A DNA stretch of 64,000 nt. Origin: a bacterium. Lineage in GTDB: Bacteria > CAIWAD01. Shown piece by piece: positions 1 to 64,000 of this stretch (position 1 is its first letter; the number at the start of each line of letters is the position of its first letter). The stretch spans positions 28,840-92,839 of the forward strand of contig JAUIFJ010000016.1 in the NCBI GenBank assembly GCA_030429345.1, read 5' to 3'. A program made the translations under genes and the position numbers. The notes beneath the pieces were generated by a model. The model made no database searches. It was not told the origin of the DNA and was given only the letters and a program-made list of their open reading frames with translations.

Positions 1-7
1 TAGAATC

Positions 8-412
8 ATGGAGTACCGCGAAATAAGTGTTTGGGATTATCAAGATTGGGGTAATTTTCCGAAGGTGCTAGATATACATATGGCTCTTTGTAACAGTGAG
101 ATGGATACACTTAGAACAGAAATTGAAGTTAGGCTCAGTGCTAAAGTTGGAGATTTATTCAACGAATACCAAGATAGCACATCCTCATTACATGAAATAG
201 AGCTTTCATTAGAAGCTGATAAGAGTATACTTGTATTACCACCTGGAAACTTTGAAGTGATTAAAATTGCACAATTTAACTTTGAGGAGTTTATTGATAG
301 GCAGTTTAACGGCGATAGATGGCCATACTGGATAATAGTTACTTGTACGGCTAAATCGGAACAAGGACAACTGGAAGTCTCACGTAGCATTGAGCTAATA
401 CCCCAACTATAA
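8..412 (+). CDS. Hypothetical protein, possibly 5'-truncated by the window edge
   Basis: An acidic protein of at least 134 residues that I do not recognise. It has no signal peptide, membrane segment or cysteine motif. The residues run as mixed alpha/beta, with a C-terminal segment around WPYWIIVTCTA that resembles a buried beta-strand followed by an exposed acidic tail. The frame is open to the left window edge, so the ATG at 8 may be internal and the true start may lie upstream. Base composition is AT-rich like the neighbouring secretion genes. The convergent pilin-like gene ends 230 bases downstream. Function unknown. Confidence 0.6.
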   Translation: MEYREISVWDYQDWGNFPKVLDIHMALCNSEMDTLRTEIEVRLSAKVGDLFNEYQDSTSSLHEIELSLEADKSILVLPPGNFEVIKIAQFNFEEFIDRQFNGDRWPYWIIVTCTAKSEQGQLEVSRSIELIPQL

Positions 413-645
413 GATTTTTAAGGTGGCATCAATATGATTTCCATGATTTCACATTCATTTAAACTAGTGAAAATGTAGCTTCTGTCTTTAATCTGCAACG
501 GAAGTTCGTCAGAGTTGCTGTCTATAGATATGGGGATCCAGTATTCTGCCTCATTTGGACATCACAATGGAAGTATATGAGGCAGTTCCAGATCGTTCCG
601 GTATGAGTGTGAGCCTGTCAAAATGCTCAGTATTAGGGTACAAAT

Positions 646-1059
646 CTAGTCTCTAACTCGCTCTGAGATGCTGTTTCTTTTATCAGCGTGCCAAACATTG
701 AAGACGTTGTCTTTGTCAAAGTCAATTACTGAAGTTGCCAGGACCACAAAGTTCGTATCCGACGCGCTCTCCATACTGATAATATACCGTGCAGTCCCGT
801 TCTCCGTTACGAGCGTCTCCTGGCGAAAACCAATCTCATGTAAGTCCATGCTATAGCGATCGTGTTCCTGGTAGTAAGCCTTTTGCAAAGTGATGACTTG
901 TGCCAACATCAATTTCGCTTCCGCTGATTTGGCCTTGAAAATGACGCCGGAGTACTTAGGCAATGCAAGTACAACCAGGATCCCAATAATGATCAATACG
1001 ACAAGCATTTCAATTAGCGTGAAGCCGCGATCCGAGTGTCGCTTTGTTCCAAGAAGCAT
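646..1059 (-). CDS. GspG/type IV pilin-like major pseudopilin
   Basis: A 137-residue prepilin. Near the N-terminus it has the prepilin peptidase site RG^FTLIEM, with Glu at mature position +5, followed by a hydrophobic stretch (LVVLIIIGILVVLALP). This is the alpha1-N helix that inserts in the inner membrane and packs the pseudopilus core. A proline in that helix and the AKSAEAKLMLAQ continuation are typical of GspG/PilA. The C-terminal domain is short and aspartate-rich near the end (DFDKDNVFNVW), where GspG binds calcium, though calcium binding here is inference. It is the last gene of the minus-strand operon and overlaps the start of the GspF gene by one base. The major subunit sitting at the operon's end would fit separate control, but no hairpin was seen between the two genes. 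Confidence 0.85.
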   Translation of the reverse strand: MLLGTKRHSDRGFTLIEMLVVLIIIGILVVLALPKYSGVIFKAKSAEAKLMLAQVITLQKAYYQEHDRYSMDLHEIGFRQETLVTENGTARYIISMESASDTNFVVLATSVIDFDKDNVFNVWHADKRNSISERVRD

Positions 1060-2114
1060 TAGAAACCTCCTTGTGTAGACAATTCAAAGATGGGAAGATA
1101 AACTGCAATTAGGATGATCGCTACTACCATGCCGACACTGAGGATGATCATCGGTTCCAATGCGGCAAAGAAGCGTTCTGTCAACGATTCAATTTCCTCT
1201 TCCAACTGAGCACGTATCAGCACGATTCCGTCTGCCAGCTTTGAGCTGTCTTCGTGTGCAGCCAGAATCTGCGTGTAGTCAAGATGAAGAAAATGAAACT
1301 TGCTTAGCGATTCTGAAAGGCTGCGTCCCTGGACTAGGCCTTTTTTGAGGCTGCGATAGACTTTCTGTTCCAGGAAGCTACGACAACCATGACTTGTAAG
1401 AGTAAGTGCGTCATAAAGAGGTACGCCATTTCGCATAAGAAGACCCAGAAGCTGCAGATTGCGAATCAGGGATAGCCGCAGCAATGTATCGCCAAGCACT
1501 GGGAGTCTCAGCATTCCTTTCTCCCATAGGAGGGCAATCTTGCGATTGCGCCGGTAAAACTTCGAGAGGAAGAAGATCACGAGAATAAGCACTACGAAGA
1601 TCAGGAAGTTTTGTCGCAAGAATAAACTGCAGCTCAACAGCCACTGGGTAATCCAAGGCAATTCCAGCGACATAGTTCCAAAGATCTGTTCAAAGCGGGG
1701 CAAAAGGAAGAACAAGAGAAACAGTACTGTCAAAATCGTGATAGCCAGGATGATCATTGGGTAGAGCAGCAATGTGAAAAGCTTACTCTTCAGTTTCTGA
1801 CGTTCATAAAGATAGTGACTGACTTCTTGTACGGCATTGGCTAATCGGCCACTTTCTTCACCGGCACGGATTACACTTACGGTGTGACTTTCGAAGTACT
1901 GCGGAAACAACTCAAGGGATGAAGAGAAACGATGTCCACTGGCGACTCGATCATGGAGTCGTCGTAGAACACTAGAAAATCTTCGCGCTACTGAGCGTTT
2001 CAGACTATTCGAGCTCATTTCCAAAGCAGGTTGCAGAAGCACTCCACCCTTAAGGAGTGTGGCCAATTGGCGCATCAATCGAAGGACGTCTGCAGAGTTT
2101 CGATGCTTCCTCAC
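1059..2114 (-). CDS. gspF: Type II secretion/type IV pilus inner-membrane platform protein GspF/PilC
   Basis: A 351-residue polytopic inner-membrane protein with the two-fold repeated GspF layout. A cytoplasmic helical domain (about residues 12-110, with AGEESGRLANAV) is followed by a membrane segment (about 112-140) and a second hydrophobic segment (about 165-185). A second GspF domain follows (about 205-315, with AHEDSSKLADG), and then a C-terminal membrane segment. It couples the cytoplasmic ATPase to pseudopilin assembly. It is slightly shorter than the usual 400 residues because the N-terminal extension is missing. It lies between the minor pseudopilin genes and the pilin-like gene in one tight minus-strand operon. 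Whether the machine is a secretion system or a pilus cannot be settled from this gene. Confidence 0.92.
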   Translation of the reverse strand: MRKHRNSADVLRLMRQLATLLKGGVLLQPALEMSSNSLKRSVARRFSSVLRRLHDRVASGHRFSSSLELFPQYFESHTVSVIRAGEESGRLANAVQEVSHYLYERQKLKSKLFTLLLYPMIILAITILTVLFLLFFLLPRFEQIFGTMSLELPWITQWLLSCSLFLRQNFLIFVVLILVIFFLSKFYRRNRKIALLWEKGMLRLPVLGDTLLRLSLIRNLQLLGLLMRNGVPLYDALTLTSHGCRSFLEQKVYRSLKKGLVQGRSLSESLSKFHFLHLDYTQILAAHEDSSKLADGIVLIRAQLEEEIESLTERFFAALEPMIILSVGMVVAIILIAVYLPIFELSTQGGF

Positions 2115-2119
2115 TGGTT

Positions 2120-2692
2120 TCAGCTATCCTTACTTTGGATGCACTGATGTAGCCAATAGGGATACTTTGCATGCGGTGCAAAGCGGTGCTGCAAGTGAAG
2201 GGAGTCACGTCCAAGCGTGTTTGTGAACCAGGCCTGAAGGGATATCCCTTCCAAGAATAGAAAGGGTCTATTCCGTTTAGGTTGACTTAGATCGAATGCA
2301 GAATTGGGGGACAGGAAGACTTCTCGGGAGTTTCGCTGATCGAGAACGAGCAACATGACTTGCAGTGAGTCTAATACTTGTTTACGAAGTAGATTTTCTC
2401 CTAAGCGACTGGGTTCATGCTCCATGCCAGTGTAGTTTACAGTCCGGTCTGACCGAGGCAGATGAATGATGTACTTGTCAAATTGCAGAATTGAATGCCT
2501 TCTGGAAACGTCCTTCAGAAATGTGCGTTCGAATTCCAGAATCTCCGCGTCAAGTTGCTGACGAGTGTGCCAGTCATTGAAATACTTGAACTGGCTGGAA
2601 AGGAATAGCAACGTCAACAAAGTTACGAGAGTCCCAAGTGCAAGTGCAGTCAGAACCTCGGGAATTGTATATCCTGAATCAGCGTAATGCAT
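2120..2692 (-). CDS. Minor pseudopilin, GspJ-like
   Basis: A 190-residue protein with a type IV prepilin N-terminus. SG^YTIPEVL places Tyr at +1 and Glu at +5, ahead of a hydrophobic helix of about 20 residues (TALALGTLVTLLTLLFLSS). The soluble part is all unannotated alpha/beta sequence of GspJ-like length. Placement between a GspI-like gene and gspF, and overlap of the upstream gene by 14 bases, fits the I-J order of type II secretion minor pseudopilins that form the pseudopilus tip. The family assignment rests on N-terminal motif, length and gene order, not on a clear match in the globular domain. Confidence 0.75.
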   Translation of the reverse strand: MHYADSGYTIPEVLTALALGTLVTLLTLLFLSSQFKYFNDWHTRQQLDAEILEFERTFLKDVSRRHSILQFDKYIIHLPRSDRTVNYTGMEHEPSRLGENLLRKQVLDSLQVMLLVLDQRNSREVFLSPNSAFDLSQPKRNRPFLFLEGISLQAWFTNTLGRDSLHLQHRFAPHAKYPYWLHQCIQSKDS

Positions 2693-3020
2693 GCGATCTA
2701 GTACTCTGAAGCGTAGAGTAGGCGAGTGAATCTTGGGTTAGCTCAACCGTGATCCTCCATTGGGCCTGTTGCCTGATAGCACTTGTACGTATGCGATTGT
2801 GATACGATCCTATTGAATCAGATACGAACAGCGACTCCAGTGCTTGCAGTTGAACCCGCTTGTCCTTAAGTGGGCGTTGGAAGCGCGAACTGTTTGCAAA
2901 ACTCCAGAAATGAAGGCTTACCAGTAGTAGAAAACCCACTAGAATCATCGAAACAAGGACTTCAGTCAAACTAAACCCAAGATCTTCACATTGAATTGAT
3001 CTCATCTCTGTCGATTCCAT
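2679..3020 (-). CDS. Minor pseudopilin, GspI-like
   Basis: A 113-residue prepilin-like protein. The cleavage motif LG^FSLTEVL (Glu at +5) is followed by the helix VSMILVGFLLLVSLHFW, and the globular domain is short. Length and motif match GspI, the small minor pseudopilin that seeds the tip complex with GspJ and GspK. Its end overlaps the GspJ-like gene by 14 bases, and its beginning overlaps the end of the upstream large gene by 19 bases, which indicates translational coupling. The assignment to GspI rather than PilV is by size and order. Confidence 0.75.
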   Translation of the reverse strand: MESTEMRSIQCEDLGFSLTEVLVSMILVGFLLLVSLHFWSFANSSRFQRPLKDKRVQLQALESLFVSDSIGSYHNRIRTSAIRQQAQWRITVELTQDSLAYSTLQSTRSHALR

Positions 3021-4207
3021 AAGACGGATAATGGTGCATCACTGAACAGGGGGGGGAGTGGGAAATCTGGCGGCAGTTTCCTTCTGTCAATGCGAACTCG
3101 ATCCATATTATTGATGTAGTTGATTCGGTTTCTCTTCTGCAGTACTTCCGATGCACAGAGGAACCCCTTGATTTCGCCAACTACCTCCACTGGTGTATTT
3201 GACAAGATTCCACCCAGCATAGCCGAATGAGAAGAGAACAGTACGCCAACCGTTGAACTTCCATTTCCAATTGGGTGCTCGTAGCTGATTAACGCCCCCT
3301 CAATTGTGGAATGGTCGGAGACGGCGATCATGGGTTTTGGACTCGAACGCAAGGAATCATGAATAGTCAATGCAATGGACGGATAGACGAGAGTCGAATG
3401 ATCTTGGATTTGTATGCCTTCCTTGGATATCAATTCACCTTGCAGGCTGCAATGATCTTTTACAGTAATCTTGCCAGTAGCATATGCCACTACATCACGG
3501 ATATGAACTCTTCCCTGAAAAAAGACAGAATCAGTGCATAGTAGAGTCAGTCGGCAATTCAGTTCCTCGGTTCCTTCAATCCTGAGCGCACTTTCGGACC
3601 AAATGAACAGATCCTCCCGTGGAGACTCATCATCCAGAACTAGCGTTGTTGGGCCTCCAAAGAACGCGCATCGTGTCAGTTCAATCAGTGTGCTGACAAG
3701 AACGCGGTCTTGCTGGAATCTGCTATTGGAGCTAGGATTTTGTAGTTCTCTGTCGAATCGACGAAGAACTTCTCCAACTCGGCTTGAGTCGAAGACACCT
3801 GGTAGAGAAGCTTCAGAATCCAGGTGAATGTCTTCCTGGGGCCAGTTCTCGTAGCGTTCTTCTGGTTCCATGCGAAAGTCTTTTGTCGAGCACGCTATAA
3901 GACCGCTGATGGTGCTGCTTTCTTGAATGATGACCAGCGGCGATAGTTTGTGCAGCCTAAGTGCTCCTTTGAAGACATGGCTTGCCCATTGACCGATCAA
4001 GAAGACTCGTTGAGAATCCGAATCCACAGATTCCAGATACAAGCTTGGGTTGGACCCTGTATATGGAACCAATTGCTCCTCAGTGTAGATGGATTCTTCA
4101 TTCCAATCCACCCGCCCAATGCTCATGAGCGTTATGCCCACAAGCACAAAAAGAAGAATTGATGCAGTTAGAACGGATATCAATACATAGCCGAAAGGCT
4201 CGCGCAT
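3002..4207 (-). CDS. Large PilX/GspK-position pseudopilus protein with one N-terminal membrane helix
   Basis: From the ATG at 4207 this is a 401-residue protein beginning MREPFGYVLISVLT, with an N-terminal hydrophobic helix and a long extracytoplasmic domain. I chose this start because AAAGG lies six bases upstream. An ATG at 4225 is the alternative, and the frame remains open further up but runs into the divergent gene. The helix lacks the canonical Glu+5 of other pseudopilins, which is also true of GspK. GspK or PilX is the gene expected at this operon position. The ectodomain has several segments resembling polymer-forming (bactofilin-like) beta-turn repeats, for example around HSTLVYPS and HSTIEGALIS. 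That part may be a beta-helix rather than a GspK fold. Function at the pseudopilus tip or envelope is inference. Confidence 0.65.
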   Translation of the reverse strand: MREPFGYVLISVLTASILLFVLVGITLMSIGRVDWNEESIYTEEQLVPYTGSNPSLYLESVDSDSQRVFLIGQWASHVFKGALRLHKLSPLVIIQESSTISGLIACSTKDFRMEPEERYENWPQEDIHLDSEASLPGVFDSSRVGEVLRRFDRELQNPSSNSRFQQDRVLVSTLIELTRCAFFGGPTTLVLDDESPREDLFIWSESALRIEGTEELNCRLTLLCTDSVFFQGRVHIRDVVAYATGKITVKDHCSLQGELISKEGIQIQDHSTLVYPSIALTIHDSLRSSPKPMIAVSDHSTIEGALISYEHPIGNGSSTVGVLFSSHSAMLGGILSNTPVEVVGEIKGFLCASEVLQKRNRINYINNMDRVRIDRRKLPPDFPLPPLFSDAPLSVLWNRQR

Positions 4208-4288
4208 GGCTTGCCTTTGCGCCATGATCGAATCTTCGTTCACATACCTTATGTTGTCTTGCATCAGATACCTAAGGCATTGTACCGA
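4208..4288. promoter_or_regulatory. Divergent promoter region of the two secretion/pilus operons
   Basis: The 81 bases between the chosen starts at 4207 (minus) and 4289 (plus) are the only place from which both operons can be transcribed. The start choices therefore matter, because longer reading frames of both genes run into each other here. I see no convincing consensus -35/-10 pair and no clear inverted repeat that would name a regulator. Confidence 0.45.
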
Positions 4289-5335
4289 ATGTTCACACTG
4301 CACAACGTCAAAGTACTGTTTCAGGAAATTACTTCTCGGGCGCGGAAAGATCGTTGCAGTGACATTCATATTGAATGTTACAAGACTGAAGCCCGAATTC
4401 GAGTCCGCAAGGACGGTAGTCTTAGTGACCTTACGCGGTTCCCACTGCCAACTGTTCGCCAGCTCATCGGACATATCAAGGTACTCGCACGTTTGGATGT
4501 AGCCGAAAAACGGCTACCGCAGGATGGAAAGATTCGAACCGATGAAGGCCTTGATGTTCGCGTTTCTTCTGTTCCCTCCCTGCATGGCGAGAAGATCGTT
4601 TTGCGCCTCCTGGATACAGCATCAGTGACATACAGTCTAGACGCCATAGGGCTGGACAAGAAGCAGCAGACGATTGTGTCGGAAGCATTGAACGCACCGC
4701 AAGGACTTGTGCTTGTAACAGGACCAACGGGATCTGGGAAAACGACAACAATCTATGCCGCGCTACAGAGAATGAACAAGCCGGATGTAAACATTCTTAC
4801 GATTGAAGATCCTGTTGAATACGAGATTTCGGAGATCACCCAAACACAACTGAACGACGAGATTGGCTATACGTTTCCGAAAGCCTTACGAGCATTTTTG
4901 CGTCAAGATCCAGATGTCATTTTCGTAGGTGAAATTCGCGATGAGACGACAGCCCAAATCGCAATCCGCGCCGCACTGACGGGTCATCTTGTATTGAGCA
5001 CGCTTCATACGAATAGCGCGGTTGAGAGCATTACTCGTTTGCTGGACATGGGGGTTCAACCCTACCTCTTGGCCGCTACGCTTCGACTTGTTGTAGCGCA
5101 AAGACTCGTACGCCGGACACGGACAGGTACTGGGGAACAGGCTGGACGAATGGGTGTTTTCGAAATCCTTTCAGTATCGCAACGCATCCAGGATGCAATT
5201 CACCGACAGGCGGCCCCCGCTGAATTCCGCGCACTATTGAAGAGTGAACATTTTATTGATCTGCAAACAGCTGGAGAAGGACTGTTGGAACGTGGGTTGA
5301 CAACTCGTGAGGAATTGATCCGTGTATTGTCTTAG
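4289..5335 (+). CDS. gspE: Assembly ATPase GspE/PilB, compact form
   Basis: A 348-residue hexameric motor ATPase that powers pseudopilus assembly at the cytoplasmic face. It has an N2-like domain (about 1-120), Walker A GPTGSGKTT (145-153), Asp box IEDPVEY (172-178), Walker B DPDVIFVGEIRD (207-218) and His box GHLVLSTLHTN (232-242). The protein is much shorter than the usual 500 residues because the N-terminal MshEN/N1 domain is absent. The C-terminal zinc-binding tetracysteine loop is also missing, since LVRR runs straight on to TRTGTGEQAGR with no cysteine. The ATG at 4289 was preferred to a TTG at 4211 because the family homology starts there and it leaves room for a divergent promoter. 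It overlaps gspD by 14 bases. Confidence 0.93.
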   Translation: MFTLHNVKVLFQEITSRARKDRCSDIHIECYKTEARIRVRKDGSLSDLTRFPLPTVRQLIGHIKVLARLDVAEKRLPQDGKIRTDEGLDVRVSSVPSLHGEKIVLRLLDTASVTYSLDAIGLDKKQQTIVSEALNAPQGLVLVTGPTGSGKTTTIYAALQRMNKPDVNILTIEDPVEYEISEITQTQLNDEIGYTFPKALRAFLRQDPDVIFVGEIRDETTAQIAIRAALTGHLVLSTLHTNSAVESITRLLDMGVQPYLLAATLRLVVAQRLVRRTRTGTGEQAGRMGVFEILSVSQRIQDAIHRQAAPAEFRALLKSEHFIDLQTAGEGLLERGLTTREELIRVLS

Positions 5336-7205
5336 AGTGATCGTCTTGCTCTTGCTGAGTTTGTATTCCTCGATGTGCGTGGCGAATACAATTGTTGATC
5401 CCCCAGAAGACGGTTATTGGCATGAGAAGATTGAGAAGATCTACTTCTCCAATGCACGTGTTGTGGATGTCCTACAGGGACTTGCCAAACAGTATAGTTT
5501 GAACTTAATCGCAGATCCTAGTCTTAGCGCAAATGTTAGTCTGTATCTCCATGATCTCAGCCCTTGGGAACTGATTGTTTTCTTGGCCAATGAGTATCCT
5601 ATCGACTTCCAATGGAGTGGCTCCATTCTTCACGCCAGGAGTTTGGATCGAAGCCTGAATAGTCAGGAAGTGGGCGGGGAGAACCTGACACTTTCAAGGC
5701 AAGATTCAACAGTGACCCTGCACGCAAAGGCAGTTCCCATAGAGCAGTTTTCAAGGCTTGTGGCGGATTCGCTAGAAATCAACTTAGTGTATACGCCTTC
5801 TCTCCAGGCATCAATCAGTGGCAGGCTAGTTAATCTTGAGCCAATACTTGCTGTGAGCTATTTGCTTGAATCAAATGGACTAGTCGTACAGCAACGGGAA
5901 AGAACCCTGTTTCTTGAACGTGCTGGCCCCGAGTATCGGCCCCGCAGACGACATTCAAGAAGTATCAGCTTGCAAGATACCCTGATTGGAATCCACATAC
6001 AGGATGCCGAAATAGGAGAAGTGTTAGGCGAGATTGCGGAACGAACGAAGACAGATCTTGTTATCTATTCGGCTCCTAGTGGCCGTATCACAATTTCTGC
6101 AGATAGCCTGAATGTCGAAGAGGCATTTTCATTGCTGTTTCAGAATACGGCACATACGTATAGGCGGAGTGGACAACGATACTTAGTTGGCGATTCAGGC
6201 ATGCAGAGCTTGGCAAGCTCGGAGCTGGTAGCCCTGGCACATATCAAGTCAGATCGCGCATTGGAAATGTTGCCACAGTCATTGACCAAGAATGCGGAAA
6301 TCCGCGAGATCAAGGAACACAACAGCTTGTTGGTTGTAGCAGAGAAGAATCTCGTAAGGCAGATACGGGAACACCTTGCAATGGTGGATAAGCGAGTGCC
6401 GCAAATTCTACTTGAAGCGATGGTGGTGGATTACAATCTCAATGATGATCGGATCTTCAAGATCGAAGCTGGTGTCGATGAAAGCCTGGGCAGCGAGCCA
6501 CTAAGCATGGGCTTCTATCCCTTCATCAGTGGCAAAGTCAGTAAAAGTGGCTTACAGCTCTATGGAGATGGTCTTTCAAATGCACTAAACACAAACATTG
6601 CCCAGTTGCCAGATAACTTCTATGCGACGATCAACATGATGAATCAAGTCGGCGCTGCAAATGTGCGAAGTAAACCCCACCTGGCCACATTGAATGGGCA
6701 TTCTGCCACCTTAACTGTGTCAACGACACAGTACTTTATCTTCGAAACAGAGACTGTTGTCCCCAATCAGGGAGGGGCAACCACACAAACCTCACAGAGA
6801 TTCGAACAGATCTCAGCAGATGTGAAACTGGAGATCACACCCTGGGTAAGCGCAGGCGGTGAAGTGACAGTGGAAATTACGCAAGAACTCTCGACACCTG
6901 TAGGTTCTTTCTCACCGGAAGTGCCTCCAACAATAAACTCTCGATCCATTACAAGTACAGTCAGACTTCAGGATGGCGAAACCATTGTACTTGGTGGTTT
7001 AATCACAGAAACTGACACGGACACTCAAAGTCGCTTCCCGATACTTGGTAGCCTGCCTTTCATCGGTAGATTTTTCCGGAATTCAACGACCAGTACTTCC
7101 ACGTCCGAGCTGGTAATCTATCTGACGCCTCAAGTCAATTTCGAATCCGAACTCGAGGTCGAGCCGGACTCGCTTCAGCTATTGCATGACAGCAGTGAAG
7201 ATTAA
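5322..7205 (+). CDS. gspD: Secretin GspD/PilQ, outer-membrane channel
   Basis: A 627-residue protein with a signal peptide (residues 1-21, ending SMCVAN). The N0/STN-like domain (about 35-100, IYFSNARVVDVLQGLAKQYSLN) is followed by ring-building N domains, including one around 215-290 and a third around 305-360. The C-terminal secretin barrel domain (about 440-615) contains VRSKPHLATLNG, DGETIVLGGL and the closing PFIGRFFRN...ELVIYLTP motif. It forms the outer-membrane pore for the pseudopilus or substrates. No S-domain or lipoprotein signal is visible, so pilotin dependence cannot be inferred. It overlaps gspE by 14 bases and the next gene by 20, so the five plus-strand genes are one coupled operon. 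Confidence 0.93.
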   Translation: MYCLRVIVLLLLSLYSSMCVANTIVDPPEDGYWHEKIEKIYFSNARVVDVLQGLAKQYSLNLIADPSLSANVSLYLHDLSPWELIVFLANEYPIDFQWSGSILHARSLDRSLNSQEVGGENLTLSRQDSTVTLHAKAVPIEQFSRLVADSLEINLVYTPSLQASISGRLVNLEPILAVSYLLESNGLVVQQRERTLFLERAGPEYRPRRRHSRSISLQDTLIGIHIQDAEIGEVLGEIAERTKTDLVIYSAPSGRITISADSLNVEEAFSLLFQNTAHTYRRSGQRYLVGDSGMQSLASSELVALAHIKSDRALEMLPQSLTKNAEIREIKEHNSLLVVAEKNLVRQIREHLAMVDKRVPQILLEAMVVDYNLNDDRIFKIEAGVDESLGSEPLSMGFYPFISGKVSKSGLQLYGDGLSNALNTNIAQLPDNFYATINMMNQVGAANVRSKPHLATLNGHSATLTVSTTQYFIFETETVVPNQGGATTQTSQRFEQISADVKLEITPWVSAGGEVTVEITQELSTPVGSFSPEVPPTINSRSITSTVRLQDGETIVLGGLITETDTDTQSRFPILGSLPFIGRFFRNSTTSTSTSELVIYLTPQVNFESELEVEPDSLQLLHDSSED

Positions 7206-8205
7206 TCTCCAGTACCCTCTTCGTCGCGTTCTGCGCATCGAACTTGGAAGAGAGGGTGTTACTCTGAATGCTTATGAACAGAGCATTCTTGGGTTTTCAT
7301 CCGAACCTCTTCTGAAGAGCGGTGCAATTGATTCCATTGAGCAGGCTACTTGGTCCTATCTTAACCGGGAGGATGCTTGCATCTGGGATCTGCAAGTGAT
7401 CCTGAATCCTCCCTATGTTCGACAGATCCTTTTAGCGCATGGTGACGAAGTTGATTTTGAGGAGATCGCGGAACACGTCGAGGAAATGACAGGCCTAAAA
7501 GTCTCGAAGCAGAATCTACTTTGGCGGAAGGCACCAAGCGAAGCAGAGCATTCTTACGAGTGTCTTGTACCCGACTTTGGCGAAATAGATAGACACTTGT
7601 CACAACAGTTTACAGAGCAGTTTAGCACAAGCCAGTTCTACTGTGGTAGTTCACTTGACATGGAAAGTGTGCATAGCAAGAAAGTGATGTTGCCACACAG
7701 TGCATACTTCGGCGATGTCGTTGACATGCTAACGAAGCATGCTTTCTTCCTATATGCTGCGCGTTGCTTTGGTGCGGTTGTTTCACTTGTCTTCATTCTT
7801 CTTGTCACAGCAAGTCTGATTGGTGTAACAAAGCATGTTTACGATCGCTTTCATCAGGCCAGCGATAGTATTCAACAGGAAATCCGCGATTTGGAGGAGT
7901 CTGTCGCTAATGCTGCCATGGCTGTTGACGCAAACAGTCAGTTGGGTAGGCATCGAAGTGGCTTCACACAATTGGCACAGGCAATCGAGATCTACATACC
8001 CAGCGAAGTACGACTTCGCAACCTGGAGTATACGCAGCAGACAAATCGTTTCAATTTGCTTGCCGAAACAAAGAATACACTTGCCGTGGCAGCAATTCTG
8101 GACTCTCTGAATGCGCATACTCGAATCGATTCCTGCCGAATGGTCTCTGCATTGTCAAAGAAGAATGGTCTCATTGAATTGACAATACAGGGTTGGATGC
8201 AATAG
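7186..8205 (+). CDS. GspL/PilM-PilN-like inner-membrane assembly protein
   Basis: A 339-residue bitopic protein. Residues 1-190 are cytoplasmic, with a weak actin-like (PilM/GspL) character. One membrane helix (about 192-215, FGAVVSLVFILLVTASLIGV) is followed by a coiled-coil stretch (about 220-260) and a small periplasmic ferredoxin-like domain (about 265-335, PSEVRLRNLEYTQQTNRFNL). This fused layout matches GspL, or PilM and PilN in one chain, which tethers the ATPase to the inner-membrane platform. It overlaps the secretin gene by 20 bases and the next gene by 13. The name rests on topology and gene order, not on conserved motifs. Confidence 0.7.
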   Translation: MTAVKINLQYPLRRVLRIELGREGVTLNAYEQSILGFSSEPLLKSGAIDSIEQATWSYLNREDACIWDLQVILNPPYVRQILLAHGDEVDFEEIAEHVEEMTGLKVSKQNLLWRKAPSEAEHSYECLVPDFGEIDRHLSQQFTEQFSTSQFYCGSSLDMESVHSKKVMLPHSAYFGDVVDMLTKHAFFLYAARCFGAVVSLVFILLVTASLIGVTKHVYDRFHQASDSIQQEIRDLEESVANAAMAVDANSQLGRHRSGFTQLAQAIEIYIPSEVRLRNLEYTQQTNRFNLLAETKNTLAVAAILDSLNAHTRIDSCRMVSALSKKNGLIELTIQGWMQ

Positions 8206-8756
8206 TGAGCAGGCAAATCAGGAACTATCTGCGTGACTGGCAACCTTCGAAGATCCAGTTAGTTGTTTGTAGTGTTTTCTCTATCGTCCTCCTGACGGCT
8301 TGTATAAGGATTGCAGTATCAACTCTTCTTGCTCAGAGCTCCTCCTTCTTGGACACGATTCATCACAGTAAACAAGCCAATGAGCTGCATGAACAGCTTC
8401 AGAAGCTGTCAAATCAATTGAATCTGTATTCGAACATTCTGGATCAGGGCAAGAGTGCACCCTTTTTCCAAGAAGAAAGCACTGTCATCGGGTGGTTGTT
8501 CTCTCAATCGGCCAACCTTGGAATTGATAGCAATTTATCTGTACATCCTGGAAGCAAATATATAGAGAATGGTTACTGCTTTCAGACGTATACAATGCAA
8601 GGCAAGTCCGGATACAAAGAGCTAATGCAGTTCATTTCCCTCTTAGAGGTCGATGCCAGATTCTACTCTACACCAGAGGTTTCATTTCAGAGCTCGGTTG
8701 CTGGGCTGGCTATTTCATTTGATCTAACAGTACTTCATGGCGGATTGTGCAAATGA
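8193..8756 (+). CDS. GspM/PilO-like inner-membrane protein
   Basis: A 187-residue protein with a short cytoplasmic N-terminus, one membrane helix (about 24-46, LVVCSVFSIVLLTACIRIAV) and a predicted coiled coil (about 60-85, NELHEQLQKLSNQLNLY). A small periplasmic alpha/beta domain ends around FDLTVLHGG. This is the standard GspM/PilO topology; such proteins pair with GspL/PilN through their periplasmic domains. The start overlaps the upstream gene by 13 bases and its stop overlaps the next start in an ATGA. Assignment is by topology, length and position. Confidence 0.7.
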   Translation: MDAIVSRQIRNYLRDWQPSKIQLVVCSVFSIVLLTACIRIAVSTLLAQSSSFLDTIHHSKQANELHEQLQKLSNQLNLYSNILDQGKSAPFFQEESTVIGWLFSQSANLGIDSNLSVHPGSKYIENGYCFQTYTMQGKSGYKELMQFISLLEVDARFYSTPEVSFQSSVAGLAISFDLTVLHGGLCK

Positions 8757-9205
8757 ATCGCAGGGCAGTTACCATTTTACTGAGTATTGTGGCATCGTTA
8801 ATCTGGTTCAAGGCAGGATGTCAGATCATTGATATTGGCGAACAAAGGATGGCACCAATTCATTCACCTGTCGTATCGAATGAGAAAGGTCCCCTGGACC
8901 TCCCGTATACGATGTACAGGTTCCACAGAGATCCATTTGATTTCAAGATGATCCGAGAAGTGCCACCTCAAGCAGCTGCAGGAAGTAAGTTAAAGCAGAA
9001 GGTTGTCAAACCTAAGTTGGAGCTACAGGGCGTTGTTCAAGGCCGCAACTCAGCAACAGCTTTGATAAGAACTCAGGATAGGGGTGCTCAAACGACAGTA
9101 GTTACTGTTGGTGATACGTTAGATGGCTTTGTTGTTCACACTATCTCTACAGACTCATTAGTACTTAAACAGCTAACGGACGGGCAGCTTGTTCGGATTC
9201 CGTAG
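8753..9205 (+). CDS. GspC/PilP-like periplasmic connector
   Basis: A 150-residue protein starting at the ATG that shares ATGA with the previous stop codon; a GTG six bases earlier is the alternative. An N-terminal membrane helix (about 5-20) is followed by a flexible, lysine-rich linker. The C-terminal domain (about 85-150) has the pattern of the GspC HR/PilP beta-domain: LELQGVVQG, a hydrophobic ALIRT strand, VVTVGDTLDGFVV, and TDSLVLKQL. In other systems this domain contacts the secretin N0 domain and joins the two membranes. It is the last gene of the operon, and no strong terminator was found in the following 270 bases. Confidence 0.7.
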   Translation: MNRRAVTILLSIVASLIWFKAGCQIIDIGEQRMAPIHSPVVSNEKGPLDLPYTMYRFHRDPFDFKMIREVPPQAAAGSKLKQKVVKPKLELQGVVQGRNSATALIRTQDRGAQTTVVTVGDTLDGFVVHTISTDSLVLKQLTDGQLVRIP

Positions 9206-9483
9206 GAAAGGCAGTTTCTCTATTGCGGATTAGACTTCTGCTTGGTCTGGAGAGTAGATAGAAGCCTGCTTCTTGTATTCCCGACATTTCGGTTGTATAG
9301 CGAATCTGGAAGGGATTGCTGGTGTCACATAGGGGCAAGACGCGAGATTTTGTAACATAGTTACGCCCGAAGCCGATTTTAGGCGCAATAATTCTAACCT
9401 CTTGCTCCTTTTGTTACAATGTTACACTCTTCTACTTCGAGAAAGAAAACAGTAATCTACTGTATAGAACTGGAGAATGGGGT

Positions 9484-10215
9484 TTACAGAAATTGTAACC
9501 AGCTTTGCCGATTGTAACTCCGGATTGAACTGGGCTTCGTGAGCCATCGACAGACCATCGGAGCAGCGATCGCTGCAACGCCAATGCCCACAATCCACTT
9601 CCAGGAAATCGGCTGCGGCGAGGGCAAAGAAGTTCCCTGGCAATCCAGTTGCTCGACGTCTTTGAATTCCTGATCTACTTCGAGCCATTCCCTATTGCCA
9701 GGATCGAACAGAACATGCCGTCGAAGCGTTTCAAAGTCGGCATCATAGAGCTTCGGATCGATCCTGATCTCCAGCAGACGAATCCCATACTGTTTCAGGT
9801 GTCGAATCTTGTCGTCCTCGGTCTTATGCTCGCACCATATCTCGATGAAGTACCGGTTTCTGCCCTGGGTGGCGAAGACATCGATCCGCTTACCGTGGAC
9901 TGCGTATTCAGCTTCGACATAGTCAAAAGTGACGATCTGGTGAAAGTCATCAGTGACTGGAATCTTCAGTTGTTTCGCTTCACAGATGATTTGCTTGGCC
10001 ATCAAGTGAACCGATTTCTCCCCCTTGCTTGTGCAAGTCGAATCCCGCTGGTGGCCGAAGTGGGGTTCCTTGCTTCCATTCAAGTACGCAATCAACTGCT
10101 TGCCGCAGTCTTCGCATTTGCAGCCACAGTCCAGGCCTTTGTCCTTAATGGGATCTAGCTGATCGATATGCACTGGCTGATCATCCGGCCCAGTAGCCCA
10201 GACTCTTCTTCTCAT
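9484..10215 (-). CDS. CoiA-like protein with N-terminal zinc motif and nuclease-like core
   Basis: A 243-residue protein. Four cysteines at 30, 32, 34 and 37, with His55 nearby in the sequence EPHFGHQ, resemble the zinc-ribbon-like N-terminus of CoiA-family proteins (competence and DNA processing). The middle contains RIDVFA (Asp112) and YFIEIWCEHK (Glu125), consistent with the PD-(D/E)XK-type core of that family. A hydrophobic segment near residues 205-225 followed by a basic tail is unusual for CoiA and could be a membrane anchor. It stands alone on the minus strand between the secretion operon and the OLD ATPase gene. A role in DNA uptake or defence is inference. Confidence 0.65.
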   Translation of the reverse strand: MRRRVWATGPDDQPVHIDQLDPIKDKGLDCGCKCEDCGKQLIAYLNGSKEPHFGHQRDSTCTSKGEKSVHLMAKQIICEAKQLKIPVTDDFHQIVTFDYVEAEYAVHGKRIDVFATQGRNRYFIEIWCEHKTEDDKIRHLKQYGIRLLEIRIDPKLYDADFETLRRHVLFDPGNREWLEVDQEFKDVEQLDCQGTSLPSPQPISWKWIVGIGVAAIAAPMVCRWLTKPSSIRSYNRQSWLQFL

Positions 10216-10483
10216 GCTGGTCTCCTAATAGTAGTGGCCTAAAGTAGTACCTGGCTGAGACGTTACCGTTTGGATCGCAAGTAGGCAGCGTAGTCAGATC
10301 TGGCAGTATTCATCGACTTGCAAAAGTGGTGCAAGTGTTGCTATATCCGAACGGCAATCTTGGACGATATGCGGATTGAATATGATCTGGATAAGGATTA
10401 TCCGGATTGCATAATCCTAATTGGGTGGACGAGAAGAGTTAGTCTCGCAACCTGGCGGAGATAGAACACTACTGGAGGCAATC

Positions 10484-12442
10484 GTGATAACACTAATCGG
10501 TGCACAAGTGTGGAAGTATAAGTCTATTGAAGACTCTACACCAGTACAGCTTGACAGAGAGGTGACGGTGCTTGTAGGAAAGAACGAGTCAGGCAAGACC
10601 GCATTTCTTGAAGCCCTACACAAAGCAATGCCACTCGGAGCTGCCAAGTACGACTACGTTGCGGATTTCACGCGAAAGGACTTGGTTCGCTACAGAACTG
10701 AACACGAGAACGAGAACTACCAGAAAACAGTTAGATTAACTTTTCGCATTGAGAAAGCACTTGCTGACACAATAAATAAAGAGGTCTTCGGAGGCGCAGA
10801 GATAATTGCCTCAGGTAAGACTTTCACCCGTGATACAACTATAGCCAATACTAACACCATTGGATTTAGTGTTGACCAAGTGGCAGCTTTAGTTGCGCTT
10901 CAAAAGCCGCTCTCAGATTTAGAACACATGGCTGAGGTGTTTGAAGGTGCTGCAAGCCTTGAAGACGCGCTCACGAAGATCGAAGAGCTAGAATTACCTG
11001 CTGATAACAGGCTGGCTAGCTTTGCTAGTCAGTGGCGAGAACGCACGATCAAAGCGAAGGGCTGGGGACTAATTGACGGCCACATCTGGCAGGCCTATCT
11101 TTCACCGGCACTTCCAAAGTTTTTGTATTTCGACGACTACAAGTTGCTAAGTGGGAAGATCAACCTACCTTCATTGCAAAATCGGGAAGCAAAGAACCAA
11201 GTTACAGATGCTGACGAGACAGCACAAGGTCTACTTCAACTTGCCGGTACGACATTACAGGAGCTGATGAGTGAAGATGGCTACGAAACTGCCAAGGCCA
11301 AACTTGAAGCTATTGGATTAAGTATAACACAGAAGGTATTCGAGTTTTGGAAGCAGAATTCTGATTTAGATGTGGAGTTTGATCTTAAGAGTGACACAAA
11401 AGACGTTGCTCCTTTTAATTCTGGCGTCAACCTCTACATCCGGATTAAAAATCGACGACATGGTGTTACAGTGCCGTTCGACCAGCGTAGCAAGGGCTTC
11501 ATTTGGTTTTTCAGCTTCTTGGTGTGGTTCGATGCTGTTCAGTCGCGTGCCAATACGGAAGATTCTCTTATTCTACTTCTGGACGAGCCTGGTCTCAACC
11601 TCCATGCTCTTGCACAAGCTGACCTGCTGGCATACATCCGTGGTCTCTCGGGACAGCATCAGATCATATACACTACACATTCCCCATTTATGATTGACGG
11701 TACACACCTGGAAGAAGTGCGGGTCGTTGAGGATCAGGTCAAGAAGGGCAGTAAGATAACTGGAGACCTGGCTGGTTCATCGGACGAAAGCTTGTTCCCG
11801 TTGCAGGCTGCCCTGGGCTATTCAATTGCCCAGAATCTATTCATCGCCAAGAAGAACGTCTTAATCGAAGGTCCAGCTGACTTGATCTTGTTGCAGCACA
11901 TGGGCGCTCTGCTTGAGGCAAGTGGAATGCAAGGGCTGGGCGGTTCCATCTTAGTGCCTGTTGGTGGTCTTGATAAGCTGACAACATTTGTTGCACTACT
12001 TGGCTCTAACAAGTTGAAGCTGGTAGTATTGCATGATCGTGCTAGTGCGCCGCATCAGAAACTAGAGCATCTTATACGGCAAAAGCTTATTGAGCGAAAG
12101 CTCGTCTTAGACTTCTCGATGTTTCTTGACCCAGTACCGAAAGAAGCTGACATCGAAGATTTGCTGCCACCAGACCCATACATTGCAGCGTTTAATCAAA
12201 CGTACGCCAAGGAACTGAATGGCGACGAATTGAAGTCCACTGATCTGAGTACGCATCCTCGAATGGTTGAGCGCATCAATTCTTGGCTCAGGGATAAGAA
12301 GATCATTCTTCAGAAGAGTGGAGGTTATAATCATTATCGCGTGGCACAAGCTGTTCTTCCTGCGCTTACAGCCGAAGCACTCCAGCCAGATGAGTTGGCT
12401 CGGTTTGAACGTTTATTTACCAAGATTAGTGAAGTGCTTTAG
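10484..12442 (+). CDS. OLD-family ATPase with TOPRIM domain (putative defence nuclease)
   Basis: A 652-residue protein. The start is the GTG at 10484, with GGAGG at 10474-10478; upstream TTG codons lack such a site. The N-terminal ABC/SMC-type ATPase has Walker A GKNESGKT (32-39) and Walker B LILLLDEPG with Asp367-Glu368. The TOPRIM domain follows from about residue 455, with the family's VLIEGPADLILL (Glu462) and a later acidic site VVLHDR. This order is that of overcoming-lysogenization-defect (OLD) nucleases, including the GajA subunit of Gabija. No UvrD-like helicase (GajB) follows, so it is not a standard Gabija pair. The immediate partner downstream is a frameshifted PD-(D/E)XK nuclease. 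Anti-phage function is inferred from family and context. Confidence 0.85.
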   Translation: MITLIGAQVWKYKSIEDSTPVQLDREVTVLVGKNESGKTAFLEALHKAMPLGAAKYDYVADFTRKDLVRYRTEHENENYQKTVRLTFRIEKALADTINKEVFGGAEIIASGKTFTRDTTIANTNTIGFSVDQVAALVALQKPLSDLEHMAEVFEGAASLEDALTKIEELELPADNRLASFASQWRERTIKAKGWGLIDGHIWQAYLSPALPKFLYFDDYKLLSGKINLPSLQNREAKNQVTDADETAQGLLQLAGTTLQELMSEDGYETAKAKLEAIGLSITQKVFEFWKQNSDLDVEFDLKSDTKDVAPFNSGVNLYIRIKNRRHGVTVPFDQRSKGFIWFFSFLVWFDAVQSRANTEDSLILLLDEPGLNLHALAQADLLAYIRGLSGQHQIIYTTHSPFMIDGTHLEEVRVVEDQVKKGSKITGDLAGSSDESLFPLQAALGYSIAQNLFIAKKNVLIEGPADLILLQHMGALLEASGMQGLGGSILVPVGGLDKLTTFVALLGSNKLKLVVLHDRASAPHQKLEHLIRQKLIERKLVLDFSMFLDPVPKEADIEDLLPPDPYIAAFNQTYAKELNGDELKSTDLSTHPRMVERINSWLRDKKIILQKSGGYNHYRVAQAVLPALTAEALQPDELARFERLFTKISEVL

Positions 12443-12447
12443 ACATT

Positions 12448-12482
12448 GGCCACCGGCCACCGGCCACCGGCCACCGGCCACC
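12448..12482. repeat. Five tandem copies of a 7-bp unit (GGCCACC)
   Basis: GGCCACC occurs five times without interruption, six bases after the OLD gene stop. It is far more GC-rich than the DNA around it. It contains overlapping GGCC sites and could form slipped structures. No function can be read from it, and it may mark a site of replication slippage. Confidence 0.9.
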
Positions 12483-12595
12483 AAGAAAACAGCATTGTGT
12501 GTCCTGAAGGGATCTTGACCGAGATCCCGTGTGTCTAAGGGGGTGTCGATGAAATTCATTCGGTTGGAGACTTGAGGAGATATGTGGTAACGAGA

Positions 12596-13026
12596 ATGGA
12601 ACCAGAACCTCTACGACGTGGTAAGAGTTTTCATAAAAAAGTCAGCAGGAGTGGATCACTGAGGCTGAAGGTATTGTAGGAACGGAGAGCCATGTAGTAA
12701 AGCTGTCCGGAAGGCGAGGGAGGGTGGATGTTCTTGTCGATGATGAAGACGAAACTTGTGTTGTTATTGAAATCAAGGCATCAAACTGGGATCGGATGAC
12801 AGATAAAGCCGTACTACGAAACGTCCGCCGCCAGATCAGACAGATATACTCTTACATAGATACGCAAATAGGTATCAAAGAATTCATTTGCCCAGGAATC
12901 GTTTTTCCTTTCCGCCCAGAGTCATCAGAGCGATTGAACCTGATTGAGGAGTTATTCTTGAATGAGGGAATTTCAGTAGTCTGGGATGACGAGACAATTG
13001 CAATGTGCAAGATACGGAACAAGTAG
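12596..13026 (+). pseudogene. PD-(D/E)XK nuclease-like gene split by a -1 frameshift
   Basis: Two frames join into one sensible protein of about 143 residues. From ATG 12596 it reads MEPEPLRRGKSFHKK, then at the A6 run (12635-12640) it must move to the -1 frame, continuing SQQEWITEAEG...GRRGRVDVLVDD...VVIEIKAS. The acidic DVLV strand and the EIK motif (Asp, Glu-x-Lys) are the catalytic core of PD-(D/E)XK nucleases. Without the shift, only the part after the GTG at 12724 (100 residues) would be translated, beginning right at the active site. One extra A in the run would restore a single frame. It could be a sequencing or assembly deletion, a real mutation, or slippage at the A-run. Its position next to the OLD ATPase suggests a functional pair. 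Confidence 0.65.
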
Positions 13027-13262
13027 TGTCTCCGTTACAATTGGTCTTGAATTTGGTACGAGCAACTTGGATTTAAAGTAGAAATTCATGCAAACTAGGC
13101 AGACTCTTGCTTCAAGTTTACCTATTGAATCAAACTGATGCCTCGCCTTGTCATGGCCTTTGCCAGGATAGGAAAACGCAGCGGATATTCAGACGTGTGC
13201 AAAGCCCACGCCACAACTTCCAGGGCTAGCACAATCGATTGAGCAAAAGGAACACATAACAC

Positions 13263-14063
13263 ATGAAGCAGGCAACCTGGGACGAAATGTGCAAATCTGT
13301 GCTGGAGCAAATGATTGCATATGTTACACCATTTAACACTCCAATATCAACAGTACTAAATGATGAAGAGGGTGAGCATCATGGTAGTGCTAGTTTCGTT
13401 AATGTTGATGGAGCAGTATACCTTGTTACCAATGAGCATGTTGCAAGAAAGCTATATACTTCATCCCTGGCACATCAGTTCCATGGAAGTGATATAGTAG
13501 CTCGGCTGATAAATCCATTTTGTGTCAAAAAGTATCCCATTGACTTTGCTGCTTCTAGGATCCACAGTAATTCATGGACCGCAGTTACTCATAGAGCAAA
13601 AGGGATTCCAGAATCGAAATTTGCAATAAAGCATGCCCCAGTCTCAGCTGAGTTGTTGTTCTGCGTAGGATACAGCGGAGAGCGATCTCGGTTTCTCTAT
13701 GGGACTCTGATTGAACCTGGTACACCCTATTTGATGCAGGAAATTGATTTTCCCTCCAACATCGATGTTGGCGACAAGTCGTATCATTTCGCAATCCCGT
13801 ACTTACCAGACAAAGCTTGGGCTATCGATGAAGATAGAAGAGGACTTCCGAAGCCTCCGGGAATGAGCGGCTCTATTTTGTGGAATACTAGATTCATTGA
13901 GATTACTAACGCTGGTCAGGTCTGGAGTCCCGACAAGGCAATGGTGACTGGGATTATCTGGGGTTGGCCTTCTTCGAGGGGTTGTCTACTCGCCACTAGG
14001 GTCGAGCACTTAGAGTTGAGAGAAATCACTGATCGTGCTAGCAAATGTGCTTCCATTCAGTGA
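13263..14063 (+). CDS. Trypsin-fold serine protease-like protein, cytoplasmic
   Basis: A 266-residue protein with the pattern of a chymotrypsin/trypsin-like fold. The segment GSASFVNVDGAVYLVTNEHV carries the candidate catalytic His59, YPIDFAA the candidate Asp94, and PPGMSGS the candidate Ser202 (G-x-S-G-S). No signal peptide is visible, so it probably acts in the cytoplasm. Stand-alone cytoplasmic trypsin-like proteases are common in bacterial defence loci, where they are activated by a sensor. That role here is inference from the OLD and nuclease genes upstream. About 235 bases without a gene precede it, and AAGGA sits about 11 bases before the ATG. Confidence 0.7.
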   Translation: MKQATWDEMCKSVLEQMIAYVTPFNTPISTVLNDEEGEHHGSASFVNVDGAVYLVTNEHVARKLYTSSLAHQFHGSDIVARLINPFCVKKYPIDFAASRIHSNSWTAVTHRAKGIPESKFAIKHAPVSAELLFCVGYSGERSRFLYGTLIEPGTPYLMQEIDFPSNIDVGDKSYHFAIPYLPDKAWAIDEDRRGLPKPPGMSGSILWNTRFIEITNAGQVWSPDKAMVTGIIWGWPSSRGCLLATRVEHLELREITDRASKCASIQ

Positions 14064-14064
14064 A

Positions 14065-14871
14065 CTACCAACTTCCACTCCCACCAACCCCAGCAGTCTG
14101 CCCACCAGCCGTAACTGCAATCACCTTGTAGAAACCCTTCGGCTCCACATCCGCAAAGCCCACATGCGTGAAGGACGTGCCGTTGCGCACGAAGCCTACC
14201 TGGGTGTAGTAGTGGCGGTCGACGTCAGCTGCCCAGAGGATGCGGTATCCATCAGCTGTAGGCGACGAATTCCAGGAAAGGTGTAGATCATTACCGACAG
14301 AAACGATTTCAAGGGGCGAAGGGGAGCCTGCAGTAATTCCAGTCTGGACACCAACAACGAAGTAGTCATGGTACTGATCTGGGACGTTCCCTGTATATGG
14401 ATAGTAGACGAAGTAATCATCAAGTCCATCACCGTCAAAGTCGCGCACTATGATGCGCTGAATACCAGCTCCGTCATCATCCCACGAAAACAAGACTTCA
14501 TCAGTTGCAATATCACGGATTTCTAGGTCTGTCCACTGACCAGAAGTGAATGCGAATTCTGCTTGATTGTTGCTTCTTGCTTTACCAGCTACAAATGTAC
14601 TGTGTGTATACTTTGGATCGAAAGGCGTCAGGAAACCTGCCGTTACATAGTGATACTCACCCGTGATTGGATTGAATAGAGCGGGTTCATTGTTATTTCT
14701 GTAGCTAAAGACTTCTAGTACGCCATCCCCATCCACATCAATGTCTACCCAAGGACCGCTATAGCCATACTTCAAGGACACCGGCCCAACAGTGCTTTCA
14801 TACTTCACGACTAGCTGCTGCGCAGATAATGCTGATGCTAGTAGCAGAAGGGGCAAAAGTCTTCGGAGCAT
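14065..14871 (-). CDS. Secreted protein with calcium-type DxDxDG loops and a fibronectin-like C-terminus
   Basis: A 268-residue exported protein. The start at 14871 is preferred because it gives a clean signal peptide (MLRRLLPLLLLASALSAQ) and has GAGG five bases upstream; the longer frame is spurious. Residues about 40-60 (DIDVDGDGVLEVF) and about 142-155 (DFDGDGLDDYF) are EF-hand-like or thrombospondin-3/FG-GAP-type calcium loops. The C-terminal 90 residues (LEIVSVGNDLHLSWNSSP...YRILWA) look like a fibronectin type III domain. No PNPFN sorting tail is present. It ends two bases from the convergent protease gene. Confidence 0.7.
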   Translation of the reverse strand: MLRRLLPLLLLASALSAQQLVVKYESTVGPVSLKYGYSGPWVDIDVDGDGVLEVFSYRNNNEPALFNPITGEYHYVTAGFLTPFDPKYTHSTFVAGKARSNNQAEFAFTSGQWTDLEIRDIATDEVLFSWDDDGAGIQRIIVRDFDGDGLDDYFVYYPYTGNVPDQYHDYFVVGVQTGITAGSPSPLEIVSVGNDLHLSWNSSPTADGYRILWAADVDRHYYTQVGFVRNGTSFTHVGFADVEPKGFYKVIAVTAGGQTAGVGGSGSW

Positions 14872-14951
14872 GAAAACCTCGTAGCTAGGTACTTTGAAGC
14901 TGATTTGTAGCAAAGCTTTTTCTACTATCCGAACAGAACATTCCCTTGGAG

Positions 14952-15670
14952 ATGTTTGGCACACCTAGGAGTCGAAACACTGTTCTGATGTCTGCGACTG
15001 ATCCATCAAGTCCTACTGGTTTGAAGTGCGAACCGACTTCTTGCCAAGACAGCGACTGGAAGCACTTTCGGAGACTTGTCTCTGACCGTCAAACTCCAGG
15101 TTGGATGCCAAAGCCTCGCGTCCAAGCATTCATCCATTCCGTGATCCAGGCTGAAGAACGCTCCTCTCGTGCTCGGTGGACGGAACAAGACCTGCGGAAG
15201 TGGTGGGCGCAGCTACTGAAACATTGCCCAGGGTTGGACAAGACCGAGGCCAGGAAGTTCAGCTGGGTCAAGCGTATCTGTCGAGGTAGCTGGGGTCCAA
15301 GTGTCGCTGATGATTGGCCGTCCTTTGCTGACGCGCCGGTACCTAGGAAGAAGCATCGATCCCCGCTACGTCGACTGAAAGACAAAGACGCGCGACTTCT
15401 TCAAACTGCGATCCAGCTGGAACCAGAAGAGGAACGTAGGCATTGGATCCTGAACGACTTCAGTAGCTGGCTGGATGGTGTTCTCGAGGCCACTGGGTTG
15501 CAGGAGGGGTTTACTGGGCAGCTGGAGTTTGCGCTTCAAGTACTAGATGGATCATGGGGTGACCAGTTGACTTGTGACAGTACGCCTAGGTAGAACGTTT
15601 GGAGTTGTATGAAGCTGTGCTTGATACGGACGGCTATTGGAAAGATGGGGTGGAGTGCCTGGAGGCTTGA
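14952..15670 (+). pseudogene. Unknown tryptophan-rich protein, apparently frameshifted near its 3' end
   Basis: I do not recognise this protein. From ATG 14952 the frame gives 213 residues rich in Trp, Arg and Lys (for example RARWTEQDLRKWWAQLL and SWVKRICRGSWG) and stops at 15593. In the -1 frame, coding resumes at once with VERLELYEAVLDTDGYWKDG and ends at a TGA (15668-15670) directly abutting the ATG of the next gene. One extra G at the GG near 15589 would join the two into a protein of about 238 residues whose stop is coupled to the downstream gene. Sequencing deletion or a genuine mutation are equally possible. There is no signal peptide. Context suggests a partner of the AbiGi-like gene. 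Confidence 0.5.
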
Positions 15671-16315
15671 ATGATCACTCGATCCAAGAGCAAGTGGCAA
15701 GATAAGCGTGATACGTTAGTCCACTTGACGAAGTCATCATCTCCAGGGATTGGTTTTCCTGATAGCTTCAGAGTCCCAGGGGACCCGCGCGCCCGTCTAT
15801 TGAGCATTCTTCAGGAAAAGAAGATCCGAGCGTCGCATATCCGGCATATGCTGTTCTTGCAGCCAACACCTATAGCTGTTGCATTTAGTGAAGCGATGCC
15901 AAGTACAATACAGATGCTGACAACCAGGTATTCACCATATGGCATTCATGTTCACAAATTCCACGCCTTCAGCAATGGTGGGGGACCGTGTTGGTATTTG
16001 AACAATGAAGTATTCAAATCCTTCACAAACGATAACTCCGTTAGAGCACGAGAGCTGGACGATGAATGCAAATTCCTACTCACGCCTCTTGCACCTGCTT
16101 GGCAGGATGAAGTTCGTTTTCACAATGGAGTTCCTTGTGACTGGTCACATGAGAGGGAGTGGAGAGTGCCGGAGGATTTTAACTTGCCATTCGTGAACGG
16201 TAATCCTGATTTCGAAGTGCTTCTTCCTGATGACGAAGCAGTAGAGTGGCTAGTTCACCAAACTCTTGAGTTTGATGTTGGTTCATGCACTAGGCTCATC
16301 TCAGAACTAGAGTGA
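15671..16315 (+). CDS. AbiGi-like putative abortive-infection protein
   Basis: A 214-residue protein. The order of its segments resembles AbiGi-type families: an N-terminal LVHLTK, a helix LLSILQEKKI, then AVAFSEAMP, then TRYSPYGIHVHK and WYLNN, and near the end DWSHEREWRVP. AbiGi and relatives occur in abortive-infection modules against phage. The match is from memory of the family's pattern and is not strong enough for a symbol. It starts directly after the stop of the upstream frameshifted gene, with GGAGG six bases before the ATG, which indicates translational coupling. There is no signal peptide. Confidence 0.5.
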   Translation: MITRSKSKWQDKRDTLVHLTKSSSPGIGFPDSFRVPGDPRARLLSILQEKKIRASHIRHMLFLQPTPIAVAFSEAMPSTIQMLTTRYSPYGIHVHKFHAFSNGGGPCWYLNNEVFKSFTNDNSVRARELDDECKFLLTPLAPAWQDEVRFHNGVPCDWSHEREWRVPEDFNLPFVNGNPDFEVLLPDDEAVEWLVHQTLEFDVGSCTRLISELE

Positions 16316-16342
16316 GCCTCTACTAAATGGCTGGAGGAACGG

Positions 16343-16864
16343 ATGAGACGTGCGACAATTTCAATTCTGAGCCTATTTGTGATTACTTGTTTGTCAGTTG
16401 GTCAAACTGTTCAAATGGAAACGCTGAATGCAGAAGGTTCCTTTGCGGGCTATGGAAATCAGTTTGCTGTTTTTCATAGCAACGGCTACGTCTTCATTTA
16501 TGGACAGGGGGGAGTTAATCAAACAAGGGTAAACATCATCAGTGAGCAGGCACTTATAGATGCAGCGTATGGAAGCACTGCAGAAGCTAGTGATCGCCCC
16601 AGGACAGTTCAACTCCTACCAGCCCATCCGAACCCCTTCAACCCTTCCACCAGCATCGAGTTCTCCCTGGCCGCGACGGACCACGTCCAGCTGACTGTCC
16701 ACAACATGCTGGGCCAGCAGGTGAAGATCATCCAGGATGGTTTGATGGAAGCTGGCGAGCATACGGTGAACTTTGACGGGCAGGGGCTGGCCAGTGGTGT
16801 GTATACCTACACGCTACAGGTTGGGAGCTATGTGGAGACGAAGAAGTTTACGTTGGTGAAGTAA
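16343..16864 (+). CDS. Small secreted protein that is mostly a type IX sorting tail
   Basis: A 173-residue protein with a signal peptide (1-20, ending SVGQ), a passenger of only about 70 residues, and a C-terminal sorting domain (91-173). The tail has HPNPFNPSTSIEFSL, LTVHNMLGQQV, GEHTVNFDGQGLASGVYTY and a final KKFTLVK, the standard type A tail that directs secretion through the type IX system and is then removed. The gene has GGAGG just upstream. The first part is AT-rich and the tail from about 16,615 is clearly GC-richer, suggesting separate origins. The passenger has no recognisable domain. Confidence 0.8.
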   Translation: MRRATISILSLFVITCLSVGQTVQMETLNAEGSFAGYGNQFAVFHSNGYVFIYGQGGVNQTRVNIISEQALIDAAYGSTAEASDRPRTVQLLPAHPNPFNPSTSIEFSLAATDHVQLTVHNMLGQQVKIIQDGLMEAGEHTVNFDGQGLASGVYTYTLQVGSYVETKKFTLVK

Positions 16865-16889
16865 TCAACAGAACTGAAATGGGGCAGCC

Positions 16890-18071
16890 ATGAAACGGCT
16901 ACTACCGGTACTTCTATTGTGTGGCACTGCACATGCAATAGATCCTCCAGAGATCCAGATTCAAGCATCAGGAGATTTCTGGAATACCTACATCGATGTG
17001 GCCTGGAGACCTGTGGCAGGTGCCAACAAGTACAACATCTATTTCTCGAATCATGAGATGCAGGACAGTCTGATCGGATTCACTTCAGATACACTTTTTA
17101 CGTTTGAAGTGCCTAACCAATGGTCCTTCTCCACACCAACTAGAATAGGTTATATACATATTACTTCGGAAAACACAGGCGGCCTAACACTAATCCCGCC
17201 AGGTACCTTCACAATGGGTGACAGCTTCGATGATGAGCCCCTTACTCCAAATGACCACACCGTTCAACTCACGAACAGCTATCTACTAGGTACAAATGAA
17301 ATCACAAATGCAGAATACATCGATGCACTCCAATGGGCATATGACAATGGACTAGTAACTGCAGACATTTCAACTGTTACAGTATATGGTATGCAATTGG
17401 TTGACCTGAGTGACAATGGTTCGGAAATCATGTTCTCCGGTGGCACCTTCTCTTTGCGAGAATCAACGGACAACTACACACTAGAGGCATACCCCGGGGG
17501 ATATGATCCTGCAAACCATCCAGTCTCATGTGTTAGTTGGTTTGGCGCTGCATGTTATTGTGACTGGCTGAGTATGCAGTTTCTACTGGAACCTTTCTAT
17601 TGCGGCAACTGGGCTCAGAATACTGACCACAATCCATATGAGTCAGAAGGGTACAGACTCCCAACTGATGCGGAGTGGGAATTTGCCGCTGTATTTCAGG
17701 ATGACAGAAAGTACCCTTGGGGTGATGATCCTCCCGAGTGCGAAATTGTAAACTTCGCCCCAACTGGAAATGACTGTATTGGTTGGACAACCCCAGTTGG
17801 ATCTTATCCAGAGGGGATGAGCCAACTTGGGCTACTAGATCTAGCTGGAAATGTGTGGGAGTGGACAGGATCACACTTTGGAGACCATCCAAGCTTCTCA
17901 GTAAATCCACTCGGCCCTGATCTTGATAGCAATGCTCATCGAAAGCTTAAAGGTGGGCAGCGGAGAAATGATGAGCGTGATATGCGATGTGCCATGGTCA
18001 TCAGTATACCACCAGAGATCATTTCGCCGGGCTCACTTGGGTTCAGAGTATGTAGGACCGTCATTGACTAG
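16890..18071 (+). CDS. Secreted SUMF1/formylglycine-generating-enzyme-fold protein
   Basis: A 393-residue protein with a signal peptide (1-16) and a fibronectin-like segment (about 20-95). A sulfatase-modifying-factor (FGE) domain follows from about residue 100 to the end. It has IPPGTFTMGD, GYRLPTDAEWEFAA, LDLAGNVWEWTG and the closing LGFRVCRTV. Most secreted members of this family are not sulfatase activators, and the role here is unknown. It has no sorting tail although it follows a tail-bearing gene by 25 bases. Codon use is AT-rich throughout, unlike the 3' half of the preceding gene. Confidence 0.85.
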   Translation: MKRLLPVLLLCGTAHAIDPPEIQIQASGDFWNTYIDVAWRPVAGANKYNIYFSNHEMQDSLIGFTSDTLFTFEVPNQWSFSTPTRIGYIHITSENTGGLTLIPPGTFTMGDSFDDEPLTPNDHTVQLTNSYLLGTNEITNAEYIDALQWAYDNGLVTADISTVTVYGMQLVDLSDNGSEIMFSGGTFSLRESTDNYTLEAYPGGYDPANHPVSCVSWFGAACYCDWLSMQFLLEPFYCGNWAQNTDHNPYESEGYRLPTDAEWEFAAVFQDDRKYPWGDDPPECEIVNFAPTGNDCIGWTTPVGSYPEGMSQLGLLDLAGNVWEWTGSHFGDHPSFSVNPLGPDLDSNAHRKLKGGQRRNDERDMRCAMVISIPPEIISPGSLGFRVCRTVID

Positions 18072-18293
18072 TACCGACTACCATTCTGAGAAAAGGGGCC
18101 ACCCTTCCAGGCGACCTTCGAGTCGGTCCACTTAGAGCAAGTGAGCAATTCAAGTTGACTGGACCTAGCCCAAGGATTTCCCTGGACCCAATCAACCTAG
18201 CATCGAAATCGGCCGGCATGATCTAAGTCGTGCATGTCAGGCTCGAACTTAATACCGTTCGGAAAGCCCGCACATCTTGCTCTGGAGATCCCC

Positions 18294-20006
18294 ATGCTCA
18301 GGTTCTTTGCTTTTCTGCTGCTATGCGTCTCGATGGTTCAGGCGGCGGTCATTCATGTTCCAGGTGATCAACCAACCTTGGATGAAGCAATACAATTCGC
18401 CGCATTGAATGATACAGTTGCTCTTGCAAATCAGGTACACCAGATCAATCCGAGCTCAACGATTTTGATAGCTGCTTCAATTGTCATCGCTTCTGAAGGT
18501 GCGCTCAGTCCTGGAGGGTCAGACAACTATTCTGCTTGCCAACTAGCTGGCAATGAAAGTCAGATAAGATTTGAAGGAGATTCAACACTATTCGGTACAC
18601 TAATGGGAATTGATTTATACTCTTGCTCAGTTGCAGCAAATGATACAATTGGTTGCATCAGTATACAGGACTGCAACTTCGTAGAGAGCGACTTGTTTCT
18701 CTCCCGCTTGCTTCAAGTGCGATGTCAGAGAATAGCTATGGAAGATTCACAAGTTAACTTCCAGTACATAGATGACCTGTTTGTAGATCAATGTACTACA
18801 AACAATGCGCCAGAGCTTGCACTCTATATTCAGTGGTCAAATGCGGTCATAAACGGACTAGTTGTATCAAATTGTGGAACTTCATATCCCTCTGGTAGGA
18901 CAGCTCCCATCATCATTCGAGGATCTATTGCCACGTTTAGTGGCGCTACTGTTACCGCTAATAGGGTGAGTAGAGAAGACCACCCTATACTTCGACTAGA
19001 TCATAGTTCGGTAGTAGACTTGCACAATCTTATAATGTATGACAATGACTATACCATCAGCGGAATGCTAATAGAACTTCATGCTAGCAGCCAGTTTGCT
19101 ACGAATGTTCTAAACATTGACTACAGCTGCATTGAAAATGGTACGAATGATGTAATAGTTGGAAATATATACAGCGATTTGAGTTGGGGTGATGGAGTGA
19201 TAACGAACGACCCAATGTTGACTACAGAATATCATCTTAGTAGTAGTTCCCCTTGCATCGATGCTGGAGACCCCAACAGCCCGTTGGATCCCGACGGTAC
19301 AATTGCTGACATGGGTGCCTACTACTACTGCCAAGGAGACCAAGTCACAATCCCTGAAGAGATTGTCGCCGTCACAGAACCTGGCTACCCAATCCAGCTA
19401 GAAGTTCAATTCACGTCTTCCTGCGATGGCGTTGCTATTGACAGCGCAAACACCACCCTGGCCGAGTTTATCCTGGGCGCTTACCCCGACTCCGTAGGTG
19501 CCGAGTACCAGACTGGCATCTTCAACCTGACCTTTAACCCCCAGACCCAAGGCCTCTTCCAGGACACGCTCCACATCTGGGCCGACACCGAGATCAGCAA
19601 CACCGACGATCCCAGACACCATGTCGTGCCGTTGATCGGTGAATCTGGTCCAATACCTGCAGCGGTTACAGGCCTAGCTGTAGAGATTGGAGAAGACCTG
19701 TCTGCCCAACTGACCTGGTCGCCTGTGGACTCAACGATCTATGGCAACCCGGTGACGCCAGACTTCTACCTGGTCTTCTACAATGAAGACGATCCTTACA
19801 GCGAGGAGGACTGGTACTACCTGAATGCAGTGCCCGGGACGGAGTTTGAGCACTTCAGGGCTGCGCAGTTCTCGGACTTGATCAACTATAGGGTTGAGGC
19901 GTGGGTGGATATTGCGGGAAGAGTAGAAGAGTTGGTTCTTGGGATGAGCCAGAGTGTAGCACGATCTGTACTACGACCAAGTGCTGTGATAAGAGATAGC
20001 CAGTGA
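18294..20006 (+). CDS. Secreted beta-helix-like protein with beta-sandwich C-terminus
   Basis: A 570-residue exported protein. The start is ATG 18294 (GGAG upstream, clean signal peptide MLRFFAFLLLCVSMVQA); the longer frame is ignored. Residues about 20-340 resemble a right-handed beta-helix of the pectin-lyase type, including the typical end SSSPCIDAGDPNSPLDPDGTIADMGAYYY. A choice-of-anchor-like beta-sandwich follows (about 350-450), then a fibronectin type III-like domain (about 465-550). The first two thirds are AT-rich, while the stretch from about 19,430 to 19,650 (anchor domain) is GC-rich. No PNPFN tail is present. Confidence 0.75.
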   Translation: MLRFFAFLLLCVSMVQAAVIHVPGDQPTLDEAIQFAALNDTVALANQVHQINPSSTILIAASIVIASEGALSPGGSDNYSACQLAGNESQIRFEGDSTLFGTLMGIDLYSCSVAANDTIGCISIQDCNFVESDLFLSRLLQVRCQRIAMEDSQVNFQYIDDLFVDQCTTNNAPELALYIQWSNAVINGLVVSNCGTSYPSGRTAPIIIRGSIATFSGATVTANRVSREDHPILRLDHSSVVDLHNLIMYDNDYTISGMLIELHASSQFATNVLNIDYSCIENGTNDVIVGNIYSDLSWGDGVITNDPMLTTEYHLSSSSPCIDAGDPNSPLDPDGTIADMGAYYYCQGDQVTIPEEIVAVTEPGYPIQLEVQFTSSCDGVAIDSANTTLAEFILGAYPDSVGAEYQTGIFNLTFNPQTQGLFQDTLHIWADTEISNTDDPRHHVVPLIGESGPIPAAVTGLAVEIGEDLSAQLTWSPVDSTIYGNPVTPDFYLVFYNEDDPYSEEDWYYLNAVPGTEFEHFRAAQFSDLINYRVEAWVDIAGRVEELVLGMSQSVARSVLRPSAVIRDSQ

Positions 20007-20051
20007 ATTCAGTCTACGCCACAGATAGATGATGGGCTGAAGATGGAGAGT

Positions 20052-20642
20052 CTAGATTCTCCACTTAAGGTTAAACTCGTTACTTTGAAATCTGTATAGA
20101 TACCATTGACGGAAGACAAACTTAATCTGCTCGGGCGATAGCTTTCCAGGTTTTTCTCCACCATACTTTTGGGCTGGTGTATAGTCTTCCTCTTCAATGT
20201 ATAGAACAGTCTTCCCATCATACTCATCGAAGCAGAGAAATAGTGGAAGAGTTATTGGTTTCAAGGGCATCGGGGCATCTGTAATGATTCGTTGAATTAC
20301 TTCTGATATACACGAGTTGATTGTTGAGTAGATCGCTTCAACGTCCTTGTCATTGAATCCTTGAGATTGGATTATCATGTCCAGGTCTATTTCGTCGTAT
20401 GCTAGTGTAAACTGGGACCCCCAATTTGCAATGTCATTGTAGGAAACAATTGAATTCAAATTCAATGCGATCCCTTGACTGTATAGGTGCTGAAAGTATC
20501 CATGCAGTATTGGTTGAAAGCCGGGTGTTTGGGAGAATATGAACACGAGTTTGCTCCTTTGGTATTGCGAAAGCTTGCCGCTGGAAGAGCCTTCCTTTGT
20601 CAAAAATTGTGAGATGGTGATGGGTGCTCCCTCAGCTCTCAC
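20052..20642 (-). CDS. Hypothetical protein
   Basis: A 196-residue protein that I do not recognise, with a GTG start at 20642 and no clear ribosome-binding site, so the start is uncertain. It is soluble, mixed alpha/beta, and rich in aromatic residues at its C-terminus (FVFRQWYLYRFQSNEFNLKW). The segment SKLVFIFSQTPGF near residue 35 could be a core strand. There is no signal peptide. It lies in a minus-strand pair with the gene at 20778-21236, but a terminator for that gene separates them. Confidence 0.6.
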   Translation of the reverse strand: MRAEGAPITISQFLTKEGSSSGKLSQYQRSKLVFIFSQTPGFQPILHGYFQHLYSQGIALNLNSIVSYNDIANWGSQFTLAYDEIDLDMIIQSQGFNDKDVEAIYSTINSCISEVIQRIITDAPMPLKPITLPLFLCFDEYDGKTVLYIEEEDYTPAQKYGGEKPGKLSPEQIKFVFRQWYLYRFQSNEFNLKWRI

Positions 20643-20723
20643 TGAGTGCTAAGCATCGTTCTACATAGTCTTCACCATAGAGAATGGATCAATACATGAA
20701 TCACTGACAGTGAAGTGCAGTTG

Positions 20724-20761
20724 TTAAAGGAGGGGCCTGAATGCACGGTTCAGACCCCTCC
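20724..20761 (-). terminator. Intrinsic terminator of the 20778-21236 gene
   Basis: A 13-base inverted repeat (20729-20741 with 20749-20761, one mismatch, 7-base loop) is followed on the minus strand by TTTAA. It lies 17 bases past the stop of the hypothetical gene read on the minus strand. Confidence 0.7.
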
Positions 20762-20777
20762 CCAATACCAATCTTCC

Positions 20778-21236
20778 CTAACTAGAACGCTTGTGTTCCT
20801 TTAAGACTGCGAGGACATCTGGGTTTTCGATATTCTTCAGAAACCAATCGTAGTCAAGCGGCGCATCCTTGAACCTGGCTCCGAAGACTCTTTTGACTGT
20901 TACGTTGAGGTCCGTGTCTCTTTGCATGACTGCCATCAGCTTGGTCTTTGCCTTACGATCAGGAGTCCATCCTTGATCATGTCCGTATACGCTGGGCTTG
21001 CGCCATGCTTTCTTGACTCCATTCTTGTCTGCCTTTTCCGCTAGACTTGCAGTCTTACTCCATTCCTTGTCAAGCAGAGCTTGTACCCGATAGAAGTCAG
21101 ATGCCTCTTCTTTGGTTAAGCAAATATTGTCAGGCGTAGGGTCTTCAGTCAGTTCAGCAAGTTTCAAACAGCTAGGGTTTTGCAGAATGGCCTTGAGGGA
21201 CTGAACTAAAGAATTTTTTACCTGTTGGGCTTGCAT
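20778..21236 (-). CDS. Hypothetical protein, charged
   Basis: A 152-residue soluble, lysine-rich protein with no motif that I recognise. The N-terminal half is predicted helical (QAQQVKNSLVQSLKAILQ). The middle carries a conserved-looking KAWRKPSVYGHDQGW block. It starts with an ATG at 21236 preceded by AAAGGAGC on the minus strand. It is divergent from the double-HTH regulator gene, which may control it. Function unknown. Confidence 0.7.
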   Translation of the reverse strand: MQAQQVKNSLVQSLKAILQNPSCLKLAELTEDPTPDNICLTKEEASDFYRVQALLDKEWSKTASLAEKADKNGVKKAWRKPSVYGHDQGWTPDRKAKTKLMAVMQRDTDLNVTVKRVFGARFKDAPLDYDWFLKNIENPDVLAVLKEHKRSS

Positions 21237-21374
21237 GTTGCAGCTCCTTTCTACTTGAGGTGGCCAGGCATTGAATTGAAATCCGACGCAAAGGGGTCAT
21301 CGACCTGAAGAACCCCGGCCAGTGGATTGCTCCCCAGAGCTGCCCTATTGCGTGTGCGGAGTATAAAAGATAAC

Positions 21375-22649
21375 ATGATGGAAAAAGCAAGGGCGCGGTT
21401 CGAAAACAGGTCTAAACGGTTGAGGTTAGCTTTGAAAAATCTACACGAGCTGGTCAAGGAGACGCGCCATGGGCTTGGGTGGTCCATGGATGAACTGGCC
21501 CAAAGGGCGGGAGTGTCGAAGACCGTGGTAGCCAAAATTGAAAATCAACAGTCTGACCCAAGGGTGGGTACGCTGCTCAAACTCTGTGATGCAATGGATC
21601 TTTCGTTGTGGAAAGTGTTCATGGAAGAGGCTAAAGAAGAAGTGCAAACAGCATTCTGTGATTCAGCGAGATTACAGATTGATCAAAGGTTTGGACTAGC
21701 CAACCCAGAAGAAAGGCAGCCTACTGTAACTGACACCATTACCAAAGAGATCGCAAACTTGATTTCATTAAGACTAGAGGAATTGAATGCGGCCAGCTTA
21801 CCGGAAGACGGCATAGCAAAGCCTGATTACTATTCGTTCCGATGGTACAACTGGGCTGACGCAGAGCTCTTCGAAGTAACGCAAAGTATAGCAGCCATGT
21901 TTGAACCAGAAGTCAAGAATGAGCTACTTTCACTGTTAAAGTCATCTCGAGAGCTATTCGTTATGAAGAATCCCGCTGCTACCCGGCGGCTGATCCGATA
22001 CTACTTCGCTGAGGATAAGAGGCTAACGAGAGACGATCAGTGTTTTACTTCACCATGTGTTCCAGAGAATACATCTCCTACACTTGGAGGAGTGGATGTC
22101 CGGTATTATGACCATGAAGCATTCTCGATTGAGAAGCCACAAAGGGGGCTTCCTTCAAATAGAGATTCTGATAGAGTTGTCTATATCGCAGAAGTTGTCC
22201 AGGAAGGGGATTTTATTGTTTACACACTAAAGCCCGATCAAACAGCTAGCAATATTGTACTGAGAGATGGTGATACACTTCGATTTATCATAGTAAACAA
22301 CGCACTTGCAATCTGGATTAGATCTGGTAGTGATGGTGTTCTTGTCTGTAGAGGAGATGTCGTTAATGATCGCGGTTCCCACTACTCACAACTCGCTTCT
22401 AGTACTCCTGATCACACGTTTAGTAAGCAAATCAGCATACCAGTTATAGGTGCGCACTCTCTTGTTAGACTAAGTGTTCATGCGAAACTGATGGATCATG
22501 CAACTGCTGCTGATTACTTAGATTTAACAAAGGACACTCTCTATAAGAGGGTAGCTAGTGGCGAAATCACGCGCGGTGCTGGATTTCTTTACAGGAAGAG
22601 TGAGCTTGATAGATACCTAATGGCTGATATTGAAGAAACTTCTATCTGA
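21375..22649 (+). CDS. Transcriptional regulator with N-terminal XRE helix-turn-helix and C-terminal excisionase-like helix-turn-helix
   Basis: A 424-residue protein; ATG 21375 (or 21378) is chosen over an upstream TTG. Residues about 35-80 form a Cro/C1-type helix-turn-helix (WSMDELAQRAGVSKTVVAKIENQQSDPRVGTLLKLCDAM). The last 45 residues (ATAADYLDLTKDTLYKRVASGEI...YRKSELDRYL) match the winged MerR/AlpA excisionase-like motif. In between lies a long region, including a segment with a beta-rich, cupin-like feel (LRDGDTLRFIIVNNALAIWI). Two DNA-binding ends on one chain are unusual. A role controlling the divergent gene or element mobility is inference. Confidence 0.75.
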   Translation: MMEKARARFENRSKRLRLALKNLHELVKETRHGLGWSMDELAQRAGVSKTVVAKIENQQSDPRVGTLLKLCDAMDLSLWKVFMEEAKEEVQTAFCDSARLQIDQRFGLANPEERQPTVTDTITKEIANLISLRLEELNAASLPEDGIAKPDYYSFRWYNWADAELFEVTQSIAAMFEPEVKNELLSLLKSSRELFVMKNPAATRRLIRYYFAEDKRLTRDDQCFTSPCVPENTSPTLGGVDVRYYDHEAFSIEKPQRGLPSNRDSDRVVYIAEVVQEGDFIVYTLKPDQTASNIVLRDGDTLRFIIVNNALAIWIRSGSDGVLVCRGDVVNDRGSHYSQLASSTPDHTFSKQISIPVIGAHSLVRLSVHAKLMDHATAADYLDLTKDTLYKRVASGEITRGAGFLYRKSELDRYLMADIEETSI

Positions 22650-23200
22650 GCATCAGCTGGTAACTACTGTGCGGTCGTCCGCTTCCTATGGCAGCTAGTT
22701 GACTTGCACAGGGGCACGACTTCCCGAGTGAAGCCTGAGCAGATGGAAGACGTGTATGCCATGCTTGATGCAGCGAAGAAGATTGGAAAAGGGACAAGTA
22801 GTCAATGAAATGCGCCAACCACTACCACTACATCGTGGATGAATCAGTATCTACTCTGGGGGCCATGTGCGAGCCCATCTCCAGGATCCAGGCGTAGGAC
22901 CTGGACGTCGCCTCCAGTACCGCCAAGGCATTTCCTGACATGTATACAGCCACTTGTGTTTCTGGCTACGTAGGTCACCCATTGAATGCATTGATCGGGT
23001 TCGAAGTAAATTGTGCAAGAATTGTGCAATGGATTGGTCACGGATCGTCATGATCGCTCACGGTTGGTTCCGCGAATTGGCGCAGGCTGGAGGCTACAAG
23101 TTCAAAAATATCAAGAGCAAGGCATCAAAATGCTAGAGTTGCGTTCTTCGCTTTCAACGACGCGCGGAAGATGATCCTCCTCAAGTAGGCACATCACGCT
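22650..23200 (+). pseudogene. Gene remnants between the regulator and the composition boundary
   Basis: No intact gene is visible, but several short coding-like pieces are. Directly in frame after the regulator's TGA there are 51 codons with a natural-looking end (PEQMEDVYAMLDAAKKIG). Their stop overlaps an ATG in ATGA, opening a 30-codon frame (MKCANHYHYIVDES). Near 23,130-23,190 the piece RVAFFAFNDARKMILLK, cut by a TAG and followed by AHHAFEQT, resembles the C-terminus of RelE/HigB-type toxins. I read the area as decayed genes, possibly including a toxin-antitoxin module. The resemblance is weak. Confidence 0.35.
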
Positions 23201-23214
23201 TTCGAGCAAACAAG

Positions 23215-23245
23215 GCCCCGTCGGCAATCGCCGGCGGGGCTTTTT
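23215..23245 (+). terminator. Strong plus-strand intrinsic terminator without an intact upstream gene
   Basis: An 11-bp stem (23215-23225 with 23230-23240, loop AATC) is followed by TTTTT. It lies just past the decayed region and exactly where the base composition changes. Confidence 0.85.
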
Positions 23246-23256
23246 ACTCAGGAAGA

Positions 23257-23284
23257 TGAAAAGGGCCGCCCAACCGGGCGGCCC
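23257..23284 (-). terminator. Intrinsic terminator of the nine-repeat beta-helix gene
   Basis: A perfect 9-bp GC stem (23263-23271 with 23276-23284, loop AACC) is followed on the minus strand by TTTTC. It lies 30 bases past the stop codon of the minus-strand gene. Confidence 0.85.
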
Positions 23285-23314
23285 TCCTTGTCTTACACAT
23301 GATGTACCTGCAGA

Positions 23315-26300
23315 CTAGCGTCCGGCCTGCACCCCGTCCAGCGGCAGGTTGTGTGACGGAATGAAATTCCCATTGCCGTCGTAGCGTCGCCCTTCGCCGC
23401 AGCGGTTGCCGCTGCGCAGGGCGCTGGTTTCGGGGAGGTCCGCGACCACGCGCAGGCCCAGCAGGGACGGCAGGCTGGCCAGCGGCACATCGATCCAGCT
23501 GTCCGTGGTCGTCGCGATCAGGGTGCTGCCGTCGGGTTCGAACCAGGTCTCCGTGCTGCCGTGCAGCTCGTACTGGGTCGCGCCGATCAGCGGACACCAT
23601 TCCACGTGGATCTCCTGTGTGTCGGGCAGGTAGGCGATCGAGGCGCGGAGCAGTGTGCCGGCGACCACCGGCAGGTAGTCCACCAGGCCCTTCGTGGGAT
23701 CATCCACCTGGTCGTAGATCATTTCCTCCGGCGTAAAGCCTTCCGGCGAGCACCAAGCGTTGTGGCTGGCGCCCACGTTCCCCGGGCCGTGGTTGTACAG
23801 GTTCCAGACGCTGTTGCCGAGGAAGGCGCAGGAGCGGGACGGGTCGTTGCCGACCACCGTCGAATCCGCGTTCTCGAGCCGCAGGCCGGTGTCGTTGTCG
23901 AAGAAGCTGCAGCCCGCGATCAAGGGAGTGGATTCGTGACACAGCATGCCCGTGCCCGTCGCTTCCTGCACCGTGACGCCCAGCAGCGTGTCCGGTTGCA
24001 TCGTGTCATATAGGGACAGGTTGGTGACGGCCTTCTCGACGATGCAGTGTTCCAGGCGCGAACTGGAGCCGCCCAGGTCGGCGGCGTCGCTGAAGCGCAG
24101 GCCATCCCAGCTGCCCGGAATGCCGCTGTCGGCGGTGAAGCGGATCGGGGCTTCGGCGGTACCGACCGCATGCATTCCCCCGCGATACAGGTTGTGCAGT
24201 CCCCCGGGATAGGCAATGTAGCACCCGGTGCCGTCCAGGAAACGCAATTCGCTTCCCGGTTCCAGCACCAGCAGGGGAACCGTGCTGTCGTAAACGTAGA
24301 AGTCGCCGAAGACCACCTCCAGCGGGAAGTTCGGCAGGTCGAAGGTCGCCGAGTCCTGCAGCACGCCGTGACACAGGGCCCGGTTTTCCCCGTTTCCGCT
24401 GGCGCTCAGGCCGACTGCCGGCGGCAGGCCGCTGCCGTTGAGCACGAGCGGTCGCTCCGAATTCAGGTTCAGCTCCACATCCTCGAGGGTGGGAGTCAGG
24501 GTGTTCACCATCTCGATTCCGCGGACGGCCTGTTCGACGATGCAGTGGTTGAGCGTGGAGCTGGAATCCGCGTAATCGCTGGAATTGTTGAAGCGGATCC
24601 CCTGCCAGCCGCCGCTGGAATCGTTGTCGGCCGTGAAACGGATCGGCTCGATTGCCGTTCCCTGCGCTGCAAGCATGCCCAGGTTGGAGCTCGAGGAGGA
24701 CCCGTTGTTGCCTCCGATGTGCAGGGTCGCGCCGGGAAGGAAGCGCAGTTCGCTGCCGGGCGTCAGGCTGAGCACGGGATGGGCGCTGCCGTAGACGAGC
24801 GTCTCGTCGAAGACCACCTCCATTGGCCATCCGGCCAGGTCGAACACGGCGCTTTGCAGGAGCTGCCCCCGGTAGAGCGCGCGGTTGTCCGGATTGCCGG
24901 CCGCGCTGAGTCCGCTGGCCGTCAGCAGGGAACTGCCGTCCATGACAAGCGGCCACTCGCTGGAATCGTTGAGTTCCACATCCTGCAGGGCGGGGTAGAC
25001 GGTCCATTTCGCGGTGATGTTGCGCACGGCCTTTTCGACCACCGCGTGCGTCATCGACGATGAGGCGCCGTTGTAATCGCTCGCGTCGTTGAAGCGGATG
25101 CCCGTCCAGCCGCCGCTCGAGTCGTTGTCCGCCGTGAAGCGCACGGGCTCGAGAACGGAACCTTGCACATCGAGCCCGCCGCGGTAGATGCTATGCAGGG
25201 ACGCATAATAGCCGACATCCAGTCCCGTTCCCGGCAGGAATCGAAGCTCGAGCCCGGGCAGGATCGTCAGCACCGGAATCGACGAGTCGTAGATCACAAC
25301 ATCCGAGAAGACCACGGGAATCGAGGACCAGACAGAGGCGTCGAAGGTGCGGTCGTCGCTGATCAGGCCGAAGTAGAGCGCCCGGTTGTCGGCATTGCCG
25401 GCCGCGCTCACATTGTGAGACGGAATCAGCCCGCTGCCTTCCAGCAGGAGGGGCCACTCGGAGCTGTCGTTCAGCTCCACGTCCTGCAAGGAGGGTGTAT
25501 CGGAGGCGTATACGTGAATATTGTTCACTGCGCGCTCGACCACGCAATGAGTCATGCTGGAAGCTGTCGTGTCCGCGTCGCTGGAGTTGTTGAACTTCAG
25601 CCCCGCCCAGCCGCCGATGCTGTCGTTGTCGGCGGTGAAGAGGATCGGCTCGGCCTCCGTGCCCTGCGCGAGCAGAGCGCCGGCGAAGCTCGTGTTTTCG
25701 CTGTTGTTGTTTCTGCCGATGTGCATCGCGGCTCCGGGACGGAAACGCAGTTCGCTGCCCGCTGTGAGCTCGAGCACGGGGCGAGCCGCGCCGCCCACTT
25801 CCGTATTGTCAAACAGGAGCGGCAGGGACCAGTTCGCCAGGTCGCAGAACCAGTCGTTGCCCAGCAGGCCCTGGTAGAGCCCGCGATTATCGGGGTTTCC
25901 GGCAGCGCCAAGGTTCAGCGGCGTGGGCAGGCTGGCCCCTTCCATGTACAAGGGCCACTCGGAAGAGTGGTTCAGCTCGACGTTTTCCAGGGTCGGCGCG
26001 CTGGTATACCTGGACCACAGACAGCGGACGGCCATCTCGACGACCGCGTGTTCCATGAAGGAAGCCGCACCCAGGTAGTCGCTGGCATCGTTGAAGCGGA
26101 TGCCTTCCCAGCCGCCGATCGAGTCGTTGTCCGCCGTGAAGAGCACGGGCGAAGCCCCGCTGCCCAGGACCTGCAGGCCTCCGCGGTAGACCGAATGCAG
26201 CGAATTCAGATAGCCTACATCCAGGCGGCTGCCCGGCAGAAAGCGCAGCTCGCTTCCGGGCAGGATCGTCAGGGAGGGGATGCTGGTTCCATAGATGATC

Positions 26301-28432
26301 ACATCGTCGAAGACGACCTGCAGGGAGGTCCAAGCTGCCTCATCGAAGACGCGGTCGTCGTTGATCAGGCCGTAGTACAGGGCCCGGTTGTCCGCGTTTC
26401 CGCTGGCGCTGACATTCGTTGTCGGGATCAGGCCGCTGCCCTCGAGCAGAAGCGGCCATTCCGAACTGTCGTTGAGCTCGACATTCTCCAGTGAGGGCGT
26501 ATCGGAAGCGTATACATGAATGTTATTGACGGCCTGTTCCACGATGCAGTGGGTCATCTGGGAAATCGTCGTGTCCGTGTCGCTCGAGTTGTTGAACTTC
26601 AATCCCGCCCAGCCGCCGATGCTGTCGTTGTCGGCGGTGAAGCGGATCGGCTCACCGGAGGTGCCGACGGCCACCAGGGAACCGGCATAGCTCGCATTCT
26701 CGGCGGTGTTGTTCCGCCCGATGTGCATTGTCGCCCCGCTGCGGAAGCGCAACTCGCTGCCCGCTGTGACCGTCAGCGCCGGACGGCCGCTTCCGTATAC
26801 CTCGACCTGGTCGAAGAGCAGGGGCAGGGACCAGTTCGCCAGGTCGCAGGTCCAGTCCTGCTGCAGGGCGCCCGTGTAGAGGCCGCGATTGTCCGGGTTT
26901 CCCGAGCCGCTGAGGGCGATGGGAGTGGGCAGGCTGGCTCCTTCCAGGTAGAGGGGCCATTCGCCGGAGTCGTTGAGAGACACGTGATCCAGGGTCGGCG
27001 CGGAAGTGGATCGCGACCAGATGCAGCGTACCGCCTTCTCGACCGTGCAGTACGACATGGAGGAGGCGGCCCCGTTGAAATCGCTTGCGTCGTTGAAACG
27101 GATCCCTTCCCAGCCTCCGCTCAGGTCGTTGTCCGCCGTGAAGAGCACGGGATCCATCAGCGTCCCCTGCACCTCCAGGCCTCCGCGGTATACATTGTGT
27201 ATGCTGTTGATGTAGCCGACATCCACCCGACTTCCGGGCAGGAAGCGCAATTCGCTGCCGGCCGCGATGGTCAGGGTCGGCACGGTGTTGTCGTAGATGC
27301 TGATGTTCCCGAAGACGACGGGCAGGGAGCTTGCTGCCACATCGATGGTCCGGTCCGCCCGGACCAGGCCGGTGTAGTACGCCCGATTGTCCGGGTTGCC
27401 GCTGGCGCTGACGCCGGAATTCCCCGGCAGGCCTGCGCCTTCCAGGTAGAGCGGCCATTCGCTCGAGTCGTTGAGCTCGACATCCTGCAGCACGGGTGTA
27501 TCACTGTCCTTTGCGTGGACATTCCGCACGGCCATCTCGACCACGCAATGCTCCAGCAGCGAAGTTGTTCCGTCGTAGTCGCTGGAATTGTTGAATCGAA
27601 GCCCGGTCCAGCCGCCGACGCTGTTGTCGTCGGCCGTGAAGGTGATCGGCTGGCCCGCCGTCCCCTGTGCCAGGAGCGAACCGGCAAAAGAGGCGCTTTC
27701 GCTTGCGTGGTCCCGGCCTACATCCATAACAGAACCCGGCAGGAAGCGCAGCTCGCTGCCCGGAGCAATGGTGACACGCGGATTGGCACTGCTGTAGATG
27801 CTCACGTCTCCGAAGACGAGTGGCAGGGGCCAGTTGACCGTATCGATCTCCAGGCTGTCCGTGATCACGCCGTCGTAGAGCACACGATTATCGGCATTGC
27901 CGGCAAGGCTCACGTTGCCCATGGTCAGCAGCGCGGCTCCGCTGAAATGCACGGGGTACTCACTGGCATCGTTCAGCTCGACATCCTGCATCACGGGCTG
28001 GTCCGAGCGAATGACCGTAACACAACGGACGGCTTTCTCGATCACGCAATGCTCAAGAGAGCTGCTGCTGCCGAGGTAGTCGCTGGCATCATTGAACTGG
28101 ATTCCTTCCCAGCCGCCGGACATGCCGTTGTCGGCGGTGAAGAGTACCGGATCCATCGCTGTCCCCTGGACATCCAGTTCGCCCCGATAGGCGCTGTGAA
28201 CGCCCGCGGAGTACCCGACATGCAGGGTCACGCCGGCCTGGCTGCGGACCTCTACGCCTGCTTCGACAGTCAGCACGGGAAGCGCGCTGCCATAGACAAA
28301 CAAGTCGCCCTCGAGGATGTAGGGACTGCCCGCAGGTCCCCATGTCGTATCCGTGGAAATCACTCCTCCGGGCACGAAGGTTTGCGCATGCGCCAGGGGG
28401 GCGAGGAGGCAGAACGCCAATAGTGCCTTCAT
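23315..28432 (-). CDS. Giant secreted beta-helix protein made of nine about 167-residue repeats
   Basis: A 1705-residue exported protein with a signal peptide (1-16, ending LAHA) and GGAG ten bases before the ATG. Nine repeats follow. Each contains a GGW-x-G-[IL]-[RKQ]-F-[NS] block, a SLEHCVIE/MTHCVVE strand, an LQDVELN block, a NPDNRALY block and a PGSELRFLPG block. This pattern is a right-handed parallel beta-helix. Odd repeats carry FNDASDY and DVGY...YRGGL; even repeats carry FNNSSD and IGRNN/VGRDH...FAG, so the real period is a two-repeat unit of about 1 kb. The C-terminal 200 residues hold a last beta-helix cap and a fibronectin-like part (IHVEWCPLIGATQYEL). No PNPFN tail is present, so the export route is unclear. 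Surface adhesion or a structural role is inference. Confidence 0.9.
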   Translation of the reverse strand: MKALLAFCLLAPLAHAQTFVPGGVISTDTTWGPAGSPYILEGDLFVYGSALPVLTVEAGVEVRSQAGVTLHVGYSAGVHSAYRGELDVQGTAMDPVLFTADNGMSGGWEGIQFNDASDYLGSSSSLEHCVIEKAVRCVTVIRSDQPVMQDVELNDASEYPVHFSGAALLTMGNVSLAGNADNRVLYDGVITDSLEIDTVNWPLPLVFGDVSIYSSANPRVTIAPGSELRFLPGSVMDVGRDHASESASFAGSLLAQGTAGQPITFTADDNSVGGWTGLRFNNSSDYDGTTSLLEHCVVEMAVRNVHAKDSDTPVLQDVELNDSSEWPLYLEGAGLPGNSGVSASGNPDNRAYYTGLVRADRTIDVAASSLPVVFGNISIYDNTVPTLTIAAGSELRFLPGSRVDVGYINSIHNVYRGGLEVQGTLMDPVLFTADNDLSGGWEGIRFNDASDFNGAASSMSYCTVEKAVRCIWSRSTSAPTLDHVSLNDSGEWPLYLEGASLPTPIALSGSGNPDNRGLYTGALQQDWTCDLANWSLPLLFDQVEVYGSGRPALTVTAGSELRFRSGATMHIGRNNTAENASYAGSLVAVGTSGEPIRFTADNDSIGGWAGLKFNNSSDTDTTISQMTHCIVEQAVNNIHVYASDTPSLENVELNDSSEWPLLLEGSGLIPTTNVSASGNADNRALYYGLINDDRVFDEAAWTSLQVVFDDVIIYGTSIPSLTILPGSELRFLPGSRLDVGYLNSLHSVYRGGLQVLGSGASPVLFTADNDSIGGWEGIRFNDASDYLGAASFMEHAVVEMAVRCLWSRYTSAPTLENVELNHSSEWPLYMEGASLPTPLNLGAAGNPDNRGLYQGLLGNDWFCDLANWSLPLLFDNTEVGGAARPVLELTAGSELRFRPGAAMHIGRNNNSENTSFAGALLAQGTEAEPILFTADNDSIGGWAGLKFNNSSDADTTASSMTHCVVERAVNNIHVYASDTPSLQDVELNDSSEWPLLLEGSGLIPSHNVSAAGNADNRALYFGLISDDRTFDASVWSSIPVVFSDVVIYDSSIPVLTILPGLELRFLPGTGLDVGYYASLHSIYRGGLDVQGSVLEPVRFTADNDSSGGWTGIRFNDASDYNGASSSMTHAVVEKAVRNITAKWTVYPALQDVELNDSSEWPLVMDGSSLLTASGLSAAGNPDNRALYRGQLLQSAVFDLAGWPMEVVFDETLVYGSAHPVLSLTPGSELRFLPGATLHIGGNNGSSSSSNLGMLAAQGTAIEPIRFTADNDSSGGWQGIRFNNSSDYADSSSTLNHCIVEQAVRGIEMVNTLTPTLEDVELNLNSERPLVLNGSGLPPAVGLSASGNGENRALCHGVLQDSATFDLPNFPLEVVFGDFYVYDSTVPLLVLEPGSELRFLDGTGCYIAYPGGLHNLYRGGMHAVGTAEAPIRFTADSGIPGSWDGLRFSDAADLGGSSSRLEHCIVEKAVTNLSLYDTMQPDTLLGVTVQEATGTGMLCHESTPLIAGCSFFDNDTGLRLENADSTVVGNDPSRSCAFLGNSVWNLYNHGPGNVGASHNAWCSPEGFTPEEMIYDQVDDPTKGLVDYLPVVAGTLLRASIAYLPDTQEIHVEWCPLIGATQYELHGSTETWFEPDGSTLIATTTDSWIDVPLASLPSLLGLRVVADLPETSALRSGNRCGEGRRYDGNGNFIPSHNLPLDGVQAGR
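23950..28330 (-). repeat. In-gene repeat array: nine copies of about 500 bp in alternating A/B types
   Basis: The DNA counterpart of the protein repeats. The tryptophan block GGW recurs nine times at a spacing of about 167 codons. Copies of the same type, for example the even ones around 25,600 and 26,600, share long near-identical stretches. Examples are the segments reading FADIG-like AENDSIGGWAGLKFN in translation and those around 25,500 and 26,500 coding HVYASDTPSL. Such similarity would favour recombination and assembly collapse. Confidence 0.8.
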
Positions 28433-29193
28433 AAAGAACTCCGATAGCTGTATGAAGCGGGCAAGGAATTCTGCCCGTCTGGTTGGAAGTGTGTTTGCTG
28501 CTGTCAGACGGAAATTGCAAGAACCAGGCCATGGGAGCTGTAGCCCTGGTCACACGAGAGCATTGAAAATGAACGGGATACCGAATCTGTTGGCGACCTG
28601 CATTTTCGCGCCCTGTTCAGTTTCCGACAATTGTTGCGGTGGACTACTTTCTGAATAGGGCAGGCAGTCTTCCGGGGGAAAAGGACGATCAATCGTAGTC
28701 GCCGTTAGATGCCTATAATAAAGGAAAGCCGCCCGGTTCGGGGCGGCTTTCGATTCACGCCTGTGGCGCTACTGTCGAAGTTGTGGTTCCGGTACGAATA
28801 CCAGTCTGGATCAGCAAAGATCCCCGAGTTGGCTGTACATAGTGGCTGGTCCTCCTCGGTTAATCCATGGGACAGTTCGGTCGGTACGCGTACAGGAGGA
28901 ATCTACTCCAGGACCGGATGCTCCGCAACCCTTTTCGTTCATGCCGTGGATTTCCTGGCGGGATGTATTCCCGTACTGGAGAATGAGCTTCTGCCAGGGG
29001 GGGGGGAGTGCTACGGATTCCCTGATTCTCTGCGTCTTGGATGAACCCTTGCAGAATCAGGCAGTTGCACCCTGGCCCTGGCTGCAGCAGGCGTGATCCA
29101 TGCTGTCTTTCGCTTCATCGCACAGCTTGTTCGGTACTTCGGGAAGAATGAAGTTGTTCCGGATCCTGCAGGTTCTGCAACTCTGGAGGTGAC
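28433..29193. other. 760-base intergenic region
   Basis: It lies between the divergent beta-helix gene (minus) and cadherin-like gene (plus). It contains a terminator-like hairpin at 28725-28750 and a G9 run at 28998-29006. I see no gene, tRNA or recognisable repeat. The short frames here have no ribosome-binding sites or domain signatures. Confidence 0.6.
28725..28750. terminator. Bidirectional terminator-like hairpin
   Basis: AAAGCCGCCC (28725-28734) pairs with GGGCGGCTTT (28741-28750) around a 6-base loop, with A and T flanks on the two sides. No gene ends here, so it may end an unannotated small transcript, or it may be a remnant. Confidence 0.6.
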
Positions 29194-31071
29194 ATGCCCG
29201 GCTTTTGGATCACCACCCTGCTCCTGCTTGGAAGCCTGTACCACGGGCTCCGGGCGGAAATCCAGCTCGACCTGGACCCTGCCGCGTTCGCGGGCGACGC
29301 CGTGCTACAAGCGGCGCAGGCCGACATCGGCACGCTTCCCGGAAGTGCCTGGTACGAGGCGGAACTCAGCGGTCCGAGCGGGTTTCCGCCCATGTATCAC
29401 CTGGTCTGGCCGCTCGATGACGTGATCCAGACTCCCACGCCGGTGCATGCCATTCGGCTGGAATACGGCTGCAGCGATTCGACGGTCGTCCTGGCGCCGA
29501 ACAGCCTGTACTATGTTCCCGGCCCGGCCGCTCCGCCTCTCGGACCGACCGGGCTGGGCCTCTTCGAGTGCTACATCCCGCATATCGATCCCGTTGCCGA
29601 CCAGCAGACCCTGGAAGAGACACCCCTGACGATCCTGATCACGGCCTGGTCCGCCTATGGCGACAGCCTGTGTTTCGAGGCGGGAGTGCCGGAGGGCGAT
29701 GTGCTGACGGAAATCCTGCCCGGCCCCGACGGGCAGAGCGCCTGGCTCACACTGACTCCCGACCCGGATTTCTATGGCTCGGCGACGATTCGTGTCACAG
29801 CCATCGATCCGGCAGGCTTCAGCGGGTCGATGGAGTTCCATTTGATGGTCGAGAACCTGAACGATCCGCCGGGTCCCTTCGAGCTGCAGTCACCGTCCGA
29901 TGGTGAAGTGATCCAGACCGACGAGGTCTTCATGGTCTGGACCCGCTCCGTCGACCCGGACCCGATTCCCGTGTTCTATACCCTCTTCCTGTCGAACAGC
30001 CCGGAGGATCTGTTGGAGCATCCTGTCGCGGATTCGCTGCGCTGGTGGTTCCACTGGCATTGGGTGGATGGAGCGGGTCCCTGGTACTGGACGGTGCGCG
30101 CGACGGATTCGGAAGGCGTGCAGGTTTACGCGGACCAGTCCTTCGTCTTCGGCACACACGAGGATCCGGTGTTCAGCGGCGATTGCGAGCAGGATTTCGG
30201 ACCCGAAGCCGCGGTGATTCCCGACGACACGCCCCAGGATGTCGTCCTGCCGCCGGAGGCGCCACCCGGAACGGCCAGCGGCTGGGATCTTCAGGCCGTA
30301 TACGCCGAGTACAATTTCTTCACGGATGCCCTGTACATCGGACTGGATTTCAGCGGCCAGGCCGGCGACGCGGACGGAGGGGGAGACCCCGACTCGACGG
30401 AGCCCTGGCTCGCGGCCATGGGAGGCACGGACCGCGCCGGGCTCGCGGGAAGCGAGGCGATCTGCGTGGCTCTGGACACGAACGAGGACGGATCTCCCGA
30501 CCTGATCGCCGGAGTAGGCGAGGGAACGGATGCATCCGGCTACCAGGTGGCTCACGCAACGGGGATCGACCTGCCCGTTTCCTTTGGCGACCCCTGGCCC
30601 TCGGTTCAGGGCGCGCATGCCCTGGGACCCGATTTCGAAGTCGCATTTCTCCACTATCGCGAAGTCCTGGATCCCTGGGACTGGAATTCGTGCTTCCAGC
30701 TCTACGCCTACGCGGGCAGCCAGGAAGACGCTGGCATCGGGGAAGACCTGTTCTCGACACGCATCTGCCTGGACCTCTACCCGACCGCGGAGGCAGAAGA
30801 CCGGCCCCACTCCTTCGGCCTGCTGCAGAATTATCCCAATCCCTTCAATCCGCGGACCCTGATTCCCATCGTGATCCAGGAAACGGGTCCGGTGCGGGTC
30901 GTCGTCCACGATGCCGCGGGCAGGCTGGTTGCCGTACTCTTCGATGGCCTGCTCGCCGCCGGCAGGCACGAGCTGAGCTTCGACGGAACGGCCTGCGCCA
31001 GCGGCCTCTACTTCGTCAGCCTGGAAGCGGAAGGACGGCGTGACACACGCAAGATGCTCCTGCTGCGCTAG
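29194..31071 (+). CDS. Secreted cadherin-like protein with type IX sorting tail
   Basis: A 625-residue exported protein with a signal peptide (1-21) and a GGAGGTGAC ribosome site. Residues about 125-225 include a cadherin-like/big tandem repeat end (LTLTPDPDFYGSATIRVTAIDPAGFSGSMEFHLMVENLNDPP). A fibronectin-like segment follows (about 230-325), then a domain around 330-530 with an EF-hand-like DTNEDGSPDL loop. The sorting tail occupies about 543-625 (NYPNPFNPRTLIPI, VVHDAAGRLV, GRHELSFDGTACASGLYFV, KMLLLR). Secretion through the outer membrane by a type IX system is inferred from the tail; no such genes are in the window. Confidence 0.85.
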   Translation: MPGFWITTLLLLGSLYHGLRAEIQLDLDPAAFAGDAVLQAAQADIGTLPGSAWYEAELSGPSGFPPMYHLVWPLDDVIQTPTPVHAIRLEYGCSDSTVVLAPNSLYYVPGPAAPPLGPTGLGLFECYIPHIDPVADQQTLEETPLTILITAWSAYGDSLCFEAGVPEGDVLTEILPGPDGQSAWLTLTPDPDFYGSATIRVTAIDPAGFSGSMEFHLMVENLNDPPGPFELQSPSDGEVIQTDEVFMVWTRSVDPDPIPVFYTLFLSNSPEDLLEHPVADSLRWWFHWHWVDGAGPWYWTVRATDSEGVQVYADQSFVFGTHEDPVFSGDCEQDFGPEAAVIPDDTPQDVVLPPEAPPGTASGWDLQAVYAEYNFFTDALYIGLDFSGQAGDADGGGDPDSTEPWLAAMGGTDRAGLAGSEAICVALDTNEDGSPDLIAGVGEGTDASGYQVAHATGIDLPVSFGDPWPSVQGAHALGPDFEVAFLHYREVLDPWDWNSCFQLYAYAGSQEDAGIGEDLFSTRICLDLYPTAEAEDRPHSFGLLQNYPNPFNPRTLIPIVIQETGPVRVVVHDAAGRLVAVLFDGLLAAGRHELSFDGTACASGLYFVSLEAEGRRDTRKMLLLR

Positions 31072-31215
31072 CCTGTTGCGGGCGGGAATCCGCTCCGGCC
31101 ACCGAAGTTTCCGAGGGAGCTTTGAGCATTTGAAGCCTGCGCGTTGCCTGCCATCTTGCCGCTGACCCTTCGCGCCTGTCCAGGAACGGGACGGCAACAA
31201 ACTGGCGGATGAATT

Positions 31216-34200
31216 ATGTACAGATACCTCTTGGTCCTGCTGGGCTTCAGCCTGCTGGCGCAGGCGGAATTGATTCCCCTGCAACCAGCGACCCCCAGCG
31301 CGATTCTGGAACTAGACAGGCCCCAGCCCTCCCGCGCCTGGTTGGCCTTTCACAAGGAACATTCCGATTGGCGCATCGCAGACTGGGATCATCTGCGCCC
31401 CTATCCCCACCGGGCACACGGCCGGCTGGCTCTGGGACAGGAAGCGTTGCGCGACGAGTACAGCCTGGATCAGCGCCTGCGTTCCCTCATGCGCAAGCAT
31501 GCCGGACTGTTCCCGCATCCCGATGAGCTGAAGCTGGAGTACGCGCAAAAGCACGGCGCCGTGTGGTACATACGTTACGGCCAAGTGCTCAATGGCCTTT
31601 CTGTGATCGGAGCGCCGACGGAATTCCGCGTACACGAGAACGGCAACCTGGTGCTCTTCGGCAGCGACGCCCTGCCTGCAGTCGATATTCCCCGAGCCGC
31701 GCTTGACAGGCAGAATCTGCAGGGGATCCTGCAGCGACTCGTCGAGCATTCGATCCCGGGTGCGCGAGTCGGGATGGAGGAGGCCCCGGCCCTGCTGCCG
31801 GTCTACCGGAACGGCGCGCTGCGGCCGGAACCGGTCTTCGGAGCGCGAATCACTGGCGCGGACGCCCGCGAGCACTGGCGCGTCTACCTCTCGGCAATCG
31901 ATGGTGCCCTGGTGCAGGCATGGAACCGCGTGCGCCATGTGCTTGTCGAAGGACAGATCGACTGCCTGGTCGAGCCCGAGGCGCCCTGGCAGTCGCCCGT
32001 GCCCTGGCCCCTTGCCCATGCCCAGATCCATGTAGACGGAGTGCCCGGGCTGTGCGACGCCGAAGGGCAGTTCGCGATCGAGGTGCCCGGAGGTGGCCCC
32101 TGGACACTCAGCGGAATCATGGCCGGCGCCTTCGCCAGCGTCAACCGGGTGGACGGCCCTTCATCCACCTTCAGCCGGACGATCACGGCCAGCGGGGAGA
32201 GCTTCGTGATCGGTCAGGAGGACGCGCTGATCGAGGAGCGCGACGCCTACCTGCACACCGACGCGGCCTACCGCTTCGTCAAGGGGCTGGATCCCTCATT
32301 CACCGGGCTGGATACGCCGCTGCCCGTCAACATCAACATCGACAACTTCTGCGACGCCTTCTGGGACGGCAGCAGCATCAACTTCTACCTGGAAGGCAAC
32401 GACTGTCCCAACACGGCCCGTGTTCCCGGCATCGTGTATCACGAGTACGGGCACGCCGTCAACGATCGCCAGTACGAGCAGGCCGGTGTCCAGGGCGGCA
32501 TGGCGAACGGCACGCTCCACGAAGGGCTCTCGGACGTGCTGACGGCCATGATGATGGATGTCTCCGGCATCGCCCCGGGCTGGTTCCTGCGGGACCTGCA
32601 GAACAGCCTGGTCTACCCGCAGGACATCACCAACCAGGTGCATCACGACGGCACGATCCTCGGCGGCGCGCTTTGGGACCTGCGCCAGGCAATCGGCCTG
32701 GAGGCCGTTTCCCTGCTGCATCACATGGCGCGCTGGGGGACCCCGGACGACTGGGACACGGGCCGCGCCTTTTTCGACTACTACCAGGAGCTGCTGGTTG
32801 CCGACGACGACAACGGAGACCTCTCCGACGGCACGCCGCGCTTCAACGAGATCGACGCCGCCTTCAACGCCCACGGCATCGGCAGCGTGCTCTCCTGGAT
32901 CGGGCTGGACTTCCGCTTTCCGGAGCCGGAGCTCTTCCTGCCGCCCGGTCAGAACGCGGAAATCCGCATTCACCTGGAGGCGCCGGCCTCGCTGCCGCAG
33001 ACCAGCGTCAGCCTTCACTATGTCTTCGAAGGAGAAGAGGAGCAGAGTGTCGATATGCAGCCGCAGGGAGCCGGGTTGTGGATCGCCAGCCTGCCAGGCC
33101 GGCCGGAAGGGCAGCAGGTCGAGTATTACGCCGTGCTGCATAGCGCCTCCGACAGCCTCTTCCACGCTCCGGGCGGCGCTCCGGAGACCGTGTTGCACAG
33201 CTACTTTCGCGAGGTCACGCCGCAGATCATGGACTTCGAATCCGGAGACGGCGGCGGAATCGGCGAGGGCAGTTGGGCCTGGGGAGCGGTCACGGCCGGG
33301 CCGGACAGCGCGGCCAGCGGCGACCTGTGCTGGGGCACGGATCTGGACGCAGACTACCCCAGCGCTGTCTGGGAAGGCCTCGAGTTCCCGGCGCGCACGG
33401 TGAGCGCGGAATGGGGCGCGGCGCTGGGACTCAGCCACTGGCGCCGGCTGCAGGAAGGCGACGGCGTCAACCTGGAAGTTTCCGTAAACGGCGGGGAGTT
33501 CCTTCCGCTGCCGCCAATGACAGGCTACGACTTCACCACGGACGGCCTCAATGTGAGACCCGAGCAGCCTGCCTGGAGCGGCCTCGCGCCGTCCTGGCGC
33601 CGCGCCTGGTTCGATCTGTCTGGAGTTGTATCACAGGGTTCCACCGTCGCCCTGCGTTTCAACCTGATGACGACCGAGCAGGACAGCGATGCCGGCTGGT
33701 TCCTCGACGACCTGGCCTGGGTCGGCTTCGAGCCGGAAACCCTGATGGAACACGACCCTCTGCCCGATTCCCAGGATAGCGGGCAGGAAAGCTTCCTCGT
33801 GCTCGCTTCCCTGCCGGAGGATATCACGCCGGAGACCTTCACGCTGAGCTGGCGCGCGGGCGGGGGACCTATCCAGGAATCGGCCATGTTCATGGACCAG
33901 CAGCCCGGGCAGTGGCAGGGCACGATTGCCGGCCCCTTCGACAACCAGCTGGTGGAGTACCGCCTGGATGCCTGGTGGGAAGAAGAGCACGCGGGACACC
34001 CGGCGAACCTGGACGAATGGCACAGTTTCTTCGTCGGCGAGGACCTGCTTCCGCCACAGGTAGAGTTCCTCCAGGCGCCCTTCGACGTGATCGGTCCCTC
34101 GGCGAGCTTCCGCGTGCGCGCCCTGGCCACGGATGCCTCCAGCATCGAACAGGTTTTCCTGGACTGGCGCGTTCCCGGCGGCGAGTGGGAGTTCTGGGGC

Positions 34201-35088
34201 CTGCAAGGGTCCGGGAACGGAGAGTGGCAAGGGCTCGTCTACCTTCATGAGCCCACCGGCAGTGTCGAGTGCCGTCTACGGGCGGTCGACGCCTCGCCGG
34301 CGCACAATGTCGGCACCAGCGAGGAGCTGGAAATCCAGCTAGGCGGTTATCAGCGGGTAGACCGGTTTTCCGATCCCGCGCTCGCGGACTGGCAGCTGGA
34401 AGGCGACTGGGCCGTGCAGGGCAGCCTGGTCTACGATGGCGACTACGCCCTCGGAACGGGCATCGAGGAGGGCCCGCCGGCCTTTGCCGACTGGAGCGCC
34501 CGCTGGAACGGCCGCCTGGACCTGGAGTACGTCGAGGCCGCCCGGCTGCGTTTTGCCGTGCATCACGAATTCGTGCGGGACGACCGGGTGTTGCTCGAGC
34601 TCAGCCCGGACGGCCAGGACTGGACAGAGATTTTCGACCTGCACGACATCAGCGCCAACTGGCAGGTCTACACACTGGACCTGGAAGACTGGCTGGGAGA
34701 GCCCTCGGTCGAGCTGCGTTTCCGCATGCTGGCCGACAGCATGGGCGGCAACGGCAACGGCTTTGCCGTCGACGCCATCGAGGTGCTGGGCCCGGACACG
34801 GAGATCGCCCCCAGCCGTGTCCTGCCCGTTGAGCCGAGTCTGCGGGCCTGGCCCAATCCCTTCAATCCTGTGACACGCATCGCTTTTTCGCTTCCGGCGG
34901 CTTCAGCCGTACGGCTCGATCTCTACAGCCTGGACGGGGCCCTCGTGCACCGGCTGGCGGAAGGGCGATTGGCGGCAGGCAGGCACCAGGCTGTCCTGGA
35001 CGGAAGCGGACTGGCTGCCGGCGTCTACATCTGCAGCCTGCGGGCGGGGGACAAGCGGCGAAGCATCCGCCTGCTTCTCCTGAAGTGA
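31216..35088 (+). CDS. Secreted M36/fungalysin-like zinc metallopeptidase with sorting tail
   Basis: A 1290-residue precursor with a signal peptide (1-17) and an FTP-type inhibitory prodomain (about 45-250). The zinc site has HEYGH (409-413) and a likely third ligand Glu436 in TLHEGLSDVLTA, the gluzincin layout of M4/M36 peptidases. After the catalytic domain (to about 560) come several beta-sandwich domains, including jelly-roll-like segments around 670-840 and 1040-1190. A sorting tail follows (about 1208-1290: WPNPFNPVTRIAFSL, GRHQAVLDGSGLAAGVYI, SIRLLLLK). It should be secreted and self-process outside the cell. It is one of the longest genes here and uses strongly GC-biased codons. Confidence 0.88.
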   Translation: MYRYLLVLLGFSLLAQAELIPLQPATPSAILELDRPQPSRAWLAFHKEHSDWRIADWDHLRPYPHRAHGRLALGQEALRDEYSLDQRLRSLMRKHAGLFPHPDELKLEYAQKHGAVWYIRYGQVLNGLSVIGAPTEFRVHENGNLVLFGSDALPAVDIPRAALDRQNLQGILQRLVEHSIPGARVGMEEAPALLPVYRNGALRPEPVFGARITGADAREHWRVYLSAIDGALVQAWNRVRHVLVEGQIDCLVEPEAPWQSPVPWPLAHAQIHVDGVPGLCDAEGQFAIEVPGGGPWTLSGIMAGAFASVNRVDGPSSTFSRTITASGESFVIGQEDALIEERDAYLHTDAAYRFVKGLDPSFTGLDTPLPVNINIDNFCDAFWDGSSINFYLEGNDCPNTARVPGIVYHEYGHAVNDRQYEQAGVQGGMANGTLHEGLSDVLTAMMMDVSGIAPGWFLRDLQNSLVYPQDITNQVHHDGTILGGALWDLRQAIGLEAVSLLHHMARWGTPDDWDTGRAFFDYYQELLVADDDNGDLSDGTPRFNEIDAAFNAHGIGSVLSWIGLDFRFPEPELFLPPGQNAEIRIHLEAPASLPQTSVSLHYVFEGEEEQSVDMQPQGAGLWIASLPGRPEGQQVEYYAVLHSASDSLFHAPGGAPETVLHSYFREVTPQIMDFESGDGGGIGEGSWAWGAVTAGPDSAASGDLCWGTDLDADYPSAVWEGLEFPARTVSAEWGAALGLSHWRRLQEGDGVNLEVSVNGGEFLPLPPMTGYDFTTDGLNVRPEQPAWSGLAPSWRRAWFDLSGVVSQGSTVALRFNLMTTEQDSDAGWFLDDLAWVGFEPETLMEHDPLPDSQDSGQESFLVLASLPEDITPETFTLSWRAGGGPIQESAMFMDQQPGQWQGTIAGPFDNQLVEYRLDAWWEEEHAGHPANLDEWHSFFVGEDLLPPQVEFLQAPFDVIGPSASFRVRALATDASSIEQVFLDWRVPGGEWEFWGLQGSGNGEWQGLVYLHEPTGSVECRLRAVDASPAHNVGTSEELEIQLGGYQRVDRFSDPALADWQLEGDWAVQGSLVYDGDYALGTGIEEGPPAFADWSARWNGRLDLEYVEAARLRFAVHHEFVRDDRVLLELSPDGQDWTEIFDLHDISANWQVYTLDLEDWLGEPSVELRFRMLADSMGGNGNGFAVDAIEVLGPDTEIAPSRVLPVEPSLRAWPNPFNPVTRIAFSLPAASAVRLDLYSLDGALVHRLAEGRLAAGRHQAVLDGSGLAAGVYICSLRAGDKRRSIRLLLLK

Positions 35089-35093
35089 TGCAC

Positions 35094-35130
35094 GAAAGAA
35101 AAGCCCCGCGGCCGGACCGGCCGCGGGGCT
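35094..35130 (-). terminator. Intrinsic terminator between convergent genes
   Basis: A perfect 13-bp stem (35102-35114 with 35118-35130, loop GAC) is followed on the minus strand by TTTTCTTTC. It can end transcription of the lipoprotein gene coming from the right, and the stem may also stop the peptidase transcript. Confidence 0.8.
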
Positions 35131-35248
35131 CATGTTCTGACCCTGGTAGGGATGGAAAATCAAGCTTCCCGGCCGCTCGTCCAGCAGCTGTTCGAAGCAG
35201 CCGCCCGCGGCGTTCAGCGGATCCGTGCAGTTGGTGGTTCTGATTCCC

Positions 35249-36850
35249 TCAAAATGGGCCACAAAGCCCAGTATACATCGGCTGCAGTGGCGTCGTTGGA
35301 GCCGTCGTAGTCGGCGGCAACACCGGGTTCAGGTCGAACTCGCCGTTGTCTACAGTAAGGGCCGTGGACATGTCGTCGTTGTATACGGTGAAAGAGAAGC
35401 TTCCGTTCAGTGTCGTCGCGGTGGCTTCGTTGAGAATGATCTCGCCCCCGGTTCCCGGAACGGTCTCCAGCGCGCCGCGCGGGTTGCTGTAGTCGAATCC
35501 CGGAATCAGCGTGTCTGGAACATAGCGGCCCATGGCGCCGCTGTCGATGCTGTAGCTCCCCTCCGCGACCTGGCTCACATAGAACTGGAACTGGGTTCGT
35601 CCCCGGCTGCCGATCACCCAGGCGTCGCCTCCGTTGATCTCCTCCCGCAGGATCAGCTCGTCGAAGCGCTTCAGCTGGCCGTCGATTTCCGCCTGGAAGG
35701 TGCAGCAGAAGAGCTGCGGCTCGGGGAAGGCATAGTCTTCGCAGGCCGGCATGCCGCTGGCGGGCGCGTAGTTCTCGGTTCCATCCGCATAGGAGGAGTT
35801 CAGCAGCAGCTCCCCCCCGCCGAGCTGCCAGGCCCAGGACCAGACCGCGTCCTCGATGGAGGCGTATACGGAGTCATTGTCACTGGCCCAGACACCTTCC
35901 GTTCGTGTACAGGTCCCGGTCTGGAAATTGGCATAGGTGTGCGTGAAGCTGCCATCCTCCGCGAAGTGCATCGTCGTCTGCCAGAAAGCGCTGTTCGTGT
36001 TCTCCCACATCCCCGCGAGGGATGGCGTAGCGTAGTCTTCGCAGGTCGGCAGCTCGCTGACGGCGACGAAAACCTGCTCTTCGGGATCCTCCGGATCAAG
36101 GATCGTCAGGGTCGTTCCGGCGAGCTCCCAGGCCGCGCGGTGTGGCACACCATCGATCACCACCCTCACCGTGTCGCCATCCACCGTCCAGCTGCCGCTG
36201 GTTTCGTCGCATTCCTGTGTTTCAAGGTCGGCCCAGGTCTCGTTGAAGCCTCCGTTCGCCTGGAGCTGGATGGTGTGTTCCAGGACTCCGGGAAGGGATC
36301 TCTGCCAGATCCCTGCGAGTGAAGGTGTTTCGGTGCTCCCGTAGGTCATCGAGAACACGCCGTCCGTCACCGTGATCGTGTCCTGCCGGGTCGCGACATC
36401 CGCCAGCTGAAAGGAGAAACTGCCGCTCAGGGCCGTCGCCGAGAAGGCGTCAAGGAGGATGGTGCCATCGAAACTGCCCGGCAGGGTCTCGTAGGCCCCT
36501 TCCGGAGCGCTGTAATCGTAATCCGGGGAAGAGGTGTCGGGGACATAGCGCCCCATGATGAAGGGGGTCATGTCCTGTGTGCGGTAGGTGCCGGGCTGGG
36601 CCGACTGCAGGTAGAACTGCAGCTGGCGCGTTCCCGCGTTGCCGATCACCCAGGCATCTCCGCCCTCGATTTCCTCCATCCAGAGCAGGTCGTCGAATTC
36701 GACCGATACGCCGTTGATGGTAGCACTCAAACTGCCGGTCCAGCCGGAAGTGCCGTTTTCGGTCGTGTCATCCGACTCGTCGCAGCCCAGCAGGGCAAGC
36801 CCCAGGAGGGCGAGGCAGAGTCGTGTGTTCCAGCGAGTTGCAGGATTCAA
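35249..36850 (-). CDS. Lipoprotein with mirror-image domain order A-B-B-A
   Basis: A 533-residue lipoprotein. I place the start at TTG 36850, which has AAAGGA six bases upstream and gives a proper lipoprotein signal ending LALLGC (Cys23); the longer frame begins in unrelated sequence. Two outer domains (about 37-170 and 383-507) are copies of one another. Both contain a FD-x-L segment, EEI-x-GGDAWVIG, QFY, GRYVPDT, YDYS/FDYS, a PEGA/PRGA block and a final LSGSFSF/LNGSFSF strand, in the manner of DUF6252-like lipoproteins. Two inner domains (about 176-272 and 277-372) are copies of a lipocalin-like unit (PSLAGIW/PSLAGMW ... CEDYA). Function unknown; a surface or periplasmic binding role is inference. 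Confidence 0.75.
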   Translation of the reverse strand: MNPATRWNTRLCLALLGLALLGCDESDDTTENGTSGWTGSLSATINGVSVEFDDLLWMEEIEGGDAWVIGNAGTRQLQFYLQSAQPGTYRTQDMTPFIMGRYVPDTSSPDYDYSAPEGAYETLPGSFDGTILLDAFSATALSGSFSFQLADVATRQDTITVTDGVFSMTYGSTETPSLAGIWQRSLPGVLEHTIQLQANGGFNETWADLETQECDETSGSWTVDGDTVRVVIDGVPHRAAWELAGTTLTILDPEDPEEQVFVAVSELPTCEDYATPSLAGMWENTNSAFWQTTMHFAEDGSFTHTYANFQTGTCTRTEGVWASDNDSVYASIEDAVWSWAWQLGGGELLLNSSYADGTENYAPASGMPACEDYAFPEPQLFCCTFQAEIDGQLKRFDELILREEINGGDAWVIGSRGRTQFQFYVSQVAEGSYSIDSGAMGRYVPDTLIPGFDYSNPRGALETVPGTGGEIILNEATATTLNGSFSFTVYNDDMSTALTVDNGEFDLNPVLPPTTTAPTTPLQPMYTGLCGPF

Positions 36851-37013
36851 GAGACATCCTTTCGTAGTGGATTCCTGGCTGCATGTGTTCAGGTCCCTGG
36901 TACTATACTGCTTTTTGATTGCGCATCTAACACTATCTGAACCACATTCCTTGCTGCCGCAGGCGATCATGGTTGACAGGATCGCCTGCTTGAATTCCAG
37001 TCAAGGGAAAGTC

Positions 37014-37520
37014 ATGTCCTTCGAACTCCAGCCCACCCTGGTCGGATCGACCCTGCGCATTCGGCCCTTGCGCGAAGAGGACCGCGAGGCCTTGTACTCC
37101 GTTGCCCGGGATCCGCTGATCTGGGAGCAGCATCCGGTCAAGACCCGTCACACGCCGGAGGGTTTCGCGATCTTCTTCGAGGAGTCCCTGGCCTCCGGGG
37201 GCTGCCTGGTGGTGGAGGAGAAGGAGAGCGGCCGCGTGATCGGTTCTTCCAGGTACTACGAGTACAACGAGGCAAACTCGGAGATCGAGGTTGGCTGGAC
37301 CTACCTGGAGCGCGCGCACTGGGGCGGGAAGACCAATCGGGAGCTGAAGGCTCTCATGCTGGAGCACGCCTTCCGCTTCGTCAAGCGCGTACTGCTCAAG
37401 ATCGGCCCGGAGAACCGGCGCTCGCGCAGGGCGGCGGAGAAGATAGGGGCTGTACTCGAGCGAGAGGATGTAGATGGCGGCGGGCGGCCTTGCCTGGTCT
37501 ACGTGGTCTGGAAGGGCTAG
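37014..37520 (+). CDS. GNAT-family N-acetyltransferase (RimJ/RimL-type)
   Basis: A 168-residue protein starting at ATG 37014 with AAGGGAAAG upstream. The GNAT core has LRIRPLREEDREALYSV (strand 1/helix 1), GRVIGSSRYYEY (strand 4) and EIEVGWTYLERAHWGGKTNRELKALML. The last of these is the acetyl-CoA-binding segment of RimJ-type enzymes, which have a degenerate pyrophosphate loop. It ends with RRAAEKIGAVLE. It probably acetylates a small molecule or a protein N-terminus; the substrate is not predictable. It overlaps the convergent reductase gene by four bases. Confidence 0.85.
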   Translation: MSFELQPTLVGSTLRIRPLREEDREALYSVARDPLIWEQHPVKTRHTPEGFAIFFEESLASGGCLVVEEKESGRVIGSSRYYEYNEANSEIEVGWTYLERAHWGGKTNRELKALMLEHAFRFVKRVLLKIGPENRRSRRAAEKIGAVLEREDVDGGGRPCLVYVVWKG

Positions 37521-38608
37521 CGCCCCAGCACTCCCACCTTCAGCGCGATGCGCGCCACGTCGTACCACTCCAGGTCCTTCAGTTCCGGCAGGTGGACCAG
37601 GCTGTTGAGCACGCGCCGCTGGAAGCCCGGCTTGTGGAACCAGGGACGGAAGCCGCGGCCGAAGGCCAGCTGGCGTCTCACGAAGGCCAGGCTGTTCTCG
37701 TATACTGTGCCGGTCTTGCGGCTGCCGACTTCCCCGTGATCCAGCAGCGCCCGCGCCGCCTTCTCCCCGCTGCGCAGGGCGTAGTAGATGCCTTCCCCGC
37801 TGTTGGGCTCGCAGAGTCCGCCGGCATCTCCCGTGAAGAGCACGCGGTTCCGCGCCAGCCGCCGGATCGGCTTGTCGGGCAGGGGCCAGCCCTGGACCTT
37901 GGCCTCGGGATAGCCCAGCCGCTCGCGGTACTCCTTCAGCAGCTGTTTCTGGTCGCCGCTCTTCCCGGGGACGCCGCAGACGCCGACCATGCGCAGGCCG
38001 CGCTTGGGGAAGTCCCAGGCATAGCCGAAGGGAAAGAGGCCGAAGTCGAGGCGCGGCGGTCCGTCGTAGTCGGAAGGGATCGACAGTTCGAGCGCGGTCT
38101 GGTGTCCGCCCTCGCCGGGGGCAAAGCACTTGCGCAGCTTCGAGAAAACGCCGTCGGCGGCAACGACCCAGTCGGCGCGCAGGACCGTGCCGTCGGCCAG
38201 TTCGACCAGCACCTGCTGCTCGTTCTGCGCGGCTCCGGCGACGGCGCAGCCCTCGCGCAGCTCGGCCCCCGCCTCCTGTGCCCGCCGCGCCAGGAACTCG
38301 TCCAGCTCGATGCGCTGGACGAAGGCCATTCTTCCCCCAAGCTCGCGGTGGACCAGCTCCTCGCCCTCGTGATGGATGGCGAAGACATCGCGGGTGTCGT
38401 GATACAGATCGGATGGAATCGCGTCGCCGTGCAGCTGCTCAAGGAGCCCCAGGCTGCGGTCGGCCAGGAAGCCGCCGCAGAGCTTGTCCCGCGGGAAAGT
38501 CCGTTTCTCGAGCAGCAGCACATCCATTCCTCCCTGCGCGAGAAGGAAGGCCGCCGTCGCCCCGGCCGGCCCGGCGCCGACCACAATCACCTGGTGCTTG
38601 TTTGGCAT
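37517..38608 (-). CDS. FAD-dependent oxidoreductase of the geranylgeranyl-reductase family
   Basis: A 363-residue flavoprotein. The N-terminal dinucleotide fold has VVGAGPAGATAA (residues 9-20), followed by the family's RDKLCGGFL. A second FAD motif is ADWVVAADG, and RVLFTGDAGGLCEPNSGEGI (about 260-280) contacts the flavin ribityl chain. The family reduces isoprenoid double bonds in membrane lipids or quinones, or acts as a halogenase/monooxygenase relative. The substrate cannot be chosen here. It is a lone gene on the minus strand, so no pathway context helps. Confidence 0.82.
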   Translation of the reverse strand: MPNKHQVIVVGAGPAGATAAFLLAQGGMDVLLLEKRTFPRDKLCGGFLADRSLGLLEQLHGDAIPSDLYHDTRDVFAIHHEGEELVHRELGGRMAFVQRIELDEFLARRAQEAGAELREGCAVAGAAQNEQQVLVELADGTVLRADWVVAADGVFSKLRKCFAPGEGGHQTALELSIPSDYDGPPRLDFGLFPFGYAWDFPKRGLRMVGVCGVPGKSGDQKQLLKEYRERLGYPEAKVQGWPLPDKPIRRLARNRVLFTGDAGGLCEPNSGEGIYYALRSGEKAARALLDHGEVGSRKTGTVYENSLAFVRRQLAFGRGFRPWFHKPGFQRRVLNSLVHLPELKDLEWYDVARIALKVGVLGR

Positions 38609-38695
38609 GAAGGTTCCGTCGCTGTCTGTTTCGGATCAATCTCCGGCATCCAGGGAAGATCGGCAAGGCCAACGACAAGGTCCGGGCCGCGTGCG

Positions 38696-41071
38696 CTAGT
38701 CGCCGCTCGTCTCCGTATTCGGTCGCCGGGCGCCGCTGAAGGGGCCCGAGTGGACCGCGATGGGATTGCCGTTCGCGTCGACGGGAACCACGCGGAAAAA
38801 ACTCTTCTCAGTGAAAAAGCCGATCGTTTCTGTTGGCGGACCGGGCGTGCTGTATGCGGGATTCCAGCCCTCGGGCCAGGGCGCTCGAGGATCGCTGGAA
38901 CTGTAGAGCCTGTAGCCGGCCAGCGGGCTCAATCCGAAGATGTCCTCCGGAAGCGGTGTCCAGTCGAAGGAGTAGGTGGGCACGATGCCGGCGAACAATC
39001 CCTCGTAGGTGATGCGCAGATCGGTGATTTCGGGCACGGGGCGATTGCTGGGCAGGATCGCCACCGTTATGCCGTCGTCGATCATGCCTCCGTTGTTGTT
39101 GTAGTTGACCTGCAGCCCCATGCTGCCGTCGGCATTCTCGATGCCGACCGTCGCGAAGCGCGTGGCATAGAGAATGCCGCTCATGGTCTCATAGTTGAAG
39201 TAGATCTCGCCGTTCCGGTAGAGGACCGCCTGGAAGGTATACCGATCCGACCCGAATCCCCAGTGGGGCACAAGAGTCCACTGGAACAGGACACGATTGT
39301 TCGGGCTGTCGTCCAGGTAGTGGACCCACCCGCCGGTGGAAGGATCCAGGTTGTCCCAGAAGGGGTAGATCGCCTTGTTCTGTGATCCAGGGTCGGGAAT
39401 CGGCTGATTGTTCGAATTGGCTGGAAGTCCGGTTTCGAAGGAGAGCCAGCCGTCGCTGCTGACGCTGATCGAGTCATAGGTGCTGTCGTAGAAGGGGAAG
39501 GGGAAAGGCAGCGCCAATTCGACCACCGCGTCATTCGCATTGAGGGACAGGAGCTGTCCGTCGGGTACGATGTCTTCCCATTCGTAGATCGGTCCTGCAG
39601 GATCCAGGCTGTTGATCCATGTATACAGATCTTCCGGGCCGCCGCGGGTCGGTCTGCTTTCGGGAGCGGGCGGACGGATGCGGACGATCGTCTTGTCGGC
39701 GATCACACCGCCGCTGCCGTTGTAGCCCACGCGCAGGCCATCCGTGGCGTCGGCATTCTCGATGCCTACCGTTGAGCTGCCAAGGGCATTCTCCGAGATG
39801 TCCATGTATACGAACTCGAGGCTGCCGTCCGGATAGAGAATCGTCTGGTGTGTCATCAGGCTCGTGTATTCCGGAAAGACGTTGTCCCTGAAGAGGGCCA
39901 TTGCTTCCCACTGGATGATTACACGGTCGCGTGCATTGTCATGATAGTAGTGCACGGCCCCGTCCCCGATCGGACTGAGATCCTCCCAGAGACCGCATAC
40001 GATACTGTTCGGATAGTTGCTGCTGGGAATGTCATCGTTGCTGTAGTCTGTGATGTCGGCGCTATCGAAGGTCAGATACCCGTTCGTGCTTACATAGACC
40101 GTGTCGTAATACGTGCCGTAGAACGGGAATTCGAAAGGCAGGGCCAGCGAGGTGCCTTCGTCGTCTCCGGTAATGGGCAGGGGCGTGGTCCCGCTGATGC
40201 CATAGGCTCCGAACTGCGGTCCATTCTCGTCGTGATTGTTGGCCCAGGTGTAGCCGAAGGCATCCGGACCGCCACGGGTCGGCGGATCGATCAAGGGACA
40301 TTCTTCAAAATCGACACTCAGGTCGTATACGCCGGCTGCCGTGCTGAAACCGTCTACGACGATGGAATAGTCGCCGGGCTCCAGGCATCAACTCAATGCG
40401 GACTGAAGAATGCTGGCGCCGAAAGGGTAATCGTCGTCGTTGCCGCTGACCAGGTCCAGGTCCTCGTCGAAGATTCCAATGCGCGTGTCGTAGTAGTAGT
40501 CCTCCGCACAAGTGGAGACCGTCACCTGGGTGGCCTGTTCGAGGCTGAAGGAATACCAGGCGTCATTGGCGGCGAAGCTGGCAGACACTGGACAGGAGGA
40601 GCCGAAGCGAACCGGTACATCGAAAAGGTAATTCGACAAGACCGCCGTGTCGCCCTGATCCGTATACGAACTTCCCGGGTCGCTCTCCAGGATGGGCAGG
40701 GCGGTCCCCGGGCTTCCGCCGGCCGTGCGGTCCGCCGGGTCATGGGGCAGGACCGTCAGCGACTGGTTGAACTGCAGGGCCAGCTCCTCCGGCAGGTGCC
40801 GGTCGCTGCTCTTGAAGAGCAGGTAGGCCTCCTCGGCGGGGAGGCTGCGCCAGTCATCCAGCCATTCGAGCTTGTTGACACCCGCACCGGAGAGGATGGC
40901 CGGCTGGAGCACTTCCCCCGTCCCCGACTTCAAGCCCTGCTCCTTGTGATCCGTCATCCCTGCAGCACGATCACCGAGCGTGGCTCCCGTAGAGCCCGGG
41001 AGGCGGTCGCTCCCCGTGGCCGCGAGGCCCAGGGACAGCATCAGTCCCAGCCCGATCGCATAGATCTTCAT
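38696..41071 (-). pseudogene. Secreted PPC/beta-sandwich protein interrupted by an in-frame TGA
   Basis: One reading frame of about 791 codons from ATG 41071 (AAAGGA upstream, signal peptide to about residue 20) is broken by a single TGA at 40388-40390. The upstream part ends inside a prepeptidase C-terminal (PPC) domain (DAWYSFSLEQATQVTVSTC...DDDYPFGAS). The same frame resumes at once with CLEPGDYSIVVDGF, the expected next PPC strands, so the stop lies inside a domain. Downstream come two copies of a beta-sandwich unit (PTRGGPD...FPFYGTYYDTVYVSTNGYLTF and PTRGGPE...FPFYDSTYDSISVSSDGWLSF) and a fibronectin-like end. No sorting tail is present. A TTG at 40294 could restart translation, but without an export signal. 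It could be a true nonsense mutation, a base-call error or recoding. Confidence 0.7.
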
Positions 41072-41364
41072 CGAATATCCTTTCAGGGTGCCCGATCGAG
41101 AAGGAGGAGTGTTCCACCTCAACAGAGATAGAATGAATACCCTCTTCTTCCAGCCTTGCGAAGTAGAGGCAAATTAGGGCAACTTCCATGCCACGCTAAA
41201 GCCTTGGGGATCAGGACGCTGGTCGTTTGTGGTGTCCAGATTCTGAACAAAGCGCTGTTACGAGGCTGCATACAGAACAGTGTTTCGAAGGCAGACCTGC
41301 GAGTGAAGGAAAGCACAGAGGCGTGCAGACCATTTGCAGCGAACTCGTCATAAAAGGAGAAACC

Positions 41365-42066
41365 ATGACAATCAAGGATTCCGCAATCCTGGTCACCGGC
41401 GGAAGCCTGGGCCTGGGCAAGGCCATGGCGAAGAGCCTGTGCGACAAGGGTGCGAGCGTCTGGATCACGGGGCGCGACCGGCAGCGCCTCGACCAGGCCG
41501 CGGATGAGACCGGCGCCCGTGCGATCCTGGCGGATGTGAGCCAGCCGGCGGACATCGAGAAGACCTGCGCCGTGATCCGCAAGGAAAGCGGTCGCCTGGA
41601 CGCCCTGGTCAACAATGCCGGCATCGGCGAGTTCCCGCGCCTGGAGGAGGCGACGCTGGAGCACTTCGAGGAGATCTTCCGGGTCAATGTCTACGGCGCC
41701 GCCCTGATGGCGCAGGCCGTGCTGCCCTTCTTCCGCGAGGCGGGAAAGGGGGCGATCGTCAACATCGGCTCGACGGCGGCGCTCAGGGGCTTCGAGCGCG
41801 GCAGCGTCTACGCCGCCAGCAAGTTCGCCCTGCGCGGCATGACCCAGTGCTGGCAGGCCGAGCTGCGCAAGGAGAACATCCGCGTGATGCTGGTCAATCC
41901 CAGCGAGGTGCCGACGGCCTTCGCCAGCAAGGAGCGCGTCGAGCGCGAACTGCAGGAGAAGAAGCTCACGCCCGTCGAGATCGCGCACGCCGTGTGCTCG
42001 GTCCTCGAAATGGACGATCGCGGCATGATCCCAGAACTGGCGGTCTGGGCGACGAATCCCTGGTGA
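41365..42066 (+). CDS. Short-chain dehydrogenase/reductase
   Basis: A 233-residue classical SDR with NAD(P)-binding TGGSLGLG (11-18), NNAG (83-86) and the catalytic set Ser136, Tyr149 and Lys153 (YAASK). Arg after the second strand (TGR) suggests NADP preference, which is inference. The later segment VNPSEVPT replaces the usual PG motif. Start ATG 41365 has AAAAGGAGA seven bases upstream. It resembles the 3-oxoacyl-ACP reductase/FabG-like group, but no fatty-acid genes are near and the substrate is unknown. Confidence 0.87.
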   Translation: MTIKDSAILVTGGSLGLGKAMAKSLCDKGASVWITGRDRQRLDQAADETGARAILADVSQPADIEKTCAVIRKESGRLDALVNNAGIGEFPRLEEATLEHFEEIFRVNVYGAALMAQAVLPFFREAGKGAIVNIGSTAALRGFERGSVYAASKFALRGMTQCWQAELRKENIRVMLVNPSEVPTAFASKERVERELQEKKLTPVEIAHAVCSVLEMDDRGMIPELAVWATNPW

Positions 42067-42071
42067 GCGAT

Positions 42072-42097
42072 GGCGGAGCCATCGGAATGGCTCCGCC
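42072..42097. terminator. Hairpin between convergent genes
   Basis: A perfect 11-bp stem (42072-42082 with 42087-42097, loop CGGA) lies six bases after the SDR stop. There is no T-run, so termination efficiency is uncertain. Confidence 0.55.
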
Positions 42098-42118
42098 CGC
42101 TGCATCGTTCTGCCTTCG

Positions 42119-44080
42119 CTAGGGGAGTGTCTCCGGATTCAGGTAGTTGCCGCTTGCTCCCTGCGGAGAACCGTTCACACCCGGCCCGCCCGGCGCTAGG
42201 TATGAACCCGGTACGATCGACGAGAAGCTGGAGTAGTAGGAGACGATGAGGTATACGGGACCTCCGCGTCCCGCTCCGCCGTGGCCCCCGTCGCCGCCGT
42301 CCCCGCCATCGCCTCCGCTGCCGCCCATGCCGGCGTCATCCTGCTCGTCTGTTCCGCCGTAGGGCCCGCCGTTTCCGCCGTTGCCGCCGTTGCCGCCGTT
42401 TCCGCCCCAGCCGCGGGATCCGGGGATCAGTGGCGTCTCCGTGTAGCTCCAGGTGTGATCCATCACGATGTTCGAGCAGTAGTACATGTAGAGGGCGAAG
42501 GATCCGCCGGCGCCCTGGCCACCGCCACCGCCGGTACCGCCCTGGCCTCCGCCTCCACCACCGCCGCCGGTGCTACCGTAGCTGTCGCAGCTGGAAGTGC
42601 CGCCACCGCCGCCGCCACCGCCGCCACCGCCGCTTCCGTCCGTGCCGTTCTCTCCCGGCTCTCCCCATGCGGGCGTGTATCCCTGCGCCGAATAGCTGCC
42701 CAGGCCGCCGTGCGCGCCCCAGGCCCCGTTGCTTCCATGTGCTCCATCCATTCCGTTCCCGCCATTGCCTTGCACGGCGCCACCGCTGCCGCCTGCACCG
42801 CCGGCGCCTTGTCCGGAGATTCCCGAAGAGCCGGTTTCCGATCCCAGTCCGGATGCACCGCCGAAACCACCTGGACGGCCGGCAGGACTGGAACCCGGAA
42901 AGCCGCCCGGAGGACCGGGGCAGGAGTCGCAGAAGAAGCCGCCATCCTCGCAGCCGGGGTAACCGCTGCCCGCATGGCCACCGGAGGCCCCGGCGCTTCC
43001 GAGCTGCCCCGATTCGCCTCCGCTGCCGGCATCCGCACTCAGCATACAACGCCGGAAGGTGATGCTGCTGCAGGAATCCATGATCGCGCCATAGCTGCTG
43101 CCCCCCGGCGTCGCGGGAGTCGTGCCCATGAAGGAAATGCCGTCGAAGAGGATGTTGCTGCGATTGTGCATGCGCAGGCCCGCGCTGTCGTCCAGGGGCC
43201 TCACGCGCGTGCGCGCGGCCGGGAAAAGGGTTCGCGAACGGAAGTCTTCCGCGTAGCCGCCGTATACGCTGGAGCCGGAGGGCAATCCGCCCAGGCTTTC
43301 TTCCCACAGCGTGCCGGGAAAGGGCGCGCCGGCCAGGTAGATCGTGTCCAGGCTGTCGTGGTCCACCAGGCGCTGCACGGCCTCGCCAAGGGTCAGGAGA
43401 GGAGCATTCCACAGGCCGCTGCCCGTGTCGTCGCCGTTCGGGTGTACGCAGACCCCGTCCGGCAGGGGGTCCGTATACAGTACCGAGACCGGCAGGGGAT
43501 CGCTGTCCTGGCAGCCGTCGTTGACGATGAGCGTCCACGAGGCCAGGCCTTCTGCCTCCGGGGCGGGAAGCTCCAGCGTGGGGCCGTATACGGTCGGTAG
43601 GCTGGCGTGCTCCCAGCGGTAGGTCAAGGGCGCCTCCTCGGGGTCCGTGCTGGCGGAGGCGTCGAAGAGGACGTCCTGGAAGAAGTCCTGGCTCAGGTCC
43701 GCCGCACCGGTCAGGCCGGCAGTCGGAGCCTCGTCGGCGAGCACGCGGAAGAAATACATGCTGTTCTCGTCAGGATCGAAAAGGTAGTGGGTCCGGCCAT
43801 CCCCGCCGAAGTCCAGGGGTGGATCTTCCAGGAGTGTATACCCGCTCCAGGCCTGGCTTGACTGGTAGACTTCGACACAGGGCCCGGTGCCGGGCCAGTT
43901 CAGGTCCAGCTGCTCCCCGACAACATCGAGCCGCAGATCCGTGATGTTGCTCAGGGTGCCGGTGGAATCATCCATGTCGTCCATCATCGGGCCTGTCTTC
44001 GCGGCCACTGTCCCGCTCAGGGCGATCACACCGGTCAGGGCAAGCGAAACTCCCCTTCTGTACTGCATTCGGTAGTTCAT
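42119..44080 (-). CDS. Secreted glycine-rich repeat protein, paralogue 1
   Basis: A 653-residue exported protein starting at ATG 44080 (AGGAGA upstream), with a signal peptide of about 27 residues. Residues about 40-120 form a fibronectin-like domain (LRLDVVGEQLDLNWPGTGPCVEVY). A PKD/Ig-like segment follows (about 125-200, with WTLIVNDGCQDSDPLP), then a beta-helix-like block (about 205-340, DGVCVHPNGDDTGSG...LTLGEAVQRL). A glycine-rich region (about 345-640) resembles mycobacterial PGRS sequence, with runs of GG-x and cysteine pairs (GCEDGGFFCDSC). Glycine-rich parts probably extend the beta-helix in a polyglycine-like sheet. There is no PNPFN tail. A paralogue lies at 44963-46849, with one small gene between. 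Confidence 0.85.
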   Translation of the reverse strand: MNYRMQYRRGVSLALTGVIALSGTVAAKTGPMMDDMDDSTGTLSNITDLRLDVVGEQLDLNWPGTGPCVEVYQSSQAWSGYTLLEDPPLDFGGDGRTHYLFDPDENSMYFFRVLADEAPTAGLTGAADLSQDFFQDVLFDASASTDPEEAPLTYRWEHASLPTVYGPTLELPAPEAEGLASWTLIVNDGCQDSDPLPVSVLYTDPLPDGVCVHPNGDDTGSGLWNAPLLTLGEAVQRLVDHDSLDTIYLAGAPFPGTLWEESLGGLPSGSSVYGGYAEDFRSRTLFPAARTRVRPLDDSAGLRMHNRSNILFDGISFMGTTPATPGGSSYGAIMDSCSSITFRRCMLSADAGSGGESGQLGSAGASGGHAGSGYPGCEDGGFFCDSCPGPPGGFPGSSPAGRPGGFGGASGLGSETGSSGISGQGAGGAGGSGGAVQGNGGNGMDGAHGSNGAWGAHGGLGSYSAQGYTPAWGEPGENGTDGSGGGGGGGGGGGTSSCDSYGSTGGGGGGGGQGGTGGGGGQGAGGSFALYMYYCSNIVMDHTWSYTETPLIPGSRGWGGNGGNGGNGGNGGPYGGTDEQDDAGMGGSGGDGGDGGDGGHGGAGRGGPVYLIVSYYSSFSSIVPGSYLAPGGPGVNGSPQGASGNYLNPETLP

Positions 44081-44250
44081 GTATTCTCCTCTTGGTTCGT
44101 TCTTTCCAGAAGGGGTCGTATACAGGTCCACGCACGAGGAAAAGCCGGCCCGTACCGTTCTTCACGGACGTTCAGGCCGCAGAGAATGGCGCTGTCCCTG
44201 AGAGTCGACAGTGCATGACTTGTCCTTGCTGCGGAATACGAGCTGTGTGC

Positions 44251-44279
44251 TTGACAGAGATGTCGATGGAGGGTATCAA
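44251..44279 (+). promoter_or_regulatory. Candidate housekeeping promoter of the DUF6265-like gene
   Basis: TTGACA (44251-44256), a 17-base spacer and TATCAA (44274-44279) form a sigma-70-type promoter, about 160 bases before the plus-strand gene at 44440. It is the only such match in a 359-base gap that otherwise holds nothing recognisable. The -10 agrees at four of six positions. Confidence 0.4.
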
Positions 44280-44439
44280 TTGCGCCTGGCCCTGCAAAGT
44301 GAAATCTTTCCGGGATGAAAAGAACCGCATACCTGCCGTCCTGCCGTGGCCTTCGTTCTGATGGAACGGCAGTGCTGATCCTGCAGGCAGCCGCGGAACC
44401 CGGCAGCGCAGGCGAAAAAAAATTACGGGACGTATACCG

Positions 44440-44919
44440 ATGAACCACTGGATGACGGCAATGTTTTGCCTCGTGCTGGCCACGGTATCTCAAGCGGAGG
44501 AGAGGATGGACCTGCAAGACCTGCGCTGGCTCCTGGGCAACTGGGAGCACGAGGGGGCGAAGGCCCTCATCGGAGAGGAGTGGAGCGAGGCCGGCCATAC
44601 GGTCTGGACGGGCCTGGGCCGCCAGACCTCGCGCGAGAGCGGCGATAGCGCGATCAGTGAGGAGCTGCTGCTGGCCGAGCTGGGCGGCGAGGTGTACTAC
44701 ATCGCCAAGGTGGATCACAACTCAATGCCGATTCCCTTCCGGCTCGTGGAACTCGAGGAGAACCGGGCCCGCTTCGAGAACCTGGAGCACGATTTTCCGA
44801 AGCGCATCGAGTACAGGCGGATAACGGAGGATCGCATCGATGTCCGGGTGTCCGACGTAGGGGAGAAGGGCTTCGAGTTGCATTTCACAAGGAAGCCGGG
44901 CAGTCCCCGTTCGAAGTAA
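44440..44919 (+). CDS. Small exported protein of the DUF6265 type
   Basis: A 159-residue protein with a signal peptide (1-19, ending VSQAE). The mature part begins DLRWLLGNWEHEG and contains EEWSEAG, LLLAELGGEVYYIAK, RFENLEHDFPKRIEYRR and a final hydrophobic strand before a basic tail. This is the layout of DUF6265 proteins, small lipocalin-like beta-barrels of unknown role. It lies between the two glycine-rich paralogues but on the opposite strand. The start has no strong ribosome site nearby (GGACG at 44427). Confidence 0.75.
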   Translation: MNHWMTAMFCLVLATVSQAEERMDLQDLRWLLGNWEHEGAKALIGEEWSEAGHTVWTGLGRQTSRESGDSAISEELLLAELGGEVYYIAKVDHNSMPIPFRLVELEENRARFENLEHDFPKRIEYRRITEDRIDVRVSDVGEKGFELHFTRKPGSPRSK

Positions 44920-44962
44920 TCCCCGGTCCTGTCTGGCATTCAGCGCGACAGCCTGGCCCGGA

Positions 44963-46849
44963 TCAGTACCGGAATCCCGACCCGCCCGCCTCGCCCATCG
45001 CGCCGGAGGGATTCGTCCCCGGCGCTCCGCCCGGCGCCGGCAGGCCGCTGTTGCCCAGTGTGTTGATCCGGCAATCGATGTCTACAATGAGGTAGGCGGG
45101 TCCGCCGTTGCCCGGCGCTCCGTGTCCGCCGTTGCCGCCGTTGCCCCCGTCGCCGCCGTGGCCGCCCAATCCGGCGTCGTCCTGGCCGCTGGCTTCCCCG
45201 TATACACCGCCCGGGCCGCCTCTGCCTCCTTCGCCGCCGAGACCGCCTGCACCGCCGTCCCCGCCCGCTCCGCCGGGGCCGGAGAGCAGGGTGCAGAAGC
45301 GCAGGGTCGAGTTCTCGCAGGAATGGAAATAGGCGCTGAAGGCGCCCCCGCCGCTTTGGCCGCCCTGGCCACCGCTTCCTCCGGCACCGCTGCCGCCGCC
45401 GCCGCCGCCGGAACTGCCGTAGCTCGGGCAGCCGCTGACGCCGCCCCCGCCGCCCCCGCCTCCGCTGCCGGGCAAGCCGGGAAGGCCGTCTTCGCCGGAG
45501 ACGGGCCCAGCCGGCAGGAAGGACTCCGCCCAGATCCCGCTGCCCGGTGCGCCTTCGGAACCGTCGGTACCCGCTTCGCCGTCGGCGCCATCCAGGCCGT
45601 TGGCTGCCGTGCCGCCGCCCGTGCCGGATCCGTTCCCCTCGCCGTCCAGGCCAGGGTTCGTGCCCAGGCCGCCATTGCCGCCCGCGCCTCCGGGAAATGC
45701 CCCGGATCCCCCTGCGCCGCCCGCCGGCTGCAGGCAGCTCGCGCAGTCCGTGCTGCCGTTCTCGCAGCCCGGCATGCCGGGCTGTCCGGGTGCGCTCCCG
45801 TTTCCCGCTTCGCCCGCCTGGCCGGATGCGCCGGGCAGGCCGCCCAGGCTCTCCAGCACGCAGAACTGCACCTGGACCCACTCGCAGGCCACGAATTGTG
45901 CTCCATAGCGGCCGAGGCCGTGGGTCTCCGGCTGGAGGCCGTCGCCGACCAGGTGCAGGCCTTCCAGGAAAAGCGAGCTGCGCCCTTCCGCGTATACGGC
46001 CCGACCGCTCTGCAGCGAGCGGACCCTGCTGGGCCAGACCTGCCAGTCGCGCTGGCGGAAGTCGGGGGAGTAGCCGCCCAGCAGGCGGGCGTGATCCACC
46101 AGGACCAGGTCCTCCTGCCACTCGCCCTGGCAGAGGTATACATTCGGCGTCTCTTCCGTGACGCGAGCCAGTGCCTCCCCGATGCTGGCCAGGGGCAGGT
46201 CCCAGGAACCCGGATGCGCGTCGCTTCCGTTCGGTGAGACGCAAACTCCGTCCGGCAGCGGGTCGAGATAGGTCAGCACAAGGGGCAGCGCCTCGCTGTC
46301 CTGGCAGCCGTCGTTGACGGTCAGGGTCCAGTGGGACACGCCGGCTTCCAGCGGTGCTTCAAGCACCAGGGTCGGCCCGAAGCGGAGTTCCCCGTCCGCG
46401 TGTTCCCAGCGGAAGGAGAGCGTCTCGCCTTCGGGATCCCCGTCGGGATCGGCATGGAACACGAGCGGACTGAAGAAGTCCAGCACGGGATGCGTCTCTT
46501 CTGCGACACTGGCCACCGGGGCCAGGTTCTGGCTCACACGGAAATAGCGTTCTTCCTGCCCCCTGGGGCTGTATACGTAGTGCGTGCGCCCCTGGTCCTC
46601 GAAGAGCACGGGATCATTGACGGCGAGGAAGCCTTCCCAGGGTGAAGAGGAGGCGTAGATCGTGACGCAGGGACCGACGGAGGGCCAGTTCAGGTCCAGC
46701 CAGATGCCGAAGGGCTCGATCCGCAAGTCCTGGACTTCCCGCGGGCCGGATCGTCCGTGCTCCGTCGCCAGGGACTGCGCCGGGGAGAATGGGGACAGAA
46801 TGAACAGGCAAAGCACAAGGAATGAACCGCAAGGGGGACTGGCGGACAT
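44963..46849 (-). CDS. Secreted glycine-rich repeat protein, paralogue 2
   Basis: A 628-residue exported protein with a signal peptide of about 28 residues. It has the same domain order as the gene at 42119-44080: a fibronectin-like domain (LRIEPFGIWLDLNWPSVGPCVTIY), a PKD/Ig-like segment (WTLTVNDGCQDSEALP), a DGVCVSPNGSD block leading into a beta-helix, and a long glycine-rich region with GCENGSTDCASC and polyglycine runs. Both end in a GGPAYLIV/GGPVYLIV strand followed by a GAPG/GGPG stretch. Passenger blocks differ more than the framework, which suggests an old duplication. The glycine-rich DNA is highly repetitive and prone to slippage. Confidence 0.85.
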   Translation of the reverse strand: MSASPPCGSFLVLCLFILSPFSPAQSLATEHGRSGPREVQDLRIEPFGIWLDLNWPSVGPCVTIYASSSPWEGFLAVNDPVLFEDQGRTHYVYSPRGQEERYFRVSQNLAPVASVAEETHPVLDFFSPLVFHADPDGDPEGETLSFRWEHADGELRFGPTLVLEAPLEAGVSHWTLTVNDGCQDSEALPLVLTYLDPLPDGVCVSPNGSDAHPGSWDLPLASIGEALARVTEETPNVYLCQGEWQEDLVLVDHARLLGGYSPDFRQRDWQVWPSRVRSLQSGRAVYAEGRSSLFLEGLHLVGDGLQPETHGLGRYGAQFVACEWVQVQFCVLESLGGLPGASGQAGEAGNGSAPGQPGMPGCENGSTDCASCLQPAGGAGGSGAFPGGAGGNGGLGTNPGLDGEGNGSGTGGGTAANGLDGADGEAGTDGSEGAPGSGIWAESFLPAGPVSGEDGLPGLPGSGGGGGGGGVSGCPSYGSSGGGGGGSGAGGSGGQGGQSGGGAFSAYFHSCENSTLRFCTLLSGPGGAGGDGGAGGLGGEGGRGGPGGVYGEASGQDDAGLGGHGGDGGNGGNGGHGAPGNGGPAYLIVDIDCRINTLGNSGLPAPGGAPGTNPSGAMGEAGGSGFRY

Positions 46850-46930
46850 GGGGGAACCTCGGATGACAGTGTGCGAATCGGTGCTGTGTCCGGCTATGGT
46901 AGGGAATAGCGGAGTATCGTGCCAGTTTGT

Positions 46931-47521
46931 TCAGAAAACGGAGGTGTTGTCCCTGCCTTTTTCCTCCAGGAAAGCCCTTGCCGCCCTCGGCCCTCTCAGG
47001 CGCAGGAAGCGGATTCCTTCCGGCGGGCCGGCCTCGAAGAGCCGGTGATACTTGCGATGCACGGGCAGCCAGGTCTTCAGCGCCCACCAGAGAATCGAGT
47101 CGCGTGTGATGAGTTTGGAGAACTGTTCGCGATTGCCTGTTCCGGGCCAGAGCTCCTCGCCGCTCCAGGCTCGGCTGAAGGCGCGCTTCAGGCTGCGGGC
47201 CATGGCCAGGGAAAAGGGCGTGTCCAGCCAGATCACCGTCTGGACACGCTCCCAGACGATTTCTCTCGTACGGGTGTAGTTGCCGTCGAGGATCCAGCGC
47301 TCTGCGGAAAGGGCATTGCGCAGCATCGGAAAGAACTCGCCGTCCGTAGACATTTTCCAGCCGGGTTTCCAGAAGAGGGCGTCCATCTCGATGTGCTCGC
47401 TGCCAAGCCGCGCGGACAGTTCCCGGGCAAAGGTGGTTTTGCCGCTGCCGCTGCTTCCGAGTACCTGGACACGATCGAGCGGCAGCAGGCGAGAGGCGGG
47501 ATCGTCGTGCGGCTGTGACAC
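46931..47521 (-). CDS. P-loop kinase-like protein (adenylate-kinase/FlaR-like)
   Basis: A 196-residue nucleoside-kinase-fold protein. The P-loop GSSGSGKTTFA lies near residues 22-32. It is followed by a short helix and EHIEMDALFWKPGW, then WILDGNYTRT and VIWLDTPFSLAMARSLKRA. These are hallmarks of the group annotated as DNA-topology-modulation protein FlaR or adenylate-kinase-like. A GTG at 47521, two bases after the stop of the upstream gene, is the likely start and implies coupling. A much longer frame continues upstream but only by reading antisense to other genes. The physiological substrate is unknown. Confidence 0.78.
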   Translation of the reverse strand: MSQPHDDPASRLLPLDRVQVLGSSGSGKTTFARELSARLGSEHIEMDALFWKPGWKMSTDGEFFPMLRNALSAERWILDGNYTRTREIVWERVQTVIWLDTPFSLAMARSLKRAFSRAWSGEELWPGTGNREQFSKLITRDSILWWALKTWLPVHRKYHRLFEAGPPEGIRFLRLRGPRAARAFLEEKGRDNTSVF

Positions 47522-47523
47522 CT

Positions 47524-48057
47524 CTAGCGGAAGCGGACTTCGGCGTCCGGCGTCTCGCGGTAGTCGATGCTGTGTCCGGGCACCCATTCGCCGTCCTTCA
47601 GATAGCGACTGCTGCTGCGCCAGACGCCCGGCTCGACTTCCTCGCCGATGGACTCGACCTTCGTGATGCCGTTCTCGTTGCCGATCACGTCCTCGAGGCT
47701 GATCATTTTCCCGTCCTCGATCCGCGTGACGCCCTTTGTCATGAAGCCCGCCGTCGTGAAGTAGTAGTAGACGATGGCGTCGCTTTCCTTGTCGTAGAAC
47801 AGCATCGATTCGCCGCCGTAGTCGCCGTGGTTGATCGAATGGCGGATGCGCACCGCCTGGCCGTTGAGTGCCCGTTCGATGGTCATTACGTCGATCTTGG
47901 GGTTCTCGGGAGTGGAATCGGCGAATTCGCCGGACCAGGTGCGGCCGATGAAGGGTTCGAAAGCGGACAGGTGCTCGTTCAGCACGGCGGCCTCCTTGGC
48001 GCTCAGGCTTCCGGCCAGCAGGCAAAGAGCCAGGGCCAGGCGGATCACGGGTTGCAT
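47524..48057 (-). CDS. Exported DUF1579-like protein
   Basis: A 177-residue protein starting at ATG 48057 with AAAGGAGA upstream and a signal peptide (1-20, ending GSLSA). The mature domain has the lipocalin-like pattern FIGRTWSGEF, IERALNGQAVRIRHSI, GGESMLFYDKESDAIVYYYFTTAGF and SSSRYLKDGEWVPG. Similar small proteins (DUF1579/THAP4-like beta-barrels) lack a known enzymatic role. It is followed two bases later by the P-loop protein gene, so the two form an operon divergent from the RNA methyltransferase gene. Confidence 0.72.
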   Translation of the reverse strand: MQPVIRLALALCLLAGSLSAKEAAVLNEHLSAFEPFIGRTWSGEFADSTPENPKIDVMTIERALNGQAVRIRHSINHGDYGGESMLFYDKESDAIVYYYFTTAGFMTKGVTRIEDGKMISLEDVIGNENGITKVESIGEEVEPGVWRSSSRYLKDGEWVPGHSIDYRETPDAEVRFR

Positions 48058-48118
48058 GGGCTCTCCTTTTGCGGACAAGTTGGCACATTGGTCCATCTGG
48101 ATCACCTGGAGAGTGCCC

Positions 48119-49267
48119 GTGAAGAAACGGAATGCCGATTGCCTCCATTGCGCCGCCAATCCATGGAAGGCGCTGCCTCTGCATGAGCAGCATGCCCGCA
48201 AGGTGGAGCAGCTTCGGGCGGCCTTTGCGGGGCTGCCGGTCGAGGTTCCGGAGAAGATCCGTGCGTCTCCGCTGCGGGAGGGATTTCGCGCGAGCATCAA
48301 GCTGGTCGCCGGCAGCGAACGGGGCAGGCCCATGCTCGGGCTCTACGAACCCGGGAGCCATCGACCGCTGGATGCCTCCCTGTGTCCCGAACACAGCCCC
48401 CTGTTGCAGGCTGTCATGCAAGCCTTCCTGCGCCTCTGGTCCCCGGACACCCTGCCCCCCTGGCGCGAAGCCTCGCGACGCGGAGTGCTGAAACACCTGG
48501 TCTGTCGCGCTCCCGGCGCAGAGGCCCTTGCCGCCCTGGTACTCGCCTTGCCTGCCGATTCTCCAGAACCTGCCGTCGAGGCGGCCAGGAGCCTGGCGCG
48601 CCGCCTGCATGAGGGCGTCGAAGGACTCGCGGGAGTCGATCTGGTATACAATCCTGCCAAAGGCAACCGTGTACTCGGGGGAAGCGTCGAGCATGTCTGC
48701 GGAGCGGATATCGTTGAACACGCCTGGCTGGAAGCGCCCGTGGCGCACAACAGCCTCGCCTTCATGCAGGCCAATCCCGGCGTATACCGTGAGATCCTGC
48801 GGGAGGCACGACGACGGATCACGGCGGATGGACGGACACGCCTGGCGGATCTCTATTGCGGCAACGGCTCGATCGGCTTGAGCCTTGCGGAACCGGAAGG
48901 CGAACTGCTGCTCGTGGAACGGGATCCGGCGGGGGCGGTCCTTCTGTCGCACGCGGAAGGCCGCCCGGGTGTGACAACGGCGGTTGCGCCGGCGGAGAAT
49001 AGCCTGCAGTTGCTGGAAGACTGGAGTCCGCGGGTCCTGGTGGTCAATCCGCCGCGGAAAGGCATGGATAGCACAGTGGTCCAGTGGATCCGTGATCGCG
49101 GGCCGGGCGAGGTGTTCTACCTGAGCTGCAATCCGGCCAGCCTGGCAAGGGACCTGAAAGGGCTGCTGGAAGGCTACCGGGTGGTGCACTTGAGCGCCTG
49201 GGACATGATTCCGGACAGCCCGCACCTGGAGTGCCTGGTGCAGCTGCGCCGGAATCATTCCGTGTGA
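48119..49267 (+). CDS. RlmC/RlmD/TrmA-family RNA uracil-C5 methyltransferase
   Basis: A 382-residue enzyme, probably using S-adenosylmethionine to methylate C5 of a uridine in 23S rRNA. GTG 48119 is chosen because GGAG precedes it and homology starts there. The N-terminal Fe-S region has Cys8, Cys11 and Cys89 (SLCPEH). The methyltransferase core has DLYCGNGSIGLSLA (motif I), VVNPPRKGMD and the catalytic-cysteine motif YLSCNPASLARDL. There is no TRAM domain, so overall length and layout fit RlmC (375 residues in E. coli) better than RlmD. One of the four cluster cysteines seems absent, so Fe-S binding may be altered. Confidence 0.83.
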   Translation: MKKRNADCLHCAANPWKALPLHEQHARKVEQLRAAFAGLPVEVPEKIRASPLREGFRASIKLVAGSERGRPMLGLYEPGSHRPLDASLCPEHSPLLQAVMQAFLRLWSPDTLPPWREASRRGVLKHLVCRAPGAEALAALVLALPADSPEPAVEAARSLARRLHEGVEGLAGVDLVYNPAKGNRVLGGSVEHVCGADIVEHAWLEAPVAHNSLAFMQANPGVYREILREARRRITADGRTRLADLYCGNGSIGLSLAEPEGELLLVERDPAGAVLLSHAEGRPGVTTAVAPAENSLQLLEDWSPRVLVVNPPRKGMDSTVVQWIRDRGPGEVFYLSCNPASLARDLKGLLEGYRVVHLSAWDMIPDSPHLECLVQLRRNHSV

Positions 49268-49369
49268 TACGCTTTCTGTCGTCCGGGAACATCCCCGTGC
49301 CGAGAACGCTAGCATAGGGCAGGAGGCAAAAGCCTCGAGTTCGCTCAACCCCGAAAGGAAAACCCTGCT

Positions 49370-49780
49370 ATGAAGACCTTATCCGCACTTATCCTGCTTG
49401 CAATCACGATTCCCTTGACCATCGCGATGGCCGGGATCCGTGTCGTCGACCAGCAGATCTGCACCTCGGTCGTCGACCGGGTGCCCCAGGGCAGCGACTC
49501 GACCTTCCAGGCCGGCCTGGAAGGGTTGACCTGCTTCACAAAGGTCTCACAGGCCGAAGCGCCCACCACGATCACACATGTCTGGCTGCACGGGGACAAG
49601 GAAATGGCCCGCGTGCCATTGAACATCGGCGCGTCCAGCTGGCGCACCTGGAGCACGAAGAAGCTTCAGCTCCACTGGACCGGGGAGTGGACCGTCGAGG
49701 TCCGGGACGCGGAGGACAAGCTGCTCTCCACGAGGCGCTTTCGTGTCACGGGAGCAGAAGGTGCCGCCGGCTCCAATTAG
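49370..49780 (+). CDS. Exported DUF2914-domain protein
   Basis: A 136-residue protein with a signal peptide (1-20). The mature part matches the DUF2914 pattern: ICTSVVDRVP, LTCFTKVSQAEAPTTITHVWLHGDKEMARVPL, then SSWRTWSTKKL and GEWTVEVRDAEDKLLSTRRFRV. DUF2914 is a small beta-sandwich found in periplasmic proteins and next to membrane regulators; its role is unknown. Two cysteines about 24 apart could form a disulphide. It is a lone plus-strand gene after the methyltransferase gene. Confidence 0.8.
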   Translation: MKTLSALILLAITIPLTIAMAGIRVVDQQICTSVVDRVPQGSDSTFQAGLEGLTCFTKVSQAEAPTTITHVWLHGDKEMARVPLNIGASSWRTWSTKKLQLHWTGEWTVEVRDAEDKLLSTRRFRVTGAEGAAGSN

Positions 49781-49789
49781 CCGGATCGG

Positions 49790-51142
49790 CTAGGGCAGCG
49801 CTTCGGTCAGGGCGATCACACGGTAGATGTACCCCGAGCGATCGGCGGGAAGGACTTCACTGTAGCCGGTGTCGACTTGTTCTGACATGGTCGCCCAGGC
49901 ATAGCCGACCGCTTCCGTGGCGGCGGCGCGCTCGACGCGGTAGCCTGTCACACAGTCCAGCTCGTTCCAGTCCAGCTGGACCATGTCGTCCACGATGGTG
50001 ATCTCGAGGACGGGATCCGGGATCTCGATCAGGCCCGGGTAGAAGGCGATAAGGGCTTCGATGTCACTGCCGGGAACCTGACTTGCCGTATTGCAGGTGG
50101 CAGTGCTCAGATCGACCAGTCGAACGTACCGTGCCTCACAGAAGCCGCTGCCGGCAAGGTCAAAGAAACTGTCGCCGCTTCCCGTCCCCAGATATGCCCA
50201 GGGTCCCCCCGGACTCTGGGCTACGTAGACTTCAAAGGGCTCATCCACTCCGCCGCTGACGCTGCCGATCTCAAGAACCTCGAAATCGACGCCAGGTCCA
50301 TCCGTGATGGATTCCTGGTCCGGACCCATATCCAGGATCAAGGTGCTGCTGTCCGGATTCGCGGAACAGTATCCGCCCATGGAAAGATACCAGCCGTCAG
50401 GTGCGCCCAGGGCCGCCAGGGGATCATCCTGGATGTTCCCGACATTTCCCTGATTGATATTCGCGCTGACCACAGAGTCTGCAAAAGCGTCGGCATTGCT
50501 GTCCAGCGAGGGTGTCACAAAAAGATTATCGAAGGATATGCTGTTCATGGCACGCACCCAGTATCCGATGTGCCCTGGGGCATATCCTGCCAGTTCGGCA
50601 TCGAACAGAACGGACTCATCGAGTGAGATCAGGACGTTCTGGCCCTCGACCCGAAGAAGCAGCTCCTGATCGATGCCCTGGGAGTAGGAGTGGGTTGTCA
50701 CACTGTCCACGGTCGTCCATGCGGTATCCTCGGCGGCCTGCAGAAAAGCTCCCTGGTGCAGATCATTCGAGAAAATGACCCGGTATCCTGAGGCAACATC
50801 GAACGTGCTGTCAGCCCCGAAGAGGATTCCCCATTGATCATTGTCGTTTGGATTGACCACGACACTGAGTTCGAAATCCTGCCAGCAATCCGTTTCCAAC
50901 AGGAGTGAACTGCCACCCCAGTCCGGGTAGATCCCGTGGTAGATGTTGGAGGTTTCCCTTAACCTCCCATTTACATTGATAAACCAGTTGGATGGCCCAC
51001 TTGTCGCGCCCGGAGTGTCATAGACCGAGTAGGCGTCCAGCTGCTCCTCGATCTGGTAGGAGTGAAAGAAGTTCCCCGAATCGCACTGGGCCAGGGCCTG
51101 GCCGGTGCACAGAAGTATGCTTGCAATCAGAATGCGTGTCAT
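49790..51142 (-). CDS. Exported lectin/glucanase-fold protein with fibronectin-like C-terminus
   Basis: A 450-residue protein starting at ATG 51142 (GAGAGGA upstream), with signal peptide MTRILIASILLCTGQALAQ. Residues about 30-205 read as a concanavalin-like domain of the family-16-hydrolase/DUF1080 type (SLLLETDCWQDFELSVVVNPNDNDQWGILF, VIFSNDLHQGAFLQ, GHIGYWVRAMNSISFDNLFV). A galactose-binding-like or cell-wall domain follows (about 225-355, ALGAPDGWYLSMGGY...RYVRLVDLS). A fibronectin-like end (LQLDWNELDCVTGYRVERA) closes the protein. No catalytic residues were identified and there is no PNPFN tail. Confidence 0.7.
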   Translation of the reverse strand: MTRILIASILLCTGQALAQCDSGNFFHSYQIEEQLDAYSVYDTPGATSGPSNWFINVNGRLRETSNIYHGIYPDWGGSSLLLETDCWQDFELSVVVNPNDNDQWGILFGADSTFDVASGYRVIFSNDLHQGAFLQAAEDTAWTTVDSVTTHSYSQGIDQELLLRVEGQNVLISLDESVLFDAELAGYAPGHIGYWVRAMNSISFDNLFVTPSLDSNADAFADSVVSANINQGNVGNIQDDPLAALGAPDGWYLSMGGYCSANPDSSTLILDMGPDQESITDGPGVDFEVLEIGSVSGGVDEPFEVYVAQSPGGPWAYLGTGSGDSFFDLAGSGFCEARYVRLVDLSTATCNTASQVPGSDIEALIAFYPGLIEIPDPVLEITIVDDMVQLDWNELDCVTGYRVERAAATEAVGYAWATMSEQVDTGYSEVLPADRSGYIYRVIALTEALP

Positions 51143-51285
51143 GAGGATCCTCTCTATGTTGCCAGAGGATCGTGAATTCTTGCCATGATTGGCAAGTCCA
51201 AAACAACCCCGGAAGATTCCTGTCATCGGGAACCCCGACCTGCCGCAAGCCGTAATCAGTGAATCACTCCCAACCCCGAGGTTCC

Positions 51286-51975
51286 ATGAATCGATCGATC
51301 GCTCTTTCGGGCCTGCTTTCCATCCTGCTTCTCTGTGCCGCAGCCCAGGCCCAGGGAATGGGAAACCGGTTGCTGGCCGACTTCACCGCTCCGGATGACA
51401 GCCTGTCGACTCTTGTCTACAAGATGGACGGCAAGGAGACCCTCAACGACGCCTGCCCGGTGCGCAAGGTGCGCCTCAATCGCAAGATGGGGGCGGCCTA
51501 TGTCAACGACCGCCCCGTCGGCTTCTGCTGACGCCCTTGCGCGAAGGTCTTCGTGCAGCAACCGGATCTGTTTCTGGATCAGCTGGGAATCGAACTTCCC
51601 TGCATCGTCGATGAAAGCCGCATGGCGCAGCTGGATGCGGAGCATCGGGTCTTCATCAACTACGAAGCCTATTACTGTGCGGATGATCGGTCGCGGAAGA
51701 AATTCAGCCGCAAGCCGTGGAAGTACCTCGACGAAGTGACCGACCCGGTGAGCAAGCGTCGCTTTCACCCGGACAAACGTTCGCCGGAGGCTGAGCACGC
51801 AGGCAGGCGCTTTTTCTTCCAGTCGGAAGGGAATCGTGAAGCCTTCCTGGGGATGGCCGACTCCCTGGCTGTTCCCGTCGTTCCGCACGCGGGCATGGCC
51901 TGGTACCAGGCGATCATGGACGAGTTTCTGCCTATGGAGGAGTGCGAAGAGGAAGGGCACTCTTCCATGCACTGA
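51286..51975 (+). CDS. Candidate selenoprotein: exported YHS-like metal-binding protein with in-frame TGA at residue 82
   Basis: From ATG 51286 (GAGG five bases upstream; signal peptide ending AAAQAQ) one frame of 230 codons runs to TAG/TGA at 51975, broken only by TGA at 51529-51531. The context CPVRKV...VGFC[TGA]RPCAKVFVQQPDLF is a YHS/TRASH-type unit. In that family this site reads F-C-C-x-x-C and the TGA replaces the second cysteine. Two further YHS-like units follow (HRVFINYEAYYC...F..KPWKYL and TDPVSKRRF...RFFF). Sequence immediately after TGA folds into a SECIS-like hairpin (separate entry). I therefore read TGA as selenocysteine. The alternatives are a TGC/TGT-to-TGA base error or mutation; with no recoding, only 81 residues would be made. 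Metal or metalloid handling in the periplasm is inference. Selenocysteine genes are not in the window. Confidence 0.6.
51538..51557 (+). promoter_or_regulatory. SECIS-like hairpin directly downstream of the in-frame TGA
   Basis: Bases 51538-51545 (TGCGCGAA) pair with 51550-51557 (TTCGTGCA) over 8 bp with one G-U, closing a GGTC loop at 51546-51549. As RNA the apex reads AGGUCU, the same hexamer found at the tip of the E. coli fdhF SECIS that binds SelB. Fourteen bases separate the TGA from the loop, against 18 in fdhF, so the spacing is short. Confidence 0.55.
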
Positions 51976-52003
51976 CAGTCCGAATCTTCCCGGCACATAC
52001 CGC

Positions 52004-52041
52004 AGCCCTGCACGCCGACTCAGCGCGTGCGGGGCTTTTTT
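52004..52041 (+). terminator. Intrinsic terminator of the candidate selenoprotein gene
   Basis: AGCCCTGCACGC (52004-52015) pairs with GCGTGCGGGGCT (52025-52036) with one mismatch, followed by a run of six T (52036-52041). It lies 29 bases past the stop codon. Confidence 0.85.
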
Positions 52042-52054
52042 CCGCGCCCCGGAT

Positions 52055-52138
52055 CGCTGAAACTGTCCAGAATCATGGAAGGAGTGTTAGCGATTTTTTT
52101 GGCAATAAAGCTGTGCACTGTGAGTAGGAGCGTGCAGA
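52055..52138 (+). repeat. 84-bp direct repeat, copy 1
   Basis: About 90% identical to 54192-54275, in the same orientation. The last 38 bases, from GGCAATAAAGC to GTGCAGA, are identical. This copy lies between the terminator above and the end of the cytochrome gene. Confidence 0.9.
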
Positions 52139-52152
52139 CCGTGCAAATGAAG

Positions 52153-54066
52153 TCAGCGCAGCAGCGTCATCGGCCGGACCTGGCGCTTTCCATCGACGAT
52201 GGCCTGCAGGAAAAAACGGCCGGAGGCCCAGCGCCGATCGCCTGCGGGCGCTTCAATCCGGAAGCGGTGTGTACCCCTGTCCAAGGTGCCCGAGTGCAGC
52301 TGGCCAAATTCCTGCCCCAGCAGATTGACAAGCGAGAGCCGGACCTTGGCAGGGTGATCCAGCGCCAGTTCAACCTGGGCGCTGTCGTTGAAGGGGTTGG
52401 GCCAGGGAGTGCCCAGGCGCCAGCCTGAAGGCAGGGCGGAACCCTGCTCTACGGAAGTCGTGCTCCATTCCTCGATGGCGACCACCTCGGGTTCGTTGCC
52501 CTGCGCCTCGTAATACTCAAGGAACTCGACGATGCGCGGCGATTCGAGCGTTCCGAAATAGTCGATCAGCGCCGGCGTGACACTTTGGTAGAGCACCTGC
52601 GCCTCCACACGATCCACGTCTCCGGGCAGGCGATAGTGGATCACATCGGCCCCGGTCCCTTCCTGCGCACCTTCGCGATTGTAGTCCGGATCCTGCAAAG
52701 CGGCTCCGGCGATCACAGTGTGTTCGTAGTCCTCGTGATCGCTGTGAAAGCCGGCGGGCGGCAGGCGGTTGTCCTTGAGGAACTGCGAGGCCCGCAGCAG
52801 GGTGTAGGTCTCCTCGTCGTTCACGTCGCCCATGATGCCCTCGTAGACGGCAACCTGTCCCGGATCGCTGATGCGGTCGTGATGCGGCTCGTGGCCGGGA
52901 TCCAGCCCTGTGATCCGTCCCTCGTCATCCCAGCTGCCTGACTCGAAGACCAGCTCCTCGCCCTGCCAGGCGCGCAGCCGCACCCAGAGGCGGCGCAATG
53001 GAATGCCGGTCGGCAGTTTGTGTCCGCTCAGGTTCCGCAGGTGCAGGTCGAAGGCCACGCTGTCCCCTTCGTCTTCCAGTTCTGCGGTCATCTCCAGCGA
53101 GGACGCCAGCATGGCCCGTGTCCACTGGATGCTGCGGTCGAACTGTTCTTCCGGTGCGGCGACGCCCAGGGCCTCGCCGTGATCCCTCAGCAGTTGCAGC
53201 ATCCAGGCGTTGCCGCCGACGAACTGGTGCACGAAGAAGGGCTCTCGCAGGGTCGTGTCCCAGGGAGGCATTACGGCAATGTCCTGCGGCGACTCGGCCA
53301 GCGGCATGTGGCAGTCCTGGCAATGGATCCCCTGTTCGGAATAGTCGCTGTTGCGCCATTCCAGATAGGGCGTCTGCTCTGGAAACTCGCCGGCGATCTG
53401 CCCTTCGTCGTCCAGGTAGGGCGTGAAGAGCGTGTGACAGGTTGCGCAGAGGGCGCTGTCCCCCATGTGCTCTCCGTGCGCCGGAGTGAAACCGGTCATG
53501 TTCTGCATCGGCATGACCAGGGGATCCTCGTAGGGTCCGTAGATCACGGCCTCGTCTCCGATCACATAGCCTCCGCTCCAGCTCGTCTCCGAGTCGAGAT
53601 TCCCGCTGTCGATCTGGTGACACAAGGTGCAGCTGATGCCGTCTCTGCCGTTCCAGGTGTCGATTGCTCCCTGGAAGGATGTTTCCGGAATCCCGTCGAC
53701 TTCGTCCTGCTCATTGAGCATCGGGGCATGGCAGCGGGTGCAGCGGTCCTCGATCAGGCCTTGCAGCTCAGGATGCGCCTCCACCTCAGCCTCGACCTTG
53801 GCCCGCCAGAGGGGGTCGCGCGAGGAGTTGGCCATCATCGAGGACATCCAGGCTCCGGTGGGGGAGATGTCAATGCCGTTCTCGACCATCTGACTGCCGG
53901 AGGCGGAATGGCAGGTCTGGCAGTTTCCGGAGCCGCTGAAATGACTGCTGGTGGAAGTCGGCAGGGGTACCTGTGCAATGGCAGTACCGGCTGTGAAGAA
54001 GAGTAAGATGGACACGCATGCCGATTTTGACATAAGTTGCCGGAATACACGGATCTGGGACCACAT
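52153..54066 (-). CDS. Secreted pentahaem cytochrome c with type IX sorting tail
   Basis: A 637-residue protein starting at ATG 54066 (GGAG eight bases upstream), with a signal peptide ending TAGTAIA (about residue 30). Five CxxCH haem sites have their histidines at 53, 113, 150, 211 and 253 (CQTCH, CTRCH, CTLCH, CATCH, CQDCH), matching the cytochrome c554/c-prime multihaem family. A beta-rich domain occupies about 300-530. The last 90 residues (WPNPFNDSAQVELAL, LSLVNLLGQEF, RGTHRFRIEA, VRPMTLLR) are a type IX sorting tail. The combination suggests a haem protein displayed outside the cell, with extracellular electron transfer as an inferred role. The gene is bracketed by two 84-bp direct repeats. 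Confidence 0.88.
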   Translation of the reverse strand: MWSQIRVFRQLMSKSACVSILLFFTAGTAIAQVPLPTSTSSHFSGSGNCQTCHSASGSQMVENGIDISPTGAWMSSMMANSSRDPLWRAKVEAEVEAHPELQGLIEDRCTRCHAPMLNEQDEVDGIPETSFQGAIDTWNGRDGISCTLCHQIDSGNLDSETSWSGGYVIGDEAVIYGPYEDPLVMPMQNMTGFTPAHGEHMGDSALCATCHTLFTPYLDDEGQIAGEFPEQTPYLEWRNSDYSEQGIHCQDCHMPLAESPQDIAVMPPWDTTLREPFFVHQFVGGNAWMLQLLRDHGEALGVAAPEEQFDRSIQWTRAMLASSLEMTAELEDEGDSVAFDLHLRNLSGHKLPTGIPLRRLWVRLRAWQGEELVFESGSWDDEGRITGLDPGHEPHHDRISDPGQVAVYEGIMGDVNDEETYTLLRASQFLKDNRLPPAGFHSDHEDYEHTVIAGAALQDPDYNREGAQEGTGADVIHYRLPGDVDRVEAQVLYQSVTPALIDYFGTLESPRIVEFLEYYEAQGNEPEVVAIEEWSTTSVEQGSALPSGWRLGTPWPNPFNDSAQVELALDHPAKVRLSLVNLLGQEFGQLHSGTLDRGTHRFRIEAPAGDRRWASGRFFLQAIVDGKRQVRPMTLLR

Positions 54067-54191
54067 CAAAAATACTCCGGACTTAGTTGATCGACTACAT
54101 CTAGAATATCGGAACGGACCAAGTTCATTTCTATTACACCCAGGCGGAAAATGCCCTTCGGGCGAGTTTCCTTGCCTCCTGACTCCAGGTC

Positions 54192-54275
54192 CGCTGAAAT
54201 TGTCCAGAATTGGGGAATGAGTGTTAGCGCTTTTTGTGGCAATAAAGCTGTGCACTGTGAGTAGGAGCGTGCAGA
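54192..54275 (+). repeat. 84-bp direct repeat, copy 2
   Basis: The second copy of the repeat at 52055-52138, with about eight substitutions, all in its first 50 bases. It lies in the 341-base gap upstream of the cytochrome gene (minus strand) and before the rplM promoter. A promoter role for the cytochrome gene is possible but not shown. Confidence 0.9.
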
Positions 54276-54345
54276 GGCCCCCCACCCCCACCCCATTCTC
54301 CACTCACATCCCTTCCGGATCCCGGGGATGGATTCGCGTCTTTCC

Positions 54346-54374
54346 TTGACTCTGTGAGCGCGCAATCATAAACT
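54346..54374 (+). promoter_or_regulatory. Probable promoter of rplM-rpsI
   Basis: TTGACT (54346-54351), a 17-base spacer and TAAACT (54369-54374) form a sigma-70-type promoter 34 bases before the rplM start. The -35 matches five of six consensus positions. Confidence 0.55.
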
Positions 54375-54407
54375 CGTGGTCTTGCAAATTTCACAAAGGA
54401 CTGGATC

Positions 54408-54836
54408 GTGAAAACCTATACGCTCAAAGCCGGCGAGATTGAACGCGACTGGTTTGTGGTCGATGCCGAGGATCAGGTCCTCGGGCGTCTCTGCAGCCGC
54501 ATCGCCCAGGTGCTGCGCGGCAAGCACAAGCCGACTTTTACTCCTCATATGGACAACGGCGACTTTGTCATCGTTCTGAACGCGGACAAGATTCGCCTGA
54601 CCGGGCGCAAGGCCGACACCAAGACCTATTTCCGTCACAGCGGTTACCCCAAGGGTGCCCGTACGACGACTTTCCGCCAGGCCATGGAGAAGGATCCGGC
54701 CTGGGTGATCGAGAACGCGGTCAAGGGCATGCTGCCCCACAACCGCCTGGGTCGCCAGATTCTGAAGAAGCTCAAAGTGTATTCTGGCAGCGAGCATCCC
54801 CACGATGCCCAGCAGCCCAAGGAACTGCAATTCTAG
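54408..54836 (+). CDS. rplM: Ribosomal protein uL13
   Basis: A 142-residue 50S subunit protein of normal length for bacteria. Diagnostic segments are [57 protein letters not shown] and [14 protein letters not shown]. It binds 23S rRNA early in assembly. The start is a GTG with AAAGGA ten bases upstream. It is followed by rpsI after ten bases, the standard bacterial pair and a sign of a functional ribosomal operon. Confidence 0.98.
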
Positions 54837-54846
54837 GATCCCCGTC

Positions 54847-55242
54847 ATGAAGAATTCCAAGCGCATCTATGCCACCGGACGCCGCAAACGTTCCATTGCC
54901 CGTGTCTGGGCCGAGCCCGGAACCGGCAAGGTGGTCGTCAACGGGGAAGACCTGCTGAGCTATTTCAAGCGCGATACCCTGCGCATGGTCATCGAGCAGC
55001 CTGTCGACCAGTGCGGCATGCTGGACAAGATGGATGTCTACGCCACGGTCAACGGCGGTGGCCTGACAGGCCAGGCCGGCGCCCTGCGCCTCGGCATCAG
55101 CCGCTGCATGGTCGCCATGGACGAAAGCCTGCGCCCGACCTTGCGCGCCGGCGGCTTCCTGACGCGTGACGCCCGTATCGTCGAGCGCAAGAAGTACGGA
55201 CAGCCGGGCGCCCGCAAACGCTTCCAGTTCTCCAAGCGTTAA
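54847..55242 (+). CDS. rpsI: Ribosomal protein uS9
   Basis: A 131-residue 30S protein. KRIYATGRRKRSIARVWAEPG at the start, then VYATVNGGGLTGQAGALRLGISR in the middle and the basic C-terminus KKYGQPGARKRFQFSKR are diagnostic. The final Lys-Arg tail reaches the P-site tRNA. ATG 54847 is used; a longer frame from 54805 only extends into rplM. A terminator follows at 55376. Confidence 0.98.
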   Translation: MKNSKRIYATGRRKRSIARVWAEPGTGKVVVNGEDLLSYFKRDTLRMVIEQPVDQCGMLDKMDVYATVNGGGLTGQAGALRLGISRCMVAMDESLRPTLRAGGFLTRDARIVERKKYGQPGARKRFQFSKR

Positions 55243-55569
55243 TCCGGGGCCCTTTGGTGCCCTGGCGTCGTTGGCCTTCAGTTGCGCACACTAGTGCGCG
55301 CCTTCAGGCCGCCTAGCCAGAACACCAAATGACCACCGGCTTAATCGCTTGGTGGTTAAATGGAATGGACAAGTCGGCTGCCGCTATTGCGGCAGCCTTT
55401 TTCACGACTGATGCCGGGGTTTGCCGGTGTCATGTAAAGCACGTTTCCGGACTGTGATGCGGGTGGCCTTTCGGGGTCTGTGTCACGGGGTGAAGGAAGC
55501 GGAAGATCAACCCGGTCCGATTTCCCCCTCCAGTATTCGAATAGGGGCGGACCATAGCCGGAGGACGCC
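55243..55569. other. 327-base gap between rpsI and rpsB
   Basis: It holds the rpsI terminator and, presumably, the rpsB promoter and leader. I see no convincing S2-binding leader structure or clear -35/-10 pair, and no gene. Confidence 0.5.
55376..55402 (+). terminator. Intrinsic terminator of rplM-rpsI
   Basis: A perfect 9-bp stem (55376-55384 with 55389-55397, loop TATT) is followed by TTTTT. Confidence 0.9.
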
Positions 55570-56463
55570 ATGTCCCGCATTACCATCAAGCAGCTCCTGC
55601 TCGCCGGTGCCCACTTCGGTCACCTGACCCGCCGTTGGAACCCCAAGATGCGCCCCTACATCTTCATGCAGAAGAACGGCGTGCACATCATGGACCTCAA
55701 GAAGAGCCAGATCCTGCTCGACGAGGCTGCCAACAAGCTCGGCGCGATTGTCCAGAAGGGCGGAGACGTGCTTTTCGTCGGCACCAAGGACCAGGCCCGC
55801 GATGTGATCAAGGAAGAAGCCGAGCGCTGCTCAATGTTCTTCGTCAACAACCGCTGGCTGGGCGGCATGCTGACCAACTTCCGCACCATCCGCAATTCGA
55901 TCCGCACCCTGGAGGTGCTCGAGTCCAAGGAAAAGGACGGCACCTACGAGCGCCTGCGCAAGAAGGAGATCCTCTCCATCGAGCGCCAGAAGGAGAAGCT
56001 GACGGCGGTGCTGGGCGGTATCCGCAACATGAAGCGCCTGCCCCAGGCGGTTTTCGTGGTCGACACGATCAAGGAAGACATCGCCATCAAGGAGGCCCGC
56101 AAGCTGGGCATCACGGTCTTCGGCATTTGTGATACGAATTCAGATCCCGGCGTCGTGGACTATGTCATTCCGGCCAACGACGACGCATACAAGTCCATCG
56201 CCATCATCACCAAGGTGCTGGCCGACGCGGTCGAGGAAGCCCGCATGCTCCGCAAGGACGGCTTCGGCGCCGAGGGCGAGCAGGAAGCTCCCGGAGGCGA
56301 AGACCGCAAGCCTGCTCCCCGTCGTCGCCGCAAGCGTGAAGGGGGAACCGGTGGCGGCGCTGCTGCCGGCGGTGTGAAGGTGGCCAAGGCAAGCGAGAAG
56401 CCTGCCGCGGAAAAGGACGCCCCCGCCGAGAAGGCCGACGAGAAGAAAAACGCTTCGGAATAG
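55570..56463 (+). CDS. rpsB: Ribosomal protein uS2 with long C-terminal extension
   Basis: A 297-residue 30S protein. The S2 core (1 to about 230) is ordinary: ITIKQLLLAGAHFGHLTRRWNPKM, FVNNRWLGGMLTNF, FVVDTIKEDIAIKEARKLGI and ANDDAYKSIAIITKVLADA. About 65 further residues form a charged, glycine/alanine/lysine-rich tail (RRRRKREGGTGG...) with no fold, as in some other FCB bacteria. The start has CCGGAGGA upstream. It heads the conserved rpsB-tsf-pyrH-frr order. Confidence 0.97.
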   Translation: MSRITIKQLLLAGAHFGHLTRRWNPKMRPYIFMQKNGVHIMDLKKSQILLDEAANKLGAIVQKGGDVLFVGTKDQARDVIKEEAERCSMFFVNNRWLGGMLTNFRTIRNSIRTLEVLESKEKDGTYERLRKKEILSIERQKEKLTAVLGGIRNMKRLPQAVFVVDTIKEDIAIKEARKLGITVFGICDTNSDPGVVDYVIPANDDAYKSIAIITKVLADAVEEARMLRKDGFGAEGEQEAPGGEDRKPAPRRRRKREGGTGGGAAAGGVKVAKASEKPAAEKDAPAEKADEKKNASE

Positions 56464-56542
56464 AATGAGGGCCGGACCCCGTCGGTCCGCGCCTTCATCG
56501 CCAGATTGTCCCACAGGGAAACGACCCTAAAGGAGCACGACC

Positions 56543-57406
56543 ATGTCCATATCCGCCAAGGAAGTCATGAAGCTGCGCCAGGCTACCGGCGCCGGCATGA
56601 TGGATTGCAAGAAAGCCCTCCAGGAAAGCGGCGGCGACTATGATGCCGCGATGGATTACCTGCGCAAGAAGGGCCTAAAGACCGCCGAAAAGCGCGCCGG
56701 CCGCGATGCCAACGAAGGCAAGGTCGTTGCCGTGATCGCCGATGACGGCCGCAGCGGCGTGCTGCTCGAGCTGAATTCGGAGACCGATTTCGTCGCCGGC
56801 ACGGATGATTTCAAGACCTTCGCCCAGGATTGCGCCAAGGCCGCCCTGGCCAAGGATCCCGCCGACGCCGAGGCCCTGCTGGCCCTCGACGGCCTCAACG
56901 ATCGCCTGAACGAGATGACCGGCAAGCTGGGCGAGAAGATCGGCATTCGCCGTTTCTCCCGCGTGGCGCTGCCCGAAGGCACCGCCGGTCGCGTCCACAG
57001 CTATATCCATCTGGGCGACAAGCACGGCGTCCTGGTGCATGTGACCTGCGACAAGGCCGAGTCCGCCGCCAGCGAAGAGCTGCAGACCCTGGTTAATGAC
57101 ATCTGCCTGCAGATCGTCGCCTACCAGCCCCAGGCGCTGGGCCGCGACGACATGGACGCCTCTGTCATCGAGAAGGAGCGCGAGGTCTACCGCGACATCG
57201 CCCGCAACGAGGGCAAGCCCGAGCAGATCATCGACAAGATCGCCGAAGGCAAGCTCAACAAGTTCTTCGCCGAGACGACCCTGCTCGAGCAGGCCTTCGT
57301 CAAGGAGGACAAGCAAAGCGTGCAACAGCATGTGAACAGCGTCGCCAAGGGGCTTGGCGACAAGATTACCGTTGGCGGGTTCGAGAACTTCGTCATCGGA
57401 GCCTAG
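56543..57406 (+). CDS. tsf: Elongation factor Ts
   Basis: A 287-residue nucleotide-exchange factor for EF-Tu. It starts with an AAGGAG ribosome site. The UBA-like N-terminus [24 protein letters not shown] is followed by the signature [10 protein letters not shown] (about 73-82) and a coiled core. The length fits the family. It lies 79 bases after rpsB. Confidence 0.98.
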
Positions 57407-57416
57407 ATCATTCAAG

Positions 57417-57445
57417 CCGCCCGCGTTGATCGCGGGCGGTTCTCT
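57417..57445 (+). terminator. Hairpin between tsf and pyrH, possible terminator or attenuator
   Basis: A perfect 9-bp GC stem (57417-57425 with 57431-57439, loop TTGAT) is followed by TTCTCT. It lies eleven bases after the tsf stop and just ahead of pyrH, so it could partly separate ribosomal from later gene expression. Confidence 0.6.
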
Positions 57446-57461
57446 ATTCAGGCGGGTTGTC

Positions 57462-58187
57462 ATGGGCCAGTTTCAGTACAAGCGCATTCTGCTCAAGCTT
57501 TCCGGCGAGGCTCTTGCCGGCGACCAGGGCTTCGGCCTGGATTCGCAGACCCTCTTCCGCTACGCCCAGGAGATCCACCATCTGGCGCAGAGCGGCCTCC
57601 AGGTGGGCCTGGTCATTGGCGGGGGAAACTTCTTCCGCGGCATTTCCGACAGCGCCGACGCCATGGAGATCGACCGCTCGACGGGCGATTACATTGGCAT
57701 GCTGGCAACAGTGATGAACTGCATGGCCATGCAGAAGGCCATCGAGAAGCAGGGCTCGCAGACCCGCGTGCTCAGCGCCCTGACCATTCGCGAATGCGCC
57801 GAACCCTACATCGTGCGCCGAGCGATCCGTCACCTGGAGAAGGGCCGGGTGGTGATTTTCGCCGCCGGCACGGGCAATCCCTACTTCTCGACCGACACGG
57901 CCGCCGCCCTGCGAGCCAACGAGATCGGGGCCCAGGTCCTGTTGAAGGGAACCAAGGTCGACGGCGTCTACGACAAGGATCCCGTGAAGCACCCCGAAGC
58001 GGAATTTTTCACCGAATTGACATACCTTGAGGTTCTGTCCCGGCAGCTCAAGGTCATGGATTCCACGGCCGTCTCCCTGTGCATGGATAATGGAGTGCCG
58101 CTGCTGGTCTTCAACATGACGATTGCCGGAAACCTTCAGCGAGTGCTCAAGGGAGAGGGCCGCTTCACGATGATCCGGGGAGAGTAG
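57462..58187 (+). CDS. pyrH: Uridylate kinase
   Basis: A 241-residue hexameric UMP kinase. It has [14 protein letters not shown] (N-terminal), [54 protein letters not shown] and [18 protein letters not shown] 57462 begins the homology; a longer upstream frame reads into the hairpin and tsf. It makes UDP for RNA and cell-wall precursor synthesis. Its stop is one base before the frr start. Confidence 0.97.
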
Positions 58188-58188
58188 A

Positions 58189-58746
58189 ATGATCGACGAG
58201 ATCCTGTCCAAGGCCCAGCATCACATGGACCGCAGCCTTGAAGCGCTGCTGGAGAACTTCGGCACCGTCCGCGCCGGACGCGCCACGACCTCCATCCTGG
58301 ATACGGTAAAAGTCGACTACTATGGAACACCGACTCCCATTTCGCAGGTAGCAAACCTGAGCGTGCCGGAACCGCGCATGATCCTGGTGCAGCCCTGGGA
58401 AAAGAAGATGCTCGACGCCATCCAGAAGGCGATCATGACCAGCGACCTGGGATTGAATCCGGGAAATGACGGCAGCGTGGTCCGCGTGCCCCTTCCCGAA
58501 CTGACGGAAGAACGGCGCAAGGACCTGGTCAAGCAGGTGCACAAGCTGGCCGAGGACGGCAAGATCGCCCTGCGCAATGTGCGCCGCGACGCCAACGACC
58601 ACCTGAAGAAGGCGCTCAAGGCGGGCGAGATCTCCGAGGACGACGAGAGGCGCGCGCTGAAGGAGATCCAGGACCTGACCGACGAGCACGTGAAGAAGAT
58701 CGACGAGCTGCTGAAGCACAAGGAAGAGGACATCCTCGCCATCTAG
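58189..58746 (+). CDS. frr: Ribosome recycling factor
   Basis: A 185-residue factor of standard length with L-shaped helix-bundle features. It has AGRATTSILDTVKVDYYGTPTPISQVANLSVPEPRMILVQPWEK, then PLPELTEERRKDLVKQVHKLAEDGKIALRNVRRDAND. It works with EF-G to release post-termination ribosomes. It starts one base after pyrH. Confidence 0.98.
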   Translation: MIDEILSKAQHHMDRSLEALLENFGTVRAGRATTSILDTVKVDYYGTPTPISQVANLSVPEPRMILVQPWEKKMLDAIQKAIMTSDLGLNPGNDGSVVRVPLPELTEERRKDLVKQVHKLAEDGKIALRNVRRDANDHLKKALKAGEISEDDERRALKEIQDLTDEHVKKIDELLKHKEEDILAI

Positions 58747-58884
58747 GATCCTGTCCGACCCCGGCTTTCGCCGCAGCCGCTTCCTACGGGAACTCCAGCG
58801 GGAGGTTCACTGGCCCAACAGGGCGTATACGTGATTCTCCCGCTTCTTGCATCCGGACGCGCGCCGCGCCTCCAGGGAGACCAT

Positions 58885-62924
<4,040 letters not shown>

Positions 62925-63065
62925 AGAGGACAGTTCTCAGGAAGTGCTCACGCTTTTCGCGTGCCGGATCTTTTCGAAGGCGCTGGAGTAAGCTAGTCCG
63001 AAGCCGGAGTCTCTGGCACCGGACATCCCGAAGGCAACAAGCAACAGGACATAAAGGATTCGACC

Positions 63066-63527
63066 ATGAAGAGAACGTTTGTTGGCGGCCTGCTGGCCTG
63101 CCTGTTCTTCGCCGGCCAGCTGCTGGCTGCCGAAGGGTGGCTGAGTGATCTGGACGAAGGAAAGACCTTGGCTGCCGAGGAAGGCAAGTACATGCTGGTG
63201 GATTTCACCGGCAGCGACTGGTGTCACTGGTGCAAGAAACTGGACGGCGAAGTCTTCAAGAAGGACGCCTGGAAGGAATACGCCGGCGAGAACCTGGTGC
63301 AGGTCTCCCTGGATTTCCCGCGCCGCAAGAAGCAGAGCGCAGAGGTGAAGGCCCGCAACCAGGAGTGGATGAAGGAATATGGCGTCCGCGGTTTTCCGAC
63401 GATCTTCATCATGGATCCGCAGGGTGAAGTGGTGGCCCAGACGGGATACCAGCAGGGCGGAGCCCAGAACTACATCAAGCACGTGACGAGCCTGATCAAC
63501 GAGCACAAGGCCAAATCCGAAGGCTAA
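63066..63527 (+). CDS. Exported thioredoxin-fold protein
   Basis: A 153-residue protein with a signal peptide (1-22). The thioredoxin-like domain has YMLVDFTGSDWCHWCKKLDGEVF, where the redox pair is Cys53-His-Trp-Cys56, the cis-proline site GVRGFPTIFIMD, and GEVVAQTGY at the end. It is of the DsbD-C/thioredoxin_7 type and probably reduces or oxidises periplasmic disulphides. It is a single gene ended by a strong terminator. Confidence 0.9.
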   Translation: MKRTFVGGLLACLFFAGQLLAAEGWLSDLDEGKTLAAEEGKYMLVDFTGSDWCHWCKKLDGEVFKKDAWKEYAGENLVQVSLDFPRRKKQSAEVKARNQEWMKEYGVRGFPTIFIMDPQGEVVAQTGYQQGGAQNYIKHVTSLINEHKAKSEG

Positions 63528-63553
63528 ACGCGGATCCATAGCCAAACCATACC

Positions 63554-63584
63554 AACGCCCCGGTTCGATGAGCCGGGGCGTTTT
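63554..63584 (+). terminator. Intrinsic terminator of the thioredoxin-like gene
   Basis: AACGCCCCGG (63554-63563) pairs with CCGGGGCGTT (63573-63582) around a nine-base loop, followed by a T-run. Confidence 0.9.
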
Positions 63585-63664
63585 CTGTTTACAGGGCAGC
63601 AGGGGAAAACGACAGCAGAGCGACTGGGATGCCGGTTGCGGGATGCGATTCGGGTTCCGCAACT

Positions 63665-63856
63665 GTCCCTGGCACCGTCCCTGGCACCGTCCCTGGCACC
63701 GTCCCTGGCACCGTCCCTGGCACCGTGCCTGGCACCGTCCCTGGCACCGCCCCTGGCACCGTCCCTGGTACCGTCCTTGGCACGGTCCTTGGCACAGTCC
63801 CTGGTACCGTCCTTGGCACGGTCCTTGGCACCGTCCGTGGCACTGTCCCTGGCACC
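63665..63856. repeat. Sixteen tandem copies of a 12-bp unit (GTCCCTGGCACC)
   Basis: Sixteen consecutive 12-base units, the first five identical and later ones with one to three substitutions, mostly C-to-T or C-to-G. The unit is divisible by three, so every reading frame stays open (for example Val-Pro-Gly-Thr). No ribosome-binding site, start context or domain supports a protein. Confidence 0.95.
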
Positions 63857-63975
63857 ATTTTGCCGGGCAGGAAGGTTGAGTCCGTAGATTTGTGCAAAAG
63901 CAGCTAAGCCCTTGAAAAAGGAAGGGCCATGGCCTTCTTTAGTGGTGCATAACCAAATCAATAAGGAGGAAAACC

Positions 63976-64000
63976 ATGACCCAGCAGCATGAAGCCAATT
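63976..64000 (+). CDS. Start of a gene cut by the window end
   Basis: ATG 63976 has AAGGAGG at 63963-63969, the strongest ribosome-binding site in this region. It opens a frame reading MTQQHEAN that runs off the window. A short inverted repeat around GGCCATGGCC (63925-63934) lies upstream. The product cannot be named from eight codons. Confidence 0.65.

Follow-up and report, generated by a model that had tools for sequence, protein, structure and literature searches.

Evidence for a selenoprotein family of three YHS/TRASH-type units with a conserved in-frame UGA in little-studied bacterial phyla

The gene at 51286-51975 and its surroundings

The window, a 64,000-nucleotide stretch of one contig of a bacterial genome, includes a forward-strand reading frame (51286-51975) whose sole internal interruption is a TGA at 51529-51531 (residue 82), and which ends at a TGA of its own (51973-51975). 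Reading through the whole frame thus recovers the single in-frame TGA that the original prediction had described, and the start and end signals it had assigned to the gene are also in place: a GAGG ahead of the start codon, a signal peptide recognized by eye, and a hairpin followed by six T residues (Table 1). In several homologues, judging by their N-termini, a lipoprotein-type signal replaces the signal peptide.

Table 1. Features of the candidate selenoprotein gene, in window coordinates
Feature	Coordinates	Strand	Basis and remarks
Selenoprotein gene (predicted)	51286..51975	+	229 aa with Sec82, stop TGA; homologues full-length on either side of the TGA
Shine-Dalgarno-like GAGG	51278..51281	+	4 nt before ATG; from sequence
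Signal peptide MNRSIALSGLLSILLLCAAAQAQ	51286..51354	+	By eye; helix 5-23 in AlphaFold model
YHS/TRASH unit 1	51415..51585	+	Cys57 (51454), Cys81 (51526), Sec82 (51529), Cys85 (51538); alignments and model
In-frame TGA, probably read as selenocysteine	51529..51531	+	TGA kept in 22/23 family members
Alternative hairpin TGCGCGAA-GGTC-TTCGTGCA, possible relocated SECIS	51538..51557	+	Folding; no covariation
Site of the putative family SECIS hairpin (6 bp, loop CGTGC)	51546..51562	+	Covariation; synonymous-codon null
YHS-like unit 2, without metal cysteines	51586..51735	+	Model; alignment
YHS unit 3 (TDPVS...FFF), without metal cysteines	51736..51885	+	Pfam YHS residues 151-188; model; weak TRASH-type structural matches
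Intrinsic terminator, hairpin and T6	52004..52041	+	Folding: -25.6 kcal/mol, z -5.2

The predicted product is a secreted protein with three YHS/TRASH-type units, the first of which contains the TGA codon in the motif GFC-U-RPC. That two further YHS-like units follow the TGA, as originally proposed, is borne out by a match to Pfam YHS (PF04945) at residues 151-188, in unit 3, which stays below the gathering score of 30.3 (24.2 bits, E 3.3e-5), and by an AlphaFold model built from 18 family sequences (mean pLDDT 87), which shows three strand-strand-helix units. PF04945 does not recognize unit 1 of the window protein when this is searched alone; the profile matched all five family members tested (best E 2.5e-8), and its metal-site pattern C...C-x3-C is present in unit 1, where C57, C81 and C85 are invariant. 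Structural comparison of the model by Foldseek returned nothing at E <= 0.001, and the best VIA-align score (Z 4.6), to YHS/TRASH-type regions, is too weak to rely on; the weak structural matches include the YHS/TRASH regions of toluene monooxygenase and eL24. A sequence search of the PDB with the protein gave only chance matches, to a receptor.

Adjoining the gene on the opposite strand (52153-54303, -) is a gene whose product resembles an exported cytochrome, with several CxxCH motifs and, at its C-terminus, a domain of the sorting type. The window also holds a translation and ribosomal cluster (54408-60678, +; by eye rplM, rpsI, rpsB, tsf, pyrH, frr and lepA). Elsewhere in the window, two adjacent secreted proteins (42119-46849, -) that resemble each other and contain long Gly-rich stretches have the look of a tandem duplication. 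Comparison of gene neighbourhoods across the family identified no conserved partner and none pointing to a function; the ORFs common to these neighbourhoods (by eye) encode C-terminal sorting domains or a carbohydrate-binding domain, or are overlapping frames.

Conservation of the TGA and the selenocysteine machinery

Neither an exact-peptide scan based solely on the window protein nor a first search of 98 genomes (E 0.001) identified any kin, and tblastn in plasmids returned generic YHS domains only. Relatives were recovered with the stretch covering units 1-2, which gave four strong homologues in a search of 386 genomes, and then by alignment. Each of these four has one TGA in an otherwise open frame, at the identical codon in all of them. 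A pattern scan of one genome per species (84,980 species), with peptide patterns that omit the Sec codon and are thus blind to Sec versus Cys, found 16 relatives; in 15 of them the codon is TGA, and in L066 (GFCCEGC) it encodes Cys. Profile searches within three phyla contributed a further five members, every one with TGA.

Altogether we found 22 distinct homologues in metagenome-assembled genomes (MAGs) of several phyla, of which 21 have the TGA at precisely the same codon (GFCUx[P/S]C) and the remaining one has Cys. Including the window and with duplicates removed, the family tally is 22 TGA to 1 Cys. The homologues share 31-53% identity with the window protein, a value that varies with the stretch aligned. 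Taxonomic labels on MAGs are not all reliable; those of the present records read Krumholzibacteriota, Eisenbacteria, Gemmatimonadota, Zixibacteria, Acidobacteria, Planctomycetota and Proteobacteria. Invariant across 18 aligned rows are C57, Y72-V73-N74, P77, G79-F80-C81-(U/C)82 and C85; in the remaining five members C57, C81, U82 and C85 agree by eye. For the close pair L056/L057, dN/dS is 0.14 before the TGA and 0.11 after it, so that purifying selection acts on both parts and the downstream part is under the same constraint as the upstream part.

The window genome (4.24 Mb, 98% complete) encodes everything that we looked for in the way of selenocysteine machinery. We identified selA (E 1e-149), selB (E 2e-91), which lies on the same contig as the gene, selC as a tRNA-Sec scoring 54 bits above the cut-off (ARAGORN anticodon TCA), and selD (E 6e-102). 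The selD gene (L018, 2388, - strand) has one in-frame TGA and is itself a selenoprotein gene, with a hairpin CAGTCC-GGTC-GGACTG whose loop lies 17 nt after the UGA.

All 22 genomes carrying the TGA have selA or selD above the cut-off (G402 was counted as the genome of L057, since both loci look alike). selA is present in 15 of the 17 TGA genomes tested. selD exceeds the cut-off in 20 of 22, and 19 of those 20 have a TGA within selD; the two genomes without selD above the cut-off, G391 and G401, both have selA. By comparison, Sec users make up about 21.5% of sequenced bacteria (PMC5029168). In G240/G393 (C12:38616-39982) selA is split into two overlapping frames (1-313 and 306-453), likely a frameshift or an assembly error.

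The genome of the Cys homologue L066 (G399) lacks selA, from which a loss of Sec use could be read; this reading is overturned by a truncated selD fragment with TGA at a contig edge. Because the genome keeps this TGA-bearing fragment, L066 suggests replacement of Sec by Cys within a Sec-using lineage. A Sec/Cys pair is thus found at the TGA site, with Cys both in L066 and in the FCC of the wider Cys-type YHS units.

We regard it as most improbable that the TGA is a nonsense mutation, an assembly error or part of a wider stop reassignment. Nothing was found in favour of any of these, and the same TGA occurs in 22 distinct sequences from distant organisms, nearly all in separate assemblies, alongside the full Sec machinery. 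Nor can TGA simply be a sense codon, because the gene itself ends in TGA.

Hairpins downstream of the TGA

Applied to 22 sequences, RNAalifold proposed, unprompted, a 6-bp stem with a CGUG[C/A] loop 20 nt past the UGA. Pairing is kept in 98.5% of the cells of this hairpin, and both sides have changed at four of the six pairs. There are 18 cells changed on both sides, a number reached in none of 500 shuffles. Six of six pairs form in 21 of the 22 TGA members, against 3.8 of 22 expected under synonymous recoding, a comparison that takes the sequences as independent despite their shared ancestry. For the valine encoded within the loop, 21/21 members use GTG (the 22nd has Gly), compared with 157/353 (44%) elsewhere in these genes. 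In the Cys member L066, the loop is CTTGA, so that the loop GU is lost, and four of six pairs remain. Over the family, the folding energy of the region downstream of the TGA is not low beyond synonymous recodings (Stouffer -1.6); the evidence for the hairpin is pairing at a fixed position together with covariation, rather than raw energy.

Bacterial SECIS elements are modelled at 16-37 nt from the UGA, some elements being noted as not fitting (PMC13188914). Under criteria of a 3-9 nt loop, 4-16 bp, a G in the first two loop bases and an MFE of at most -7.5, the family hairpin conforms in its loop and stem, in the G and, at 20 nt, in its spacing, while its 6-bp core alone can be less stable than -7.5 (L056, -5.3). 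Rfam returned chance matches only over the gene.

The window gene is the sole TGA member whose conserved stem is disrupted (4/6 pairs, -0.4 kcal/mol), two pairs being lost because the protein has Gln-Gln where its kin mostly have Gln-Asp or Gln-Gly. The original prediction had placed a SECIS-like hairpin directly after the TGA, and the 8-bp GGTC-loop hairpin does exist (-10.5 kcal/mol; as good in 1 of 200 shuffles), although it does not stand out when compared with synonymous recodings of a wider region (fraction 0.20). It is not, however, the SECIS of the family: it does not covary among the homologues, within the family it pairs at 8/8 positions in the window and L058 only, and at 14 nt from the UGA it agrees with all of the SECIS criteria except spacing. 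The apical loop of the covarying family hairpin lies 6 nt further 3'.

In the window lineage, then, either the SECIS has shifted or Sec insertion has weakened. A rival reading, in which the SECIS has decayed in the window genome alone and its gene yields mainly an 81-residue truncated product in a family otherwise made of selenoproteins, would account for a broken stem unique among 22 members, for the distance of the replacement hairpin from the UGA, and for a window branch longer than that of its nearest kin. We nevertheless consider it unlikely: the codons after the TGA are open and keep the conserved residues of the family, the signals at both ends of the gene are intact, and the replacement hairpin is stable, with the same GGUC loop as the selD hairpin of this genome.

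Taken together, the conserved TGA, the Sec/Cys pair, the family hairpin and the Sec machinery imply, by sequence comparison, that UGA codon 82 of this gene is recoded as selenocysteine, to which we assign a probability of roughly 0.9. Its decoding would involve SelB and tRNA-Sec, with a hairpin shortly after the codon as the guiding element. The homologue and sel-gene results therefore argue strongly for the predicted selenoprotein, in which Sec takes the place of a YHS cysteine; at this position, the relatives carry either TGA or Cys.

Relation to known YHS proteins and a possible role at a metal site

Contrary to the earlier supposition that no YHS-domain selenoprotein had been described, one is catalogued. 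A 'YHS domain protein (OS)' was first listed in PMC2398784, and a 2026 review of 119 prokaryotic selenoprotein families and subfamilies contains a single YHS entry, NF041384 (YHS_seleno_dom), with the motif GxU (PMC13188914). Like the family described here, it is a bacterial selenoprotein with a YHS domain; it represents another subfamily, apparently with another Sec site. The two are set apart by the catalogue motif, GxU as against GFCUxPC ahead of two further YHS units, and by model score: the curated cut-off is 70 bits, whereas the best family member reaches 25.2, its match lying in unit 3 and, weakly, in unit 2, and the NF041384 model matches neither the window protein (E up to 10) nor the Sec-bearing unit 1 alone.

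Known counterparts of unit 1 are Cys-type YHS/TRASH proteins (CPV...FCCxxC) of other genomes, which align with C57, C81 and C85 invariant and with U82 opposite the second Cys of their FCC. The placement of the TGA at the second Cys of F-C-C-x-x-C is thereby upheld. These proteins have Cys and no TGA, and those compared do not have the three-unit layout. Vicinal Cys-Sec also occurs in the CU-motif selenoproteins SaoC, SaoL, HgcA, MbdU and the CopZ-like Csac_0668, several of which are linked to heavy metals (PMC13188914); the NCBIfam models available for them do not match the GFCUxPC family. A literature text search for selenoproteins together with Krumholzibacteriota and Eisenbacteria, limited in coverage, found no paper. 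By these sequence and catalogue comparisons, the triple-YHS GFCUxPC proteins apparently form a new selenoprotein family or subfamily, present in none of the catalogues compared.

YHS/TRASH domains bind metal through an ordered set of ligands, a D or C followed by a C and then by C-x3-C (PMC4626032). The same domain class, with ligands D/C-x2-C...C-x3-C, includes the YHS copper sensor of the Mycobacterium phlei adenylyl cyclase (PMC4626032) and the ribosomal protein L24e, which are different proteins without Sec; the metal site in our family is predicted. By analogy, the ligand positions here would be residue 54, C57, C81 and C85, with Sec82 as an extra residue beside C81. The description of Sec as standing at a metal-binding cysteine is accordingly uncertain: the residue is at a YHS cysteine, but that cysteine does not fall among the ligands mapped by analogy.

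Cys57, Cys81 and Cys85 of unit 1 would thus make up a predicted soft-metal site, with Sec82, within C81-U82-x-P-C85, as its neighbour. There Sec82 may supply a further selenolate that ligates a soft metal or metalloid (of the Cu, Hg, Cd class) with high affinity, or it may pair with a cysteine (C81-U82 or U82xxC85) in a redox couple by which the metal is loaded and released outside the cytoplasm. We infer the metal binding, the redox role and the location alike, the role from the domain class, because no neighbouring gene is conserved. On this analogy we somewhat favour extracytoplasmic binding of a soft metal or metalloid, in which Sec would serve either as a ligand or as a redox switch.

A competing possibility, which we hold with less confidence, is that Sec82 works in redox catalysis (through U-x-x-C or a vicinal C-U selenenylsulfide) on a YHS fold that serves as a mere scaffold and normally binds no metal. 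Among the redox motifs typical of selenoproteins are UxxC and CxxU (PMC13188914), and mapping the YHS/TRASH ligands to C57, C81 and C85 leaves the Sec over (PMC4626032). However, the upstream TRASH ligand Cys57 is invariant in 23/23 members, as a metal site predicts, and no reductase partner adjoins the gene. For the soft-metal site in its full setting, that is, an uncatalogued triple-YHS GFCUxPC family, 22:1 in favour of Sec and spread over several poorly studied phyla, with Sec at an extracytoplasmic soft-metal site and with a recoding hairpin that in the window lineage has shifted to an overlapping stem-loop, we see about even odds.

The selenoprotein catalogue would gain a well-supported family of exported proteins from little-studied phyla, with Sec beside a predicted soft-metal site, whose genes annotation pipelines ignorant of the family would cut at the TGA. 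The putatively shifted hairpin of the window offers a test of how far SelB tolerates a change in SECIS position, and the 22-to-1 comparison of Sec with Cys asks what selenium buys at a metal site.
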